This document shows, piece by piece, positions 1 through 64,000 of a DNA stretch of 64,000 nucleotides. Made by a program: the position numbers and the translations under genes. Where the stretch lies: NCBI GenBank assembly GCA_027306785.1, contig DAHUZB010000035.1, forward strand, positions 62,001-126,000, in the 5' to 3' direction. Numbering within the stretch: position 1 is the first letter of the stretch; the number at the start of each line of letters is the position of its first letter. The notes below the pieces were generated by a model, which was given only the letters and a program-made list of their open reading frames with translations, was not told the DNA's origin and searched no databases. The stretch comes from Vulcanimicrobiota bacterium. Its GTDB lineage: Bacteria; Vulcanimicrobiota; Vulcanimicrobiia; Vulcanimicrobiales; Vulcanimicrobiaceae.

Positions 1-408
1 GCCGCACTCGCGTGCGGGCTCGCGCTGACGAACGCCCCGGCCCGAGCCAACCTAGACACGGTGATCGCCCAGCGCGTCGTCGTGCCCACCGGAACGCCGG
101 CGGAGTGCAGCGCGCGCGCCAAAGACGCGCTCACCACGGTGATGAACAGCGCCTTCGAGGCGGGCAAAGGCTCCGGCCAGTGGATCGGCGTGACGCGCGT
201 CGGCGGATCCGCATCGGCAGCCGCCGTGTTGGAGTGCCATCCGCTCGATAGCGGCTACGTCGCGAGCTTCACCTGCTCCGTGCAGGTGCCGCCGAATCCG
301 GACACCGCCTCGACCCTGTGCGGAAAGTTGACCGCCGCGTTCGGCGCCTCGACCGCGACCGCCGCGCCCGCGGCATCGGCATCGCCCGCGGCGGGAGGTT
401 CGCGATGA
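1..408 (+). CDS. Secreted hypothetical protein, 5' end outside window
   Basis: The frame is open from the first base of the window, so the true start lies upstream. The first visible residues (ALACGLALTNAPARA) read like the end of a signal peptide. The mature part has four cysteines and ends in an Ala/Pro/Ser-rich low-complexity tail. The stop (TGA, 406-408) overlaps the ATG of the next gene by 4 bp. That gene is also a small Cys-containing exported protein whose mature part starts in a similar way (VVVPTGT against AMPTGT), so the two may be distant paralogues in one operon. No family is recognised. Confidence 0.7.
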   Translation, partial: AALACGLALTNAPARANLDTVIAQRVVVPTGTPAECSARAKDALTTVMNSAFEAGKGSGQWIGVTRVGGSASAAAVLECHPLDSGYVASFTCSVQVPPNPDTASTLCGKLTAAFGASTATAAPAASASPAAGGSR

Positions 409-1079
409 AGCGGAATCCACGCGCGCTGCGGCTCTTCGCCGTGATGCTCTTCATCGGGCTGGTCGCGAGCATCGGGATCGCGCCCGCCGCGATCGACCTC
501 TCCACCGGCATTCGCTACGCGATGCCGACCGGCACCATCGACGATTGCGGCACCAAAGCGCAGGCCGCGCTCGGCAAATACCTGCAGAACGTCAGCGAAG
601 CCTCGCCGGGCAGTCATGAGTATATCGGCACCGGACCGCTCGGTGCGACGAGCGCGCAAGCGCTGACCTCGAGCGGCACGATCCACTGCTACCCGCCGGT
701 GGGCGGCGGCAACGGCTACGAAGTCACCTTCACCTGTACCGCGGAGACGCCGAACAACCCGTACACGGCCAAAGAGCTCTGTCTCGATCTGCTTCACAAC
801 ATCATCGGCCAGCCGGAGACGGCGCTTCCGACACCGACGCCCGAACCGACCGGCTGCACCACCGCGAACCTGATCGGCACGTGGCAGTCCGACAAGGACA
901 ATACCGTGCTGAAGATGACGCCGGACGGAAGCCTGACCGACGGCGACGGCGTCTCGGGGAACTGGATTCTCTACAACGGTACCGCGACGATCACGTACTA
1001 CGGCAACCACACGATGAAGCTCTCGCCCGACGGCAAGCATCTCAGCGGCGACGGATACAGCTTCACCCGCAAGTGCTGA
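405..1079 (+). CDS. Secreted hypothetical protein with C-terminal lipocalin-like repeat
   Basis: This 224-residue protein starts at the ATG that overlaps the previous stop as ATGA. A GGGAGG ribosome site lies 7 bases upstream (392-397). Residues 8-29 form a hydrophobic signal peptide. Residues 30-140 hold paired cysteines. After a PTPTPEPTG linker comes a domain starting LIGTWQSDKDNTV, with repeated G-W and DG turns typical of small extracytoplasmic beta-barrel or lipocalin-like stress domains. The family assignment of that domain is inference from its pattern. It is probably co-transcribed with the preceding gene and is followed by a strong hairpin at 1111-1142. Confidence 0.75.
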   Translation: MKRNPRALRLFAVMLFIGLVASIGIAPAAIDLSTGIRYAMPTGTIDDCGTKAQAALGKYLQNVSEASPGSHEYIGTGPLGATSAQALTSSGTIHCYPPVGGGNGYEVTFTCTAETPNNPYTAKELCLDLLHNIIGQPETALPTPTPEPTGCTTANLIGTWQSDKDNTVLKMTPDGSLTDGDGVSGNWILYNGTATITYYGNHTMKLSPDGKHLSGDGYSFTRKC

Positions 1080-1110
1080 TCGCGCTCACGCGCGACGGCG
1101 ACCGACCCGA

Positions 1111-1142
1111 GACGAGCCCGGCGATCCATCGCCGGGCTCGTC
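1111..1142 (+). terminator. Rho-independent-type hairpin
   Basis: Two perfect 14-base arms (GACGAGCCCGGCGA and its complement) are separated by a 4-base loop, 31 bp after the preceding stop. The T-run is poor (TCTGCCGTTC). The same GAGCCCG/CGGGCTC core recurs at 20035-20075 and a related one at 46474-46511, so this looks like a terminator style used by this genome. Confidence 0.65.
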
Positions 1143-1204
1143 TGCCGTTCGCGCCCATGCCCGAGTGCAAGGCCGCGCGACCGAGCCGCCGAATCGCCGC
1201 CGAG

Positions 1205-2749
1205 ATGCACCACCGATGTCCTCTACGATCGGCGGACGCGTACGCACGTATCGCCGTCACAGCGATGCTCGCGTTCGCCCTTTGCGGCGCTCATGCACGC
1301 GCGGGCGAAGCGTACACGCCGACGCCGCTGACGGCTTCCGAGATTTTCGCGAAGGCGAAGGCGGCCACGGGTACGCTCGCGAGCGGCACCTTTCGGCGCG
1401 TTCAGCGCGCGATCGTAGGCGGCGCCGAACATACCTACACCACGATCATGCGCGGCGATGAGTATCGCGAGACGATCGCCGGCGGCGGTTTTACGAGCAG
1501 CGTCGGCTACGTCGACAAGCAGTCGTGGACGCAGAACGAGAACGGCATCGTGACGCTGCGGAACGATTTTCATGCAAAAGTCGATCCGAACGAGCTTGCC
1601 GTCGAGCATCCCGACGATCCTAAATATCACGTGCGGGTGCTCGGCATCACCGCGTCGCTTCCGCACCGGTACGCGGTCGAGCTCAACCCGCCGGGCGGCT
1701 ACGACGAGTACCTCTACTACGATGCGAGCACGTTTCTGCTCGCAAAGATCGTGTCGTATCCGACCGACCGTTATCGTCACGTCGAAACGTACTCCGATTA
1801 TCGCCGCACGTTCGGCAAGATGTTCGCCTACCGTACGCACAGCTATGACGGACGCCCCCAGAACGATGACGTGACGACGACCGTCTCGTTCGAACCCGAC
1901 ACGACGCCGCACGAGCTCGCGATGCCGGCGGGGAGAACGCTCTTCTCCTACACCGGTAAGCCGATCGTGATTCCCGCAACGTTCACGCGCGGCGGCGTGA
2001 TTCTCCATACGAGCGTCAACGGGCGCGGGCTCGACTTCGTGCTTGATAGCGGTGCGTCGGGACTCTTCATCGATCCCGGCATCGCTCATCAGCTCGGCCT
2101 CACGCCGTTCGGTCGATCGAGCGAGACGATCGGCGGCGGCGATATCGACCTGGGCCTCGTGCGTCTGCCCGAGATGAAGATCGGGCCGCTCACGTTGCGG
2201 CACCCGGTTTTCACCACGTCGCCGTTTCAGGAACAAGACGGCAACGCGCGTGCGATCGGACTGATCGGCTTCGATTTTCTCGCGAGCGGCATTTTCGAAT
2301 TCGACTTTAAGGCAGGCACATTGACGCTCTATCCGCGCGATACGTTCGATCCGAAGGCGCTCGGACTGCGCGCGCTTCCGTTACAGCTCGACGACGGTAT
2401 TCCGCGCGCGGATGCATGGATCGAGGGTGTACACGGACACTTTGCGGTCGACACCGGTGCGTTCAACATGCTCGTCTACCGCAACTTCGTAAAAAAGCTG
2501 CCCTCTCACGACGCCGACGGAAGCACGCAGATGGGTACCGTCGGCGGCACGATGAAGGCGCGCCTGATTCAACTGACGGACCTCATCTTCGGGGGCATCC
2601 GCTTCCACCACGCGACGGCGCTCATGCCGGTCGGCTCGACGTTCGACCTCTCGGACTATGACGGACTGCTGGGGCGCGACGTGCTCGCGAACTATAAAGC
2701 CTACTTCGACTACGGCGACGGCCTGCTCTACGTGAAGCCGAATCTCTAG
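1205..2749 (+). CDS. Exported retropepsin-like aspartic protease
   Basis: The protein has about 514 residues from the ATG at 1205. The same frame is open further upstream, with alternative ATGs at 1157 and 1265. A signal-like stretch (VTAMLAFALCGAHARA) follows the start. The N-terminal half resembles outer-membrane lipoprotein-sorting-type domains (inference). The C-terminal half has two aspartic-protease signatures, DSGASGLF and VDTGAFNM, each followed by hydrophobic-Gly patterns, as in bacterial retropepsin-like proteins where two lobes supply one Asp each. It is likely periplasmic. Its stop TAG lies inside a CTAG shared with the stop of the convergent gene at 2746. Confidence 0.8.
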   Translation: MHHRCPLRSADAYARIAVTAMLAFALCGAHARAGEAYTPTPLTASEIFAKAKAATGTLASGTFRRVQRAIVGGAEHTYTTIMRGDEYRETIAGGGFTSSVGYVDKQSWTQNENGIVTLRNDFHAKVDPNELAVEHPDDPKYHVRVLGITASLPHRYAVELNPPGGYDEYLYYDASTFLLAKIVSYPTDRYRHVETYSDYRRTFGKMFAYRTHSYDGRPQNDDVTTTVSFEPDTTPHELAMPAGRTLFSYTGKPIVIPATFTRGGVILHTSVNGRGLDFVLDSGASGLFIDPGIAHQLGLTPFGRSSETIGGGDIDLGLVRLPEMKIGPLTLRHPVFTTSPFQEQDGNARAIGLIGFDFLASGIFEFDFKAGTLTLYPRDTFDPKALGLRALPLQLDDGIPRADAWIEGVHGHFAVDTGAFNMLVYRNFVKKLPSHDADGSTQMGTVGGTMKARLIQLTDLIFGGIRFHHATALMPVGSTFDLSDYDGLLGRDVLANYKAYFDYGDGLLYVKPNL

Positions 2750-3648
2750 GAACCCGTGCTGCTCGGCCGCGCGTCGAGTGCCGTGCCTTCGAGCAGCAAC
2801 GCATACCACGATGCATGGGTGAGCAGATCGTCGTGCGCCACGTCGCCCGAAAACGCGAAGGTGGCATCGCGTACGGCGAGACGTTCGCGCGTGAGATCGC
2901 TTGCGAGCCAGACGTTCGATGTGGGACGCGGCCCCTGAATCATGCCCATCAGCACCACGTTGCCCGCGATCGTATCGCGGGTAAAGATGCTCGCGAGACG
3001 CTTGCCGCGTGCGCGCGCCCAGCCCGCGAAGGCATCGTAGTACCCGTACGATGCGTCGAAGAGCAACACGTCGGTGATCGACTCGTTCATGCCGCCGCGG
3101 GTGAGCACCCCGCCTGCGCCGCCGTAGCCGCCGCTGTGCGCGCTCAGCACGATACGGCCGGGGCGCTCGGTCGGTGCGAGCCCGCCGTGCCGCAGCCACG
3201 CACAGAGATCGCCGACGAAACGCGCGAACCCGTTGGGATCGAGTTCGAGCTTCCCGTCGCCGGAGTCGGGCGCGTTCGTCGGCCCTTCCGGCACGACGAG
3301 GATCGCGTTTCTCCCGCTGCGCGCCAGTTGCTCGCGCAGCCGATAGATCGCGAACGCGGAAGCGACGGTATGATTCCATCCGTAAAAGTGGACGACGAGA
3401 TCGATCGCGCCGTGCTCGGGACGCCAGCCGTCGGGAATGAAGATGCCGACACTTGCATCGGCGTAGTGCGTCGCGGCATCGTAGTGGTGACCTTGGTAGG
3501 TATAGCCCGCGGCACGACTCGGATGCGGATAGGGCGCCGACGCGAACGGCACGACGAAGGTACGCCCACCGGGAATCTGCGCGACGCCGCCGAGCGCTCC
3601 CGTCGCCATCGCCGCGCTCGTCGAGGCGAGAAACTCCGATCGATTCAT
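2746..3648 (-). CDS. Exported alpha/beta-hydrolase-like protein
   Basis: This 300-residue protein starts at the ATG at 3648, preceded by GAGGGA. The N-terminus (MNRSEFLASTSAAMATGALG) looks like a degenerate export signal. An HFYGWN region, probably near the oxyanion hole, is followed by the nucleophile elbow SAHSGGYGG and a late conserved His region. The fold assignment follows from the GxSxG-like elbow (A-H-S-G-G) and overall length. The substrate is unknown. It is divergent from the membrane-protein gene at 3741, leaving 92 bp for both promoters. Confidence 0.7.
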   Translation of the reverse strand: MNRSEFLASTSAAMATGALGGVAQIPGGRTFVVPFASAPYPHPSRAAGYTYQGHHYDAATHYADASVGIFIPDGWRPEHGAIDLVVHFYGWNHTVASAFAIYRLREQLARSGRNAILVVPEGPTNAPDSGDGKLELDPNGFARFVGDLCAWLRHGGLAPTERPGRIVLSAHSGGYGGAGGVLTRGGMNESITDVLLFDASYGYYDAFAGWARARGKRLASIFTRDTIAGNVVLMGMIQGPRPTSNVWLASDLTRERLAVRDATFAFSGDVAHDDLLTHASWYALLLEGTALDARPSSTGS

Positions 3649-3740
3649 ATCGTCCCTCAGTTGCTCCGTCGATCCGGCGGCGCCTCCATCGCGCGGATTT
3701 TGCGCGGGGAGAGCCATCGATCGCTGCGAAATGGGGCGCG

Positions 3741-5273
3741 ATGACGCCTGAACGTACGAACATCGACGACATTTCGAGGCCGACGGGGCTCGTCGTCCTG
3801 GCGTGCGTCGTGCTCATCGCAATGTCCGTCGCCGCGGCGCGTCTCTCGCTCCGGCGTCCCATCAACGGCGACGATGCATACAACCTGCAGATCGCAACGT
3901 CGATCGGCACGAACTTTTGCTACTGCACCCGATACCTTCCCGCGCGCGTGTTTCCGGTCGAAGAGAGCACGAACGGGCCGATGCAGTACGTGGCCGGCCT
4001 CTTCGTCGCGACGACGCACAATCCCGACCGCGTGGCGGCCGACACGATTGCGGTCAGCATGCTGCTGCTCGGTATCGCGTTGCTCGTGCTCGATCCGTGG
4101 CTCGTCTTCCTCGCGGGCCTGCTCTTTCTCGCGTGGTACGGCTTCGTCTACGTGGCGATCAACACCATCGGCGAGGTTTGGGCCATCGCGTTCTGCGTGC
4201 TCGGCATCGCGGCACTCCGTCGATGCGATCTAACCGCACCGCTACGCACGCTCGTCTCACGGCGGATGACGTTTTTCGCGGTCCTCGCCTTTGCGCTGGC
4301 CGCGGAATCGAAGCTGCTCGCGGTGATCGTCTGGGTTCCGCTCACCTGGGCGTTTGCCTACGAGCAGCTGATCGCGCAGCCGTTGAAGAGTCGGCTCATC
4401 CGAGCGAGTATCGTGACCGCCGCCGTGCTCGCGTACGGCGCATGCCTGCTCTTCCTCCTCATCGGATTCTCGGTGACCCACAGCCTGCGCGCCTTCGACC
4501 TGCCCGCGATGTGGCAAGCGTTCAGCGGCTTTCTACTCAATATGCTCGGCCAGGGCGAAGGACAGGCCATGCCGATCACGTTGAACGTCATCGCGACGAC
4601 GATCGCGACCTTCAGCAGCCCCGTCGTCGCCGTGTTGTCCTTTCTCTCCGCCGCAGTGCTGCTCTACGCGAATCGCGGCTATGTGCTCTTCGTCCTCGCC
4701 ACGTTCGGATGGTGGTTACATTACGGCGTCAACGAGCGGCATGTGGTCATCAGCATATTCGTGCTCGTGCTGCTGGGCGGTTACGAAGCCCATCGACTGC
4801 TCGCTCGCGCCGCGCGCGCGGGCGCGTTTACCGGTGCGGGGCGCACCCGCGCGGCGATCGCACTCGGCGTGCTGGTGATGGCGACCGCGGGCGCAGCGCT
4901 ATCGGGCGGCTTGGAAGCTCCGGCGCGAGTCACGGTCGTACCCGGGCGCACCCACATCGTCGGCACCTCGGTCGGGCGCATCTCCTACGGTCGCGGCCTC
5001 ATGAACGCATTACGCAGCCGCCGCTACGTGGTGACGAGCGGATGGTTTCAATTCGCCGATCTCACCCTTCGGGAGAATCTCGAGTTCTACGACCGAACGA
5101 ACCCGCAGAACGCGAACCTGCCGCGCGATCAGGTCGCGCTGTTTTTCGACCGGGGCAACCGCGACTGGCCGCTCACCACCGTGCGCGGCAATTGCGGCCG
5201 CATCTTGTATGCGAAAGGCCCGCTCGTGGTATGCGTTCCGAAGCGCACGGTGCCGCTGGCGTTTCAGCCGTAG
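3741..5273 (+). CDS. Polytopic membrane protein, GT-C glycosyltransferase-like
   Basis: The protein has 510 residues with about 9-11 hydrophobic segments. After TM1 the first external loop carries NGDDAYN, an acidic motif placed where GT-C/PMT-like glycosyltransferases carry their catalytic Asp. The C-terminal 130 residues form a soluble, presumably extracytoplasmic domain. The start is the ATG at 3741; an earlier ATG at 3731 is in another frame. The GT-C assignment is inference from topology and this motif. Confidence 0.65.
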   Translation: MTPERTNIDDISRPTGLVVLACVVLIAMSVAAARLSLRRPINGDDAYNLQIATSIGTNFCYCTRYLPARVFPVEESTNGPMQYVAGLFVATTHNPDRVAADTIAVSMLLLGIALLVLDPWLVFLAGLLFLAWYGFVYVAINTIGEVWAIAFCVLGIAALRRCDLTAPLRTLVSRRMTFFAVLAFALAAESKLLAVIVWVPLTWAFAYEQLIAQPLKSRLIRASIVTAAVLAYGACLLFLLIGFSVTHSLRAFDLPAMWQAFSGFLLNMLGQGEGQAMPITLNVIATTIATFSSPVVAVLSFLSAAVLLYANRGYVLFVLATFGWWLHYGVNERHVVISIFVLVLLGGYEAHRLLARAARAGAFTGAGRTRAAIALGVLVMATAGAALSGGLEAPARVTVVPGRTHIVGTSVGRISYGRGLMNALRSRRYVVTSGWFQFADLTLRENLEFYDRTNPQNANLPRDQVALFFDRGNRDWPLTTVRGNCGRILYAKGPLVVCVPKRTVPLAFQP

Positions 5274-5303
5274 ACACGGGCGTCAAGACAAGCAATACAC
5301 GGA

Positions 5304-5609
5304 TCAGGTTACGTTGATATACGGTACGCTTCCGGGTTCGACTTGCGTGATGATATTGATTGTGGCAGTCGGGGTCTGCGCCGCGGCGCGTTCGTAGACG
5401 GGAATCAGCCCGAGTTCGACGTGCTGCACACCACCGTTACATTGACATGCAACGTTGAACCCTTCCTGAATCAACTCGTCGAAATCCGTCGTCGGTGTTC
5501 CGTCGTATTCGCTCGTCCCGCCTGCCCTGGTGATGGCATCGAACGCATTCTGCAAACCTTGCAGATATCGCGCATCGAAGAGAAGTTGATATTCCGCCAC
5601 GGCACTCAC
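5304..5609 (-). CDS. Hypothetical protein, 101 aa
   Basis: This is a small soluble protein with no recognised family. It contains a CQC pair and ends in a beta-rich tail (TINIITQVEPGSVPYINVT). Its ATG at 5609 overlaps the TGA of the upstream gene (5606) by 4 bp, so the two are almost certainly translated together. It ends close to the convergent membrane-protein gene (stop at 5273). Confidence 0.6.
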   Translation of the reverse strand: MSAVAEYQLLFDARYLQGLQNAFDAITRAGGTSEYDGTPTTDFDELIQEGFNVACQCNGGVQHVELGLIPVYERAAAQTPTATINIITQVEPGSVPYINVT

Positions 5610-6115
5610 CCTTGCCGCGATGAGCCGTTAACCGGCTTGGGATTCACCTGCGCCGCGCCGGGCACATCCATCGCCGAGAATCCTCCGTCGAGCATATGGA
5701 TTCCGGAGCGCAGGTCGTTCAAAATCCCGAACCACGTATTCGGCGGGACCCCGGGAACGGGCCAGGCGGTCACGTCGACCCCGCCCGCCTTAGTCCCGAC
5801 GTAATGCGACGCGAATTCGAGTGTCACGGAACCATCGGGGTTCAACGATGCATACCCGTACCAAGCGGATCCGATGCTGACGAGCCCGGCAACTGCCGGC
5901 CCGATAACCGGAATCGCTGCAAGCACGGCGTCGAGTTTTCCCATCACGTCGGCGATGGTCGCGCCGGCCGTCGCCACCCACTCGGGCGAGCCTACGATGC
6001 AGGTGAACGGCTCGGTGTAGGTTTGTTGGCCGTTTAGATAGGTCATCGTATAGGTCGTCGGCGCACTGATCCAGCCCTGGACCCCCGGTATCGAGAGTGA
6101 TTGAGATCGCTCCAC
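5606..6115 (-). CDS. Hypothetical protein, 169 aa, first gene of a pair
   Basis: The start is chosen as the GTG at 6115 because AAGGAG lies 7 bases upstream. The frame stays open to 6376, but the extra residues are Arg/Ser-rich and do not look like protein. The middle contains a Gly/Ala/Ile-rich hydrophobic stretch (VLAAIPVIGPAVAGLVSIGSA) that could insert in a membrane. The rest is beta-strand-like, with repeated VPGVPPN turns. No homologue is recognised. It forms a two-gene operon with the 101-aa gene downstream. Confidence 0.6.
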   Translation of the reverse strand: MERSQSLSIPGVQGWISAPTTYTMTYLNGQQTYTEPFTCIVGSPEWVATAGATIADVMGKLDAVLAAIPVIGPAVAGLVSIGSAWYGYASLNPDGSVTLEFASHYVGTKAGGVDVTAWPVPGVPPNTWFGILNDLRSGIHMLDGGFSAMDVPGAAQVNPKPVNGSSRQG

Positions 6116-6497
6116 GCGCGTACTCCTTCCGACCGTCGTATGGCAATGATCGTGCGGACATGTCCAGCGCCCGCACGAAGACCCTTCAGATGCGGTGGAA
6201 CGCGCTCCTTGATCCGAAATGCCTGGTAGCGATGGCATTCGCCGCGACCGATCTGCGGACGCGCCGCGATCGGACTCATCGCCGGAGACGAGGGACGAGA
6301 CTCTCCTCGGTGCTGCGTACCGCCCATGGGCAAAGCCGGTAACATCGTTCGACGCCCGCGCCGAACGGAACCGCATGGATCGAGATGGGCAAGCAGAACG
6401 GTGTCGCCACGATTACGGCGAGCGTCACGGGCGCGACCCGGTTTTGCGAACGTCAAAGGGCCGCATCTGACGAGCGGCCCGTATGAGCGCGACGGAC
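6116..6497. other. Intergenic stretch without a supported gene
   Basis: The stretch lies between infA and the hypothetical pair. Open frames exist on both strands, but they are Arg-rich and lack ribosome sites, as expected of random GC-rich sequence. It must contain the promoter of the minus-strand pair near 6130-6200. No repeat or RNA was recognised. Confidence 0.5.
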
Positions 6498-6736
6498 CTA
6501 GTGGCGGCGCGCCTCGCCCGCGCGATACCGGTAGACGATCCGGCCTTTGGTCAGGTCGTACGGCGACAGCTCGACATCGACGCGGTCGCCCGGAAGAATC
6601 TTGATGCGGTGCCGGCGCAGGCGCCCGGCGATGTGGGCAAGGATCGTGTGCCCGTTGTCGAGTTCGACCGAGAACGTGGTGCTCGGAAAGACCTGGCTGA
6701 CACTGCCGTGGACTTCCAGAGGGGCCTCTTTGACAT
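6498..6736 (-). CDS. infA: Translation initiation factor IF-1, start region out of frame
   Basis: Read on the minus strand in the frame ending at the TAG at 6498-6500, the sequence gives an unmistakable IF-1: [18 protein letters not shown], then [19 protein letters not shown], then [10 protein letters not shown], plus a short basic tail. No ATG, GTG or TTG exists in that frame between the conserved part and an upstream in-frame stop at 6846-6848. An ATG sits at 6736-6734 exactly where IF-1 should start, but one base out of frame. Adding one A to the following AAA run would give MSKEAPLEV, which aligns with the usual MAKEDAIEV. Either a base is missing (assembly error or mutation), ribosomes slip on the A-run, or a non-standard upstream start is used. 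Confidence 0.85.
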
Positions 6737-7110
6737 CGACGTTGTGCGCCTTGGCGGTGGTGCGCGGCGTGCGGTTTCGCGTAGCGATAACGACTCTCTT
6801 TACTAAGCGCCGCCCGGGCCGAACGGCCGGCGAGGGCGGATGTATCTACAATCCCATAGGATACGCCTAAAGTTGCATCCCCTCGCCGACAAATATCGCT
6901 GTGGGTCGGGACCCCTAGCGGTTCCCGTTCGCGCCAGCCGGGTGCCCGCGCTTGCCCCCTGCGAGATCGAACGACGAGACTGTGCCCGCCCACGATGGCA
7001 CTCAGGCGCGAAGCGGATACGTCCGACGAACTGCGCTACGTCGTCCGAACGCGCGCAAACGGTGCGGCACTCAACGCTTATAGGTCCGTGGTTGAGGGCA
7101 CCCGAAGCGA
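6737..7110. other. Intergenic region between infA and acyltransferase gene
   Basis: The stretch lies between the divergent infA and acyltransferase genes and must hold promoters for both. On the minus strand, TTTAGG, 17 bases and TAGATA (about 6844-6872) is a weak sigma-70-like candidate for infA. In the infA frame, codons from about 6800 down to 6737 encode a basic stretch ([19 protein letters not shown]) without a canonical start. No structured RNA was recognised. Confidence 0.4.
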
Positions 7111-8178
7111 ATGCTCGTAGTGAAGGAGCGCTTAGGGGTTCTCGACGGCCTTCGCGGCATTGCGATTTTGCAGGTGCTCTTGTTTCATTTGTGGGTGCGG
7201 CGAGGAATCGCCGCGCCGTTTGCGTGGCTGCGGTTCATCCCGAAGACCGGAAGCTTCGGCGTCGAACTCTTCTTTTTTCTCAGCGGCTTCGTGATCGTGT
7301 ACCCGTTCGTTCGCGCACAGGCCGCCGGCGAGCCGATGCCCACATGGCGACACTTTGCATATCGCCGCTTCATCAAGATCGTTCCGTCGTATGCGCTCTC
7401 GATCGCGGTAGCGTACGCCGTCGGGTTTGCGGCGACGGAGCGCTCCACCTCGACCGTGCTCCAGGAACTCGTCACGCATGCACTGTTCATTCACACGTGG
7501 TGGACGTCGACGGCGTCGTCGATCAACGGCGTGCTCTGGACCCTTGCGATCGAAGTGCAGTTCTACGCACTCTTTCCGCTCGTCTGGTGGCTTTTCAAGC
7601 GCTGGCCGTGGCCTACGGGACTCGGGCTGATCGCGGCGGCATTCGGATTGCGCCTGTGGGGCAGGCTGCATTTCGCGCCGGAGTTCTTGAACGTAATTTC
7701 CGGCAACCTACCGAATTTCATCGACTACTTCGCGTACGGGATGCTCTGCGCGTGGTGTGTCGTGCGCTTCGCGCGACACAAGATGCGCCCGCCGCACGCG
7801 TATGCGACGATCGTCGCCGCGATCGGAATCGTTACGCTCCTCGTGGCCCTTTCGCAGCTCGCGGACGCCCGGACTTTTGTTCCCCGGCTTTATGTAAAGG
7901 AATTGCTGGGCCCGGCATACGCGCTCATTGCTTTCGGAGCCATCTTCGCTCCGAGCTGGAGTTCCATACTCTCGAATCCGCTACTGCGCTTCTTCGCGAT
8001 CATCTCGTACAATCTGTATCTGTACAACTGGATGATCATGAACCTCTACGGGCCTCGATCGAACGTTGCGTTCGTAATCGGGGCCGTAAGTCTCTCGATC
8101 GTCGTTGCTACGGCGATCACGTATCTCGTGGAGCGACCGCTCTTGCGCTTACCCGGTCCCCGCGGCGCCCGAGGTTAG
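7111..8178 (+). CDS. Acyltransferase 3 family membrane protein (OafA/YrhL-like)
   Basis: The protein has 355 residues. The N-terminus LGVLDGLRGIAILQVLLFH is the hallmark of the acyltransferase-3 family, including the conserved His in TM1. FFLSGFVI and YRRFIKIVPSY follow, and about ten TM segments are visible. Such enzymes transfer acyl groups to sugars or envelope glycans from the cytoplasmic membrane. No glycan-synthesis genes lie beside it, so the acceptor is unknown. The ATG at 7111 is used; a GTG at 7120 is an alternative. Its stop overlaps the stop of the convergent gene by 4 bp. Confidence 0.9.
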   Translation: MLVVKERLGVLDGLRGIAILQVLLFHLWVRRGIAAPFAWLRFIPKTGSFGVELFFFLSGFVIVYPFVRAQAAGEPMPTWRHFAYRRFIKIVPSYALSIAVAYAVGFAATERSTSTVLQELVTHALFIHTWWTSTASSINGVLWTLAIEVQFYALFPLVWWLFKRWPWPTGLGLIAAAFGLRLWGRLHFAPEFLNVISGNLPNFIDYFAYGMLCAWCVVRFARHKMRPPHAYATIVAAIGIVTLLVALSQLADARTFVPRLYVKELLGPAYALIAFGAIFAPSWSSILSNPLLRFFAIISYNLYLYNWMIMNLYGPRSNVAFVIGAVSLSIVVATAITYLVERPLLRLPGPRGARG

Positions 8179-8597
8179 CCGGTCTTGATACGTTTGGTCC
8201 GCAAGGTGGTGGAGTCGCCCGCCTGCAGACTCTGATTGTACCCGAGCTTCGGACGACGCGCGCGTATGACCGTGATCGTCGCTCCGTCGATCTCTTCGTC
8301 GCCGACGCTCTCGATCGGCAGATGCGCATCGCCGATGCGCACCCGTGCGGCCGTGGCAAAGCGCCTACCGGCGCGCTGCGCGAGCGCTTCGAGCTGTTCG
8401 ACGAGCTCCGCGCGCGCGGACGCGTGGTCGCCGGGAAAGAGGCAGAGCTCCGTACCCTTGGCCGCCGGACGCGTGCGCACCGAGCCCGCCGGCTCGGAGA
8501 GCTTGCCATCGCTCATCGTGACGGTCTCGCCCTCGCCGCGCCTTAACGCGGCAAGGAGTGCGGTCCAAGTGAGGCTTTGCGGCGTGCGTTGATGCAT
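8175..8597 (-). CDS. Hypothetical protein following marR
   Basis: The frame is open from about 8669, with candidate starts TTG 8669, ATG 8621, ATG 8615 and ATG 8597. The last gives about 140 residues beginning MHQRTPQSL and is used here without a convincing ribosome site. The centre contains a helical segment (ARAELVEQLEALAQRAG), and the rest is beta-like and basic at the end. No family is recognised. It directly follows the MarR gene on the same strand and may be its target. Confidence 0.5.
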   Translation of the reverse strand: MHQRTPQSLTWTALLAALRRGEGETVTMSDGKLSEPAGSVRTRPAAKGTELCLFPGDHASARAELVEQLEALAQRAGRRFATAARVRIGDAHLPIESVGDEEIDGATITVIRARRPKLGYNQSLQAGDSTTLRTKRIKTG

Positions 8598-8670
8598 GCC
8601 CGGCTCGTTACGCATCGGCATCCCGATGCCATGCAAGGGCCGCGCCTTCACAGGGCGGGCTCGCGGCAAT

Positions 8671-9105
8671 TCACGTCGCCGTATCGCCGAGATCGATCAG
8701 CACTTTTCGTAGGAGATCGCCCAGCTGCCGTTGCTCCGTTGCCGTGAGTACCGCGAGGAGCCGCTCCTCGTTTGCGGCGTGCTCGGCGGCGGCCGCGTCG
8801 ATCAACGCCTTGCCCTTAGCCGTCAAACGCACGAGCGTGCCACGGCGATCGCTGGGATCCGGCTTGCGGGCGACGAGACCGGCCTCTTCAAGTCGGTCGA
8901 TACGATTGGTCATCGCGCCGGAGGTGAGCATCATTTCGCGGTAGAGCTGCGTCGGTGTGAGCTGATAGGGTGGCCCGCTGCGCCGCAACGAGGCCAGCAC
9001 ATCGAAGGACTCGCCCAGGAGACCGAATTCGGCATGCGTTCGATCGAGTAGTGGGCAAAGGGTGGCGCCCGTTCGCTGGATGCGCCGGGTAGCTCGCGCG
9101 CCCAT
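8671..9105 (-). CDS. MarR-family transcriptional regulator
   Basis: The winged-helix core is complete: FGLLGESFDVLASLRRSG, then a recognition helix region with TSGAMTNRIDRLEEAGLV, then the wing PDPSDRRGTLV and a dimerisation helix. The visible N-terminus is about 20-30 residues shorter than usual in the family. The in-frame codons upstream of 9105 continue without a stop (RLRIDPILAAM) but contain no good start. The region upstream overlaps the broken VOC fragment on the other strand, so the 5' end may have been damaged by the same event. Confidence 0.8.
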   Translation of the reverse strand: MGARATRRIQRTGATLCPLLDRTHAEFGLLGESFDVLASLRRSGPPYQLTPTQLYREMMLTSGAMTNRIDRLEEAGLVARKPDPSDRRGTLVRLTAKGKALIDAAAAEHAANEERLLAVLTATEQRQLGDLLRKVLIDLGDTAT

Positions 9106-9149
9106 TGCTGCGAGGATGGGGTCGATACGTAAGCGTCGAGCCGGATCGC

Positions 9150-9328
9150 GAGGGCCGGATACCGTTTCCGTCGGTTCGCCTGAGCCCCCGAACGATCGTC
9201 GACTTTTTCCCGCCGGACTACCATCGCACGCAACCGAGCGGAAGCAACGTGAACCATATCGCCCTTACGGGTGCGAACTCGGCGCACGAGATCGCAGCGT
9301 TGCTGCGCGAACGCGGCATCGACGGCGG
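9150..9328 (+). pseudogene. Fragment of a VOC/glyoxalase-family gene
   Basis: Only the middle of a VOC-fold protein remains: IPFPSVRLSPRTIVDFFPPDYH, TQPSGSNVNHIAL and EIAALLRERGI. This order is typical of single-domain VOC proteins. The N-terminal part and the C-terminal metal-ligand strand are absent. The reading frame runs into the DUF5069 sequence out of frame at about 9328. It appears to be a deletion relic. Confidence 0.65.
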
Positions 9329-9637
9329 ATGGAGGGCTACTTGTGGCTCGCGCGAGCAATCGACAAGGGGCGCGCGCACGCCGCCGGTACGATCGGCGAG
9401 TACGTGTATCCATGCCCCATCGATCGAGGCGTGATGGAACGTTGGGGCATTACGCCCGAAGAATTCGATGCCGCTCTCCGCGACCACACGAACGACGCCT
9501 CGATGCTGAACAGGATACGCGCGCGCGTCCCGCAGGATCGCGCGGTCCGAGCAAATAGTTGGGTGTGCGTGGAGAAATTCGAAAACCTCGAGCGCCAAGA
9601 TCGCGAAGAGGGCGCTTTCGGGAGCCTAGCATCATGA
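9329..9637 (+). CDS. DUF5069-domain protein, N-terminus lost
   Basis: The sequence MEGYLWLARAIDKGRA, then GTIGEYVYPCPIDRGVMERWG and TPEEFDAALRD matches the DUF5069 family. Members usually have 15-20 more residues before this motif. Here those codons are replaced by VOC-derived sequence in another frame, and no ribosome site precedes the ATG at 9329. The stop overlaps the start of the next gene as ATGA, so this was originally the upstream partner of the PEP-mutase family gene. It may be untranslated now. Confidence 0.55.
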   Translation: MEGYLWLARAIDKGRAHAAGTIGEYVYPCPIDRGVMERWGITPEEFDAALRDHTNDASMLNRIRARVPQDRAVRANSWVCVEKFENLERQDREEGAFGSLAS

Positions 9638-10428
9638 CAACGCAGCACGAGAAGGCGGTCGCGTTCGCGCGATTGCACGAACAGCCTCATCCTTTCGTGA
9701 TACCGAATCCGTGGGATGCCGGAAGTGCCAAGGAATTCGGCTCGCTCGGATTCTCCGCGCTCGCAACGACGAGTTACGGACTTGCGGCATCGCTCGGGCG
9801 GCGCGACGGCGCCCGTGCGGTCTCGCGCGATGAGGCTCTCGCACACGCGCGTGCCATCGTCGAAGCCGTCGATCTTCCCGTCTCGGCGGATCTGGAACAT
9901 GGGTACGGCGACAACCCAACGGACGTTGCGCGGACGATCCGACTCGCCGCCGTGGCGGGGCTGGTGGGCGCGTCGATCGAGGACGCAACGGGGCTGGACG
10001 GCGAGCCGATCTATGCGTTCGATATCGCGGTAGAGCGAATCGCCGCCGCAGCCGAAGCCGCGCGCGCACTTCCATTTCCGTTCACGCTCACCGCGCGCGC
10101 GGAGAACTATCTGCACGACGTTAACGACTTGGACGACACGATCGCGCGGCTCGTGGCCTACGAGCGAGCCGGCGCCGACGTGCTCTACGCACCGATGCTT
10201 CCCGATGCCGATGCCATTCGCGCCGTCTGTGCGGCCCTGAGCAAGCCGGTAAACGTGCTCGCATGGGGGCCGGTGCTTGATCTCAGCCTCGACGAGCTTG
10301 CCGATCTCGGCGTCCGCCGCGTGAGCACGGGCTCGATGCTGTACAACCTCGCGCAGCGCACCGCCTCCAACGCCGCCCGCAGCATCGCCGCGACCGGACG
10401 ATTCGACGCGCTCTCGTTGAAGCGTTAG
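9634..10428 (+). CDS. Isocitrate lyase/phosphoenolpyruvate mutase family protein
   Basis: The 264-residue TIM-barrel protein has PNPWDAGSAKEF, ADLEHGYGDNP (metal/substrate loop), GASIEDATG and FTLTARAENYL in the order of the PEP-mutase/ICL superfamily. Members cleave or form C-C or C-P bonds next to a carboxylate (for example 2-methylisocitrate-like substrates); the substrate cannot be fixed here. The loop lacks the KKCGH catalytic signature of true isocitrate lyases. The ATG at 9634 is preceded by GGGAGCC. Confidence 0.88.
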   Translation: MTTQHEKAVAFARLHEQPHPFVIPNPWDAGSAKEFGSLGFSALATTSYGLAASLGRRDGARAVSRDEALAHARAIVEAVDLPVSADLEHGYGDNPTDVARTIRLAAVAGLVGASIEDATGLDGEPIYAFDIAVERIAAAAEAARALPFPFTLTARAENYLHDVNDLDDTIARLVAYERAGADVLYAPMLPDADAIRAVCAALSKPVNVLAWGPVLDLSLDELADLGVRRVSTGSMLYNLAQRTASNAARSIAATGRFDALSLKR

Positions 10429-10447
10429 CACGCGATTCGATCACGAG

Positions 10448-12379
10448 TTACCAGGACGCCGGGTCGATCTTGGTGAGAGCCGGCACCAGGCCGGCTTGGG
10501 TCGAATCGAGCACCGCCGTCGATGTCAGATAGAGATACCCGTCGTTTCCGACGACGAGCTGCATCGGATTGTCTACGATATTCGACCGCGTGGAGAAGGT
10601 CGGATATGCCGACACGCTACCGGAGGGCGTGATGCGCACGACGCCTTGCGTATTGACATCGGTGAAGTATACGTTTCCGGCGTGATCGACCACGAGACTG
10701 CCGACAAACGGGAGGTAGGACGCTCCGCTAAACGGGAAGTCCCAGACCGGATCGTACGAAATCGGCGTACTCGACACCACTGTTCCGCTCGTTGAAAATT
10801 TCATGAGGTTTTGGGATCCGTAAGCAAATGGGGCCCAAAAATTGCCGTCGGGTCCGACGACGAATCGCAAGGGCGTTTGGCTCGTCGATCCCGGCAGCGT
10901 GTAGGTGGTTAGGACACCCGACGGCGTCAATTTTGCGACGTTCGGCCCGAGCGAAAACCAAAAATTTCCGTCCGGTCCGACGACCAGATTGCTCGGCGCT
11001 ATCGTCGTGCTGACGACTTGACGAATGTTTCCCGAAGTATCGATGCGACCGATACCGATACCGGGTGAATACAGGTCACTGGAGCTCAACCCGAACCACA
11101 CCGCGCCGTCCGGACCCAGCACCATGCTATCGACCTCGCTACTGCTTGTTTGCAGCGTTCCGGTAAACGGGTAACTGATAAATACGCCGGTCGGCGTTAC
11201 GCGATTGATACCGCTTACTTCGTAATAGTTGTCGCGATAGTCGGACCAGATATTGCCGTCGCTGCCTTCGACCAAATCGTAGCCGTCGCCCACGTGATGC
11301 GTATCCGGATCCGGGAAGGCGACGAATTGCGCTCCGGGTGTCAGTGAACCGATCCCGCTCCCGATGTTCGTCCAAAAATTTCCACCGGGCCCGACGATCA
11401 ATCCTTGGATATAGTTGGGCGCATTGAGAATTTGCATCTCCTTCGGCAAGGTCGTAATGAGGGCTTCGGAATTCGAGATGGTGCCGAGCGATGCAGTCAA
11501 CGTGAACTCGTCTCCTTTGCCGTCGTATGCCAGGGGCACGGTCGCCGGAACCGACGTCACGGAGGTTGCGCCGAGAGTCGTACGCCCCGATGTATCGCTG
11601 CTCGTGATCGAAATCGCCGCAGGCAACGTGCCGCTGATCGGCGCCCCCAACTCGTCGAGTGCATCGACTCTGACCGTCGGTTGACTCGGTGAACCGATCG
11701 TCATCGTCGCCGAAGGCGTAGCAAGTTCGAGCGAAGCGATGCCCGTACTGAAGACGGCAAAGTATGCCGAGGATCCCGCCGGAATCGATATCGGTCGATT
11801 CGTCGTGGAAGGTATGGTAACGGTCGTCCCCGTCTCCGAACCCGGGCCCGCGACCGGAGTCCAAGGCGGGAGGAGCGCATTCGATAGATACTGCGCAACG
11901 TACACGTTCCGTCCGCGGAGATCGTATCCCGGCGGGATCGTGAGCGTCACTCCGGGCGCGCCGTCGAAACTGATCGCTTGCGTCGGAGTCAGGGTAACAT
12001 AAAGCAAGCCGCTGTCCACGGACGATGCGACGGCAGCGCGCGCTTTGGAAAGCACGTGGTTTTGAAGCGTCGTCACTCCGACAGGAGCGACGGTGGAGAC
12101 CGTAACCGTCACGCTTCCAAGTCCGATGATCCCCGGAATTGCAAGCGATCCGCGGAATCCGGCTACTCCGGGTAGCGGCACCATGGTCGGATTGGCTTGA
12201 ACGGTGAAGGTGTTCGACGCCGAAGATCCTTGCCCGGCGGGTGTTGATATTGCGGTTGGGGTCGGCGATACGTTCGGCAGGGGGTTCACGCCGGAGCTCT
12301 GCCCGCCGCCTCCACCGCCGCACCCCGCAAATGCGATCGCGAGCGCAAGTAATCCGCCGAGATACCAGAGTGTCTTCAT
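10448..12379 (-). CDS. Lipoprotein with streptogramin-lyase/NHL-like propeller repeats
   Basis: The protein has 643 residues. The signal peptide ends in the lipobox AFAGC followed by a Gly run and a Ser/Pro/Thr linker. Residues about 60-330 are beta-sandwich-like. The C-terminal half has repeats of the form GPDGNFWF, GPDGAVWFG and GSDGNIWSD, about 40-60 residues apart, each followed by an I-x-x-x-TPSG strand. This is the pattern of virginiamycin-B-lyase-like beta-propellers, but catalysis is not implied. It starts 2 bp after the stop of the paralogous lipoprotein upstream, so the two form one operon. Confidence 0.8.
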   Translation of the reverse strand: MKTLWYLGGLLALAIAFAGCGGGGGGQSSGVNPLPNVSPTPTAISTPAGQGSSASNTFTVQANPTMVPLPGVAGFRGSLAIPGIIGLGSVTVTVSTVAPVGVTTLQNHVLSKARAAVASSVDSGLLYVTLTPTQAISFDGAPGVTLTIPPGYDLRGRNVYVAQYLSNALLPPWTPVAGPGSETGTTVTIPSTTNRPISIPAGSSAYFAVFSTGIASLELATPSATMTIGSPSQPTVRVDALDELGAPISGTLPAAISITSSDTSGRTTLGATSVTSVPATVPLAYDGKGDEFTLTASLGTISNSEALITTLPKEMQILNAPNYIQGLIVGPGGNFWTNIGSGIGSLTPGAQFVAFPDPDTHHVGDGYDLVEGSDGNIWSDYRDNYYEVSGINRVTPTGVFISYPFTGTLQTSSSEVDSMVLGPDGAVWFGLSSSDLYSPGIGIGRIDTSGNIRQVVSTTIAPSNLVVGPDGNFWFSLGPNVAKLTPSGVLTTYTLPGSTSQTPLRFVVGPDGNFWAPFAYGSQNLMKFSTSGTVVSSTPISYDPVWDFPFSGASYLPFVGSLVVDHAGNVYFTDVNTQGVVRITPSGSVSAYPTFSTRSNIVDNPMQLVVGNDGYLYLTSTAVLDSTQAGLVPALTKIDPASW

Positions 12380-12381
12380 GG

Positions 12382-14115
12382 CTAGAGGATAATCTTTCCG
12401 ACAACATTGCCGCGCGTGTACCATAGGTTGCCGTCCGAGCCTTTTGCAAATGCGCCGACGTCCGCCGCTACCGTATTCGTTCCGCACGTCACGGGAAGCA
12501 CGAAGTACCCATAGGAGCCGCTCGTCGTAACACGCTCGACCAACCTCGAGCAGCCGTTGCTGTTACCAGTCGAAATCCAAAGCGCCCCATCCGGACCGAA
12601 TGCAAGCGCGTTCGGGTATGCTCCACCGCCGACCGACGGCGCAACGGCCATACCGATTTGAAAGGATGAAAATGCGCCCGACGTCGTCATGCGGCCGACA
12701 TGATCGGATTCATAGAGGAAATAGAGCGCGCCATCCGGGCCGAGTGCGACGTTGCCGCTATTTGCGCAACAGGAAATTTGCGCAATTGAGAGCGGATAGT
12801 CGGTGATCACGCCGGAGGGCGAAATACTCAGCAAGCCGTTCATTTGGCTAGTGACCAAGTTCGTTTCGAACTCGAACCACAGATTTCCATCGCCGGCAAG
12901 AACGCCGCCGCCGAGCGCGACGTTTCCGCCCGTTAGCGGGAAGTCCGTTGCCACCCCTGCGGGCGTCACGCGCTCGATGCTCGCGATGCCGGCTCCCCCA
13001 TCAGCCATCCAAAAATTCCCGTCCGCCCCGAGCGCGAGTTGGCCCGGCAGGCTGCCCGGAAGCGCGGGCGACTGAAAGCCCGCGCCGGCGCCGGTATATT
13101 GCGCGAGGGTGCCGAGATTCGTGATTCCCCAAATGTTGCCGGCGGCATCGGGAACGATATCTTCGAAGAATAGGGCCGTAGGCGACTCCGTCACCGCGCC
13201 CGACATCGAAACGGTACCGATCGATGTGGTGTTGGTGAGCGTTCGTTCCGCAAACGAAACCGAGCCATTCGGATTTTCGAACATCTTTCCGCTCAGATTC
13301 GATTCCCATGTCGAAGCACCCGAAGGGATCGGATATTCGACGGTGCGCAACGCCGGCATCATGGTATCGCCTGTGCCGAATGTCTGACTGAACGGAACTC
13401 CGGCCGACAACTGCGCATTGACGTAGCTCGTGCCGTTGTACGAGAGCGTTACGGCCTGACCCGGGGCCGTCACCGCATTCGTCGAGAGGCTCGTTGCACC
13501 GCTTGTATCGGTGTTGTAGAGCGGCACGGGCGAGGTGTACGGTTCGGGACCCACGATGATCGCGCCCGCGGCATCATATGCGGTGACCGTCACCGGAATC
13601 GTCGAAGGTGAGCCCATGACGGGATTTTCGTTCTGGAGGCGCACGAGCGCATTTTTCCATATCCCTTGAAGCGCAAGCGGAACCGTCGTCTTTCCCGCAA
13701 TGGTTGCCGTGCCCGTCACGGTCGAGAGCACGTTACCATTCGCATCGAGCGTTTTTACGGTAAAGGTGATCGGGCCGTTCGGCGCCGGGATATCCGCATA
13801 GCAGTTGATGACGCCGCTAGCAAGCGTGCATTGCGAGGATGAGGGCGTCAGCGCGATTTCAACCGATTGGCCGTTGATCGTGACATGCAAATCTGCCGTT
13901 GCACTCGAAAAGCCCGCCGGTCTGACGGCGAAGGTCTGCGTCGAATATGGATCGGAGATCGTGAAATGCGCATCACCGGGAACCGGTGACGATGGCGACG
14001 GCGATGGCGAGACCATCGGGAGAGGTCCCGACGAACTACCCCCTCCTCCACCACCGCCACATGCTGCGGTGACGGCCAGGCAAAGTCCGGCAAGAGCGAA
14101 GCGCAACGATTTCAA
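12382..14115 (-). CDS. Lipoprotein with streptogramin-lyase-like repeats, operon partner
   Basis: The protein has 577 residues. A TTG start at 14115 is chosen because GGAG lies 9 bases upstream and the signal peptide (LRFALAGLCLAVTAAC, lipobox TAAC) begins just after it; no ATG fits. Propeller-type repeats (GADGNFWM, GDGNLWFEF, GPDGALYFL, GPDGALWIS, GSDGNLWY) occupy the C-terminal 300 residues. It is paralogous to the gene downstream and similar in plan to the pair at 32601-36717. The untranslated leader carries a terminator-like hairpin (14137-14159). Confidence 0.78.
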   Translation of the reverse strand: MKSLRFALAGLCLAVTAACGGGGGGGSSSGPLPMVSPSPSPSSPVPGDAHFTISDPYSTQTFAVRPAGFSSATADLHVTINGQSVEIALTPSSSQCTLASGVINCYADIPAPNGPITFTVKTLDANGNVLSTVTGTATIAGKTTVPLALQGIWKNALVRLQNENPVMGSPSTIPVTVTAYDAAGAIIVGPEPYTSPVPLYNTDTSGATSLSTNAVTAPGQAVTLSYNGTSYVNAQLSAGVPFSQTFGTGDTMMPALRTVEYPIPSGASTWESNLSGKMFENPNGSVSFAERTLTNTTSIGTVSMSGAVTESPTALFFEDIVPDAAGNIWGITNLGTLAQYTGAGAGFQSPALPGSLPGQLALGADGNFWMADGGAGIASIERVTPAGVATDFPLTGGNVALGGGVLAGDGNLWFEFETNLVTSQMNGLLSISPSGVITDYPLSIAQISCCANSGNVALGPDGALYFLYESDHVGRMTTSGAFSSFQIGMAVAPSVGGGAYPNALAFGPDGALWISTGNSNGCSRLVERVTTSGSYGYFVLPVTCGTNTVAADVGAFAKGSDGNLWYTRGNVVGKIIL

Positions 14116-14136
14116 CGATTTGAACTCCGAAACGGC

Positions 14137-14159
14137 AAAAAAATTGCCGTAAAGGCAAT
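14137..14159 (-). promoter_or_regulatory. Terminator-like hairpin in the lipoprotein leader
   Basis: On the minus strand, ATTGCC-TTTAC-GGCAAT is followed directly by a run of seven T. It lies about 20-40 bases before the TTG start of the lipoprotein gene. It could end transcription from upstream, or act as an attenuator. A decayed copy lies at 14391-14407. Confidence 0.5.
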
Positions 14160-14257
14160 CGGGTGACGCTTTTCTTGAACTCGGAGTCGCCTTCCCTGGG
14201 AGTTTCGGCCCATTCTCCGCGACGCGGACTCGGCCGCCGATTGATCTAAGACAAAAA

Positions 14258-14321
14258 AGATCAAGAACATTTGCGAACACGATCCCTTCAAGAATCTCGC
14301 CGACCAAAGACGAGTCATCTT
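14258..14321 (-). pseudogene. Duplicated 3' end of the membrane-protein gene at 15368
   Basis: The 64 bases match 15378-15441 with roughly eight differences. On the minus strand they encode a related tail (VGEILEGIVFANVLDLF against VAEILEWVVFANVFDLL). The rest of the gene is missing, so this is a fragment created by a local duplication. Confidence 0.75.
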
Positions 14322-14468
14322 GCCAGGCAAAGGCCGGCAAATACGAAGCGCAAGGATCTCAACGAACTCGGACTCCGAAAAAGCAAAAGGATTGCCCAAA
14401 AGGCAACTCGTCAGCCTAACTCTCGGGCTTGCACTCGGGCTCCCTGGGAGTTTTCGCCTAGTGGAACC

Positions 14469-15275
14469 TCACCGCGCCACCGCCGCCTCCCAGCCGTCGT
14501 AATCGCCGCCGAATTTCTGCGCGAGGTGCTCCATGAGTTCGCGCGATGCCAGGATGGTCGCGGGCGTCGGGACGGCTTCGAGATTACTTATCACACTCCA
14601 GCGATGTTCGCTCGCACCGCTTGGAAGCTCGCCGAGAGGCGTGCTGACTCGCGCACGATACCCGTGTTCCCAGAGTTCCGTGTAACAGCGTTCCGCATCG
14701 TCGCGCTCGGGTATGTAGAGGTAGAACACGATATCGGTCGATTTCGAGAGGTCGGAGCCGGCCGCGGCGAGCGCTTGGAGCACGCGTTCATCGTCATTGC
14801 CGTCGCTGCCTCCGGCGAGCGCGTGCGGTCCGACGATCATCGGGCGCGCAGGCGTGAACCAGGCCTTTAGGCGCTCGAACAGTCCAGGACGACTCGGCAT
14901 GAACGACGAGTACTCCATCCACTTTGGATCGTGAGCAAACCATATCCGGGCAATGTCGGCACATTCGGCAGGGATCGGAACATCCGCTCGTTCGGCGCGG
15001 CGTCCAAGATAGAACAAGAACGTGTAGGATTTTCCCGCGCGTGTGATACCCGCCACGTGCACGCCGTCATGTGCGAGAAGAAACGCGGTCATTCCGTCGA
15101 GAAATGCATCACGCCGTTCAGTCGCCTGTATCATGTATGTCCCGGGGAAATTCACGGCCAGAAGTGTTTCGCGATTTTCACGCAACGACTTCGAGGCATA
15201 CGCGGCATCAGCCAACACGACGAACTGCGAGCCGTCTTCCAGCGCGCCTCTCGCAACCATCCACTTCTCAGCCAT
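14469..15275 (-). CDS. RraB (RNase E inhibitor)-domain protein
   Basis: The protein has 268 residues. The C-terminal part (about 160-268) matches RraB: DERVLQALAAAGSDLSK, then VFYLYIPERDDAERC, then the terminal QKFGGDYDGWEAAV. The N-terminal 140 residues resemble the DUF695-type domain often found before RraB (inference). RraB proteins bind RNase E; whether this organism has RNase E cannot be seen here. The ATG at 15275 is preceded by AGAGAGGAAG. It lies 92 bp downstream of the membrane-protein gene and probably shares its transcript. Confidence 0.8.
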   Translation of the reverse strand: MAEKWMVARGALEDGSQFVVLADAAYASKSLRENRETLLAVNFPGTYMIQATERRDAFLDGMTAFLLAHDGVHVAGITRAGKSYTFLFYLGRRAERADVPIPAECADIARIWFAHDPKWMEYSSFMPSRPGLFERLKAWFTPARPMIVGPHALAGGSDGNDDERVLQALAAAGSDLSKSTDIVFYLYIPERDDAERCYTELWEHGYRARVSTPLGELPSGASEHRWSVISNLEAVPTPATILASRELMEHLAQKFGGDYDGWEAAVAR

Positions 15276-15367
15276 GCTTCCTCTCTTTTACGAACGCCCG
15301 GGTAACCCATTTCAGCAACGGTTCCGGCGGAAGGCTCGCGGTAACGTGGGCTAGTCCGCCCATTGAT

Positions 15368-16036
15368 TTAGAGTAGAAGATCAAAAACATTTGCGAACAC
15401 GACCCATTCAAGAATCTCGGCGACCATAGACGAGTAATCTTCTTCAGGGCGCATATCGTAGTCGATCGCATAATGGCCAACGTGAGTCTTCCGATAGGTG
15501 AGAGCATAGATCGTTCCACTAGGCACGACGACGTGCAGTGTATTCGCCGTCCATCGCACTTGTGGTGGGTTTACCAAGTCAGAAGTCTCGTCCGTGTCGT
15601 CATCATTTGCCGTGTAGCGAAGCACGAGGATTTTGCGATGTGGACCGTGTGGTAGCGCGATGAAAACATACTTCACGACACCGTCAACACCGAAACCATA
15701 ATCGCAGTCCTCCAAGCGAACGATGGCGCGAGCGCCGTCGGGTCCGGCTACGATTGTCGTGCGCGATGCGAGCGTCGAAGCATTGCCTTGCATCTCGCAC
15801 GACGAGGCGCGGGCGATTCGAATCTGCTTGACGATCCCCACACCCATCACCGCTGCACCCAAGTACGTTAGAAACAAGGCCGCCTCAAAGACGTGCCTGG
15901 GAACTCGGAAGCCCACTTTTCGCAACGCAGCGGCAACAAGCCAGGTGCCTCCGATTGTTATTGGCCATGCGACGCCTAGCGCGAGAAGCCCTAACCAGAG
16001 GGCCGATCCAATGCCGACGACAAGCGAGCGCATCAT
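15368..16036 (-). CDS. Hypothetical membrane protein, 222 aa
   Basis: Two hydrophobic segments (about residues 5-35 and 45-68) are followed by a soluble beta-rich domain of about 140 residues containing two cysteines (SSCEM, EDCDYG). The first in-frame ATG pair is at 16036 and 16033. A perfect 12-base palindrome abuts the start codon, so translation or transcription is probably repressor-controlled. No family is recognised. Confidence 0.65.
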   Translation of the reverse strand: MMRSLVVGIGSALWLGLLALGVAWPITIGGTWLVAAALRKVGFRVPRHVFEAALFLTYLGAAVMGVGIVKQIRIARASSCEMQGNASTLASRTTIVAGPDGARAIVRLEDCDYGFGVDGVVKYVFIALPHGPHRKILVLRYTANDDDTDETSDLVNPPQVRWTANTLHVVVPSGTIYALTYRKTHVGHYAIDYDMRPEEDYSSMVAEILEWVVFANVFDLLL

Positions 16037-16063
16037 GCTTAACTTTGTATCACAAAGTTAAGC
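16037..16063. promoter_or_regulatory. Perfect palindrome, probable operator
   Basis: GCTTAACTTTGT, three bases, then ACAAAGTTAAGC forms a perfect 12-base dyad ending one base before the ATG at 16036. It is AT-rich in a GC-rich context. The dyad symmetry and position fit a homodimeric repressor site; no cognate regulator gene is adjacent. Confidence 0.7.
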
Positions 16064-16096
16064 GCCACACAACACTCGGATGTCCGGCCGCAGCCA

Positions 16097-16654
16097 TTAG
16101 GGTCGTATGGTAGCGTACGTTAATCGGACCGCATCCGCGCCGATGCGGTCGCAGGCGACGAATCGGAGTGGCGGAGGGGATGTCGCAAAATAGGGCTTCC
16201 CGGAGCCGAGGACGATCGGGCGAACGTACATGCGATATTCGTCGATGAGCGCCGGCTCGGCCAGGCTCGTCGCCAACTCCGGCCCTGCGACGGCGATCTC
16301 ACCGTCAATCTCGGATTTCAACGCGCGCACGAAAGCATCGACGCCCCGGTCAACGAGCACCGCATTTGCCCCGACGGACTTCAGCGTTCGCGAGACCACC
16401 CACTTGGGGTGCGCGCGCCACGCTTCAGCGAAGTCGCGCTCGAGCGCGCCTCATTCCGGTTGATCGTCCTCCCAATACCGCATCAACTCGTAGATGCGGC
16501 GACCGTACAAACTACCGGCGATGCTGCGCTCGTGTTCGATGAAGTGCGCGAAGAGCGCATCGTCGGGCGCCGGAAACGCAGGCTCAAGCGAGCCGTCTGC
16601 CGCTGCGACGTGTCCGTCGAGCGATTGCGTCATCGCAAATATCAACTTCGCCAC
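16097..16654 (-). pseudogene. RibD-type dihydrofolate-reductase-like gene with in-frame TGA
   Basis: Read as one frame of about 186 codons, it gives a normal RibD C-terminal/dihydrofolate-reductase-fold protein: MAKLIFAMTQSLDGHVAAA, YGRRIYELMRYWE, ERDFAEAWRAHPKWVVSRT, then DGEIAVAGPELATSL and RPIVLGSGKPYF. A TGA at 16451-16453 replaces what is usually Trp in the motif PEW. There is no frameshift; the same frame resumes directly after it. So a single nonsense change splits an otherwise intact gene. Confidence 0.8.
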
Positions 16655-16729
16655 GGATGTACCTTCGGCGCACGAAGATTCGGAGCCCCGCCGTTAGCAA
16701 GAGAGGCCCGCGTTTGGCCCCTCACGGTT

Positions 16730-16755
16730 GCTAGAACGCTAGAACGTCAGAACGG
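16730..16755. repeat. CTAGAACG-type interspersed repeat, copy 1
   Basis: GCTAGAACGCTAGAACGTCAG plus ACGG-type end; a close copy lies at 22809-22834. Related CTAGAACGGCG sequences occur at 18659 and 20153. All lie in gene-free gaps. Confidence 0.5.
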
Positions 16756-16809
16756 ATCTCATGGGATCCGACTAATTTAGGGGCATCTCGGCCTTCGGCG
16801 TGGCTTTTA

Positions 16810-17245
16810 TCGGTATCTGGGCCTCAATGGGATTTCTCGAAGATCGTCCAGCGCACGAACGACGCGCTCCGGCATGGAGCCGCCGCCATGCCCCGCATCG
16901 GCCAGCACCTCTAGGCGGCTCTTCGACCAACGCTTGTGGAGATGCCACGCCGACTCGGCGGGGCTGCTCACATCATAGGCCCCGTGGATGAGAACGCCGG
17001 GGATATCGTTCATAGCGGTCCGCGTTCTCCAAAAGCTGGCCGTCTTCGAAGAAAGCAGCGTTACGCCAATAGTGCGTAACGATCGGCGCAAAACGCAGAC
17101 GAAGGTCGGGATCTAGGAATCGTTTGTTCGGCGCAGCGCCCGGGATGAGCGAAACGTGAGCGACCTTCCAGTCACACCACACCTCAGCCGCCATCGCGCA
17201 GACGGACGATTCTTCGTCAAATAAGAGCGTTGCGAGGCCTTGCGA
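16810..17245 (-). pseudogene. Proline iminopeptidase remnant, truncated and frameshifted
   Basis: One frame gives AAEVWCDWKVAHVS, LRLRFAPIVTHYWRNAAFF and EDGQLLENADR. After a shift at about 17010 another frame continues NDIPGVLIHGAYDVSSP, LHKRWSKSRLEVL and ADAGHGG. Together these are the middle and end of an alpha/beta-hydrolase proline iminopeptidase, including the late Asp (GAYDV) and catalytic His (AGHGG). The N-terminal half with the nucleophile is absent. Confidence 0.75.
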
Positions 17246-17299
17246 TGGAGGACGATGCCTTGACTGTAAAGCTCCGCTGCGCTCACCCTAGAAGTACGC

Positions 17300-17539
17300 T
17301 CATGCAAATAAATCCGGTTGCTTCAAGCGCTTGCGTAGCCATGTTCCGCCATAGCAGAGCGCCGCAAGCACGAATACCACATACGAAAGGTCGAGAAGTC
17401 CGACCGCAAAGAGCGTAAGGGCGAGAACGAACACAGCGTAGACGAACCGAAGGTCGATGCTGCGGCAGAATGCGCTACGCGTCGCGAAAAACAAATTCCC
17501 GGCGACCACGAAGTCCTGCAACACCGTCAAATGCGGCAT
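17300..17539 (-). CDS. Small hypothetical membrane protein, 79 aa
   Basis: The frame contains two adjacent hydrophobic segments (LRFVYAVFVLALTLFAVGLL and SYVVFVLAALCYGG) and a basic end (RKRLKQPDLFA). A short AGG precedes the ATG. It could be an intact small membrane protein or a fragment, since its neighbours are decaying. No family is recognised. Confidence 0.45.
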   Translation of the reverse strand: MPHLTVLQDFVVAGNLFFATRSAFCRSIDLRFVYAVFVLALTLFAVGLLDLSYVVFVLAALCYGGTWLRKRLKQPDLFA

Positions 17540-17622
17540 CCTATGCGCTCACGAATTAACTTGACGCACGTGTCGTAGAACGAGATGCATGCCTAGGGAC
17601 CGGCAGACGGTCGGGGCCCATC

Positions 17623-18345
17623 TCATGTACGCCTACCGTCATCTTTACGTGACGAATCGACGGAGTACTCCCAGCGTCCGATTTCGGCGTATTGGCGGAT
17701 GTCATCGGCGGCTTGAGGATCTCCATAGTGGTTGGTGACGACGGTGACAATTTGCTCCACTTCTGAGTCGTCGAGTCGCCCGAGCATGCGTCCGAGGTCA
17801 CCTTGATCCGTCGTGCGGGCAGAATCCAATTTCATCAAGACGAGGTACGGCAGCGGCAAGACACGGACGCCGTTTTGCGCACGAGAAACGGTTGCGTCGA
17901 AGGCCGCCTCCACCCAATGCTGCGGACTCGAAATCAAATCCAGTTCTTCGCTTGTTTCGGGATGGTGCCAAGCGCTACCAAAGAGTTCAAGGTTGGCGTT
18001 CGGGAAGACCAACGTTCGGGTTTGCTGCCATCCTTCCGTCTCGAGTTTTTTGACGGCATCGCGATAGCGATGGTTCGCGACGAGAAAGTCGATGTCGGCG
18101 GTATGACGAGGGGGCATGTAGGCGTTTGCCGCGTGAGCCCCGATGACCATGACTGGGATGTCTCCGAACAATTGACTAGCCATAAGACCGGCATTCGAGC
18201 GAGGCCCCGCCATGAGCCTATCCAGATCGCTGCCCGATCCTCGGGTGCGAAGCCTAAAGGCTCTCTCAAGGAAGAAGGCACGCCGCACGGCCGGCACCGA
18301 GTAATCGATGGGTTCGGATTGGTCGATACGGTCGCGCAGAGCCAT
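17623..18345 (-). CDS. Nucleotidyltransferase-fold protein (AbiEii/toxin-like)
   Basis: The 240-residue protein starts at the ATG at 18345 with GGGAGG upstream. VMVIGAHAANAYMPPRHTADIDFLV carries the Gly-rich start and the D-x-D of minimal nucleotidyltransferases. A later YLVLMKLDSARTTDQGDLGRML resembles the K-D-x2-D region of the AbiEii/KNTase group. Such proteins act as toxins or as orphan enzymes. A partner antitoxin is not obvious upstream. Toxin function is inference. Confidence 0.65.
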   Translation of the reverse strand: MALRDRIDQSEPIDYSVPAVRRAFFLERAFRLRTRGSGSDLDRLMAGPRSNAGLMASQLFGDIPVMVIGAHAANAYMPPRHTADIDFLVANHRYRDAVKKLETEGWQQTRTLVFPNANLELFGSAWHHPETSEELDLISSPQHWVEAAFDATVSRAQNGVRVLPLPYLVLMKLDSARTTDQGDLGRMLGRLDDSEVEQIVTVVTNHYGDPQAADDIRQYAEIGRWEYSVDSSRKDDGRRT

Positions 18346-18537
18346 GATATCCTCCCGATTCGCGATTTCTCGAAGTTTGCCCGGTCGGGCGGCAGGTCGG
18401 ATTGGGTCTTGCGGCAAGACGTCGCGGCGAGGCTCATCGCATCCGATTTTCCGACAGGCCCGCCTTAAAGGAGACCGTTTCTTTCGCGGGCGTTGATATA
18501 TCATCGTCCGCGATAGAATCGTCCGCGATAGAAAGGT
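18346..18537. other. Gap upstream of the nucleotidyltransferase gene
   Basis: No gene is supported. It contains the ribosome site of the minus-strand gene and a short direct repeat (CGTCCGCGATAGAA, twice at about 18506-18533) just before a terminator. Confidence 0.4.
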
Positions 18538-18567
18538 GAAAACGCCCCGTGTTCACGGGGCGTTTTC
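18538..18567. terminator. Bidirectional terminator hairpin
   Basis: GAAAACGCCCCGT and ACGGGGCGTTTTC pair perfectly (13 bp) around a 4-base loop, with A/T runs on both sides. A decayed version occurs at 27954-27983, before the second copy of the long direct repeat. Confidence 0.8.
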
Positions 18568-18610
18568 GTTTGTTATTATTGATGCCGTTGCGGCATTTCG
18601 GATTTTGCCG

Positions 18611-18735
18611 GCATTTCGTCCTAACTCGCTTTTTTTCGTCAGTTAGGGCGAGACAGCACTAGAACGGCGCTGTCTCACGTTTTAGCCCCATTTCACCCTA
18701 ACCGGCTGAAAGCCTGATGCATTTCGCCCTAACTC
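18611..18735. repeat. Cluster of short AGTTAGGG-type repeats
   Basis: CATTTCG(T/C)CCTAACT occurs at 18612-18626 and 18720-18734, with CATTTCACCCTAAC at 18689-18702. The complementary sense (GTCAGTTAGGG) occurs at 18638. The inverted copies can pair, and GAGACAGC/GCTGTCTC (18650-18677) forms a second hairpin. Together they make about 120 bp of foldable sequence in a gene-free gap. Confidence 0.6.
18638..18658 (+). repeat. Left copy of 21-bp direct repeat bracketing the accessory region
   Basis: GTCAGTTAGGG, C, GAGACAGCA; the copy at 28054-28074 differs at one base (T for C). Upstream of each copy lie a related hairpin and CATTTCGG motifs in the same order, so the shared block is about 125 bp overall but diverged. 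A possible attachment site or duplication scar. Confidence 0.65.
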
Positions 18736-18784
18736 CGCGATCGAGACTAGGCAGCATTGCATCGCCCGGACGCGCCATTCAGTC

Positions 18785-19432
18785 TCAGCGGCTGTTCTCC
18801 CGAACGATTTGGTTGACGACGTCCTTCGGCAAGCCCTGCGGAAGCATCTCCATAAACGTTCCTCCGTGCTTCCACACTCGCAGCGGTAGCGTAAACTTCT
18901 CGAGGGACATCGTGCCGTTCTGCCCCTTACGCTGCACCTCGAAATGTGCCACCGCGGGTTGGTAGACGGCGCTCGATTCGTCAATAATTATCCGGTAATA
19001 TTTGCCGTCGATCTTCGCCTGATAGTAGAGCGCGACGCTTGCAACCGGGCCTCGAGGTATGACATGGGCATATTCGAATGTCGCATCCTGCGGTAACGCC
19101 GTTGGGACGACGATAGGAAAGCCAACGTGCTGCTGAGCCTGCGCGACCGTAAGTCGATCGGCGGCATGGATCATGGGTGGTAGCGGCGTGGACGATCCCC
19201 TATTGAAGAACTTTGCGAAGCTCGCGCTCAATGCACCGGAGGCCTGCGCCGCGACGGCGCCGCTGATAAGGACGACGAGCGCCGATAATGCGTACGCATA
19301 TCGCCGCGGTCGAGCGCGCCGCGGCGCGGGCAACGATCGGAGGGCAGCCCACGCAAGCGACGGGCACCCCGGAACTCGTGCGCGCCCAAAACGTCGTTCG
19401 AGCGCAGTGGTGATCTCGCGGTCATCATTCAT
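18785..19432 (-). CDS. Membrane-anchored anti-sigma-factor-like protein
   Basis: The 215-residue protein has a short cytoplasmic N-terminus (45 residues), one TM segment (about 45-66) and an extracytoplasmic domain of the DUF4367/MucB-like type seen in anti-sigma partners (inference). It begins ATGA-overlapped with the stop of the ECF sigma gene, the standard arrangement for a sigma/anti-sigma pair. No zinc HxxxCxxC motif is present in the N-terminus, so binding to sigma would be ZAS-independent. Confidence 0.7.
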   Translation of the reverse strand: MNDDREITTALERRFGRARVPGCPSLAWAALRSLPAPRRARPRRYAYALSALVVLISGAVAAQASGALSASFAKFFNRGSSTPLPPMIHAADRLTVAQAQQHVGFPIVVPTALPQDATFEYAHVIPRGPVASVALYYQAKIDGKYYRIIIDESSAVYQPAVAHFEVQRKGQNGTMSLEKFTLPLRVWKHGGTFMEMLPQGLPKDVVNQIVRENSR

Positions 19433-19992
19433 CGTACGGTCTCCTCAAGTGGTGCCGGTGCGGTCGAATCCTGAAAAAGCGGGCGCAAGCGACGCCGCGC
19501 CGCCATCAACCTGAATCGAACCGTGACCGATGGAATGCCGAGCGCTACGCCAACCTCACGCGTCGTCAATCCGAAGAAATAGTGGAGTTCGAGCGTCAAT
19601 CGTAGGTGTTCGGATAATCTGCCGATCGCTGCCTCAAGATCGAGTCTCGAGGTTACGTCTTCTCGGGTCGAGATCGCGACCGCGGCTTCGTATCCGGTTG
19701 ATTCGCGGCTGCGTAAGCGCGCTCTCGCCCGAGCGTGATCCCGTGCGTGCGATACGATGATGCGGTGCGACCAGCCGGCAAAGGCACGCACGTCCGCAAG
19801 GTCGGGAAGCTTGGCGCAGATCGCGATGCAGGCTGTTTGGGCGACGTCTTCTGCCGCCGACGACTCGACAAGGATCGACCAAGCAGTACGATACGCATTG
19901 GGCCAGATCGAATGAACCAATGTCTCGTAAGCCCCCTCGTCACCAGCGAGGGCGGCCGAGGCCAGATCCGTTAAAGACACGGAAACCTTCAT
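19429..19992 (-). CDS. ECF-type RNA polymerase sigma factor
   Basis: From the ATG at 19992 the protein has 187 residues. Region 2 (YRTAWSILVESSAAEDVAQTA) and region 4 (LTLELHYFFGLTTREVGVAL, then SVTVRFRLMAARRRLRP) are clear. The frame is open back to 20115, but a strong terminator hairpin at 20035-20075 makes a longer protein unlikely; ATG 20019 is the alternative. The downstream gene encodes its likely membrane anti-sigma factor. Confidence 0.85.
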   Translation of the reverse strand: MKVSVSLTDLASAALAGDEGAYETLVHSIWPNAYRTAWSILVESSAAEDVAQTACIAICAKLPDLADVRAFAGWSHRIIVSHARDHARARARLRSRESTGYEAAVAISTREDVTSRLDLEAAIGRLSEHLRLTLELHYFFGLTTREVGVALGIPSVTVRFRLMAARRRLRPLFQDSTAPAPLEETVR

Positions 19993-20034
19993 ACAGACAA
20001 GACGCTCACCGACGCGCATCTGTTTGCGCTTACA

Positions 20035-20075
20035 AAAAACAAGAGCCCGGCGAACATCGCCGGGCTCTTGTTTTT
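20035..20075. terminator. Bidirectional terminator, 19-bp perfect stem
   Basis: AAAAACAAGAGCCCGGCGA, ACA, then the exact complement. The flanking A5 and T5 make it effective in both directions. It insulates the sigma gene from sequences to its right. Confidence 0.85.
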
Positions 20076-20080
20076 CATGC

Positions 20081-20136
20081 GATCCTTCGACTGCGCGGTT
20101 TCGCGCGTTGCGCAAAAACCGCTCCGCTCAGGATGA
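20081..20136. repeat. REP-like element (TCCTTCGACTGCGC...GCTCAGGATGAC)
   Basis: An imperfect dyad with ends TCCTTCGA and GCTCAGGATGAC. This is the type of short palindromic repeat scattered in intergenic DNA of many soil bacteria; two partial copies occur at 29033-29074. Confidence 0.55.
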
Positions 20137-20152
20137 CTGGGCGTTAAAACGG

Positions 20153-20179
20153 CTAGAACGGCGTTCTCTCACGTTTCAG
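20153..20179. repeat. CTAGAACGGCG repeat, near-identical to 18659-18685
   Basis: CTAGAACGGCG, two or three variable bases, TCTCACGTTT, then AG. The copies at 18659 and 20153 differ at about three of 27 positions and have the same orientation. They flank the sigma/anti-sigma operon. Confidence 0.6.
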
Positions 20180-20238
20180 ACCTACGTCACAATATCTATC
20201 CAAAACCGCGCACCTATCGAGCATGTAAGCCGAGCCTC

Positions 20239-20268
20239 TTGACAGTATTTCGATATTTAGCTAAATAT
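20239..20268 (+). promoter_or_regulatory. Promoter with overlapping ArsR/SdpR operator
   Basis: TTGACA (20239-20244) is followed after 17 bases by TAAATA (20262-20267). A perfect 16-bp palindrome, ATATTTAGCTAAATAT (20253-20268), covers the -10 region. Repressor binding there would block RNA polymerase, which fits autorepression by the adjacent ArsR-type gene. Transcription should start near 20274. Confidence 0.7.
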
Positions 20269-20275
20269 GGAACCT

Positions 20276-20566
20276 GTGAGTACCGTCTTTCGGGCCCTGG
20301 CTGATCCCACCCGGCGAAAAATCCTTACTTTGCTTCGAAAGGGGCCGATGAGCGCGGGTGAGCTGGCCAGCCATTTCGATGTCACCAAGGCCACGATGTC
20401 GGCGCACTTTGCGGTGCTCCGCGAAGCCGACCTCGTGGAGTCAACCAAGAGCGGCACGACGGTCACCTATTATCTGAAGCTTTCGGTGCTGGAAGATGCG
20501 TTGCTCGAATTCGCACAGCTTTTCGGCATCCAGGCATCATCTGCACCAACCCAGGAGTCGGAATGA
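20276..20566 (+). CDS. ArsR-family autorepressor (SdpR-like)
   Basis: STVFRALADPTRRKILTLL, GELASHFDVTKATMSAHFAVL and READLVESTKSGTTVTYYL form the ArsR winged helix typical of SdpR-like repressors. No metal-binding Cys motif is present. The start is set at GTG 20276 because the promoter predicts a transcript beginning at about 20274, making the mRNA leaderless; the in-frame ATG at 20267 would lie inside the -10 box. It overlaps the next gene as ATGA. Confidence 0.85.
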   Translation: MSTVFRALADPTRRKILTLLRKGPMSAGELASHFDVTKATMSAHFAVLREADLVESTKSGTTVTYYLKLSVLEDALLEFAQLFGIQASSAPTQESE

Positions 20567-22773
20567 ACGCGAAGTCCTATTCTGCGCTGACGCTCAGCGC
20601 GGCCGCCGTAACCCTTTGCTCGGTCGCCGTGAGCGGGTATCTCTTCTTTCAAAACGTTGGGAATCGGTGGGCGTATCTCGCCGCAACGCTCGTGCTCGTA
20701 GTCGGTTGGATGGCGCAACGCTTCGCCGACGATCGACGGGCGGTGCAAACATCGATCTTATTTGCCGGTCTACTGCTGTTGATCTCGACCTTAGAAAAAC
20801 TCGCAAATCACGCCGGTTTGGCAATGGGTGCCGATATGGATCAAAGGCTGCTGGGCGTGATTCTCGGCGCTGTTGTCGTCGCGCTCTCGAACGCGATTCC
20901 AAAGAAAGCAACCTCGGCGCAATCATTTGCGACACAGCGAATGATCGGATGGGCACTGGTACTTGGTGGACTCGGCTTCGCAATCGCGTGGCTCGCACTG
21001 CCCATCGCCATTGCCGGAGACGTTGCAATTGTCGTTTTGCTCTTGGGATTACTCATCGGCGTCGTCGCGTATGCTCGATCGTGGTTCGTCGTGGTGATCA
21101 CCGTCGCGCTATCGTGTATCACCGTTGTCCAAGCTCAAACACAGGACGTGAGCGGCGCATGGCACGGCACGTTACAAACCACAACCGGCCGCTACGGTTT
21201 GGAACTGCTTATCCAGCGACGTTCCGACGGAACGCTTTCAGCGACGCTTGAAAGTATCGATCAAGCGCCGGGTGAGAAAATTCCAGTCGACGTGACCGTG
21301 AGCGACGGCGACGTTAAACTGTCGATGAACGCGCTCGGTGCAAGCTATGAAGGCCATCTCGACAAGAGTTCCAGCGCGATCAATGGCGCCTGGCAACAGG
21401 GTACATCGCTCCCTCTGAGCTTCGCACGCGGCCCCATGCCAACGGTCCCGTCGATTTCAGGACTCGACGGCACGTGGCGCGCGATGTTGGTGCGAGGAGC
21501 AACCCAACTCCATCTCGTGTTGCACGTCGTTACTTCACAGCATGGGACGCGCGCAAACCTCGATTCTCCCGACATGGGCTTGATGAGCCTTGAGGTTACC
21601 GACCTCGCGCACCCGGGCGATCGCGTTCACTTCTCGGTTCCCATCGCGCAGGTAGCCTTCAACGGCAGCCTCAACTCGGCAGCAGAGATTCACGGAACAT
21701 GGCAACGCGACGGCCAGCCTCCCGCGAGCGTTACCTTTGTTCGCGAGGAGCAAGCGACACCAGCCGCATCTCCGCACCGCGCTGACTATATAACCAAGGC
21801 TGTACGCTTCCCGAATCCGCGCGCGAACATCGTTCTTGCTGGTACGCTGACGATCCCAAACGATGCGCGTCAGGCGCCGGCAGTCCTATTGATTAGCGGG
21901 TCCGGACCCGAAGACCGTGACGAAACAATCTTCGGTCAGAAGCCTTTTGCAACGATTGCCGACTACCTCACGCGGCGAGGCATCATCGTGCTGCGCTACG
22001 ATGATCGCGGCGTCGGCGAATCGACCGGCACGTTTGCAGATGCAACAATAGAGGACTTTGCGAGCGATGCTAACGCCGCCGTGGCCTTTCTGCAGGCGCG
22101 GCCCGAAGTCGATACTCATAAGATTGGATTGATCGGGCACAGTCAGGGCGGTGTCGTCGGCCCGCTTGTCGCCATGCATAACAAAGCGATTGCCTATTTG
22201 GTACTGCTTGCCGCTCCCGCAACGGATATGCGCGAGTTGTTCCTATCACAACGTCGGGCCGCTGCCGTTTTGCAAGGCGAGAAAGAATCGACGATAGCGC
22301 GAGCTGAGCCGCTGCTGGACCAGCTGTATGCGGCAACCGCAAACGCGCCCAACCAGGCGAGCGCTCAAGCGCGCATCTCATCGATGCTCACGCCAGAAGC
22401 GCTAGCGCAACTCGGCGTGTCTCCCACGCTAAAAGATGCAGTTGTTGGTCAATTGACGGGCGCCTGGATTCGCTCGCTCTTGCGTTATGATGCGCGCGCT
22501 ACGTTGCAAGCGTTGACGATCCCCATCCTTGCACTCAATGGCGATCTCGATCGACAGGTGGTAGCAGGCGAAAACGTTGCAGCAATTCGTGCCGCGACCG
22601 CAAAGAACCCTAACGTTACCACTCGCATCCTCCCCGGACTCAATCACCTTTTCCAACCGGCGCACAGCGGCACCATGGGCGAGTACGCGGAGATTCACGA
22701 AGGCTTTTCCCCTATCGTGCTCAGCATGATCGGTGATTGGATAATGACGTCCGCGCTCATGGCAAACAAATAG
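20563..22773 (+). CDS. Membrane-anchored alpha/beta hydrolase, fusion
   Basis: The protein has 736 residues. Residues 1-190 contain about six TM segments. Two related beta-rich modules follow (DVSGAWHGTLQTT near 198, LDGTWRAMLVRG near 305). From about 420 an alpha/beta-hydrolase domain carries LRYDDRGVGEST, the nucleophile elbow GHSQGG (about 525), an acid in NGDLDRQV and His in LPGLNHLF. The catalytic domain is presumably extracytoplasmic. Coupling to an SdpR-type repressor recalls sdpRI, but the membrane part is not clearly SdpI. Substrate unknown. Confidence 0.82.
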   Translation: MNAKSYSALTLSAAAVTLCSVAVSGYLFFQNVGNRWAYLAATLVLVVGWMAQRFADDRRAVQTSILFAGLLLLISTLEKLANHAGLAMGADMDQRLLGVILGAVVVALSNAIPKKATSAQSFATQRMIGWALVLGGLGFAIAWLALPIAIAGDVAIVVLLLGLLIGVVAYARSWFVVVITVALSCITVVQAQTQDVSGAWHGTLQTTTGRYGLELLIQRRSDGTLSATLESIDQAPGEKIPVDVTVSDGDVKLSMNALGASYEGHLDKSSSAINGAWQQGTSLPLSFARGPMPTVPSISGLDGTWRAMLVRGATQLHLVLHVVTSQHGTRANLDSPDMGLMSLEVTDLAHPGDRVHFSVPIAQVAFNGSLNSAAEIHGTWQRDGQPPASVTFVREEQATPAASPHRADYITKAVRFPNPRANIVLAGTLTIPNDARQAPAVLLISGSGPEDRDETIFGQKPFATIADYLTRRGIIVLRYDDRGVGESTGTFADATIEDFASDANAAVAFLQARPEVDTHKIGLIGHSQGGVVGPLVAMHNKAIAYLVLLAAPATDMRELFLSQRRAAAVLQGEKESTIARAEPLLDQLYAATANAPNQASAQARISSMLTPEALAQLGVSPTLKDAVVGQLTGAWIRSLLRYDARATLQALTIPILALNGDLDRQVVAGENVAAIRAATAKNPNVTTRILPGLNHLFQPAHSGTMGEYAEIHEGFSPIVLSMIGDWIMTSALMANK

Positions 22774-22792
22774 CCCGACGGATCAGCCGGGC
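22773..22792 (+). terminator. Weak terminator after the hydrolase gene
   Basis: GCCCG and CGGGC arms with a 10-base loop, followed by CATTTGTTGTT. It lies directly after the TAG. Confidence 0.4.
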
Positions 22793-22808
22793 CATTTGTT
22801 GTTAGTAC

Positions 22809-22834
22809 GCTAGACCGTCAGAACGTCAGAACGG
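22809..22834. repeat. CTAGAACG-type interspersed repeat, copy 2
   Basis: GCTAGACCGTCAGAACGTCAG plus ACGG-type end; closely matches 16730-16755 in the same orientation. Confidence 0.5.
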
Positions 22835-22909
22835 TTATATGCAATGAAAGCCGTTAAGTTCTTCTGTCTATCGGCGAAGGGGGGCATGGCCGGGCCCCGG
22901 TCTGACCCT

Positions 22910-23695
22910 CTAGATCCTGCACTGCGTATCGGGGGCAAGACCAGTGAAAAAGGTGGCCTCACTCGGGTAGAACGCTCCGCGTGCCGCAAAGCTTCCAGCG
23001 GGCATTGGGCTCCAATAGATGCCCTTCATGTGAAGAATACAGTCGCTTGAGAATCGTCGTACCCGCACGTCTGAGTCTCGCTTGATGCCAATGTCCGATA
23101 CGCGCGACGCGGTGTTACGGCCTTCAGCAGCGGTCTCGGTTCGAACCTGGAAGTATTTGCGCTCGCCGCTGTTGACGAACTGGCCTGCGCCCGTGCTGCA
23201 TACCTCGTGCCCGTTCATGAGCAGATGAACCCGTCCACCACTGACGCCAATTCCCAAGGTCACGGACGTGCGATCGCGCACCATCAGCCCCGTATCTCGA
23301 TATTGCACGATTTTGCCGTGTGGTACCGACCAGACAATTGCGATATGGCCTCGATACTTGAATCTGGGGTAGTGGCTCACTTCAATCTGAACGAACCCGT
23401 TGTTTTCGTTCAGCGGCCCCAATCGCAGCCCCGTATCGTACCATGCAGCCATCCCGTCAGTCGGCGCCACGACCCTCGCTTGCGCAGCGTAGTCTGAATG
23501 CATGTCTGCGTCCCCAAGATACAGATATGACACGGCCTCTCCCGACTCGGAATTGTCCGTTGTCTTAGCCCTAAATTCCGGCAGGAGGGCTATACTGCAA
23601 TTCCACTGCACCTCGGAAGCGTGTTGAGCAGCGCGCGCATCTATGGGGCGAGCGATACATAGTAGTGCGAGAAGGACTACGAGCCTTGACCTCAC
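22910..23695 (-). CDS. Secreted hypothetical protein, 261 aa
   Basis: A signal peptide (LVVLLALLCIARPIDARA) precedes a beta-rich soluble domain with four cysteines. The start is a GTG one base after the stop of the upstream gene. The order of strands and Gly turns resembles the upstream protein (for example a long VxLGIG...GRVHLLMNG region against GxxISAYVDG), so the two are probably distant paralogues with a concanavalin-like fold. No family is firmly recognised. Confidence 0.65.
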   Translation of the reverse strand: MRSRLVVLLALLCIARPIDARAAQHASEVQWNCSIALLPEFRAKTTDNSESGEAVSYLYLGDADMHSDYAAQARVVAPTDGMAAWYDTGLRLGPLNENNGFVQIEVSHYPRFKYRGHIAIVWSVPHGKIVQYRDTGLMVRDRTSVTLGIGVSGGRVHLLMNGHEVCSTGAGQFVNSGERKYFQVRTETAAEGRNTASRVSDIGIKRDSDVRVRRFSSDCILHMKGIYWSPMPAGSFAARGAFYPSEATFFTGLAPDTQCRI

Positions 23696-23696
23696 G

Positions 23697-24395
23697 CTAG
23701 CACTTTTTGCCGTGATTCCCGGTTTCGAGGTTTACGAAAAAGCCGGCTGCATCGCTCGTTCTTCCTGAGAACAACAGAGAAGAACGACCAGCTGGCTCGA
23801 TTCCGCGCGTTGTAAATGCGCACGTTGGATGTAGCGTGTGACCATTCGCAATAGTCCGGATAGGGATGAGCGTTGCGCTAAGCGAGTCACCCCCGCCATG
23901 AGCTTCCCCGTTCAGTTGGATACTGGGATGCTGGAGATATAGGTCCGACCGCGACCAACTACCGACTAACGCGCCGTCGACATACGCAGATATACGGGCG
24001 CGATCGCCACGTAGTTCGATAATACATCCATCGCTGCATTTTACCGCCTGATTCTGATAGACGTACTGTTGACCGGGAAAGATAACGTAGGTGAAGGGCT
24101 GCGGAGCGCGATGTTTTGGATCACTCGACAGACCGACGGATACACCAGGGCCGGGGATTTTGCTGCCGACGAGTAAGATGCTGAGCGTAGACCAAGACTT
24201 GTTCTGAGCGCCTGGATTAAGCCGCGCACGATATGCGATATCAAACGTCGATGTGAATTTTCCCGTAAGATAAACCGTCGCTTCGCCATCAGTTGAAGCG
24301 GATTGCACCGCGCCCCGCGCGATGGTTGCCGAGGACATTGCTACGAGGCAAAACACGCCTACCGTTGCGAACGCCGTTATCACGATTCGATGCAC
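23697..24395 (-). CDS. Secreted hypothetical protein, 232 aa
   Basis: The signal peptide (VITAFATVGVFCLVAMSSATIARG) is clear. The mature part is beta-rich, with ISAYVDGALVGSWS in the position where lectin-like/LamG sandwiches have a ligand-facing strand (inference). It forms a tight two-gene operon with the gene downstream. Codon usage looks less GC-biased than in the housekeeping genes. Confidence 0.65.
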   Translation of the reverse strand: MHRIVITAFATVGVFCLVAMSSATIARGAVQSASTDGEATVYLTGKFTSTFDIAYRARLNPGAQNKSWSTLSILLVGSKIPGPGVSVGLSSDPKHRAPQPFTYVIFPGQQYVYQNQAVKCSDGCIIELRGDRARISAYVDGALVGSWSRSDLYLQHPSIQLNGEAHGGGDSLSATLIPIRTIANGHTLHPTCAFTTRGIEPAGRSSLLFSGRTSDAAGFFVNLETGNHGKKC

Positions 24396-24426
24396 TAGCA
24401 GTTCCTTCTGACAATGATTAGTTGTG

Positions 24427-24801
24427 TTATGAGCGGGCGACGCGCAGATTCCTCCGACTTCTTACAGTCACACGCGCCGTCGGGTCCATCGGCCGGCGTA
24501 ATTCGTTGGCGTCCCATCCCATTCGCTGGACGTTGTACTCGAAAAGTGCCCACAGTTCGTCGTAGGCGCGAATATTCTCGCGGAGAGCCTCCACCGTACC
24601 CTCGAGGGCGGAAATGCGTTCGTCGGGCGTTCTACGTTCCTTTCCGGTCGGTGTGGCGTTGGCACGTTGGGCATTAAGAACTCGCCGAACAGCCTTCTTG
24701 ATGTCCGGCTTTGCCCAGAGCGCGGGCTTGGAGAAGCCGCTAAACGCTTCGAGCGCCTTCCAGGTGAGTTTCGCGTGGCGCTCGCCACGTGAGGCCTGCA
24801 T
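24427..24801 (-). CDS. Helical protein resembling transposon accessory TnpC/DUF6262 proteins
   Basis: The 124-residue basic protein has an N-terminal TWKALEAFSGFSKPALWAKPDI, which looks like an HTH of the type that precedes coiled coils in TnpC-like proteins. A heptad-rich helix follows (ISALEGTVEALRENIRAYDEL), then a basic tail. Its ATG (24801) shares the CATG at 24799-24802 with the ATG of the divergent gene. No ribosome site is visible. The family link is inference. Confidence 0.5.
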   Translation of the reverse strand: MQASRGERHAKLTWKALEAFSGFSKPALWAKPDIKKAVRRVLNAQRANATPTGKERRTPDERISALEGTVEALRENIRAYDELWALFEYNVQRMGWDANELRRPMDPTARVTVRSRRNLRVARS

Positions 24802-25369
24802 GTCGAAAGCATATCGCAAACCGCCGGCGGGTCCCGTGCTCGAGGGCCAACAACCCCTGTTCGGTGCCGAGCAGGGCATCGATCCGAAAGCCGAAGCGGA
24901 ACGGAAGCGCTTGTTTCGCCGGCAACTCGTCGGGTGGTATAGCGAGGCCAAACGCACGATGGAGGCCATCAAGGTCGTGTGGCGGCTGAACCAACGCGGC
25001 ATTCAACAACCAGACATCGCGCAAGCGCTGGGCCTCCCTCCGGTCGTCGAACGCGCCTCAAAGCCCCTCAATCCCTGGCGCATCCGCCCGGGATCCAATA
25101 TCGAGATCGTCGCCGACATGCTCGAGACTGCCGCAAGGCGCGGCGTAAGCGAAGACGAGATGGTCGAGCGGCTTCAATCGCTGGGGCGGCTCTCGAACGC
25201 GCGCGATCCCAAACGCGCCGTGCATTGGACCATCACTGAACTGCAGCGTCGCACCCGCTTCTGTTTTCGCGAGTCGTCGGCTATGGGCGCACGCTGGTAC
25301 GCATACGGCACGTTCGCGGTGTGGCGTCAAGCACCCAAGACGAAAGAAAATCCCAATGAATCCGCGTGA
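24800..25369 (+). CDS. Hypothetical DNA-binding-like protein of the mobile element
   Basis: The 189-residue protein has GAGG five bases before its ATG. A basic central part (RLFRRQLVGWYSEAKRTM) precedes a helix-turn-helix-like LNQRGIQQPDIAQALGLPP. A C-terminal winged-helix-like part (EDEMVERLQSLGRLSNA, then AVHWTITELQRRT) follows. No family is recognised. It reads toward the transposase. Confidence 0.55.
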   Translation: MSKAYRKPPAGPVLEGQQPLFGAEQGIDPKAEAERKRLFRRQLVGWYSEAKRTMEAIKVVWRLNQRGIQQPDIAQALGLPPVVERASKPLNPWRIRPGSNIEIVADMLETAARRGVSEDEMVERLQSLGRLSNARDPKRAVHWTITELQRRTRFCFRESSAMGARWYAYGTFAVWRQAPKTKENPNESA

Positions 25370-25598
25370 AAATCGTGGACGAAATTTTTTGGATATGCTC
25401 GCTGGATCGCATTTCGATGATCGAGTAAGATCGTCGACCCGCCGACAGTCGGCGTGCTGCGGACCTCTTACGAACGGACGGTCCGCGAAAACAAAACGAC
25501 CCGCGTTGGAGCGCGGGCCGCAGTTCGGACCATCCATCGTTGGCTGCAATTGTGAGACCGCACCAGCGATGGCGTAAATGACCGTGCGTCGATGTATA
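25370..25598. other. Gap with terminator, no supported gene
   Basis: A 73-codon frame (25356-25577) exists but is Arg/Cys/Ser-rich and contains a hairpin, so it is not called. The only feature is the minus-strand terminator at 25486-25517. Confidence 0.4.
25486..25517 (-). terminator. Rho-independent terminator, minus strand
   Basis: On the minus strand CCCGCG-CTCCAA-CGCGGG is followed by TCGTTTTGTTTTC. It would end a transcript coming from the minus-strand fragment at 25599-25757. Confidence 0.7.
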
Positions 25599-25757
25599 TC
25601 ACGCCGCTTCGACGGCGTCAACATCGATTCGCGGTCGGAGGAGAAAAACGTGATCGAACCCGACCATCATCAACGCCGAGCGGAGCGCGGCTTCGCCGCC
25701 GGCCCGCTCGACGAACTCGTACTCGAACAGTGCCGTTCCCGGAACGGCACTGTTCGA
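25599..25757 (-). pseudogene. C-terminal gene fragment running out of the palindrome
   Basis: The minus-strand frame reads GTALFEYEFVERAGGEAALR, then SALMMVGFDHVFLLRPR and ends at 25599, with a terminator downstream. It looks protein-like but has no start codon after the palindrome. Family unknown. It shares GTALFE with the plus-strand frame because of the inverted repeat. Confidence 0.35.
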
Positions 25758-26058
25758 GGCCTTTGCAGAATTCGCTAAGGCCTGCGCTCCGACGATCTGC
25801 GTAAACGATCTGTGGGGACTTCCGGATCTGCGCACGTTTCGCATCGCGAACGACCTCGAGGCGGAAGCGATCCTTCATCTCTTCGAAATGCCGGCTCCGG
25901 TTCTCATCGGCATGGAGATTGGCTGGCTCAAGTTGCCGTTGAGCTTCGCGATCACCATTGCGCGCATCACCGGTCTGCCGCTCGCGCGGCTCTACAACGA
26001 CGGTTCGGCTCCGCACTTCTTGTGCAGACTCGCTGACGACCTCGGGAGACCGGCGTAA
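25650..26058 (+). CDS. Uncharacterised mobile-element ORF, apparently frameshifted
   Basis: GTG 25650 has GGAGGAG six bases upstream and reads MIEPDHHQRRAERGFAAG, then LDELVLEQCRSRNG, but stops at 25778. From the palindrome onward a second frame reads TALFEAFAEFAKACAPTIC, then NDLWGLPDLRTFRI, FEMPAPVLIGMEIGW and ITGLPLARLYNDG, ending at 26056-26058. The second part is convincingly coding but lacks its own start. One base change in length within the 35-bp palindrome would join them. The TAA overlaps the next ATG. Confidence 0.4.
25723..25757. repeat. 35-bp near-perfect palindrome
   Basis: Arms of 17 bases (TCGAACAGTGCCGTTCC and complement) meet at a single central base. Coding-like frames run outward on both strands. 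Confidence 0.8.
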
Positions 26059-26210
26059 TGCCTGCGGCCGACGACGGTAAGGCCTTGGCGCGCCTACCGC
26101 TCTTTCTTTCGGCGCGCGAGTATCTTGCGCTGTCTGATGAGGTCCGCGCGCAATTCACGTGCATCGTGCACGGAAGCATCGTCAACATCAAGGAGGACAA
26201 CGAAGAGTGA
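26058..26210 (+). CDS. Small ORF (50 aa) coupled to the transposase
   Basis: MPAADDGKALARLPLFLSA, then REYLALSDEVRAQF and VHGSIVNIKEDNEE. The ATG overlaps the preceding TAA (TAATG), and the TGA overlaps the GTG of the transposase (GTGA). AAGGAGG inside its 3' end serves the transposase. This chained overlap strongly suggests a real operon gene. Function unknown. Confidence 0.6.
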   Translation: MPAADDGKALARLPLFLSAREYLALSDEVRAQFTCIVHGSIVNIKEDNEE

Positions 26211-27769
26211 GTCGTCAGCAGCGCCGCGCGCAAGAACGAAAGGTCGTCAAATCGATCGAGAAGCCTGGAGGTAAGAAGCCTTCGGCTTCGCGCTCGCTCG
26301 GCGCTCCGCAGACGCAAAACTTTTCGTATGGCGAATTAAGCGAACGTCAACAGAACGGCTACGCGCTGTGGCAGCGGGCGCAGCAACAAAACGGTCTCGT
26401 GCTCTTCGGCGACGCAGACGGTGCCCTCACCGTTTGGTTCTCACAGAACGACCCGAACCGGGCGTATCACATCAATCGCGATCTTCGGAACCGTCGCGGC
26501 ACGATGGTCGTGTCGTATGCCTGCGACTGCCCCGACTTCGTCAAGCATGGGCGAATCGATTGCAAGCACGTCTTTGCGGAGAAACTTCGCCGTGGCGAAG
26601 TCGTCGTCTCGTCGCCACCGCCGCGCAAGAACAAAACGACCAAGAAAGCTACGCGCCGACCGGCGCGCAAACGCTTCGCGCACGACGGCCGGCCGTTGAA
26701 ATCGGCTCGGAAGACGGCAAGCCGAAAGATGCCGACGCGGATTCCCGAACTGGCGCTTTCGCTCGCCCAGGGTTTCGAGCGGCATGCCAGCGGCATTCTC
26801 ATTCCGATCCGCCCTCAGAAATACAAAGGCGGCCGTAAGGGCTCGCCGCTTTCGGCGCGTGCGACCGCGCTGGTGCTCAAGGTCGCTGCAGGCCTGTCTG
26901 CGTCCGAAATGATGCCTCACTACGAGCGCTACATGGCGGACGGATTACTGCATATCAAAGGCGTTCCCGACGAGAACACGCTCTCGGACTGGATGAACGA
27001 CGAGCGCGTCACGCCCATCCTCAATGAAATGCTGCGTCAGTCGGCGTTTCCGTTCCGCCGCCGCGAGATCGGTGCGATCATCGACTCGTCCAAAGTGTCG
27101 CAACTCATGACGGCACACGCGAAGGAGGTCGACTACGGCAACCACGACCGCCGTCCGAACGCGGACTGGATGAAGGCGCACGTCATCTGCGGTGTCGAGA
27201 CGCTCGTCGTCATGGGCGTGCGGTTCAGCGGAGTTCTGGGCGAGGGAACGCACGATTCGAAGTTTCTCCGCCCGCTCGTGCAGGCAGCCGTCGGCGACTT
27301 CCCGCTCGAGTTCGTCCTCGCGGACAAGGCCTATCTTTCCGAGGACGTGCCGGAGTGGCTCGCCGATCGCGGTATCCGTGCGGTCATTCCAATCAAGAAA
27401 GGTTGGTTCCGCGACGAGAAAAAGCTGTACAACGAGGCGCTCCTGAATCTCGTGCAGTGGCACGACGCGAACAACAATCGCGATTTTCACGAGGTCTACC
27501 GCCTTCGCTCGAAGATCGAGTGCCTGTTCTCGGTGCTCAAACGCACCGCCGACGGCTACTGCTGGTCACGCGGGCGCAAGCGTACGGTCCGAAACGCCAA
27601 CGAGCCGTGCGTGGCATGGATCAACGAGGTCATCTGCAAGTTCATCTACGTGAACTTGCGCATGACGGTGAACCTCGAGGAAGAGACCGGCGTGAAGATC
27701 GACTACCTCGTGCCGAGCCGGCACTTTCCGGAACCGAACGAACCGCTTCTGAAGAAGCGCGCGGCGTAA
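26207..27769 (+). CDS. DDE transposase with N-terminal SWIM zinc finger
   Basis: From GTG 26207 (AAGGAGG 10 bases upstream) the protein has 520 residues. Residues 106-121 form a SWIM finger, CDCPDFVKHGRIDCKH (CxCx10CxH). The catalytic half belongs to the IS4/IS5-type DDE_Tnp_1 group: Asp293 in AIIDSSKVS, Asp373 in VLADKAYLSED and Glu438 in YRLRSKIECLFSVLKR. The SWIM finger is an unusual DNA- or protein-binding addition. The frame is intact and followed by a terminator. Confidence 0.88.
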   Translation: MSRQQRRAQERKVVKSIEKPGGKKPSASRSLGAPQTQNFSYGELSERQQNGYALWQRAQQQNGLVLFGDADGALTVWFSQNDPNRAYHINRDLRNRRGTMVVSYACDCPDFVKHGRIDCKHVFAEKLRRGEVVVSSPPPRKNKTTKKATRRPARKRFAHDGRPLKSARKTASRKMPTRIPELALSLAQGFERHASGILIPIRPQKYKGGRKGSPLSARATALVLKVAAGLSASEMMPHYERYMADGLLHIKGVPDENTLSDWMNDERVTPILNEMLRQSAFPFRRREIGAIIDSSKVSQLMTAHAKEVDYGNHDRRPNADWMKAHVICGVETLVVMGVRFSGVLGEGTHDSKFLRPLVQAAVGDFPLEFVLADKAYLSEDVPEWLADRGIRAVIPIKKGWFRDEKKLYNEALLNLVQWHDANNNRDFHEVYRLRSKIECLFSVLKRTADGYCWSRGRKRTVRNANEPCVAWINEVICKFIYVNLRMTVNLEEETGVKIDYLVPSRHFPEPNEPLLKKRAA

Positions 27770-27794
27770 AAAGAGCCGCATCGATATCAAAACG

Positions 27795-27823
27795 AAGAGG
27801 CCGGACGAATGTCCAGGCCTCTT
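27795..27823 (+). terminator. Terminator after the transposase
   Basis: AAGAGGCC-GGAC, loop GAAT, GTCC-A-GGCCTCTT, followed by TCGATTTT; 12 paired bases with one bulge, 26 bp after the stop. Confidence 0.75.
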
Positions 27824-27953
27824 TCGATTTTCAGATGCGCCGATATTCGCGAGAACCAATCGAGATACGCCGAAACTCGGAAACGCCAGATAGACCGAAA
27901 TGGAAGGGCCGGCGGGACCCGCTTGATTTTCCGCCGATCAGCTCAACGATGCA

Positions 27954-27983
27954 AAAAACGCCCCGTGTTTACGAAGCGTTTTT
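27954..27983. terminator. Decayed A/T-flanked hairpin preceding the right direct repeat
   Basis: AAAAACGC and GCGTTTTT pair around a loop that still contains CCCGTGTTTACG. It corresponds to the intact hairpin at 18538-18567. Confidence 0.55.
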
Positions 27984-28053
27984 CATTGCTTTTGAGGTTT
28001 CGCACCGTCATTTCGGCGCAACTACCTCATTTCGGCCTATCTGCCCGATTTTG

Positions 28054-28074
28054 GTCAGTTAGGGTGAGACAGCA
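28054..28074 (+). repeat. Right copy of 21-bp direct repeat, abutting ssb
   Basis: Identical to 18638-18658 except one base. It ends exactly one base before the complement of the ssb stop codon (28075-28077). Confidence 0.65.
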
Positions 28075-28518
28075 TCAGAAGGGGATTTCGTCGTCGAGTT
28101 CGTCGCCGAAGGCGTCGTGGGAGGAGCCGTTAGCGGGGCTGGGAGCGCCGCTGCGGGCACCGGCGTAGTCGCCGCCGCTACCGCCCGACATGCCGCCTTC
28201 ACCGCGGGCGCCGAGCATCTGCATGTTGTCGATCACCACTTCGGTCGCTTTGCGCTTGTTGCCGTCTTTGTCGTCGTAGCTGCGGATCACCAGGCGGCCC
28301 TCGACGAGCGCGCTCGACCCCTTCTTCAGATACGTGTTGCAGGTTTCGCCGAGGCGGTCCCACGCGACGATGTCCACGTAGGTCGTCTCTTCTTTGTTGC
28401 GCGGGTTGTTGACCGCGAGCGTGAACTTCGCAACGGCCTTGCCCGACTGCGTGTAGCGGATCTCCGGGTCGCGCGTGAGGTTGCCGACCAAGATCACGCG
28501 GTTGTAAGAACCTGCCAT
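28075..28518 (-). CDS. ssb: Single-stranded DNA-binding protein
   Basis: The 147-residue protein has the OB-fold start SYNRVILVGNLTRDPEIRYT, then VDIVAWDRLGETCNTYLKKG and KATEVVIDNMQML. A Gly/Ser-rich linker and the acidic tip DDEIPF follow, the tail that recruits repair and replication partners. It lies downstream of rpsF as in most bacteria. The usual next genes rpsR and rplI are not present; the accessory region begins right after the stop codon. Confidence 0.97.
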   Translation of the reverse strand: MAGSYNRVILVGNLTRDPEIRYTQSGKAVAKFTLAVNNPRNKEETTYVDIVAWDRLGETCNTYLKKGSSALVEGRLVIRSYDDKDGNKRKATEVVIDNMQMLGARGEGGMSGGSGGDYAGARSGAPSPANGSSHDAFGDELDDEIPF

Positions 28519-28564
28519 CGTTGTACTCTCTTTCGCTTATGTCGCTGTGCTATCGCTATGGCGG

Positions 28565-28608
28565 AATATAAAACGGGCCGATGCCACACGGGTGGCACGG
28601 CCCGTTCT
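28565..28608 (-). terminator. Terminator between rpsF and ssb
   Basis: On the minus strand AACGGGCCG-TGCCAC, loop CCGT, GTGGCA-CGGCCCGTT, followed by TTATATT. It lies 19 bp after the rpsF stop, so ssb must be expressed by read-through or its own promoter. Confidence 0.75.
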
Positions 28609-28626
28609 TGGTACGCTCGGAGACTT

Positions 28627-29004
28627 TTAGGCCTGGCCGTAGCCCGCCTGCGCGGGCGGCGGCGCCGCCTGGGCGGCTTGCGCCATTGCGGCGAGGGCCT
28701 TCTTGTCGAGATGGATCACGAGGCCGCGGAGCACCTCTTCGTTGAGCTTGAGCTGGCGCTCGAGCTCCTTCGAAGCCACGCCGGTGCTGCGGAACTGCAT
28801 CACCACGTAGTGGCCTTCACGCAGGTCGTTGATCTCATACGCCAGGCGCTTCTTGCCCAGCTTCTCGATGGCGACGACTTCGCCGCCCTGGTTCTTGATG
28901 ACCTCGCCGATCGCGGTCGCGCGCGCATCGACGTCTGCTTCCTCGAGATTGGGACGCAGGATATAGATCACTTCGTAATCGTTCACGTTGTTCTTAGACT
29001 CCAT
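28627..29004 (-). CDS. rpsF: 30S ribosomal protein S6
   Basis: The 125-residue protein shows YEVIYILRPNLEEADVDA, then LGKKRLAYEINDLREGHYVV and a C-terminal RGLVIHLDKKA, the standard S6 core, plus an Ala/Pro/Gln-rich tail (PPPAQAGYGQA). S6 normally pairs with S18 in the ribosome platform; rpsR is not in this window. Transcribed ahead of ssb. Confidence 0.96.
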   Translation of the reverse strand: MESKNNVNDYEVIYILRPNLEEADVDARATAIGEVIKNQGGEVVAIEKLGKKRLAYEINDLREGHYVVMQFRSTGVASKELERQLKLNEEVLRGLVIHLDKKALAAMAQAAQAAPPPAQAGYGQA

Positions 29005-29032
29005 CTGTGGACGCCCATTCGGGCGGCCCCCC

Positions 29033-29074
29033 TCGACAAGCTCAGGATGACACTTGGGAAGCTCAGGATGACGC
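29033..29074. repeat. AAGCTCAGGATGAC repeat, two partial copies
   Basis: TCGACAAGCTCAGGATGAC and a second AAGCTCAGGATGAC 5 bases later lie between rpsF and the RND pump gene. The same terminal motif ends the REP-like element at 20081-20136. Confidence 0.5.
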
Positions 29075-29227
29075 GTGGGTCATCCGGGTGCTCTTGAGCC
29101 GGCGGAGCGGGGCAGGTGGCGGGACGAGGTCCCAAAGCTTCGTGAGTTTACACTAGTCGGGCGGCCTTGGCAAATCCCTTGGTCTCCTCAGCCGATTGTC
29201 AACGCGGCGGGTTACACCATATCGAGC

Positions 29228-32200
29228 ATGCCTATCGCCCACTTTGCGGTCACGCGCCGGATCGCCGTTTCGATGATTGCCTTGGCAATCATCATCCTCG
29301 GCCTCTTCGCGCTGCCCCGCCTGCCGGTCGCCCTCCTGCCCAACTTCACCTACCCGGTGGTCAACGTCAGCGTTTCCTACCCGAACGTGGGGCCCGAGCA
29401 GATGGAGGCGCTGGTCACGCGCCCCATCGAGAACGCGGTGAGCCGCGTGAACGGCGTGCAACTGATCGACTCCACCTCCTCGGAAGGGCAGACCGAGGTC
29501 CGGGCGCAGTTCTACTACGGCACCAACATCGATACGGCGGCGGTGGACGTGCAGCAGCAGGTCGACCGCATTCGCAGCCAGCTACCGAACGATCCGAACC
29601 TGCAGCAGCCGCAGGTCTCGAAGTTCGATTCGAACGCGTTTCCGATCGTGCGCCTCTACATCACCGATCCGAACATGACGCTGCGCAAGCTCGGCGATCT
29701 CTTCACGAACACACTCTCCGACGAGTTCGCCTCGATCGACGGCGTGGCCGCGGTAAGCATCACGAACGATCAGCAGCGGGCGATCATGGTGGAGCCCAAC
29801 GCGAATCTCCTCGCGGCGAACGGGCTCACCCTGGCGCAAGTGACCGCGCGCATCCAACAGGAGAACCTGAATCTTCCCGCCGGTATCGTGCGCGTCGGCG
29901 CCGATGAATACCAAGTGCGCAGCAACGCGCTGCTGCAATCGGCGGAACAGGTCTCGCGCCTGGTCCTCGCTACGCGCAACGGTTCGCCGATTCGAATCGG
30001 CGACGTCGCGAAGGTGAGCGACGCGATCACCGAACAGCGCAGCTTTCAGCGCCTCGACGGCAAGCCCGCGCTCGGCATGATCGTCAACGCGCAGCCCAAT
30101 GCCAACATCGTCGGCACCACGATCGGCGTCTACCAAAAGATCGCGCAAATCAAAAAGCGCTATCCGGGCATGCAGATGTCGGTCGTCTTCGAGCAGATGT
30201 CGTCGATCAAAGAGTCGATCGCCGCGCTCGAACACACCGCGATCTACGGCGCGATCCTCGCGATCATCGTCATCTTCTTCTTTCTTCATTCGTGGCGCAC
30301 CACGCTGATCGTCGCGATCTCGCTGCCGATCTCCGTGCTCGGCGCGCTCTTCATCGCGTACCTCTCGGGCTACACGCTCAACATCATGACGCTCGGGGGC
30401 TTGGCGCTCGCCGTCGGCTTGATCGTCGACGACGCGATCGTCGTCATCGAGAACATCTACCGGCACATGGGGCTCGGGCAGTCGCCGCCCGATGCCGCGG
30501 AGTCCGCGACCGCCGAGATCTTCACCGCGGTGCTCGCGTCGTCGATCACGGTCGTTACCGTCTTCGTGCCGCTCGTGCTGATCCCGGGGCTGCAGGGGCT
30601 CATCTTCTCGCCGTTCGCGGTGATGGTGATGGGCGCGGTCGCGATCTCGTTCGTGGTCGCGGTCACCACGGTGCCGATGCTCTCCACGCTACTCGTACGC
30701 AAACGCGCCGAGCACACCAACGGAAACGGCACGCACGCCGGGCCCTACGCACGCTTCAGCCGCGGCTTCGATCGCCGCTACGAACGCTTCGCCGCATGGT
30801 ACACGCGCATGCTCACCGCCGCCGTCGACCGCACCGGGCTCGTGGTCGGGATCGCGGGCGGCCTGCTGCTGATCACGCTCGTCGCGCTACGCTTCGGCGT
30901 GGTACAGACCGAGATGTTCCCGCCGCAAAACACGACGATCGTGCGTTTCAACTTCAAGATGCCGACCGGAACCGCGCTCGCCACGACCAATGCCGTGGGG
31001 AACGATATCGAACAGCGCATGCTCGCCGATCCGCGCGTGGCGCACGTCGGCAGTCAGGTCGGCACCGCGGGCTTCATCGGCAACGGCTCGCAGGTAACGA
31101 ATCAGGGCAATCTCTCCGTCGATCTCAAGCCGAATATCAGCGGCGACGAAGCGGCGGTCTTCGTGCGGCAATGGCAGCGCGCGCTCACGGTCGGCATCCC
31201 GCACTCGCGCTTCGGCAAACCGATTCCCGGCTTGCAGATGTTCGGGCGCACCTTCGACATCGTGCAGGGCACGATCGCGCGCGGGCAAGACGCGCTCACG
31301 ATCCAAATCTACGGCCCCGATGTCTCCACGCTCTACAACACCGCGTGGGGTCAGGTGATCCCGCGCCTGCAGCGCATCCGCGGCATCCAGTCGCCGAACA
31401 CCAATATCAACGACGCGCAGCCGGAGGTCGACGTCGATGTCGATCGCGCCAAAGCGGCACAGCTCGGTCTCTCCACCTCCACGATCTCGAACGTGATCGA
31501 TACGGCGACCGCGGGCACGATCGCATCGTACATGCAGACCAACGGCACGCAGTATCCGATCGTCGTGCAACTCCCGCCCGACGAACGCCGCTCGCTCGAT
31601 AGTCTCGATATGCTCAACGTGCCGCTCGGCGTCAATACGACGCCGCTCGCTTCGTCGATCGCTCAGAGCGGAGCAAACACCGCGTCGGGACCCGCGCAGA
31701 CGCTCGGCGTGATGCCGCTCGCGGAGCTCGCGAACATCCACTTCGGCGCGGGCCCGTCGGAAATCACGCGCGAGAACAAGCAGCGCATGATCGAGATCGA
31801 CGCCGGCCTCAACGGGCTTCCGCTCGGTCAGGCCGTCGCCGAAGCGACGCGCGTGATGAACGGCATCTCGCTGCCGTCGGGGTACTACTGGCAGTTCGGC
31901 CAATCGGTCTCGCAGCAGAGCGATACCTTCGGCAGCCTGGGTTTGATCGTGCTGCTAGCGATCGCACTCGTCTACATGCTGCTCGCGGCGCAGTTCGAAT
32001 CGCTGCTGCACCCGCTCATCATCATGCTCTCGGTGCCGCTCTCGCTCGTCGGCATCGTGCTCGCGCTCGTGGTCACGCACCGCTCGTTCGGCCTCACCGC
32101 ATTCATCGGCGTGCTGATGCTCGTCGGCATCGTCGTCAAGAACGCGATCCTGGTCGTCGAGTTCACCAATCAGTTGCGCGAACGCGGCTACTCCGCGCGC

Positions 32201-32497
32201 GACGCCGTGCTGCACGCGGCGCCGCTGCGCCTACGGCCGATCGTGATGACGACGCTGGCCTCGGTCGGCGGCATGATTCCGATCGCGCTCGGCATCGAGG
32301 CGGGCAGTCAGACGCAAGCGCCGCTCGGCACCGTCGTCATCGGCGGCCTGCTCTGCTCGACGATGCTCTCGCTCGTCGTCGTTCCCACGCTCTACCTCTG
32401 GGCGGCAAAGCATGTCGAGCCCCGGATGGGGGGCTTCCGCCGCGGCCACAACGGCAAGGCGAAGCTCGCCGCAACGGCGGTTCCGGCCGAGGTGTAA
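29228..32497 (+). CDS. RND-family efflux permease (HAE1/AcrB-like)
   Basis: The protein has about 1089 residues from the ATG at 29228 (MPIAHFAVTRRIAVSM). The RND plan is complete: an N-terminal TM then two large periplasmic loops and two TM bundles. The TM4 proton-relay motif is present (GLALAVGLIVDDAIVVIEN, adjacent Asp pair), and the duplicated TM10-12 region follows (FIGVLMLVGIVVKNAILVVEF). It pumps hydrophobic substrates together with a periplasmic adaptor and outer-membrane channel. Neither partner gene is adjacent. The ribosome site is weak. An inverted promoter region with REP-like repeats separates it from rpsF. Confidence 0.93.
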   Translation: MPIAHFAVTRRIAVSMIALAIIILGLFALPRLPVALLPNFTYPVVNVSVSYPNVGPEQMEALVTRPIENAVSRVNGVQLIDSTSSEGQTEVRAQFYYGTNIDTAAVDVQQQVDRIRSQLPNDPNLQQPQVSKFDSNAFPIVRLYITDPNMTLRKLGDLFTNTLSDEFASIDGVAAVSITNDQQRAIMVEPNANLLAANGLTLAQVTARIQQENLNLPAGIVRVGADEYQVRSNALLQSAEQVSRLVLATRNGSPIRIGDVAKVSDAITEQRSFQRLDGKPALGMIVNAQPNANIVGTTIGVYQKIAQIKKRYPGMQMSVVFEQMSSIKESIAALEHTAIYGAILAIIVIFFFLHSWRTTLIVAISLPISVLGALFIAYLSGYTLNIMTLGGLALAVGLIVDDAIVVIENIYRHMGLGQSPPDAAESATAEIFTAVLASSITVVTVFVPLVLIPGLQGLIFSPFAVMVMGAVAISFVVAVTTVPMLSTLLVRKRAEHTNGNGTHAGPYARFSRGFDRRYERFAAWYTRMLTAAVDRTGLVVGIAGGLLLITLVALRFGVVQTEMFPPQNTTIVRFNFKMPTGTALATTNAVGNDIEQRMLADPRVAHVGSQVGTAGFIGNGSQVTNQGNLSVDLKPNISGDEAAVFVRQWQRALTVGIPHSRFGKPIPGLQMFGRTFDIVQGTIARGQDALTIQIYGPDVSTLYNTAWGQVIPRLQRIRGIQSPNTNINDAQPEVDVDVDRAKAAQLGLSTSTISNVIDTATAGTIASYMQTNGTQYPIVVQLPPDERRSLDSLDMLNVPLGVNTTPLASSIAQSGANTASGPAQTLGVMPLAELANIHFGAGPSEITRENKQRMIEIDAGLNGLPLGQAVAEATRVMNGISLPSGYYWQFGQSVSQQSDTFGSLGLIVLLAIALVYMLLAAQFESLLHPLIIMLSVPLSLVGIVLALVVTHRSFGLTAFIGVLMLVGIVVKNAILVVEFTNQLRERGYSARDAVLHAAPLRLRPIVMTTLASVGGMIPIALGIEAGSQTQAPLGTVVIGGLLCSTMLSLVVVPTLYLWAAKHVEPRMGGFRRGHNGKAKLAATAVPAEV

Positions 32498-32600
32498 GAC
32501 CGAAGGCCTGAACGCGAGGTGCGGGTAACTATCGCCCTATCCTCGCACAGCGGCCGAGCGCGGGTAGCCTTCGATGTCGGCCGAACGGAGCAACCGTAGT

Positions 32601-34412
32601 ATGAAGCGGACGATCGTTCCATTTCTCGCCGTGCTCGTGCTTGCCGCGTGCAGCGGCGGCGGCTCGACCGGCGCCCTCACGCCGAGCGCTCCGATCGGTC
32701 CCACACAAGCCGGAAAAGCGACGCTCGCGATCAAGATTCCCAGCAAGAGCCTGATGACGGCGCTGCGCCGACCGTTCTATCAGTCGCAAGCGACCGCGGG
32801 CATCGCGTTTACCTGGAACAGCAGCGATCCGACGCATCCCGACCTCGCGTTTCCGGTTTCGGCCACGTGCCCGTCGCCGTTGCCGCAAGGCATCACGTCG
32901 TGCAGCATCGATTCGACCGGCAGCACGATCTATCAATTCACGATCGATATCACGCCGGGCACCTACCCGAATTTCAAGGTGACCACCTTCGATACGGCGC
33001 CGACCGGAGCATCGCCGACGACGAGCACGTTTTCCACCGCCGCGCACGTGCTCTCGCAGGCTGCGCTGCCCACGCCGATCACGATCGTGAGCGGCAAGGA
33101 TACGACGCTGCCGAACATGACGTTCTACGGCATCCCGCAGAGCGTGAGCCTGATTCCCTACCCGTCGCAGTCGCACGTGCAGCAGACGGGCCAGTACTCG
33201 TACCAGATCGTCGGGAACGCGCAGCAAGACTTCGGCGTTGCCGCGCTCGACGCGGGCGGATTTCTGATCGGCTCGACGGATAGCGGGGCGCCGACGATCA
33301 CCGTCAGCGAAGGCTCGAGCGATTCGCCGCAGGAGTTCGCGATCGCGAAGCTCACCGGTGCGAACGAATACGGCATCGGCGCGATCGCCGCGGCGGCCTC
33401 GCCGCAAGGAACGATCACCGTGACCGCAACGGCGGGTGCGAGCGGATTCGCGCCGGTCTCGGCAACCTATACGATCGTCCCGATTCAGGAGATGTGGATC
33501 ACGCAGAGCACCGCCGGCGCGACGACCGGGTATGGACTCGCCGGCTATCCGCTCGATCCGCCCGGGTACGCGCCCGTGACGCCGATGGATTTCACCTACG
33601 ATGATCCGACACTCAATGCATGCGGCGTCGGCGTCTCCTGCTCGTGGCGAGCGGCGACGCAGCTTCCCGATACCTCGTTCGTCGCGGCCTCGGCAACCAA
33701 CGGTCATCTCTATCGTTTCGTGCAGGGAACGGGTTCGGAACCCCCGGCCTTCCCGCAGCAGTTGCCGACCGGCTACACATCGACGACCATCGCGGCGCTC
33801 GCGGCGGACAACGCCGGACACATCTACATCGCCGACAACTCGGCGAACGGGCTCGTCATGCTCCCGAGCGCGACGAGTACCGCGGTCGTCGTGCCGTCGC
33901 TCTCGCCGATGTATCCGGATGCAATCGCGATCGCACCGTCGCTGGCGTCGATACCGAGTTCCTTACAACAGACCGCCTGGGTAGCGAACTATTCCGTCAG
34001 TCAGAGCCCGATTTTCGGCTATTACGTGAACGGAAGCGGCATGCCGACCGACTTCCCGGTGACCGTGATCGACGGGCAGCGACCCCTCGGGATCGTCACG
34101 GCGCTCGGTTTCGATGCCAACGGCTATCTCTGGGCCTTCGACGGCTCCTCCATCCACGTCTATTCCATCTCGGGAACCACATCCAACGCAACGGCAACCG
34201 AGCTCCTCACCACGCCGTACGCGCCGACGACCGTGCTCTCCGGCGCCTCGTTCGGTGCGACCGCGCAGGGAGCGATGTGGCTTGCATCATTCGGATCGGC
34301 GAGCACGATCACGCAGTTCACCCTGAGCGGCTGCCCCACATCGTGCACGGTGATGCCCGGCACGACGTCGTACCTGAACGCGGACGCCGATTCTGCGATC
34401 GTCGTCCCGTAA
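32601..34412 (+). CDS. Large exported lipoprotein with Ig-like and propeller-like regions
   Basis: The 603-residue protein starts MKRTIVPFLAVLVLAACSGGG (lipobox LAAC), with GGAG 10 bases upstream. The first 300 residues are beta-sandwich-like with many Thr/Ser. From about 340 there are strands typical of NHL/streptogramin-lyase propellers (ALAADNAGHIYIADN, GFDANGYLWAFDGS). Same architecture and style as the next gene and as the pair at 10448-14115. Probably anchored in the outer membrane; function unknown. Confidence 0.75.
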   Translation: MKRTIVPFLAVLVLAACSGGGSTGALTPSAPIGPTQAGKATLAIKIPSKSLMTALRRPFYQSQATAGIAFTWNSSDPTHPDLAFPVSATCPSPLPQGITSCSIDSTGSTIYQFTIDITPGTYPNFKVTTFDTAPTGASPTTSTFSTAAHVLSQAALPTPITIVSGKDTTLPNMTFYGIPQSVSLIPYPSQSHVQQTGQYSYQIVGNAQQDFGVAALDAGGFLIGSTDSGAPTITVSEGSSDSPQEFAIAKLTGANEYGIGAIAAAASPQGTITVTATAGASGFAPVSATYTIVPIQEMWITQSTAGATTGYGLAGYPLDPPGYAPVTPMDFTYDDPTLNACGVGVSCSWRAATQLPDTSFVAASATNGHLYRFVQGTGSEPPAFPQQLPTGYTSTTIAALAADNAGHIYIADNSANGLVMLPSATSTAVVVPSLSPMYPDAIAIAPSLASIPSSLQQTAWVANYSVSQSPIFGYYVNGSGMPTDFPVTVIDGQRPLGIVTALGFDANGYLWAFDGSSIHVYSISGTTSNATATELLTTPYAPTTVLSGASFGATAQGAMWLASFGSASTITQFTLSGCPTSCTVMPGTTSYLNADADSAIVVP

Positions 34413-34455
34413 ATACGCGATGCTCTTTGTTGATGCGTTTGCGATCGGAGGATCT

Positions 34456-36717
34456 ATGAAACGACTGCTCGTCCCGCTGGGTCTCGCCTGCGCGCTCGCC
34501 GCGTGCGGCGGAGGCGGCGGTGGTTCCGCGGTTCCGGTCGCGAACGGCGCAAGCGGGCCGCACGCAAACGGACAAGCGCAGATTCGCGTCGTCATTCCGA
34601 ACGCGCCCGGGGCGCAAGCGGCTGCGCGCACGAAACCGCAGCTGATCTCGGCCGCGACGGCGCAGCTAGCGTTCACCATCGTGAACGTGGACGGAGCCTC
34701 TCCCGCGCCCGCATCGACGCCGTTCATCGTGACGATCGCAACCTCGACGTACTGCTCGTCGACCGCAGTTGGAACTTCGTGTTCCGTCCCGGTGCCGGTA
34801 CCGATTGCGAAAGCGGTGGTCATTCAGATTGCCACCCTCGACGCGAGCGGCGCGGTGCTCGATACCGGCGATGTCGGTCCCATCGATACGACGCAATCCG
34901 TGATTGCGCAGCAGAACGTCACCCTCGGCGGCGTTCCCGCAGCGCTCGTCATCTCGCCGAGCAGCGCCTCGGCTCCGCTCGACGGCGCGCCGCATACGCT
35001 GACCTTTACGATCTCCGCGCAAGATGCCGCCGGAAACACGATTATCTCGAGCACTCCGTACGCGACGCCGATTACCATCGCGCTGCAAGGCGCAACCGGG
35101 TCTGCGCTCTCGATCTCGCCGACCACGATCGCCGCTCCCGGTGCGAACGGCAAACAGACCGTCACCCTCACGTACAATGGTTCGCCGACGGGCGGTCTCA
35201 CCAAAATCGTCGCGACGAGCGGCAGCATCGCGCAAACTGCGTCGTTCGCGCCGCTCGTGTATAGCCCGACGTCATTCGGACAGCTCGACGTCGGCACACC
35301 CGTCACGCTGACCGTCAGCGAGGCAGGCTACGCGGGTGCGTTTACCGCATCGCCGCCGCCGTTCGTCACGCGAAGCTGCGTGCCGTCGTCGTGCACGCCC
35401 GCAACCGCGGGAGGTGCGGTCGCGATCACCCTCACCGCAACCGGCGCCGGAAGCGGAAACATCGCGCTTGCCGACACGCTCGGGAGCACGGCCTCGCTCG
35501 CGCTGACGGCAACGACCGTCAGCGGCGGCGGCAGCGTCGTCGGACCGCCGTACCCCGTTTACGAATATCCGACCGCCGCGGGCGGAAAAAACTACGGCAT
35601 CACCGTCGGCGGCAGCGGGCAATCGCTGTGGTACGTCGATGCCGCCCTCGATACGATCGGTGAGGTGCTCAAGCCGGGCGCCTGCAACGGCACGGTGACC
35701 AGTTGCCCGACGAGCGAACTCGCCGCGCTACCGACGATCCAAACGCCACCGCTCGCGCTGCGCACGATCTCGACCGGAAGCGACGGCAACCTCTACCTCG
35801 CGGATCCTGGCGTCGGCACCGATCTCGGATCGGTGACGCAAGCGACGTGCAGCGACACCTCCGCCTCCTGCAGCCTCGCGCAGCAGATGAACTTCGGGAG
35901 AACCATCGCCACGCCCGCGCCCTTCGACGCGAAGCTCGGTCCCGACGGCTTCGTCTACGCGACGTCCTCCTTCTCACAGATGCTGCCCGGACCGCCGCCG
36001 ACGCCCGGCCCATCGTTCATCTACGCGAGCTATGCGTCGGGATTCGGCACCTCGTTCGTGGCTCCGATTGCCGTGGCGCCCTATCCGAGTTCTCCCGGCT
36101 ACCTGACCCTCGACCAAAGCGGAACCGCCTTCTGGTTCACCGATAATGGCAACGGGAATATCGGGTACCTGCCGATTCCGTGCGGCGTGCTGCCGTGCAC
36201 CGTCGTCGAGCAGCCGTCAAACATTGTCACCTTCCATCCGGGCGCCGGGCACGCACCGCGCGGTGGACCACAAATTCATCCGCATCCGCTCGGAGCGGGG
36301 ACAGCGGGAACGCCGTTCTCTACGCCGCTCGGCGGCATCGTCGAAGGACCCGACGGCTATCTCTACGTCGCCGAGCCGAGCGCCCATCGCATCGACCGCC
36401 TACAGGCATCGACATGGCAGACATGCTCCGGCCTGAGCTGCACCTACACGCCGATCGCGCTGCCCGATGCATCGGCGGTGCCGATGATGCTCGCCGTCGG
36501 TCCCGACGGCAACATCTGGTTTACCGACGCGAACGCAACGAAGGGTGAGGTCGGGTTCATCGCCCTCAACACCTGTAGCGCGAGCGGCTGCAACGCCCAC
36601 GAGTATCCCGTGCCGACCGCGAACGGGATTCCGTGGGGCATCGCGAGCGGACCCGACGGCAACATCTGGTTCACCGAGAGCGGTACGAACAAAATCGGTG
36701 AGGTGAAGTTACAGTAA
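34456..36717 (+). CDS. Large exported lipoprotein with streptogramin-lyase-like repeats
   Basis: The 753-residue protein has GGAGG before the ATG and signal peptide LLVPLGLACALAACGGG. N-terminal Ig-like strands (LVISPSSASAPLDG) resemble invasin/Big-type domains. The C-terminal 350 residues carry propeller blades such as GSDGNLYLADPG, GPDGFVYA, GPDGYLYVAEPS, GPDGNIWFTDA and GPDGNIWFTESGTN. Blade spacing is irregular, with Cys pairs inside several blades. It follows its paralogue by 43 bp. The stop overlaps the convergent MobA-like gene by 9 bp. Confidence 0.78.
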   Translation: MKRLLVPLGLACALAACGGGGGGSAVPVANGASGPHANGQAQIRVVIPNAPGAQAAARTKPQLISAATAQLAFTIVNVDGASPAPASTPFIVTIATSTYCSSTAVGTSCSVPVPVPIAKAVVIQIATLDASGAVLDTGDVGPIDTTQSVIAQQNVTLGGVPAALVISPSSASAPLDGAPHTLTFTISAQDAAGNTIISSTPYATPITIALQGATGSALSISPTTIAAPGANGKQTVTLTYNGSPTGGLTKIVATSGSIAQTASFAPLVYSPTSFGQLDVGTPVTLTVSEAGYAGAFTASPPPFVTRSCVPSSCTPATAGGAVAITLTATGAGSGNIALADTLGSTASLALTATTVSGGGSVVGPPYPVYEYPTAAGGKNYGITVGGSGQSLWYVDAALDTIGEVLKPGACNGTVTSCPTSELAALPTIQTPPLALRTISTGSDGNLYLADPGVGTDLGSVTQATCSDTSASCSLAQQMNFGRTIATPAPFDAKLGPDGFVYATSSFSQMLPGPPPTPGPSFIYASYASGFGTSFVAPIAVAPYPSSPGYLTLDQSGTAFWFTDNGNGNIGYLPIPCGVLPCTVVEQPSNIVTFHPGAGHAPRGGPQIHPHPLGAGTAGTPFSTPLGGIVEGPDGYLYVAEPSAHRIDRLQASTWQTCSGLSCTYTPIALPDASAVPMMLAVGPDGNIWFTDANATKGEVGFIALNTCSASGCNAHEYPVPTANGIPWGIASGPDGNIWFTESGTNKIGEVKLQ

Positions 36718-37266
36718 CTCGCCGAAGGCGTCCCATTCCGCCGGATGATCGAGATCGCAAAAGGCGGCGGGCAATTCGTACGGCACGACGCATCGCGTGA
36801 GCGATGCGTCGTCGCGTATCAGGCGAAGCGTATCGCCGTCGGCGAGACGCGCGGCGAGCGCGCGCGCACGCGGCGAGAAGAGCACCGGGTGGCCGGGCGT
36901 ACCATCCGCACGCTGCGGATAGACGATGTCTGCACCCGACGACTCGGCGGCATGTTCGAGCGCGTCCAAGAGCGCGTCGTCGAGTAGCGGCATATCGGCG
37001 AGGATCACGCCGACCGCGCGATCCGGCGGAATCGCCTCGAGCGCGAGCCGCAGGGAGTGCGTCATCCCGCGATGCGGAGCGTCGTTGACGACGACTTGCA
37101 TCTCCGGCGCCTGTGCGATCGCATCGTTGAGGTGCTGCTGCTGCACCACGCAAATCGCCGGACGCTCGCCGAGCACCGCACCGATGCGCGCGAGCGGCGA
37201 ACGCTCGTCGAGCGCCGTGAAGACTTTCGGGAAGCCCATGCGCGCGGCGTCTCCGGCCGCGAGCAC
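36709..37266 (-). CDS. MobA/MocA-like molybdenum cofactor nucleotidyltransferase
   Basis: The 185-residue protein has LAAGDAARMGFPKVF, the GlcNAc-1-P/MobA-type nucleotide-binding start with AxRMGxxK, then VGVILADMPLLDDALL (metal-binding Asp) and DGTPGHPVLFSP. This MocA-type arrangement is found beside Mo-hydroxylases, where it adds CMP or GMP to molybdopterin. The first canonical start in frame is GTG 37266. Typical members have only a few more residues before VLAAG, so it is nearly complete. It is the last gene of the Mo-hydroxylase operon. Confidence 0.85.
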   Translation of the reverse strand: MLAAGDAARMGFPKVFTALDERSPLARIGAVLGERPAICVVQQQHLNDAIAQAPEMQVVVNDAPHRGMTHSLRLALEAIPPDRAVGVILADMPLLDDALLDALEHAAESSGADIVYPQRADGTPGHPVLFSPRARALAARLADGDTLRLIRDDASLTRCVVPYELPAAFCDLDHPAEWDAFGELL

Positions 37267-37280
37267 GACGTAGACGCGGT

Positions 37281-38189
37281 TCAGCGCAGCACCGGATCGC
37301 GATGAATCGATCCGTCGAGCGCGCGCAGCGGTGCGGCGCCGCGCCCGTTGACGACGGCGAGCATCTCCGCCAGGATCGAAAGCGCCGTCTGCGCGCTCGT
37401 GAGCGCGCCCAGATCGAGCCCCGCGGGTCCGCTGATGCGTTGCAGATCCCCGCTGCCGAATCCCTCGCGGGCGAGCATCTCGCGGCGCGCGCGCTGCGCA
37501 CGTCTACTTCCCAACAGTCCGATGTACGGCGTCGCGGTTGCAAGCGCCGCGCGGATGGCGGGCAGATCGATCTTCACGTCGTGCGAGAGTACCACGAGCG
37601 GCGTACGTTCATCGAGCAGCGAGGGCAGAACCGCGTCGGGCCACGCGACGAGAATGCGCTCGGCATCGGGATGGCGCACGCGCTCCGTAAACGGCGGACG
37701 TGGATCGATCAGCGTCACGCTGAAATCCATCGCGCGCGCAAACCGCGTGAGTTCGGCCGCGAGGTCGGTCGCACCGACCACCGCGAGCGGACGCTTCGCC
37801 GCGACCGTGATTCGATGGCCCGCAACCGCGATCGTCGCGGTCGCGCTCCCGTCGGCAATCGCATCGAGCATCGGCAGATGCTCGGCGCGCGGCAGCCAGA
37901 GTGCCACGCGCAATCGCGCGCCGCAGACGGAGCCGTCGAGCAGATCGTCGTCGAGCACGAAGTCGAGCACGCGTTCGGGCGCGCCGTTCAGCACGGCGAG
38001 CGCCGCATCCACGATCTCCGCTTCATGACAGCCCGCGCCGATGTTGCCGCCGATGCCGCCGCGCGCATCGATCGACATCGTCGTCCCGAGCGGCGCCGGG
38101 AGCCCGTCGCGCGCCTCCACGAGCGTCGCAGCGGCGATGCGCGCTCCCGCGCGCACGGATGCGGCGAGGCCGGCGGCGATGCTACGCAT
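37281..38189 (-). CDS. xdhC: XdhC-family molybdenum hydroxylase maturation factor
   Basis: From the ATG at 38189 the protein has 302 residues. The N-terminal XdhC/CoxI domain has TLVEARDGLPAPLGTTMSI and GNIGAGCHEAEIV. The C-terminal Rossmann part has TLIDPRPPFTERVR, VVLSHDVKIDLPAI and IGLLGSRRAQRAR. XdhC proteins bind molybdenum cofactor, promote its sulfuration and deliver it to xanthine-dehydrogenase-family enzymes. The start overlaps the end of the catalytic-subunit gene by 8 bp. Confidence 0.92.
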   Translation of the reverse strand: MRSIAAGLAASVRAGARIAAATLVEARDGLPAPLGTTMSIDARGGIGGNIGAGCHEAEIVDAALAVLNGAPERVLDFVLDDDLLDGSVCGARLRVALWLPRAEHLPMLDAIADGSATATIAVAGHRITVAAKRPLAVVGATDLAAELTRFARAMDFSVTLIDPRPPFTERVRHPDAERILVAWPDAVLPSLLDERTPLVVLSHDVKIDLPAIRAALATATPYIGLLGSRRAQRARREMLAREGFGSGDLQRISGPAGLDLGALTSAQTALSILAEMLAVVNGRGAAPLRALDGSIHRDPVLR

Positions 38190-40323
38190 TCGGCACGAAA
38201 GGCAGCGTTCGCACGCGCGAGCCGTTGAGCGCGAAGATCGCGTTTGCGACCGCGGGCGCGATCGGCGTCGTCGCCGGCTCGCCGATACCGCTCGGTTTCT
38301 CGGTGCTCGGAATCGCGTAGGCATCCACCTTCGGCGCATCGGCCATGCGCAGCACGGCGTAGTCGTAGAAGTTGTGCTGCTCGACCGCACCGTCTTTGAT
38401 CGTGATGTTGCCGTACAGCGCCATCGAGAGACCGTAGTACGTCGCGCCGACCAACTGCTGCATGACGATCGTCGGATTCACGACGGTTCCGCAATCGGCC
38501 ACGACCCACACGCGATGCACGCGCGGCTTGGTGCCTTCCATCGAAACCTCCGCGATCGTGGCGCAGTTGGTGCCGTTCCACGGTCCGAATGCGAGGCCGT
38601 GCGCGGTTCCGGGCGCGGGCGACCCGGCACGCTGCACGACCGTCTTGATGACGGCCACCGCGCGCGGATCGTGCGCGAGTAGCGCGAGACGAAACGCGAC
38701 CGGGTCCTTGCCTGCCGCATGCGCAGCTTCGTCGATGAACGATTCGACCGCGAAGGCATTCCAGTTCGCACCGGGTGCGCGCAGGCTGCCCGCCGGAACG
38801 CCGCTTTTCGGATCGATGTAGTTCACGCGGACGTTCGGGATCGCGTAGGGCGAGTTGACCGCCGTATCGAGCGAGATGTCGTCGACGCCGTTCTTCGGGG
38901 GACCGAGCAGCGGCGCCATGATCGAATCCATCACGACCGTGTGATCGAGCGCGACGAGATCGCCGTTTGCATCGAGCGTGCCACGCAGATGACTTACCGC
39001 CATCGGCCGATACCAATCGTGCTGGATGTCTTCTTCACGCGGCCAGATCACCTGAACGGGCGCACCGATCGCCTTGCTCACCGCGACCGCCTCATCGGTG
39101 TAGTCGTGATAGAGACGGCGTCCGAAACCGCCGCCGAGATAGGTCGTGTGCACGGTCACCTTCTCGGGGGGCACACCCGCGATCTTCGCCGCGGACATCT
39201 GCGCGAAGGTCTGCACCTGCGTCGGCGCCCAGATTTCGACGCCGTCGGCGGTGACCGAGGCGGTCGCGTTCATCGGCTCCATCGTCGCGTGCGCGGCGGG
39301 CGGACCCTGATAGGTTGCATCCACAACGGTACCGTGGACGCCCTCGAGCGAGCCGCGCGAGAGCGCGACCTTCGCGCCGTCCTTGGATTGCGCGAGCGCG
39401 TGGAAACGCGCGTACAGATCGGCGCTGCCGATCTTGCGGAATGCGCCGGTATCGTAGGTGACCGCGAGCGCCTTGCGCCCTTCGAAGGCGGCCCACGTGT
39501 TGGTCGCGACGACCGCAATGCCCATGTCGTCGGGCAGGCGCACCACGTCGGTCACGCCGTGAATCGCCTTCGCCTTCGATGCATCGAACGAACGAATCGT
39601 CGCGCCGAAGACCGGCGGATGCAGCACGGTTGCAACCTTCATGTTCGGCACGCGTACGTCGATGCCGTACTGCGCGCGGCCGGTCACCTTATCGAGCGTA
39701 TCGTAGCGCGCGTTCTGCTTGCCGATGAGCGTAAACTCGCTCGCCGACTTCAGCTTCGGCGTTTTCGGTACCGCGAGCTGCGACGCCGCGGCGACGAGGC
39801 TTCCGTACGAGGCGGTCTTGTTCGACGCGGGATCGATGACGCTGCCCTGTTTGGTTTGCAGCGTCGCGGCATCGACGCCCCATTGCTTGGCCGCCGCGGT
39901 CGCGAGCATCTCGCGCGCGGTCGCTCCCGCGATCCGCAGCGGCATCCACATCGCGGCGGTGCTGGTACTGCCGCCGGTGATCTGCGCTTTGAAGACCGGA
40001 TCGACGTATTGCGGCGCCGCTGGTGCAAACGCGACGATCACGTCGTCGAACGGCAGATCGAGCTCGTCGGCGAGGACGGTCGGCAGACCGGTCGCCACGC
40101 CTTGCCCCATCTCCGACTTGTTGATGATGACCGTCGCTTTGCCGTCGGGATGCAGCACGAGCCACTGATTGGGCGTAAAGCCGCCCGCCTCGGGCGCGCT
40201 CGACGCAGCGGCACGGCCCGCGCTCTCGTTCGCGCAGCCGTCGATCCCGAACGCGAGCACCAAACTGCCCGCGAAAGTCGCGGAGAGTTTGACGAAATCG
40301 GCTCGATTCAAGGGAGCCATCAT
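38182..40323 (-). CDS. Molybdopterin-binding subunit of an aldehyde/isoquinoline-type oxidoreductase
   Basis: The 713-residue protein starts MMAPLNRADFVKLSATFAGS, an export-type leader lacking a clear twin-Arg. VINKSEMGQGVATGLPTVLADEL, TYLGGGFGRRLYHDYTDEA, GSLRAPGANWNAFAVESFID and the late GIGEPATTPIAPAVANAI (with the catalytic Glu) are typical of the IorB-like branch of the xanthine dehydrogenase family. It oxidises aldehydes or N-heterocycles by hydroxylation; the substrate is unknown. ATGA overlap with the iron-sulfur subunit upstream shows co-translation. Confidence 0.92.
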   Translation of the reverse strand: MMAPLNRADFVKLSATFAGSLVLAFGIDGCANESAGRAAASSAPEAGGFTPNQWLVLHPDGKATVIINKSEMGQGVATGLPTVLADELDLPFDDVIVAFAPAAPQYVDPVFKAQITGGSTSTAAMWMPLRIAGATAREMLATAAAKQWGVDAATLQTKQGSVIDPASNKTASYGSLVAAASQLAVPKTPKLKSASEFTLIGKQNARYDTLDKVTGRAQYGIDVRVPNMKVATVLHPPVFGATIRSFDASKAKAIHGVTDVVRLPDDMGIAVVATNTWAAFEGRKALAVTYDTGAFRKIGSADLYARFHALAQSKDGAKVALSRGSLEGVHGTVVDATYQGPPAAHATMEPMNATASVTADGVEIWAPTQVQTFAQMSAAKIAGVPPEKVTVHTTYLGGGFGRRLYHDYTDEAVAVSKAIGAPVQVIWPREEDIQHDWYRPMAVSHLRGTLDANGDLVALDHTVVMDSIMAPLLGPPKNGVDDISLDTAVNSPYAIPNVRVNYIDPKSGVPAGSLRAPGANWNAFAVESFIDEAAHAAGKDPVAFRLALLAHDPRAVAVIKTVVQRAGSPAPGTAHGLAFGPWNGTNCATIAEVSMEGTKPRVHRVWVVADCGTVVNPTIVMQQLVGATYYGLSMALYGNITIKDGAVEQHNFYDYAVLRMADAPKVDAYAIPSTEKPSGIGEPATTPIAPAVANAIFALNGSRVRTLPFVPNA

Positions 40324-40775
40324 GCACCGGCCTTCCCGACGTTCGCGACCGCTTCGCGGATGCGGTCGTAGGTGCCGCAACGGCAGATGTTGCTGATTGC
40401 CTGCGCCAAGTCGTCCTCCGTCGGATGCGGGTTCTGCTTGAGCAAGCTCGAGATCGCCATCAGCTGCCCCGACTGGCAGTAGCCGCACTGCGGCACCTGC
40501 GCCTCCACCCATGCCGCCTGCAACGGGTGAAGTTGCTCCGGCGTGCCGAGGCCCTCGATCGTGGTGATCGCCTTGCCGGCGACCGTACCGACCGGCACGC
40601 TGCACGAGCGCACCGCATCCTCGCCGACATGGACGGTGCACGCGCCGCACTGCGCGACGCCGCAGCCGAACTTCGTTCCGGTCAACCCCACGATATCGCG
40701 GATGACCCAGAGGAGCGGCATCTCGGCGGGCACGTCGAGATCGTGCTGCTTGCCGTTGATCGTCAGAGAAATCAT
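40320..40775 (-). CDS. (2Fe-2S) subunit of molybdenum hydroxylase
   Basis: The 151-residue protein has the plant-type ferredoxin cluster GCGVAQCGACTVHV with a fourth Cys in VRSCSVPV, and the second cluster CGYCQSGQL...CRCGTY. This is the small electron-transfer subunit of IorA-type two-subunit oxidoreductases; there is no FAD subunit, so electrons probably pass to a cytochrome. It is first in the Mo-hydroxylase set, 45 bp after tauE. Confidence 0.93.
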   Translation of the reverse strand: MISLTINGKQHDLDVPAEMPLLWVIRDIVGLTGTKFGCGVAQCGACTVHVGEDAVRSCSVPVGTVAGKAITTIEGLGTPEQLHPLQAAWVEAQVPQCGYCQSGQLMAISSLLKQNPHPTEDDLAQAISNICRCGTYDRIREAVANVGKAGA

Positions 40776-40820
40776 AGCCGTGAGACCCTTCCAACTCCGA
40801 GCGGAGTTGCCTTGCCGAAG

Positions 40821-41513
40821 CTAGCGAGCACGAACGAAAAAGACGACGGTCATCGTCACGCCGATCGCGATGACGATCGTGCGCGCGACCGGCTGCGGAA
40901 CGCGCCGAAAGAATTTCGCGCCGAAGTACCCGCCGAGCAGCGCGGTGACCGCCATCGGCACGGCAAACTGCCAATCGACGATCCGCGCGATCAGGAACGG
41001 CACGAGCGCCATACCGTTGATCGCGACGGAGAGCACGTTCTTCATGCCGTTGGTCGCATTGAAGCTCGGTAGCCCGGAGAAGGTGAGGATGGCGAGCATC
41101 AAGATGCCCATCCCCGCGCCGAAATATCCGCCGTAGACCGCAACGAAGAACTGCACGACGAGCTGCCATCCCCGATGCTCGGGATCGCCGACGTGCGGCC
41201 GCACGAGCAGCGGGCTCGCCGCGAATACGCTCGTCGCGAAGAGCAAGAGCCAGGGAATCAAGCGGTCGAACGTGGCGGCGGGCGTGAGCAGCAGGAGCAG
41301 CGCGCCGATCAGGGCACCGAGCGCGCTCACCGCGAGCACCGAATAGAGCATGCGCTTGTGCGGTTTCACGTCGACCCAGTAGCCGCGCGCGCCGCCGATC
41401 GTGCCGACCCACATCGCGGCGTTATTCGTGGCGTTTGCGGGAATCGCGGGAACGCCCGCGAGCACGAGCGCGGGAAAGCTCAAACAGCTTCCGCCGCCCG
41501 CGACGGAGTTCAT
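40821..41513 (-). CDS. TauE/SafE-family membrane transporter
   Basis: The sequence MNSVAGGGSCLSFPALVLAG, then IPANATNNAAMWVG, GGYFGAGMGILMLAIL and FNATNGMKNVLSVAING shows the two half-repeats of TauE/SafE sulfite/organosulfonate exporters, with about seven TM segments visible. Family similarity continues upstream of the ATG at 41513 (LPIAAAFAAGA), but that stretch contains only CTG codons as starts (41546, 41567) and overlaps the relA end. The real start may be CTG or lie at 41513 with a shortened TM1. Confidence 0.85.
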   Translation of the reverse strand: MNSVAGGGSCLSFPALVLAGVPAIPANATNNAAMWVGTIGGARGYWVDVKPHKRMLYSVLAVSALGALIGALLLLLTPAATFDRLIPWLLLFATSVFAASPLLVRPHVGDPEHRGWQLVVQFFVAVYGGYFGAGMGILMLAILTFSGLPSFNATNGMKNVLSVAINGMALVPFLIARIVDWQFAVPMAVTALLGGYFGAKFFRRVPQPVARTIVIAIGVTMTVVFFVRAR

Positions 41514-41553
41514 CGCGCCCGCTGCGAACGCCGCCGCGATCGGCAGCGCGTAA

Positions 41554-43716
41554 CTACCCGCCTGCAGCGCTCTTCTCGCGTTTGGTGACGCGGTAGACGC
41601 GCCGAACGTTCTTCAAATTTTCGAGCTTCGTGAGCAGCTTGTGCAAGTGATCGAGATCGCGAATCTGCACCGTCAGACTCGTGACCGCGGTCCCTTCTTT
41701 GCGCACGCGCGCATTCACCGAGCTCACCGCGGTCTTCAGCTCCGCGAAGACCGCCATGATGTCTTGCAGCAGCTGCGGGCGGTCTTCGGCCTCCACCTCG
41801 ACGTCGACCGCATGCATCATGTCGTTGCTGGTCCACTGCGCTTGGAGGATGCGCTCCGGGGTCGCGCTCATGTACGCCACGTTCGGGCAATCGGCGCGAT
41901 GCACGCTCACGCCGCGACCGATCGTCACGTAGCCGATGATCGGATCGCCCGGCACGGGCGAGCAGCACTTCGAGAGGCGCACCAGCACGTCGTCCACGCC
42001 CGCGATGCGCACGCTGCTCGCCTTCTTGGCGGTGCGGCGCGCCGGCGGCTTGCGCACGCGGGTGAGATCGACGACGTTATCGCCTTTGATCTCGTCGCGA
42101 ATACGATTGGCGACCGCTTGCGCGGAGGCATCGCCGAATCCGATCGCCGCGAAGAGATCGGTCGGCGAGCCGTAGTTCATACGATGTGCGATGCGTTCGA
42201 TCAGTTCGCCGCGCGCGAGATCGGGGCGCAGGCGCTCGCGCGCGAGCTCCGCTTCGAGCGACTCCTGACCGGCAAGCACGTTCTCCTCGCGCTGCTCTTT
42301 GCGGAACCACTGCTTGATCTTGTGCTTCGCGCTCGACGTCTTGACGATCGAGAGCCAGTCGAGCGACGGACGGGCGCTCGATTTGTTGACCAAAATCTCG
42401 CAGATGTCGCCGTTCTGCAACGTGTAGTCGAGCGGCACGATACGGCCGTTGACCTTGCCGCCGACGCAGTGATTGCCGACGTCGGTATGCACCTGATAGG
42501 CGAAATCGAGCGGCGTGCCGCCCGCTGGAATCGAGAAGACGTCGCCGCGCGGCGAGAAAACGAAGACCTGACTATCGAAGAGATCGAGCTTCAGATTCTC
42601 CATGAACACGCGCGAGTCGCGCATGTCCTTCTGCCATTCGAGCAGCGCGCGCAGCCACGAGAGTTTGTTCTCGAACTGATCGGCCTTGCCGCCCTCTTTG
42701 TAGCGCCAGTGCGCCGCGATGCCGTACTCGCCGGTGCGGTGCATCTCCCAGGTGCGAATTTGGATCTCGAGCGGCTCGCCCTGCGGGCCCACGACCGTCG
42801 TATGCAGCGACTGGTACATGTTGGGCTTGGGCATCGCGATGTAGTCTTTGAATCGGCCGGGGAGCGGAGTCCACATCGCGTGCACCGCGCCGAGCGCGGC
42901 GTAACAGTCTTTGAGCGTATCGACGATGATGCGGATCGCCGTGAGATCGTAGATGGTCGAGAAGTCGCGCCCTTTGCGAATCTTCGAATAGATCGAGTAG
43001 AAGTGTTTCGGCCGCCCTTGGATCTCGGCGTTGATCTTCATCGCCGCGAACTCGCCGCGCAGGCGTTCGATCGCTTCGCGCACGTCGTTCTCGCGCTCGC
43101 GCCGCGTCTTTGCGACGCGTTCGACGATCTCGCGGTACGCCTCGGGCTCGAGCCATTTGAGGCACTCGTCCTCGATCTCCCACTTGATCTTCCAGATTCC
43201 GAGACGGTGTGCGATCGGCGCGTAGATGTCGAGCGTCTCGCGGGCGATCGACTGGCGTTTGGCGGGAGGCAGGCTCGCGAGCGTGCGCATATTGTGCAGA
43301 CGGTCGGCGAGTTTGATGATGATGACGCGGATGTCGCGCGCCATCGCCATGAACATCTTGCGCAGATTCTCCACCTGCGCGTCTTCCTTGGATTGATAGG
43401 GGATGCGCGTGAGCTTGGTCACGCCGTCCACGAGCCCGGCGATCTCGTCGCCGAATTGCGCGGCGACCTCTTCGCTCGTGATCATCGTATCTTCGACCAC
43501 GTCGTGCAGCAGCGCCGCCGCGATCGTGTTGCGGTCCATCTCGAGCTCGGCCAGAATACCCGCCACCGCGAGCGGATGCTCGATGTAGGATTCCCCCGAG
43601 GCGCGGCGCTGCCCGTCGTGAGCGCGATCGGCGACCTCGTAGACGCGCCGCAGCCACTCCCCGTCCAGGGAAGGATCGTAGCCGCGAACCGCTGCCGTGA
43701 GCTCCGAGATCGTCAT
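41554..43716 (-). CDS. relA: Bifunctional (p)ppGpp synthetase/hydrolase RelA/SpoT
   Basis: The protein has 720 residues. The HD hydrolase domain is intact (EHPLAVAGILAEL, LLHDVVEDT with His71-Asp72). The synthetase domain follows (GRPKHFYSIYSKIRKGRDF, YDLTAIRIIV, PKPNMYQSLHTTV, EIQIRTWEMHRTGEYGIAAHW). Then come TGS (VFVFSPRGDVFSIPAGGTPLDFAYQVH), a Cys-containing helical/zinc region (RLSKCCSPVPGDPIIGYVT) and ACT. Both activities should be present. It is downstream of the APRT-fusion gene, recalling the common apt-relA pair. Confidence 0.96.
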   Translation of the reverse strand: MTISELTAAVRGYDPSLDGEWLRRVYEVADRAHDGQRRASGESYIEHPLAVAGILAELEMDRNTIAAALLHDVVEDTMITSEEVAAQFGDEIAGLVDGVTKLTRIPYQSKEDAQVENLRKMFMAMARDIRVIIIKLADRLHNMRTLASLPPAKRQSIARETLDIYAPIAHRLGIWKIKWEIEDECLKWLEPEAYREIVERVAKTRRERENDVREAIERLRGEFAAMKINAEIQGRPKHFYSIYSKIRKGRDFSTIYDLTAIRIIVDTLKDCYAALGAVHAMWTPLPGRFKDYIAMPKPNMYQSLHTTVVGPQGEPLEIQIRTWEMHRTGEYGIAAHWRYKEGGKADQFENKLSWLRALLEWQKDMRDSRVFMENLKLDLFDSQVFVFSPRGDVFSIPAGGTPLDFAYQVHTDVGNHCVGGKVNGRIVPLDYTLQNGDICEILVNKSSARPSLDWLSIVKTSSAKHKIKQWFRKEQREENVLAGQESLEAELARERLRPDLARGELIERIAHRMNYGSPTDLFAAIGFGDASAQAVANRIRDEIKGDNVVDLTRVRKPPARRTAKKASSVRIAGVDDVLVRLSKCCSPVPGDPIIGYVTIGRGVSVHRADCPNVAYMSATPERILQAQWTSNDMMHAVDVEVEAEDRPQLLQDIMAVFAELKTAVSSVNARVRKEGTAVTSLTVQIRDLDHLHKLLTKLENLKNVRRVYRVTKREKSAAGG

Positions 43717-43783
43717 AGCGAGTTATCCGTCTATACTCGCATAAACGTCGCGGTCCCGTCCAATGGTTCTGCCCGCGGGCGAA

Positions 43784-44236
43784 TTATCGCTGAAGCTTAT
43801 CGCGGAAGATGATGCCGTCGATCTTGCCGTCGGCGGCAATCGTCAGTTCTTCGTAAACCGCGGCGTAGGTGCAGTGCATCCGGTAGATATAGCCGGTCAC
43901 GCCGGGCGGGCCGCCGTGAATGCCCAGATACCCGAGCCAGTCGACCTTCACGAGCGCCCCCAGGGCGGCGAGCGCCTTCGAGGTGGCGGCGATCTTGGCC
44001 GGGCTCAGCTTTGCGCGTGTCTGATCGGCGTAGTGACTCGCATCGACCGATCCCGCCTGCCACGCGACGAACTCGCGGCGCGCGAGCGTGGTGATCGCGG
44101 GGTTCTCGGGGGCGGTCGTCGGCGTCGGCGCGACGCTCGGCACCGGGGTCGGCGCGACGTGACCGCGAGCGAGCGCGGCCGCCGGAACGACCGCGAGCGC
44201 GAGCGCGAGCAGACTAGTAGCGAATGAACGAGACAA
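43784..44236 (-). CDS. Small exported protein, 150 aa
   Basis: The signal peptide ([19 protein letters not shown]) is followed by a Pro/Thr linker and a domain reading ALVKVDWLGYLGI, then YIYRMHCTYAAVYEELTIA and DGKIDGIIFRDK. This strand pattern matches the NTF2/DUF3887-like fold common in small exported proteins (inference). Its ATG lies 23 bp inside the end of the upstream PDT-APRT gene. Confidence 0.7.
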   Translation of the reverse strand: MSRSFATSLLALALAVVPAAALARGHVAPTPVPSVAPTPTTAPENPAITTLARREFVAWQAGSVDASHYADQTRAKLSPAKIAATSKALAALGALVKVDWLGYLGIHGGPPGVTGYIYRMHCTYAAVYEELTIAADGKIDGIIFRDKLQR

Positions 44237-45314
44237 CGTCGACTCCGCCGAGTACGTCTCGGCCCTTGAGCGCTTCGAGTTCGATGAGGAAGGCGAACGC
44301 CTCGATCTTCCCGCCCAGCCGTTCGAGCAGCCGGCGCGTCGCCGCAGCGGTGCCGCCGGTCGCGAGCAGATCGTCGACGACCACCACGCGATCCCCGTGA
44401 TCGAGCGCGTCGGCGTGGATCTCGAGCGAGTTCGTGCCGTATTCGAGCGCGTAGGACTCGGAGAGCTTGCTGTACGGCAGCTTGCCCGGCTTACGCACCG
44501 GAATGAAGCCCGCGCCGATCGCGTAGGCGAGCGGTGCGCCGAGCATGTAGCCGCGCGCCTCGATGCCCACGACGTAGTCGATGCCCTGCCCCTTGAAGCG
44601 GTCCACGAAGAGATCCACCGCTTCTTTGAAGCCGTCTTTATCCTTGAGCATCGGGGTGATGTCGCGGAAGAGGATTCCCGGGATCGGAAAATCGGGAATG
44701 GCGCGAATTAAACGTTCGGTATCCACGGGGAACGGGCTTTCGAGGCGCGCCGCAGCGAGCCTTTCCGGCGCGCAGTCCGGCGAGGCGATCAGACGAAAAC
44801 GGGTGTGATTCTCCCGCACGTCCTGGATTGCGCGCGCGAGCACGATGCCGCCGTAGCGCGCCGCCGCACCGGCGGGTCCGATCGCCGCCGTGCGGGGATC
44901 GCCCGCGGCCACCACCTCGCGCACGGCGCCCGCGGTATCGGCGTGCGGGCGCACCGCCACTCCGCGCAGCCGCGCGAGAAACGCGGCGCACTGCGCGAGC
45001 GCGGCCGGGTGCGAGCGAACGCATCGCACGTCGGCGAGGGCGGCGCCCGGTATGCCGATCAGCGCCTGCTCCACCCGGTAGTCGAGCGCGCGCAGTACGC
45101 GCAGCCGCGGATACCGCGCGAGCGCGGCCTGCGCCCCGTCGATACGCCCGGCAAGCGTGTTGCGCATCGGCAGCAGGCCGAAGGGAATCGCGCCCTCGGC
45201 GACCGCCGCACAGAGCGCCGCGAACGTGGGATAGCCGCGCGTCTCCCGCGCACCGAGCGCGCGCGCGGCTTCGTCGCTGAACGCCCCGGGCTCGCCCTGA
45301 TAGCCGACGATCAC
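44214..45314 (-). CDS. Prephenate dehydratase-adenine phosphoribosyltransferase fusion
   Basis: One uninterrupted 366-codon frame. Residues 1-180 are prephenate dehydratase: [43 protein letters not shown] and ENHTRFRLI. Residues 197-366 are a full [40 protein letters not shown] and the PRPP loop [16 protein letters not shown]. No ACT domain follows the dehydratase. An internal GTG (44726) marks the APRT start but has no ribosome site. The usual PIENS of dehydratases is MRNTL here, losing the Glu. GTG 45314 overlaps the DAHPS stop as GTGA. Confidence 0.85.
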
Positions 45315-46450
45315 GCGATCTCGCGCACCAGATCGGGCCGCAGCGCGCGAGCGCCGTCGAGGTAGACGTGTTCGATCGCCTGCTGCGAACGCGTCGTGTT
45401 CACGTGCGCGAGCACGCGAATCACGCGCGCGAGAGCACCCGGCACGTCGAGCTCGCAGAAGTGCAGCATCGGCACCTCGGTCCAACCCATCTCGCGCGCA
45501 CCCTGCGCGGGAAAGGCCGCATGCAGATCGGGCGTGAGACTGAAGAGCAGCGAGACGACGTCGGATCGCCGCAGCCCGTTGCGCGCGACGAGCTCCGCGA
45601 GCAGGCGCTTCGTGGAATCGAGGATCGCGCGCGGATCGTCGCTCGGGACGGTGATCGCACCGCGTACGCCGCGCATGCGCAGCGACGGCGCATCCATGCG
45701 CTCCAAATCCTCCGCGATCGCCGCGAAATCGTCGAGGTCGAGGGCCTGCTCGGCATCGCTGCGCGCCTGTGCGGGATCGGGATGCACCTCGAGCAGCAGG
45801 CCGTCGGCGCCGACCGCCTTTGCCGCGCGCGCTAGCGGTCGAATCCAGCGGCGCACGCCGACGCCGTGACTCGGATCCACGATCACCGGCAGCGGCGATC
45901 GTTCGCGCAGCACCGGCACGGCGGAGAGATCGAGCGTGTTGCGCGTGGCGCGTTCGAAGGTGCGGATACCGCGCTCGCAGAGGATCACGTCGGCGTTGCC
46001 CTCGGCGAGCACGTACTCGGCGGCCGCGAGCAGCTCGTCGATCGTCGCCGCGAGGCCGCGCTTGAGCAGCACCGGCGTGCGCGTGCGGCCGACCGCGCGC
46101 AGCAGCGGAAAGTTTTGCATGTTGCGCGCGCCGATCTGCAGCACGTCCACGCTCGCGGCCATGCGCTCGACGTGGGCTTCCGACATCACCTCGCTCACCG
46201 TCGGCAGACCGGATTCCCGTCCCGCCTGCACGAGCAGCTCCACCCCGTCCCATCCGAGCCCTTGGAACGAGCGGGGACTCGTGCGCGGCTTGAAGGCGCC
46301 GCCGCGCAGCATCGTCGCACCGCGCTCGCGCACACCGTGCGCCGCCGCGAGCATCTGCTCGCGCGATTCCACCGCGCAGGGCCCCGCGATCACGGCAAAG
46401 CCGCCGCCGCCGATCGTCGCCGTTCCAATCCGTATCGCTCGTCGTTCCAC
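45311..46450 (-). CDS. DAHP synthase fused to AroH-type chorismate mutase
   Basis: The protein has 379 residues from GTG 46450 (GAGGAG upstream). Residues 1-255 are type I-beta DAHP synthase: [47 protein letters not shown] and [11 protein letters not shown]. Residues 260-379 are an AroH-fold chorismate mutase: [29 protein letters not shown] and the active-site stretch [18 protein letters not shown], with the Arg, Cys and Glu residues of the Bacillus enzyme. Fusions to AroQ-type mutases are better known. It is first in the run with prephenate dehydratase. Confidence 0.9.
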
Positions 46451-46473
46451 CGCTCGTCTCCTCGGCTAGAAAT

Positions 46474-46511
46474 GCAGACGAGCCCCCGCCGGTCGGCGGG
46501 GGCTCGTCTGC
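46474..46511 (-). promoter_or_regulatory. 17-bp perfect hairpin in the aro-operon leader
   Basis: GCAGACGAGCCCCCGCC and its complement surround a 4-base loop, 24 bp before the GTG of the DAHP synthase fusion. On the transcript it is followed by AUUUCUAG, a weak U-tract. No gene ends here on the minus strand, so it sits in the leader and could be an attenuator or mRNA-stability element. Confidence 0.6.
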
Positions 46512-46767
46512 GAATGCGTTGTAGCTGCTCGATCTACCGCGCGCGCACACGACCTCCGGCCGACCCGGAAGGGCGGCTAAAGTAGGCATACGCAAACGTC
46601 GTCGAGCGCGTCGTCATGATGTGCCGCACATCAAACCATGCGCGCATGCGCGATGTCAAGGGGCGCGGCGTACGTCGGCCCTTGCATGATCCGGTGCAAT
46701 CGGGGTAAGGTCACGGTAATGAGCTCGTTCGGGAACCACGGCGAACGGGCGGAACGTTAGGAGAGAT
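46512..46767. other. Divergent promoter region
   Basis: The gap separates the aro run (minus) from the small secreted gene (plus). A minus-strand ATG at 46589 could encode a short leader with single Tyr and Phe codons (SSSYNAF) running into the hairpin, but there is no run of aromatic codons. AGGAGAG precedes the plus-strand gene. Confidence 0.4.
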
Positions 46768-47064
46768 ATGAAACAGCGAATCGTGGCGGCCGCGCTCGCG
46801 GCGGCGCTCTCGCTCGGCATGGCCGCGCCAGCGCTCGCCAATGGCGCTGCGAGCACCCGCAACATCATCCTGCTCGGCACGGCTGCCGGCATCCTGATCA
46901 CCAACTACAACCACAAGGTGCGCGAGAAGCGCGCACAGCAGCACGAGGTCACGCGGCGGCAAGAAGCCTATCGCGACTGGTTCTACCACAAGTACGGCTA
47001 CTATCCGACCTACGATCAGTTCAAGCAGTGGTATCTGCAAACGTACGGCGTCAACCCTGAATAA
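46768..47064 (+). CDS. Small exported protein, 98 aa
   Basis: A signal peptide (AAALAAALSLGMAAPALA) precedes a helical, Tyr- and Gln-rich mature part (DWFYHKYGYYPTYDQFKQW). AGGAGAG six bases upstream supports the start. No family is recognised. The next reading frame starts inside its last codons. Confidence 0.75.
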   Translation: MKQRIVAAALAAALSLGMAAPALANGAASTRNIILLGTAAGILITNYNHKVREKRAQQHEVTRRQEAYRDWFYHKYGYYPTYDQFKQWYLQTYGVNPE

Positions 47065-47935
47065 ACGCACCCGATCCCGGAACGCCGAGTCATCCGCCTC
47101 AGGATGGCTCGGCGTTCTCGTCGACAGCCCGTATCCGCGACGCATCGCGATCGCCGTCGCCTGCTCGATCGCCCTGCACGAGATTTTCGTCGCGTTCATT
47201 CCGTCGCTGCTGCCGCCTCCGCAGCCGCACCGCGAGCGCGTCGAACGCGTCACGCTCGCGCGCATCACGCCGACCCCGTCGCCGACGCCGAGCCCCACCC
47301 CGAAGCCCGTGCACGCAATCGCCGTCTCGCATGCCGACAGCGTGCCGACCACGGCGCCCGTGGTCGTGCCGCGCCCCGCGGGCAAAGCCGCACAGAAACA
47401 AGCGATCAAACACGCCGGTGCCGATCGGCCGAAGCCGCCGCGCACCGTGCACACCTCGCCGACGCCGGAGCCGATCGTTCCCACGCCGGGCGAAGGCGCG
47501 GGGGCGGGAGCGGGCGCCGGTGCGGGCAGCTTGGGTAACGGAACGAGCGGCACGGGGAGCGGCAACGCGGGCCGCGGCGCGGGCGGCGGCGGCGCTCCTT
47601 GCGGCGCGGTCGATTTCAGCGCGCGCGGGCCGGCCACGTTCAATGCGAAAACGGGGTTTTACGAACGTACCAACGTGATGGCGATCGTCCACTACGCGGA
47701 CGGATCGTCGGAGACGGTGGCGCTCGATTGGACGTGGCGATTCCGCAGCGAAGACGTGGATCCGTTCAATCCGAATGCCGATGTGCCGATGTTCTTTCAG
47801 CCGCCGCCGCCCGCGCAGCGCGCGAACGAGCCGCCGGCCGTGCAGTACATCATCAAGAACTCGAACGCCCACGGCGGCACCAAGCTCAACGCGGACTGCC
47901 CCAACATCCCGCCTCCGCCCTCGCCTCACCCGTAA
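47057..47935 (+). CDS. Proline-rich single-TM envelope protein, TonB-like plan
   Basis: The coding-like frame begins at or before CTG 47057 and includes a TM helix (RIAIAVACSIALHEIFVAF), then a Pro/Thr/Ser-rich stretch (TPTPSPTPSPTPKP), a Gly/Ala-rich linker, and a soluble domain (CGAVDFSARGPATFNAKTG ... TVALDWTWRFRS). The plan is TonB-like, but the canonical TonB C-domain motifs are absent. No ATG, GTG or TTG exists before the TM; the first canonical start (GTG 47309) would remove it. CTG initiation coupled to the previous stop, or a missing base, is likely. Confidence 0.6.
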   Translation: MNKRTRSRNAESSASGWLGVLVDSPYPRRIAIAVACSIALHEIFVAFIPSLLPPPQPHRERVERVTLARITPTPSPTPSPTPKPVHAIAVSHADSVPTTAPVVVPRPAGKAAQKQAIKHAGADRPKPPRTVHTSPTPEPIVPTPGEGAGAGAGAGAGSLGNGTSGTGSGNAGRGAGGGGAPCGAVDFSARGPATFNAKTGFYERTNVMAIVHYADGSSETVALDWTWRFRSEDVDPFNPNADVPMFFQPPPPAQRANEPPAVQYIIKNSNAHGGTKLNADCPNIPPPPSPHP

Positions 47936-47939
47936 GCAA

Positions 47940-47968
47940 AAGGGGCGGACCGAAACGGCCCGCCCCTT
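47940..47968. terminator. Bidirectional terminator
   Basis: AAGGGGCGG and CCGCCCCTT pair around an inner CCG-AAA-CGG stem. On the minus strand it is followed by TTGCTT, serving the metalloprotease gene; on the plus strand it follows the envelope-protein stop. Confidence 0.7.
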
Positions 47969-47989
47969 CACTGCGCTAGACGAAAGCGC

Positions 47990-50524
47990 TCAGCCGCGGG
48001 ATGCCGGCGCCGGCATCGGCGCGGCGACGACGGGTCGCGCGGAGAGCGCCTGATCGGCGATCGCCCCGAGCTCTTCGAGGTGTGCGCGGGTCAGTTCGTC
48101 GAGGTGTGCGTTCCGCAGCGCGAGCGCGGTCTCGTGACGCAGATCCTCGAGCTTCACGCGCGCGAGCCCTTGTGCATCGCTCGGCGTTCCCGGCGCGGGC
48201 GCCGTGAGCATATCGCCGAGGAACTTCGCGTAGAGTGCCTGCAGATTGCGCCGCACCACGCCGTCCGACGCCGCCTTGCCGTTCGCGATGCTGCCGAAGA
48301 TGCTCGATTGCGACCAATCGAAGAGATCGGCGAGCGTGATCGTCCTCCCCGGCCCGAAGGTCAGCGCGGCATCATCGATGCGACGCAAACGCAGCGGCGA
48401 GAAGAGCTCGTGCAGCGTGGCGAGTTGCGCGTCGGCTACGTCCTGCGCGACCGGAACGCCGTGTGTCGGCGACGGTTGGTACGCCCAACTCGCGTCGACC
48501 GAGAGCGAACTCATCTCCGAGTACGTGAGCATGTCGAGCACGGCGGGCTTGAAACGCCACGGTGCATCGCTGAAGAGCCACGCGCTGAGGTCGTTCCAGG
48601 CCGCGCGCTGATCGGCAAGCGAGACCGGAGTGATCGGAGCGGCCGAACCCGGCTCGCCTTTGACGGCGCGAGAGAGATACTCGCCGCCGATCGTATGCGC
48701 GGGCATCGTCGCGCAGTGGAGATACCAGCGCAGCGGCAGCAAGAACGCCGCGCGTGCTTCGTCGTAGGCCTGTCCCTGTTCGGGGAAGCGCGCGTTGACG
48801 GCGTCGAGAACGCCGTGCAGCATCGTCATCTGCGTGCCGCACCACGCGAGCGGCTTGTTCGTGAGATCGTCGGTGACGACGCGCGGATCGACCGAATGAC
48901 CGCTCGCGAAGCCGTCGGCATCTTCGTCGCTTGCGAAACGGTACTTCGGATCGTTCCAGCGGGATGCCCAGTGCGAGAGCGTCGCCTGCATCTGCGCGGG
49001 CGTCGCCGAGGCGGGAATGTAGCCGTAGCCGTAATTGACCGCGTAGTAGTCGTACGGTCCGAGCACGGTCTGCACGTACGCGCCCTGTTTCATCGGCGCA
49101 GGCCACAGGTTGATCGGAGCGTACTCCATGACCGAGCTCGCGACACCATAGGTATCCGTGAACTTCTTGCTCTCGAGATCGGCCTGCGTGTAGGCTTCGG
49201 AGCCGATGAAGTTGTGTTGAAGGCCGAGATCGTGACCGGACTCGTGCAGGATCACCGAGCGGATGAAATCCTTGGTGAACGCCGCTTCGGCGGCTTTTGA
49301 ATCCGGAAGCCGGCGCGCGGGCGCGATCTCGTATTTGTAGGTGAGACGACCGCCGATGCCTTCGATCGCATCGAAGTTGACGCCCACGTTGAGCTCTTCG
49401 CCCGAACGCGGATCGTCGATGATGAGCGCTTCGGCACCGTACTGCGGACGGCTGGTATCGATCCAGCGGATCATGTTGTGCGTGATATCGTCGGGATCCC
49501 AGTTCGGATCGTTCGGCTGCTGCTTCACTTGGATCGCGTCGAGAATGCCGACCTTCGCGAGCGCGTTATTCCACGTCAGGAGCGCGTCCTTGACCGTTTG
49601 ACGATACTCGACCGGGATGTCGTTGCTCAGATAGAAGACGATCGGATTCTGCGCGCGCACCGGAGCGGCCGACGTACGGGCTCCGAAATTCCAGCGGGTA
49701 ATGTAGTGCACGTCGCGACGGAGTTCGTTATCGGTCGCGAAATCGATCAGCGGCTGCGAAAAGAACCCGACGCGCGGATCGTACGGACGCGGCTGATAGC
49801 CGTCCTCGGGGGCCGCGATGATGTTATAGGTCATCGTCACTTCGACGGCGCGCGCATCGGGCGCGTTGTCGATCGTCGCCGGATCGATCGACTGCCACGT
49901 CTGATCGACGCGAAGCACGTCGTTCTTCGGGAACGCCTTCGCCTGCGAGAAGTACGTGCGATGCGGATCGAGCGCATATCCGTGCAGCGGATTGGGGCTC
50001 AAGCTCCGGAAGCTCGCCGCGAGATCGGCGACATCGCCGAGAAACGGCGCCGCCGGAATCAACACGTCGTTCGCGTCCTGCGCGACCACCGGCACCACCG
50101 CGATCACCGAAGCCGGGAGCGATGACTTGACGCCCGCGGCCGCGGCGGCGTTACCGCTCGTGAGCGCAAATGCATTGGGATAGCGCAGCACGACCGTATC
50201 GTTCACGCGATCGAAATGCAGAATGCGCGCGGGCGCGACGTACGGCTCACCGGGAGCCGGACCGAAGCCGCCGAGCCCGCTTGCGGGAACCGCGGTTGCG
50301 ATGAAATCTTTTCCGAGCTGCGACGTCGCGATCTCGAGATAGAACTTACCGTTCTTCTCGACGATCGGCAGCAGCCCGTTATGGACTTCGGCGCCTTTCT
50401 CGAAGGTCGCGAGGGGAGCGGGCGAGCCCGCCGCGTGCGGCGTCGCCTGCGCGAACGCTCCGATCGGAGCGAGCGCCAAGAGCAGCGCCGCACACGGCGC
50501 CGCTCCGAAGCGGTTTAGAAACAT
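47990..50524 (-). CDS. Exported zinc-dependent metalloprotease (DUF5117/DUF4953 type)
   Basis: The 844-residue protein has signal peptide CAALLLALAPIGAFAQA and GGAGG before the ATG at 50524. The N-terminal DUF5117/5118-like part contains GLLPIVEKNGKFYLEI and RYPNAFAL. The zinc site is ILHESGHDLGLQHNF (HExxHxxGxxH, about residue 425), with a later Met-turn-like SSVMEYAPIN. This family of large gluzincin/metzincin-like proteins acts outside the cytoplasm; substrates are unknown. Confidence 0.9.
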   Translation of the reverse strand: MFLNRFGAAPCAALLLALAPIGAFAQATPHAAGSPAPLATFEKGAEVHNGLLPIVEKNGKFYLEIATSQLGKDFIATAVPASGLGGFGPAPGEPYVAPARILHFDRVNDTVVLRYPNAFALTSGNAAAAAGVKSSLPASVIAVVPVVAQDANDVLIPAAPFLGDVADLAASFRSLSPNPLHGYALDPHRTYFSQAKAFPKNDVLRVDQTWQSIDPATIDNAPDARAVEVTMTYNIIAAPEDGYQPRPYDPRVGFFSQPLIDFATDNELRRDVHYITRWNFGARTSAAPVRAQNPIVFYLSNDIPVEYRQTVKDALLTWNNALAKVGILDAIQVKQQPNDPNWDPDDITHNMIRWIDTSRPQYGAEALIIDDPRSGEELNVGVNFDAIEGIGGRLTYKYEIAPARRLPDSKAAEAAFTKDFIRSVILHESGHDLGLQHNFIGSEAYTQADLESKKFTDTYGVASSVMEYAPINLWPAPMKQGAYVQTVLGPYDYYAVNYGYGYIPASATPAQMQATLSHWASRWNDPKYRFASDEDADGFASGHSVDPRVVTDDLTNKPLAWCGTQMTMLHGVLDAVNARFPEQGQAYDEARAAFLLPLRWYLHCATMPAHTIGGEYLSRAVKGEPGSAAPITPVSLADQRAAWNDLSAWLFSDAPWRFKPAVLDMLTYSEMSSLSVDASWAYQPSPTHGVPVAQDVADAQLATLHELFSPLRLRRIDDAALTFGPGRTITLADLFDWSQSSIFGSIANGKAASDGVVRRNLQALYAKFLGDMLTAPAPGTPSDAQGLARVKLEDLRHETALALRNAHLDELTRAHLEELGAIADQALSARPVVAAPMPAPASRG

Positions 50525-50673
50525 CAATCCTCCACAGCAAAGAACGCGACGCCTTGGGAGCCGAGGCTCGGGCGTCCACGCATACCGCTAGCAACCCGTG
50601 CGCGGTACGCGTGGTGGCGCAGTTACTCTCTTTGCGCGAGGAGGTCCCGCATGCCGGAAATCCGGCAGCGTAG

Positions 50674-52158
50674 CTATCCGATCTTTTGCAGGTGCAGCGC
50701 GTCGGCCGTATCGTTACGAACCTGGGCGCAGAGTGCGGCATCGTCGGCAATCGACTTGCCGTACGAGGGGATCATCTTCTCGAACGCGGCACGCCACGAC
50801 GGCACGCGATCCTTGTAGAGCCGCCCGATGACGTCGAGCATCACCGCAACCGCGACCGATGCGCCCGGCGAGGCGCCGAGCACCGCCGCGATCGATCCGT
50901 CGGCCGAAGAAACGACCTCGGTTCCGAATTGCAGCTTGCCGCCCGCTTTGGCGTCGGGCATGATCACCTGCACGCGCTGACCCGCGACGATGAATTGCCA
51001 CTTCGAGGGATCGGCGTCGGGAAAGTACTCTTTGAGCGAGGCGTACTTCGCTTCTTTCGATTCGAGCACTTGACCGATGAGGTACTTGGTCAGGTCGAAG
51101 TTGTCGCGACCCACCGCGAGCAGCGGCCCGAGGTTGTCGCCTTTGACCGAGGCGAAGAGATCGCCGTACGAGCCGTGCTTGAGAAACTTCGTCGAGAAAC
51201 CCGCATACGGCCCGAAGAGCAGCGAACGCTTTCCGTCGACGAAGCGCGAATCGAGGTGCGGCACCGACATCGGCGGCGCGCCGACCGACGCTTTCCCGTA
51301 GACTTTGGCATGATGACGCTCGACTACCGCCTGATCGTCGCAGCGCAGAAAGATACCGCTCACCGGGAAGCCGCCGAAGCCCTTGCCTTCCGGAATGCCC
51401 GATTTCTGGAGCAGCGGAAGCGCGCCGCCGCCCGCGCCGAGGAAGACCGCATTCGCGTCGAGCGTACGGGTCGCGCCGCTCTTCTCGTCTTTGACCGTAA
51501 CGCTCCAACCGCCGGTCGCGAGGCGACGCAGATCGAGCACGCGGTGCGAGTACGAGATCGTCACGCCGCTCTGCGCGCGCAGGTGCGCGAGCAGCTGACG
51601 CGTGACGGCGCCGTAATCGACGTCGGTGCCGATCGGCATGCGCGTCGCGGCGACCTTTTGGGCGGGATCGCGACCTTCCATGATGAGCGGCATCCACTCG
51701 CGCAGCACCGCGTGATCCTCGCTGTACTCCATGCCGCGGAAGCAGTGGTGCGCGGTCATCGCTTCGTAGCGCTTGCGCAGGAAGGCGACGTTCTCGTCGC
51801 CCCACACGAAGCTGATGTGCGGCACGTCGTGGATGAAGCTCTCGGGCGCGTCCATCTTGCCGCCGCGAACCATGTAGGACCAGAACTGGCGCGAGAGGTC
51901 GAACTGCGTGTTGACCTTCAGGGCGCGGTCGATGGTGACGGTGCCGTCTTTGCCCTCGGGCGTGTAGTTCAGTTCGCAAAGCGCGGCGTGCCCGGTGCCC
52001 GCGTTGTTCCACGCATTCGAGCTCTCTTCGGCCGCATTCGGCAGCATCTCGAAGATCTCGACGGTCATGTCGGGCTGGAGCTCTTTGAGCATCGCGGCGA
52101 GCGTCGCGCTCATGATGCCGCCGCCTACGAGGACGATATCGGTTCGCTTCTCGGCCAT
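50674..52158 (-). CDS. mqo: Malate:quinone oxidoreductase
   Basis: The 494-residue protein begins with the FAD dinucleotide fold [19 protein letters not shown], then [68 protein letters not shown] and a C-terminal [10 protein letters not shown]-type loop (here [13 protein letters not shown]). It oxidises malate at the membrane and passes electrons to quinone, replacing or assisting malate dehydrogenase in the TCA cycle. Start at ATG 52158. Stands alone. Confidence 0.95.
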
Positions 52159-52241
52159 AACATCTCGGACGATACGGCCTCGCCCGCTTGCCGGGCAACG
52201 TCTAAACCCGCAGCCTGCCCGCGGCCGCCCGAGGCTTTGCC

Positions 52242-52472
52242 ATGCTCGACCTGGCAACGCAATCCGACCGGGAGCTTCTCTTGGCTGCCCTACTTGCATT
52301 GCTCCCCGCGCTCACCGCATCGGGGCCTGCGGCGGTGCCCACCGAAACCCCCGTCTGCCTGCACATCGTTAGGGTCGCCGATCCCTCCTCGCTCCGGGGC
52401 GTGGGATGCTGCTCGCGGCGCGACATCGTGGCCGCCTACGCCGTCCCCCCGCCCAAGCGCGGCTCGGCATGA
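52242..52472 (+). CDS. Possible small ORF in a 460-bp gap
   Basis: [20 protein letters not shown], then [13 protein letters not shown], looks like a short hydrophobic leader followed by a Cys-containing tail, but there is no ribosome site. A second frame starts as ATGA at 52469 and runs into the opposite gene. The whole gap 52159-52621 contains nothing better supported. Confidence 0.25.
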
Positions 52473-52621
52473 CGCTGGTAAACATCGAGCGCATCTACGG
52501 CGTACGGCAGGCGATGCCGGTTCCAGAACTTTTACTTCCGAGCGAACCGCCTCTTCGAGAGCGCTGCCTGCGCTTTGGCGAACTTCCGCAAGCAGCGCGG
52601 AACGGATATCGCGGTGAAGAC

Positions 52622-53314
52622 TCAGCTCTTTCCAGTTGGATCGAACTTTACGATCAAATTTCCGTGCGTCTTATCGACTTTCTGGAGACGGCACAGATGT
52701 GAGGTGACCGGAAACGGCGCGAGTCCGTTTAGCGGCCACGGCCACCACGTGATGGACACCGTGCATGACTCGGGCTTTGACGGTGCGGCATACCACTGCG
52801 CGGTAACGGTGCCCGCACGCGTACACCGAACCCGGCGGTCGCCGGTGTCGCGGTTACGACATCCATTCGCGGTGATGACGCTCAAGCCGCGATCGCCGTT
52901 CGGCGGGGCCACAATAGTCAGGTCGTAATCGGGTAGCGCGACCACGTTGACATCAATCGTGTTGTCGTTTGCCCATTTTGCCGCGCACATGCCGCGTTCG
53001 TTCTTTCCGAGGTCCATGTGCCAGGTGAGGGGGAGCGGCCTCGTTCCCGACGGCCACACGCTGAGCACACAGGTCGCATCGCGCGCCGCCCGCTCCTCTA
53101 CCGCCCACGCAAGCGTAAGCGAACCTTTATCGGTACACTTGATCAAAATGCCGCCGTACGTTTGCCGCGTGCAATTATTCGCGGGATCGACGAAGAGCAC
53201 TTTGCCGTACGTCGACCCGGACGGGTCGTGCACGTTGATCCACAGATCCGCTCGAGCAACGCCGACGGTCAAGAGCAGCGCTACGACGAGAAATCCGAGC
53301 GCTCGCATGCGCAT
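52622..53314 (-). CDS. Secreted hypothetical protein, 230 aa
   Basis: GGAGGAGG precedes ATG 53314. A signal peptide (ALGFLVVALLLTVGVARA) is followed by a beta-rich domain with seven or eight cysteines in pairs (NNCTR...LIKCT, DATCVL, GMCAAKW, NGCRN...RVRCT, ESCTV), suggesting several disulfides. Two related halves can be seen, each with an NC..R....(I/V)(K/R)CT pattern about 100 residues apart, so it may be an internal duplication. Family unknown. Confidence 0.7.
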   Translation of the reverse strand: MRMRALGFLVVALLLTVGVARADLWINVHDPSGSTYGKVLFVDPANNCTRQTYGGILIKCTDKGSLTLAWAVEERAARDATCVLSVWPSGTRPLPLTWHMDLGKNERGMCAAKWANDNTIDVNVVALPDYDLTIVAPPNGDRGLSVITANGCRNRDTGDRRVRCTRAGTVTAQWYAAPSKPESCTVSITWWPWPLNGLAPFPVTSHLCRLQKVDKTHGNLIVKFDPTGKS

Positions 53315-53497
53315 AAGACCTCCTCCTTGTCGTGAAGCAGGGTATACACCGGGAACGTATCGCAGGGAGGAGCCGTTTCCTTGCTCGTCGCGAGCCGGCC
53401 GGCGGCGATCGAGAGGTAGGGCCGGGCGGGTTTCCATCGGGGCGCGAGCGCGCAGTAGTGCGGTAGAGCCCCCATTCACCTCAAGGAAAGGAAATCC

Positions 53498-54721
53498 GTG
53501 CAGATTCTCTCTCAGCAACACGCGCGCGCGCTCGAATTCGGTATCTATCGCGACGGCGACAACAATCTCGATGCCTCGCAAGCCGCCACGCTCGGACAAG
53601 CGCTGCAGACCAGCGCGCACGACCGCAGCGTGCAGTTCACCGTGGAAGACACCACCGGCTTACGCGTCGCCGACGGCGCGCTCTTTCGCGGCAAACCGCG
53701 GACCGACGGCTTCACGATCGCCGACGGGCGCATCGCCGATCCGCAAATCGACCGGGCGCATAACATGGCGAGCGAGGCGAATCTCGCGCGCTTCGTCGCG
53801 CGCACGCTCGACAACGCCGAAGCATCGGGCGCGAAGCAGACCTGGATCGATCTCGTCGATCACGGCGGCGGCGACGGCGGCGGATTGGAGACGCATACCG
53901 GCGCCGTGATGAAGATGCCGAACATGGCCAAGGCGATCGCCGACGGCGTCGCGCTGCACGCGCGCGAGCATCCCGAAGATGCCGGTCGCGGCGTCGACGG
54001 CGTCGTGGCCAATCAGTGCCTGATGGACACGATGGGCTTCGCCGATGCGCTCTCACGCGTCGGCGTGAAGTACCTCGCGGCGAGCCCGGAGACGATGCTC
54101 TCGCCCGGCGTCCCGAGCAGCGTCGCGCACGATATCGCCGCCAACCTCGACGATCCGACGGCGATGGCGCAGGCCGTCACGAACAACGTGATGCACACGC
54201 GCTACGGCGGCCCGCACGGTTTCGGGCCGGCCGCGGCGTTCGACGTGCTGGATCTTTCGCCGGACAAGATCGCGAAGGCGGAAGGCGCGATCAAACGCCT
54301 GAACGACGACGCGAGCTCCGCCGCGCAAGATCCCGCCATGCGCGCGGCGCTTCGCCGCGACGTGGGTTCGGTGCGCGGCATGGTGCGCTTTCACGGCGCG
54401 CCGCCCGATATGCCCTGGCACGCGGATCGACCGGCGATCGCGATGTATCGCGGCATCGCGCGCGATACGCACGTCACGCCGAGCCTACGCGGCGATGCGT
54501 CGGCGGCGGCGAAAGCCGTCGGCGATCTGATCCTCGCGCATCGTGAAAGCGCGCGCTTCGGGCCCTTCGACGGGTCGAGCTATCGCGACGCGGTGGGGCC
54601 GACGGTGCACGCGCCGCTCTCGCGCGGCGAGCGCGACCCGTGGGCGCCGAAAGTCAGCGAGACGCACAATGCGTTCTACACCTCGACCGATCAAGCACGC
54701 TTCGCCGACGCCCTCGCGTGA
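53498..54721 (+). CDS. Clostripain-like (peptidase C11) protein
   Basis: GTG 53498 has AAGGAAAGGAAA upstream; the protein has 407 residues. FGIYRDGDNNLD matches the family start, WIDLVDHGGGDGGG holds the catalytic His (residue 122), and VANQCLMDTMGFADAL the catalytic Cys (174), followed by KYLAASPETMLSPG. No signal peptide or TM is visible, so the enzyme may be cytoplasmic, unlike secreted clostripain. Autoprocessing is typical of the family. Confidence 0.85.
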   Translation: MQILSQQHARALEFGIYRDGDNNLDASQAATLGQALQTSAHDRSVQFTVEDTTGLRVADGALFRGKPRTDGFTIADGRIADPQIDRAHNMASEANLARFVARTLDNAEASGAKQTWIDLVDHGGGDGGGLETHTGAVMKMPNMAKAIADGVALHAREHPEDAGRGVDGVVANQCLMDTMGFADALSRVGVKYLAASPETMLSPGVPSSVAHDIAANLDDPTAMAQAVTNNVMHTRYGGPHGFGPAAAFDVLDLSPDKIAKAEGAIKRLNDDASSAAQDPAMRAALRRDVGSVRGMVRFHGAPPDMPWHADRPAIAMYRGIARDTHVTPSLRGDASAAAKAVGDLILAHRESARFGPFDGSSYRDAVGPTVHAPLSRGERDPWAPKVSETHNAFYTSTDQARFADALA

Positions 54722-54733
54722 CGCGCGTTTTGC

Positions 54734-55654
54734 CTACGATGCCGGTCGGCGCACGATATCCGCTTGTCCGCGCAGTACGCGCACGAGCGAGGCGATGGGC
54801 TCGTGCACCAGATCGCGGCCGACGACATAATAGCCGAGTTTCGATCCGACTTCGAAGTCGCCGACGCGCACGTACTGCCCGTCCTCGACGAGGCGATCGT
54901 GCATGCCCTTCCAAAAGAGCGGGATGCCGTCGCCGCGTGAGGCCGAATGCAGCATCATCACGTGGCTCGGAAAACGCAGCATCTGCTTCGGTTCGGGATG
55001 CAGGCCGAAATGACGGAGGAAACGGTGCCAGTTCAAGCCCGGATCCTCGGGAATGTCGAGTTCGAGCAGCGGAAACTGCAGCAGTTCGCTTGCCTGTTTG
55101 ACCGCACGAGCCGCGGGGAAACGGGCGAGGAACGCGGGCGATGCGGCCGGGTAGACGCACTCGTCGATCAGCAGCGCGCTCTCCATGTTCGGCCATCGTC
55201 CGTCACCGAAGCGGATCGAGAGATCGATCTCGGGCGAATCGAAATTCGCATACGACGTGGCGGTATTGATGCGCACTTCCACATCGCCCATGGCTATGCG
55301 GATATCGGCGTAGCGAGGCATCAGCCAATTCATGCCGACATCGACGGTACAGGCGATCGTAACGTAGCGCCCGTTCTTCTCGCGCTGCAGGCGTTCGATC
55401 GTGCGCGCGATGTCGTCGAAGCCCGCACGCACCGATTCGGCGATCGCCGTACCGGCCGGGGTAACGACGACGTGGCGGCCGCGCCGCTCGAAGAGCTCGA
55501 GCCCGCTCCAGTCCTCCACCTGCGCAATGTGACGGCTGATCGCCGATGCGGCGACATCCAGCTCGCGCGCCGCCTGAGAGAAATTGCCGTTCCGCACGGC
55601 GGCCTCGACGGCGGCAAGAGCGTTGAGCGAGGGGAGGTCGCGACGTAATGGCAC
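54734..55654 (-). CDS. LysR-family transcriptional regulator (GcvA-like)
   Basis: About 306 residues from GTG 55654 ([19 protein letters not shown]); a GTG at 55672 is the alternative. The HTH is [24 protein letters not shown], then [15 protein letters not shown]. The effector domain resembles GcvA/AmpR-type members ([25 protein letters not shown]). It is divergent from the acyl-CoA operon 150 bp away, with an AT-rich gap, and may regulate it. Confidence 0.9.
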
Positions 55655-55807
55655 GAGCGGAGCGTAACACAAAAGAAAACAAAGGTCACCAATAGTTTTT
55701 TAAGCTATTGCCCTGACCGCTTTCGTCACGAGGCGCGGGCGGAAAGAACGCACGCGCTACGGCACGAACTGACCGCAAACAAAGATACGGTCAACGAGGC
55801 GCGCAGC
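55655..55807. promoter_or_regulatory. Divergent promoter region, LysR/acyl-CoA operon
   Basis: AT-rich sequence around 55675-55712 (runs of A and T, TTTTTTAAGC) contrasts with the surrounding GC-rich DNA. It probably holds the promoters and a LysR site; no T-N11-A box could be fixed by eye. Confidence 0.4.
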
Positions 55808-56998
55808 ATGGAGAATGCCCCCATCATCGATCGCTTGCATGCGTTCATTCGCACGCAGGTAATGCCGAACGAGCAACGATACGCGGACGAACTCGCCGCC
55901 GCGCCGTCGCGCTGGACCCAGCCGCCGATCATGGAGGAGCTCAAAGCGCGCGCACGCGAGGCGGGGCTCTGGAATCTCTTTCTTCCCGAACCCGAGTACG
56001 GCGCGGGACTCGACAACCGCGCCTACGCGCCGCTCTGCGAACTGATGGGCGGCTCGCCGATCGCTCCCGAGGTCTTCAACTGCAATGCGCCGGACACGGG
56101 CAATATGGAGGTCCTCGCGCGGTACGGTTCGGCCGAGCAGCGCGAACGCTGGCTCGGGCCGCTCCTGCGCGGCGAGATTCGCAGCGGGTTCGCGATGACC
56201 GAGCCGGGCGTCGCGTCGTCGGATGCGACGAACATCGGCGCCTCGATCCGCCGCGACGGCGCGCACTACGTGCTAAACGGCACCAAGTGGTGGACGACCG
56301 GCGCGATGCATCCGCTCACCCGCGTGTTGATCTTCATGGGTAAATCCGACCCGAGCGCACCGACGCATCGGCAGCAGTCGATGGTGCTCGTGCCGATCGA
56401 CACACCCGGAGTGCGCATCGTGCGCCATCTGCCCGTCTTCGGCTACGATGACGCGCCGTTCGGCCATTGCGAGATCGCGTTCGAAGACGTCGTCGTGCCG
56501 CTCGAAAACATGATCCTCGGTGAAGGACGCGGTTTCGAGATCGCGCAGGGACGCCTCGGCCCGGGACGCCTGCATCACTGCCTGCGTCTGATCGGGCTCG
56601 CGGAGCGCACGCTCGAACGCATGTGCCGACGCGTGCGCGGTCGCGTCGCTTTCGGACGACCGCTCGCCGATCAGGGCGTGGTGCGCGAATGGATCGCGCA
56701 GTCGCGGATCGAGATCGATCAAACCCGTCTGCTCGTCTACCGAGCCGCCGAAGCGCTCGATCTGCACGGCAATAAATCGGCCGCCGCCGCGATCGCGATG
56801 GCGAAGGTCGCCGCGCCGCGCGCAGCGCAGGCGATCATCGACCGCGCGATCCAGGCCTTCGGCGCCGAGGGACTGCTCGACGATACCGGACTCTCGCACG
56901 CGTGGATCAACGCCCGTTCGCTGCGCATCGCCGACGGCCCCGACGAAGTGCACCTGCGCTCGATCGCCAAAGCGGAGCTCGCGAAGTACGATGCGTGA
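55808..56998 (+). CDS. Acyl-CoA dehydrogenase
   Basis: The 396-residue protein shows the family plan: helical N-domain ([18 protein letters not shown]), beta domain [16 protein letters not shown] and [13 protein letters not shown], and the C-terminal helical domain with [16 protein letters not shown], then [15 protein letters not shown]. The ACAD10/11-like GxKWW(T/I)(T/S)GA variant and the phosphotransferase downstream are typical partners. FAD-dependent alpha,beta-dehydrogenation of an acyl-CoA. First gene of a four-gene overlapping operon. Confidence 0.94.
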
Positions 56999-57611
56999 CT
57001 TTCGCGTGCAGAGCGGCGCGTGCGAGCTGCTGCTGATCCGTCACGCCGAGGCCGAGCATCCCGAACACGGCGCAAGCCTCGAACCGCGCGAGGTCGATAT
57101 GCCGCTCTCCGCGCGCGGACACGAGCAGGCCGAACGACTCGCGCTGCGTCTCGGGAAGCGCCGCTTGAACGCGCTCTACGCAAGCCCGCTGCGGCGGACG
57201 CGCGAGACGGCCGATGCCGTCGCCGCTCGCACCGCGCTCACCGTCGTGGAGGACGCGCGCCTGCGGGAGGTGGAGATCGCGGGGATCGGTCCGGTGGCGC
57301 TCCACGATCTCGCCGAGATCGCGCTCGCGCGCGGCGGCTGGTCGCATCTGCCCGGAACCGAAAGTTCGACGGCGATTCGCGCCCGCATGCGCGAAGCGAT
57401 CGATGCGATCGCGCAGCGCCATCCCGGCGAACGCGTCGCGATCCTCTCGCATGCGGGCGCGATCAACGCCTACATTTCGATGCTGCTCGGGCTCTCGGGC
57501 GACTTCTTCTTTCCCGCCGGTAACACGTCGATCACCGTAGTGCGCGCGCGCGACGATCGTCGGCTGGTCGTCACGCTGAACGACACCGCGCATCTGGAGT
57601 TCGCGCGATGA
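56991..57611 (+). CDS. Histidine phosphatase family protein
   Basis: The 206-residue protein has [12 protein letters not shown] (the RHG/RHA catalytic motif), [13 protein letters not shown], and the second His in [13 protein letters not shown]. It is a phosphoglycerate-mutase-like phosphatase; in acyl-CoA operons such proteins are frequent, and the substrate is unknown. It overlaps the dehydrogenase gene by 8 bp and the next gene by 4 bp. Confidence 0.9.
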
Positions 57612-58660
57612 ACGGCAACGATCCCGAAGTGATCGACGTTCGGCCCGAAGAGCGGCTCGATGTCGCGCGCCTCGAGCCCTATCTGCGCGACCATCTCCCC
57701 GAAACCACGGGCGACTTTTCGCTGCGCCAATTCGGCGGCGGGCACGCGAATCTCACCTATCTCGTCGCGTTCGGCGCGCGCGAGTACGTGCTGCGCCGGC
57801 CGCCGCTCGGCCCCGTTCCCAAACACGCGCACGACATGCGCCGCGAGCACGCGGTACTCTCGAAACTCTACGCCGCGTTTCCGCTCGCGCCGCGCAGCTA
57901 CCATCTCTGCACCGATCACGCGATCGTCGGCAGCGATTTCGTGGTCGAAGAACGCAAGACGGGCATCGCGATTCGTCGCGACCTTCCCGACCGCTATCGC
58001 GAGGATCCGGCCTTCGCACGACGGCTCGGCGACGCGTTGATCGACACCCTCGCGCGCTTGCATCGCGTCGATCCGACCGCGGCGGGCCTTGCAGAGCTCG
58101 GACGCCCGGAGGGATACGTCGCACGCCAACTCGAGGGCTGGACCGCGCGCTACGAGGACGCGCGCACCGAGGGCAGCGCCGACGCAAGCGCGCTCGTCGC
58201 ATGGATGCGCGAGCGCATGCCGCCGTCGCCCGCCGCGACGATCGTGCACAACGACTACAAGCTCGACAATCTGCTGCTCGATCCGCTCGATCCCGCGCGC
58301 ATCACCGCGGTCCTCGATTGGGATATGTGCACGCTCGGCGATCCGCTGATGGATCTCGGCTACATGCTCGCGCTGTGGCCCGAAGCGGGCGATCCCGCGG
58401 CGTTTCGCGTGGGTGCGATGCCGACGTGGCGCGCCGGTTTTCCCACGCGCACCGAGGCGATCGCGCGCTACGCCGAGCGCACCGGCTTCGACGTGACGCA
58501 CGCGCGCTGGTATCACGTCTTCAACGTGTTTCGTTTCGCGGGGATCCTGCAGCAGATCTACAAGCGCTACGTGCTCGGTCAAACCCACGACGAACGCTTT
58601 CGCGACTTCGGCGACGCGGTCAACGGTCTGATCGCGGTTGCGGGACGGCTCACGCGATGA
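57608..58660 (+). CDS. Phosphotransferase (APH/ACAD10-type kinase)
   Basis: The 350-residue protein has FGGGHANLTYLV (nucleotide loop), YVLRRPPLGPVPKHAHDM, the catalytic VHNDYKLDNLL and DWDMCTLGDPLMDLG (DFG-like metal site). This matches the ACAD10/FadE36-like kinases paired with acyl-CoA dehydrogenases that phosphorylate 4-hydroxyacyl-CoA. That suggests the operon handles hydroxy fatty acids (inference from the known pair). Confidence 0.92.
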   Translation: MNGNDPEVIDVRPEERLDVARLEPYLRDHLPETTGDFSLRQFGGGHANLTYLVAFGAREYVLRRPPLGPVPKHAHDMRREHAVLSKLYAAFPLAPRSYHLCTDHAIVGSDFVVEERKTGIAIRRDLPDRYREDPAFARRLGDALIDTLARLHRVDPTAAGLAELGRPEGYVARQLEGWTARYEDARTEGSADASALVAWMRERMPPSPAATIVHNDYKLDNLLLDPLDPARITAVLDWDMCTLGDPLMDLGYMLALWPEAGDPAAFRVGAMPTWRAGFPTRTEAIARYAERTGFDVTHARWYHVFNVFRFAGILQQIYKRYVLGQTHDERFRDFGDAVNGLIAVAGRLTR

Positions 58661-59238
58661 ACGCGGTCGTCGGCAAGGAGCGCGCGATCCTCGACGCCGC
58701 CATGCGCCTCTTCTCGCAGCGCGGCTATCGCAAGACCTCGATCGAGGAGATCGCCGCCGCTGCGGGGATCGGCAAAGGCACCGTCTACCTGTACTTCGAG
58801 AGCAAAGAACGACTCTTTCGCGCGCTCTGCGAGCTCGTCACGAATCACGTGCTCGCCGAGGTCGAAGCCGCGGTCGGCGACGACGGACCGATCTTCGCGC
58901 GGCTCGCCGCCGCGCTGCGCGTGAAGTTCGGGCGCCTCTTCCGCATCGTCGCCTCCGCACCGTACGGACGCGAACTGGTGGAATCGCGAGACGAACTCGC
59001 GAGCGACGTCTTCCGCGCGTTCGATCGCCGGTTCGAGGCGCTCGTGATCGAACTCGTCGAGCGCGGCATGCTCCGGCGCGAGATCCGCGCCACCTCGCAG
59101 CGTCTCACGGCGAAGGCGATCGCGCAGACGCTGCTCGCGGCATCGCGCGGCGTCAGTCTCGCCGCGCGCGATGCCGCCGACTTTGATCGCCGTTTCGAAG
59201 AGCTGCTCGCCGTGATCGCCGAGGGTCTAACGCCGTAG
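58657..59238 (+). CDS. TetR-family transcriptional regulator
   Basis: 193 residues from ATG 58657, which overlaps the preceding stop as ATGA. The HTH reads AILDAAMRLFSQRGYRKTS, then IEEIAAAAGIGKGTVYLYFESKERLF. The C-terminal ligand domain is helical. Located last in the acyl-CoA operon, it is probably its acyl-CoA-responsive repressor. Its end overlaps the convergent Nudix gene by 12 bp. Confidence 0.93.
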   Translation: MNAVVGKERAILDAAMRLFSQRGYRKTSIEEIAAAAGIGKGTVYLYFESKERLFRALCELVTNHVLAEVEAAVGDDGPIFARLAAALRVKFGRLFRIVASAPYGRELVESRDELASDVFRAFDRRFEALVIELVERGMLRREIRATSQRLTAKAIAQTLLAASRGVSLAARDAADFDRRFEELLAVIAEGLTP

Positions 59239-59772
59239 CCGCGACTCGATGCGCTCGCGCATCGCGTCGGCCGGGTCGCTCCATGCGTCCACGAACGTGC
59301 GCAGGATGCGCCCGGTGAGGCCCCAGATGCGCCGCTCGCCGTAATCGAGGATCGTCGAATCGATCTCCAACCCGCCGATGCTCACCACGCCCTCACGCAC
59401 CTCGGCGAGCAGCAGCTCGAGCGGCACGGTGAAGACGCCGACCGTCTCGGTCGCATCGATCCGCAAGTCCCCGGGCGCGATCGTCGCGACGAACGGCGTG
59501 ACCGCGTACCGATTCACGCGCGCCCGAATCTCCGGGAGCGTCGCGACGATCCGCACGCGCTCGGCGATCACACCGACTTCTTCTTCCATTTCGCGCAGCG
59601 CCGTCGCGCGCAGATCGCCCCCGTCGGCCGCATCCATCCCGCCGCCCGGTAGTCCGATCTGCCCGCCGTGGCTACGGAGATGCGCGGCGCGTTCCACGAA
59701 AATGACCCCATGCGGCGCCTCTTCGAGGATGCCGAGGATCACCGCGGCCGGTCGTCGTGCCTCCTCTTGCAT
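59227..59772 (-). CDS. Nudix hydrolase, CoA pyrophosphatase-like
   Basis: 181 residues from ATG 59772 with GGGAGG upstream. AAHLRSHGGQIGLPGGGMD is the UPF0035 signature that precedes the Nudix box in NudL/CoA pyrophosphatases, and ALREMEEEVGV is the box's catalytic helix. It likely cleaves CoA or its derivatives to 4'-phosphopantetheine, which suits the neighbouring acyl-CoA genes. Confidence 0.9.
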   Translation of the reverse strand: MQEEARRPAAVILGILEEAPHGVIFVERAAHLRSHGGQIGLPGGGMDAADGGDLRATALREMEEEVGVIAERVRIVATLPEIRARVNRYAVTPFVATIAPGDLRIDATETVGVFTVPLELLLAEVREGVVSIGGLEIDSTILDYGERRIWGLTGRILRTFVDAWSDPADAMRERIESRLRR

Positions 59773-59806
59773 GGGGCCTCCCTTCGACGGGCGAAACGCC
59801 CGGATC

Positions 59807-60346
59807 ATGCAGTGGTTCGAACGTGTGCTGGAACGCGCGCTGTGGAGCAGCCGCCTGATGATCCTGGTCGCGGTCATCGCGAGCCTCCTGATCTCCGCGA
59901 TGCTCTTCTACGTGGCGAGCGCCGACGTGGTGCGCCTCGCTCACGACGTCATCGCCTACACCGGGCGGACGGTCTCGCATTCGTCGATCGTGGCGCACGT
60001 CGCCGAGATCGTCGACGGCTATCTGTTCGCGGCGATTCTCGTGATCTTCGCGCTCGGACTCTACGAGCTGTTCATCAGCCGCATCGATGCCGCCGAGAAC
60101 TCGACCGTCGCGCGCCGCCTGCTGCTCATCACGAGCATCGACGATCTCAAAGAACGGCTCGCGAAGGTCGTCTTTTTGATCCTGGTCGTACGCTACTTCC
60201 AATTTGCGCTCGAGCACGATCCGAAGACGCCGCTCGATCTGCTCGAACTCGCGATCGGCATCGCGCTGATCGCCTTCGCGCTCTTCCTCACCGGGCGGCA
60301 CGCTAACGGAGCAGAGGCGTCCGCTCCGGGTAGATCGGACGATTGA
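59807..60346 (+). CDS. UPF0114 (YqhA-like) membrane protein
   Basis: 179 residues with four hydrophobic segments. MQWFERVLERALWSSRLMIL, HVAEIVDGYLFAAILVIFALGLYELFIS and ITSIDDLKERLAKVVFLILVV are characteristic of UPF0114. ATG 59807 is used; ATG 59771 in the same frame is possible and would overlap the divergent Nudix start. Its end overlaps the helicase gene by 44 bp tail-to-tail. Confidence 0.88.
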   Translation: MQWFERVLERALWSSRLMILVAVIASLLISAMLFYVASADVVRLAHDVIAYTGRTVSHSSIVAHVAEIVDGYLFAAILVIFALGLYELFISRIDAAENSTVARRLLLITSIDDLKERLAKVVFLILVVRYFQFALEHDPKTPLDLLELAIGIALIAFALFLTGRHANGAEASAPGRSDD

Positions 60347-62315
60347 TGATCCGCTCGAGCGCTTCGGCCTTCGCACCGAGCACCATCTCGGAGAAGCGTT
60401 TGAAGCTCTCGCGCTCGGCTTCACCTTCGGCGAAGCGTTCGTTTCGTTCCAAATCCACTTTGCCGTCGACCGGGCGAAAGCGAACGTAACGCCCGTCGTC
60501 GTCCTCGGCGATCTCGACCAGCCCCTCGTCTTCGAAGATGCGTAGCGCGATGCCGACCGTACGATCGCTCACCTTCTCGAGCTCGAGCGTGCGCGCGATC
60601 TCCGTGTAGGGCAGGCGCACGACGCCTTCACGCGCGAGACCGCGTACGCCGCGATAGATCGCCCGTAGCGCGGCAAGCGTGGGCGCCTCGCGATCGATGA
60701 TGAATTCGTTGATCATGCGATCGTTCGCGCCGAAGAGCAGATGGATCTCGGCGTGCGCGCCGTCGCGTCCGGCGCGTCCCGACTGCTGGTTGAACTCCGT
60801 GTAATCGAAGTTCAAATGGTAGAGCACCACGTGACGGACGTCGGGGAGATCGATTCCCTCACCGAAGGCCGAGGTCGCGACGACCACCTGCAGCGCGCCT
60901 TCGCGAAAGAAACGCTCAACCTCGTGCCGTTCGGGCGTCGGCATCCCGGCATGGTAGAACATCACCGCGTTGCCGATGCGCTTGCGCAGCGCGTCGGCGA
61001 CCGCCGTCGCCTCTTTGCGCGACATGCAGTACACGATGCCCTTGTCGCCGCCGCGAAAGATCTCGTAGAGGTACTCGTGCTTGTCCTTCGTCTCGCGGGC
61101 ATCGGTGACGTGCAGATTCTCGCGCACGGTCGGATCGATCACCCACGCATCGATACGCAGTTCCCGCACGATATGCGCGAACGCGTCGTCGCCCGCGGTC
61201 GCCGTGAGCGCGAGTACCTGCGGATCGCCGAGCGCGGCGATCGTCGTGCCGATGCGGCCGTACGCCGCGCGGTGCGTCGATTCGTAGAGATGGTGTGCCT
61301 CGTCGATCACGACGAACGACGGGGCGCTCTTGCCTGCGAACTCGGCGCGATGAAATTCGAGAAACTCCGGCGTCGCGAGGACGATATCCCACGCTCCGCT
61401 CTTCAACGCCTCGAAGAGCTCCTCGCGCTCGTCGTGCGAGATCGATCCGTTGGCGCGATAGATGCGCAGCCCCAGCGGATCGAACTTGCGGATCAGCGCC
61501 TCGTACTGATCGTTGGCGAGCGCACGTAGCGGATAGATGACAAGCGTCTTGCCGCCGCCGCGTAGCGCGCGCAGCGCCGCCGGATACTGAAAGCAGAACG
61601 ATTTCCCGCGACCGGTACCGAGCACGGCGAGCGTGTTGCGCCCGGCGTCGACGCGCTCGAGCACGTCGAGTTGCGCCGCGTGCGGCCGTCCTTCGCCGAT
61701 GAGCGCCGCGCGCACGCGGTCGGCATCCCCGTCCCACGCGGCACGAGCCGCATCGCGCTCGTGCGAGCGCGCCGCGACGCTCTGCGCGGCGTCGCGCCAC
61801 ACGTAGATGTTTACGCCGCGATGGCGCTGCTCGCCGTTCTCGCCCGCCGCGCCGCCGGTAAGCGACTCCGCCCGGGCGCGATAGCGTGCGCCCGCGTCGA
61901 TCAGCGGTGCGAGATGCTTGGCGATGCCGCGATTGATATACCCGAGCTGCAGGTTGCCGTATGCGACCGCGATCGCGTTCGGGTCGTGAGCGTTCTCCGG
62001 CTCGCGCAGCAGCTGCAATTCGCTCCCGAGCGCGAGCCCCGCGATCGTGCTCTGGCGACGCTCGAACGACACGCCCGCGATCTTGGTGTGGAACTGCGTC
62101 GCGCCGCCGATGGAGGCATAGCGATCGTCGGCGTACTCGGCGCTGCGCGCGAATTGCTCGGCGACGAACGCATCGAGCGATCGCGGCTCGGGATTCGTCG
62201 GGCCCGGAAACGATTCGAGCGCGCGAAACGCGCGCTCGAATGCTTGTTCCGAGGCAGTCGGCGGCGGAAGCCCTCGACTACTCGTGCCGCTGCTCGTCGG
62301 CCGGTGCGTGCTCAT
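60303..62315 (-). CDS. HIRAN-domain RecQ-like DNA helicase
   Basis: The 670-residue protein has an N-terminal HIRAN domain at about 77-155 (TKIAGVSFERRQSTIAGL, then LLREPENAHDPNAIAVAY and LGYINRGIAKHLAPLI). The helicase core has Walker A GTGRGKS (232-239), DEAH (338-341), TATAGDDA, GIVYCMSRKEA, VATSAFGEGIDLPDVR and QQSGRAGRDG. HIRAN binds 3' single-stranded ends at stalled forks in eukaryotic HLTF; here it is joined to a RecQ-type motor. Overlaps the secF 3' end by 38 bp. Confidence 0.9.
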   Translation of the reverse strand: MSTHRPTSSGTSSRGLPPPTASEQAFERAFRALESFPGPTNPEPRSLDAFVAEQFARSAEYADDRYASIGGATQFHTKIAGVSFERRQSTIAGLALGSELQLLREPENAHDPNAIAVAYGNLQLGYINRGIAKHLAPLIDAGARYRARAESLTGGAAGENGEQRHRGVNIYVWRDAAQSVAARSHERDAARAAWDGDADRVRAALIGEGRPHAAQLDVLERVDAGRNTLAVLGTGRGKSFCFQYPAALRALRGGGKTLVIYPLRALANDQYEALIRKFDPLGLRIYRANGSISHDEREELFEALKSGAWDIVLATPEFLEFHRAEFAGKSAPSFVVIDEAHHLYESTHRAAYGRIGTTIAALGDPQVLALTATAGDDAFAHIVRELRIDAWVIDPTVRENLHVTDARETKDKHEYLYEIFRGGDKGIVYCMSRKEATAVADALRKRIGNAVMFYHAGMPTPERHEVERFFREGALQVVVATSAFGEGIDLPDVRHVVLYHLNFDYTEFNQQSGRAGRDGAHAEIHLLFGANDRMINEFIIDREAPTLAALRAIYRGVRGLAREGVVRLPYTEIARTLELEKVSDRTVGIALRIFEDEGLVEIAEDDDGRYVRFRPVDGKVDLERNERFAEGEAERESFKRFSEMVLGAKAEALERIINRPIYPERTPLLR

Positions 62316-63582
62316 GCTGCGTCTCGAACTCCTCGAGATTCAGATTGATCGTCTCGTGGCCTTGCTCGAGCGCCTCGTCGTGCAGCCCCGAGGTCTGCGC
62401 GTCGAGCGGATCGATCTCGTGCATCTCGTGCATCTCGGTCTCGACCGACTCTTCGACCATCGTGCCGCCGTCGCGCTTGCGCTTGTACCGCGCGGGGCCG
62501 GTCTGCGCCGGACGCGACGCGCCTTTGTCCTTCTGACGGCGCGCTCGGCGAGCCGCCACGATGTCGTCGCGATTGCGCGCGCCGGCGCTCGCCGCCGGGG
62601 TCGAGCCGGATTCGGCGCGAGCCGCCCCGACCGCGAGCCCTTCGCGGCGCTTGCGGGCGGCCGCTTCGAGCTGACGCTTCCGGAAGACGAGCACGAGCGG
62701 CGCCGAGTAGAAGATCGAGTGGTAGCCGCCCGAGCAGATGCCGACGAGCAGCGCGAACGCAAAGTTCTTCAGGCTCACGCCGCCGAGCGCGAGCAGCGCC
62801 ACGAGCGTGATGACGACGGTCGCGAGCGTGTTGAACGAACGCGTCATCGTCTGCTTGATCGATTCGTTGACGATCGTGTCGTACGCCACCCCGCCCATGA
62901 GCTTGGTGTTCTCGCGGATTCGATCGAGAATGACGATCGTGTCCATGACCGAGTAGCCGATGACGGTGAGGACCGCGGCGAGGAACGCGTCGTCGGCCGA
63001 CTTTCCGGCGAGCGCATAGATGCCGATCATCATCGCCGCGTCACGCACGAGCGCGATGACGGTGACCAAACCGAAGATGTAGTTCCAGCCGAATCGGAAG
63101 GCGATGTAGAGGAACTGAATGCCGAGCGCGATCACGAGCGCGAGCAGGGCGTTACGCAGATACTCGCCGCCGAGCGTCGGCCCGATCGCGGTGATCGAGA
63201 AGGCGTTGCTATCGACCGGTGCGATCGCGTTGAGTGCGTTCTTGAGCGGGATCGAATTATTCGCGAACGAGGTCTGCGTCGCGACCGAGAATTGCGTGCC
63301 GTCGGTGCCCGCGGTATTCACGCGCTCGTCGCTCAGGTTGAGCGAGGCGAGCCCCGCGCGAACTTGATCGATGGAGACCGGCTTGGTGAAGCGCACGTCG
63401 ATCTCGGTGCCGCCCGTGAACGAGAGGCCCAGACGCAGCATATGCGAGGGCTGGAAGCCCTGCCCGCCCTGGAACCCGTGGTAGACCATCGCGCCGAGAC
63501 CGAGCGCGATCACGATGTACGAGATCGCCGAGACGGTACGGAACCAGCCGACGATATTCCAATTCAGCTTGCGAAAGAACAT
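62278..63582 (-). CDS. secF: Protein translocase subunit SecF with long C-terminal tail
   Basis: The first 310 residues are a normal SecF: WNIVGWFRTVSAISYIVIAL, LRLGLSFTGGTEIDVRF, periplasmic P1 domain, then GYSVMDTIVILDRIRENTKL and TRSFNTLATVVITLVALLALGG. The last about 120 residues are extra: a basic Arg/Lys stretch, then an acidic Glu/His-rich end (EMHEMHEIDPLDAQ...). SecDF uses the proton motive force to complete export. It lies 9 bp after secD. Confidence 0.94.
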   Translation of the reverse strand: MFFRKLNWNIVGWFRTVSAISYIVIALGLGAMVYHGFQGGQGFQPSHMLRLGLSFTGGTEIDVRFTKPVSIDQVRAGLASLNLSDERVNTAGTDGTQFSVATQTSFANNSIPLKNALNAIAPVDSNAFSITAIGPTLGGEYLRNALLALVIALGIQFLYIAFRFGWNYIFGLVTVIALVRDAAMMIGIYALAGKSADDAFLAAVLTVIGYSVMDTIVILDRIRENTKLMGGVAYDTIVNESIKQTMTRSFNTLATVVITLVALLALGGVSLKNFAFALLVGICSGGYHSIFYSAPLVLVFRKRQLEAAARKRREGLAVGAARAESGSTPAASAGARNRDDIVAARRARRQKDKGASRPAQTGPARYKRKRDGGTMVEESVETEMHEMHEIDPLDAQTSGLHDEALEQGHETINLNLEEFETQHEHAPADEQRHE

Positions 63583-63591
63583 GGCGTTGCC

Positions 63592-64000
63592 TTATGCTCC
63601 CGTCTTCGCGAAAACGCCGACGTCGTCGCTCTTGACGCCGTAGAGTTCGGGAGCGGTCATGAGATTGTTGTCGACGAGCACGTCGACGAAGAAGCGCGTG
63701 ATGAAGACCGCGGTGACGAGCGAGATCACGGTACCCCAGAAGAGCGTGAAGGCGAAGCCCTTCACCGTGCCGGTGCCGAGCATGAAGAGCACGCCCGCGC
63801 CGACGATCGTGGTGAAGTGGCTGTCGAAGACGGCCGAGAACGCGCGGGTAAAGCCCGTGCGAACCGCGGAACGCAGCGGCTTGCCGATCCAGAGTTCTTC
63901 TTTGATACGCTCGAAGATCAGCACGTTCGCGTCGACCGCCATACCGATCGAGAGCACGAAGCCCGCGATTCCCGGCAGCGTAAGCGTGGCGTGCGAGAGC
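63592..64000 (-). CDS. secD: Protein translocase subunit SecD, C-terminal part
   Basis: Only the last 135 codons lie in the window; the frame continues past the right edge. GIAGFVLSIGMAVDANVLIFERIKEEL, SHFTTIVGAGVLFMLGTGTVKGFA and ISLVTAVFITRFFVDVL are the conserved TM4-TM6 region of SecD. Confidence 0.95.
   Translation of the reverse strand, partial: LSHATLTLPGIAGFVLSIGMAVDANVLIFERIKEELWIGKPLRSAVRTGFTRAFSAVFDSHFTTIVGAGVLFMLGTGTVKGFAFTLFWGTVISLVTAVFITRFFVDVLVDNNLMTAPELYGVKSDDVGVFAKTGA

Follow-up and report, generated by a model that had tools for sequence, protein, structure and literature searches.

A predicted SdpR-type autorepressor operon encoding a membrane domain fused to a serine hydrolase

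The locus described here lies on the + strand of a 64-kb stretch of DNA from a Vulcanimicrobiota bacterium (hereafter the window; its genome is G000) and consists of a promoter region and two overlapping genes. The first gene (20276-20566, GTG start, 96 aa) encodes an sdpR-like ArsR repressor that passes the SdpR autorepressor model NF033789 with 107.3 bits against a cut-off of 100. Its product is 84-85% identical to two close homologues, which are encoded by a further sdpR copy on contig C25 of G000 and by the sister species G001. Metal-site cysteines were looked for and none was found; since the repressor sequence contains no cysteine, it has no classical ArsR metal site, and identity as a metal-sensing ArsR/SmtB protein was rejected. 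The second gene (20563-22773, 736 aa) begins at an ATG at 20563 that overlaps the repressor's TGA at 20564-20566 and encodes, in order, a membrane domain, two beta modules, and a hydrolase; this ATGA-coupled arrangement, including the GHSQGG motif of the hydrolase, was read just as the initial annotation had described it. The second sdpR-membrane pair of the genome (C25, L031 2578-3997) lies on a contig that ends within a transposase-like ORF shortly after the pair, which would hide any hydrolase gene there.

Divergent from sdpR, on the - strand at 18785-20115, are an ECF sigma factor gene and a coupled gene for a membrane protein that matches no Pfam family and is likely its anti-sigma factor. 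A 19-pair hairpin at 20035-20075 (dG -33.6, z -8.8), with an A-run on one side and a T-run on the other, is terminator-like on both strands; its position between the divergent sigma factor gene and sdpR is unusual for a terminator. Elsewhere in the window, GCTCAGGATGAC occurs three times (20126, 29040, and 29061) against 0.01 expected and is probably a short dispersed repeat, and a transposase-like ORF at 26159-27769 carries a SWIM-like stretch, CDCPDFVKHGRIDCKH, in its N-terminal part.

Both promoter elements were identified upstream of sdpR on the + strand. The -35 element TTGACA (20239-20244), read directly and identical in both paralogous promoters, is followed after a 17-nt spacer by the -10 element TAAATA (20262-20267), which reads TAAATT in the relatives. 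The -10 element is weak, with 3/6 matches to TATAAT in the window and 4/6 in both relatives, and for this reason a consensus scanner does not list the window promoter. Across the three promoters compared (window, C25, and G001), TTGACA, the spacer, the position of the -10 element, and the GTG have been kept; the distance from the end of the -10 element to the GTG is 6 nt in the relatives and 8 nt in the window. Assuming initiation ∼7 nt past the -10 element, the predicted leader is ∼0-2 nt long. No Shine-Dalgarno sequence was seen before GTG 20276, whereas the second gene has AGGAG at 20553-20557 (+, read directly). An ATG at 20267-20269 (+), in frame with the GTG and overlapping the -10 element and the operator, is probably no start: among the three genus sdpR copies it is found in the window copy only, and the frames of both relatives open at GTG. 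Since the ATG is missing from both paralogous promoters, the sdpR mRNA is likely to have no leader or nearly none. The initial annotation had proposed a leaderless mRNA starting from GTG 20276, for which the conserved GTG and spacing provide support of a comparative kind, and had held that ATG 20267 cannot be used, a wording that was too strong even with both relatives lacking this codon.

This arrangement resembles the leaderless promoters of Deinococcus-Thermus, whose -10 elements lie next to the ORF (PMC12340547), in that 6 to 8 nt separate the -10 element from the start codon and no Shine-Dalgarno sequence intervenes. Here, however, it concerns a single locus family, and the genome-wide excess of the signature is slight: in sampled stretches of the window genome totalling 450 kb, TANNNT at a gap of 6 preceded 8 of 319 first starts. 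The window sdpR also differs from the Staphylococcus sdpR genes that we read, which have a Shine-Dalgarno leader.

We further examined the promoter for an operator. The -10 element was said to lie within a perfect 16-bp palindrome, and the palindrome, ATATTTAGCTAAATAT (20253-20268, +, read directly), was indeed found there together with TTGACA; the arms of a 24-bp version of it match at 11/12 positions. Perfect 16-bp palindromes are as common in the 64 kb as expected (4 found versus 4.2), but one in a 100-bp promoter is rare, arising in 0.14% of shuffles, and the 11/12-arm version is rarer still (0.02%). A different, overlapping site, GTATTTCGATATTTAGCTAAATAT (20245-20268, +), is the predicted SdpR operator. 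It takes up the -35/-10 spacer together with the -10 element, matches the form ATATTTAGA-N6-TCTAAATAT at 15/18 positions, shares its right half with the palindrome, and is centered 4 bp upstream of the palindrome's center. The initial annotation had made its reading depend on conservation of the palindrome in relatives. In both relatives the 16-bp palindrome is imperfect, whereas the overlapping 24-bp site is conserved; we thus rejected the palindrome as the operator, and the conserved operator is most likely the site at 20245-20268.

The operator form used for scanning was chosen from the G327 locus of another phylum, where it is a perfect inverted repeat, and was then applied to 35 SdpR upstream regions. 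Scores of at least 13/18 were obtained in 30 of these 35, from several phyla, although the loci are mutually related and the counts are not independent trials; control ArsR upstream regions (n = 18) reached at most 12/18. In the upstream regions of Staphylococcus and Ruminococcus sdpR genes, the form did not score above shuffles. The site at 20245-20268 is the best in the 64-kb window (next, 12/18) and the only one at ≤3 mismatches in the 3.1-Mb genome, and the 21-bp genus version of the operator was found nowhere but at the sdpR copies, two in G000 and one in G001. The left half-site T[AG]TTT[AC]GA[TC] was present in 8/10 genus and family promoters and in 0/19 controls, and upstream regions of true SdpR-SdpI pairs from the same family, such as TTATTTAGATAATTGCCTAAATATC in G012, align with the window promoter without gaps. 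A conserved, genome-unique site at its own promoter points to autorepression, with no wider regulon in evidence. Self-repression, the GTG start, and the coupled second gene, all proposed in the initial annotation, are supported by the NF033789 score, the conserved site, the relatives, and the gene neighborhood described below.

The N-terminal part of the second gene product (residues 1-171; 20563-21075, +) is a membrane domain in which AF2 placed six helices and which is 43-44% identical to the stand-alone membrane proteins of G000:C25 and G001:C119. It matched neither PF13630 (SdpI), to an E value of 10, nor any other Pfam family, and PF13630 found no match across the window genome. An hhalign comparison with SdpI, in which the region N-x-I-P-K ... 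R-x-x-G-W was aligned, gave a marginal result (P 0.006, probability 6%) that is at most suggestive of homology between the membrane domain and SdpI. Given the missing PF13630 match and this marginal profile likeness, we did not file the domain as SdpI. Among 292 genomes, G000 (two copies) and G001 were the only ones to yield the domain; ten weak matches were considered as distant relatives and rejected, the ones inspected being unrelated reading frames or proteins, including MFS and CBS-domain proteins. The fold of the domain had no PDB match below E 0.1, with four of five models being poor, and no relative of SdpI itself was found by sequence in the PDB.

The six-helix protein predicted at the outset agrees with the stand-alone homologues, but in the window it is extended by a seventh hydrophobic segment, SWFVVVITVALSCITVVQA (21079-21135, +), which ends VVQA-QTQ and lies at the fusion junction, between the membrane domain and beta module 1. 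The stand-alone membrane proteins lack this segment, and its position matches the signal peptides of separate hydrolases. Beta module 1 (residues 196-292; 21148-21438, +) is a predicted 8-stranded barrel (AF2 pLDDT mostly 67-91) with 46% identity to the beta module of the separate hydrolase of G001. Beta module 2 (about residues 300-397; 21460-21753, +) repeats it, with low AF2 confidence, and has a tblastn match to the double module of G089. The C-terminal part (residues 408-736; 21784-22770, +) is an alpha/beta serine hydrolase with Ser527 in the GxSxG motif GHSQGG and a score of 59.3 bits against a cut-off of 27 for PF12146 (Hydrolase_4). By Foldseek it is closest to PET46 and other esterases and lipases (best E 6e-13). 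It resembles EstD-like and S33-type exported esterases with N-terminal beta modules in its GxSxG motif and its above-cut-off PF12146 score, but differs from them in being attached to a multi-pass membrane domain; EstD (NF041096) was its best NCBIfam match, at 131.7 bits well short of the equivalog cut-off of 600.

In the sister species G001, the membrane and hydrolase genes are separate and about 100 bp apart, and the hydrolase starts with a signal peptide. At the window junction, roughly 100 bp of intergenic sequence and the last codons of the membrane gene are gone by comparison. The simplest history suggested by these sequences is a deletion that fused the genes while retaining the former signal peptide as an extra membrane segment, the seventh. 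Under the charged-loops-inside rule the hydrolase would lie outside; in the AF2 model, TM6 and the seventh segment run together as a single low-confidence helix, which makes the side uncertain.

The initial annotation had pointed to other genomes as a place to look for the same pair, and besides the C25 and G001 copies, sdpR-sdpI-hydrolase clusters were found. In a survey of 99 genomes of the family, nine had SdpI and seven a complete sdpR-sdpI pair, and the hydrolase, present in about one copy per genome in the family, adjoins five of these seven pairs. It lies downstream in G012, G108, and G089, the last with a double beta module like that of the window (beta-beta-hydrolase) but unfused, and upstream in G094. 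The fifth case is G072, where the hydrolase gene is split into two fragments that lie in different frames (L044 519-790), either a pseudogene or an assembly error. Since G012, G108, and G072 are close relatives, the five linked pairs amount to about three independent cases. In G032 the hydrolase is about 2.4 kb from sdpRI, and a catalase-peroxidase-like gene on the other strand (G032:C34, L047 2513-3226) lies between them; in G092 the complete pair has no hydrolase.

In G327, SdpR is followed by a 563-aa frame composed of a true SdpI, a signal-peptide-like segment, and a hydrolase; an internal ATG could also serve as a start. This fusion is independent of that in the window. It resembles the latter in keeping the signal-peptide segment at the junction, and differs in having a true SdpI and no beta modules. 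G327 and the G012, G108, and G089 clusters, which keep the genes separate, all show the three functions in the order seen in the window. Among other phyla, the hydrolase also precedes sdpR in G326 and G407, and SdpI and hydrolase overlap in G209. It was next to sdpRI in 3 of 29 newly fetched loci from other phyla, most sdpRI pairs being without it. In the Ruminococcus albus plasmid pRUMAL02 (L172), a YhfC-family intramembrane protease gene precedes, with overlaps, the genes for SdpR and a DUF1648 protein; this protease represents another enzyme partner of an SdpR unit.

In Bacillus subtilis, SdpI responds to its ligand by retaining SdpR at the membrane, with the result that sdpRI is derepressed (PMC1626106). 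The window operon resembles sdpRI in that the gene of an SdpR-family ArsR autorepressor is directly followed by that of a polytopic membrane protein, and its operator is common to SdpR genes that precede true SdpI genes. It differs in that the membrane domain lacks PF13630 and is fused to beta modules and a hydrolase, and in having no SdpC/SdpB match. The description of the locus as being in the style of sdpRI but with an enzyme fits the family score, the operator, the relatives, and the neighborhood. The known kind to which it belongs is the SdpR-autorepressed membrane-protein operon. Its partnership with the hydrolase, the fusions that arose independently in two lineages, and the cross-phylum operator appear new, as no description of them was found in the open literature searched, with most subscription papers outside its range.

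Our preferred reading, which we hold with as much reserve as conviction, is an SdpR-autorepressed operon whose second gene would encode a membrane receptor domain fused to an exported hydrolase, with induction by sequestration. Building on what was computed (gene order, the fusion, family scores, the operator, gene linkage, and the missing SdpC/SdpB match), we infer the following course. SdpR would bind the 24-bp operator that occupies the -35/-10 spacer and block its own promoter. The membrane domain, perceiving an envelope ligand or stress, would take SdpR off the DNA by analogy with SdpI, and the derepressed operon would yield more of the receptor-hydrolase. Translation of the first gene would start at GTG 20276 of a leaderless or nearly leaderless mRNA, and that of the second would use its own Shine-Dalgarno sequence. 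Through the retained signal-peptide segment the hydrolase would reach the outer face and could there cleave a compound of ester- or lipid-like nature, possibly the inducer itself. More tentatively, the single protein could constitute a sense-and-destroy loop, in which the membrane domain frees SdpR on meeting the compound that the exported hydrolase destroys, and which would have arisen at least twice by fusion of neighboring sdpI-like and hydrolase genes.

We also considered, as a doubtful alternative, that the repressor is a genuine autorepressor with the membrane-hydrolase protein as a mere passenger, an envelope esterase under its control, and that a small ligand acts on SdpR directly, without sequestration by the membrane part. 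This would agree with a membrane domain that is not demonstrably SdpI and with the occurrence of most hydrolases of the family apart from sdpRI. However, a membrane protein is encoded second in every genus copy, as SdpI is in sdpRI pairs, and the cysteine-free repressor offers no classical metal site. An immunity unit, whose membrane domain would resist an SdpC-like or other membrane-active peptide of competitors with the hydrolase as a second layer, appears improbable. TIGR04032 and TIGR04033 (SdpC/SdpB) gave no match in the window genome to an E value of 1 while detecting the B. subtilis control, which makes self-immunity to SDP toxin unlikely, and no toxin is known for this bacterial group, even though SdpI is the immunity protein of B. 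subtilis (PMC1626106, PMC6818787) and sdpRI lies beside toxin genes in Staphylococcus simulans. On the same SdpC and SdpB result, classification as an SdpABC-RI toxin-immunity system was rejected. Least probable is that a local deletion or an assembly artefact joined the genes without joint function, since, although the fusion occurs in one genome of the family and its parts are separate elsewhere in it, the 736-aa frame is open throughout without a stop, a single wrong base would not remove ∼100 bp and the membrane gene's last codons relative to G001, and an SdpI-hydrolase fusion arose independently in another phylum.

Taken together, these data bear on SdpR units beyond this locus. Pairs of sdpR and sdpI occur in many genomes, at least here without a match to the SDP toxin, and the operator common to SdpR genes across phyla offers a handle by which such units can be found and assayed. 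The recurrence of the hydrolase as a neighbor, and its fusion in two phyla, suggest that the signal may be an envelope compound that an ester or lipid hydrolase can destroy.
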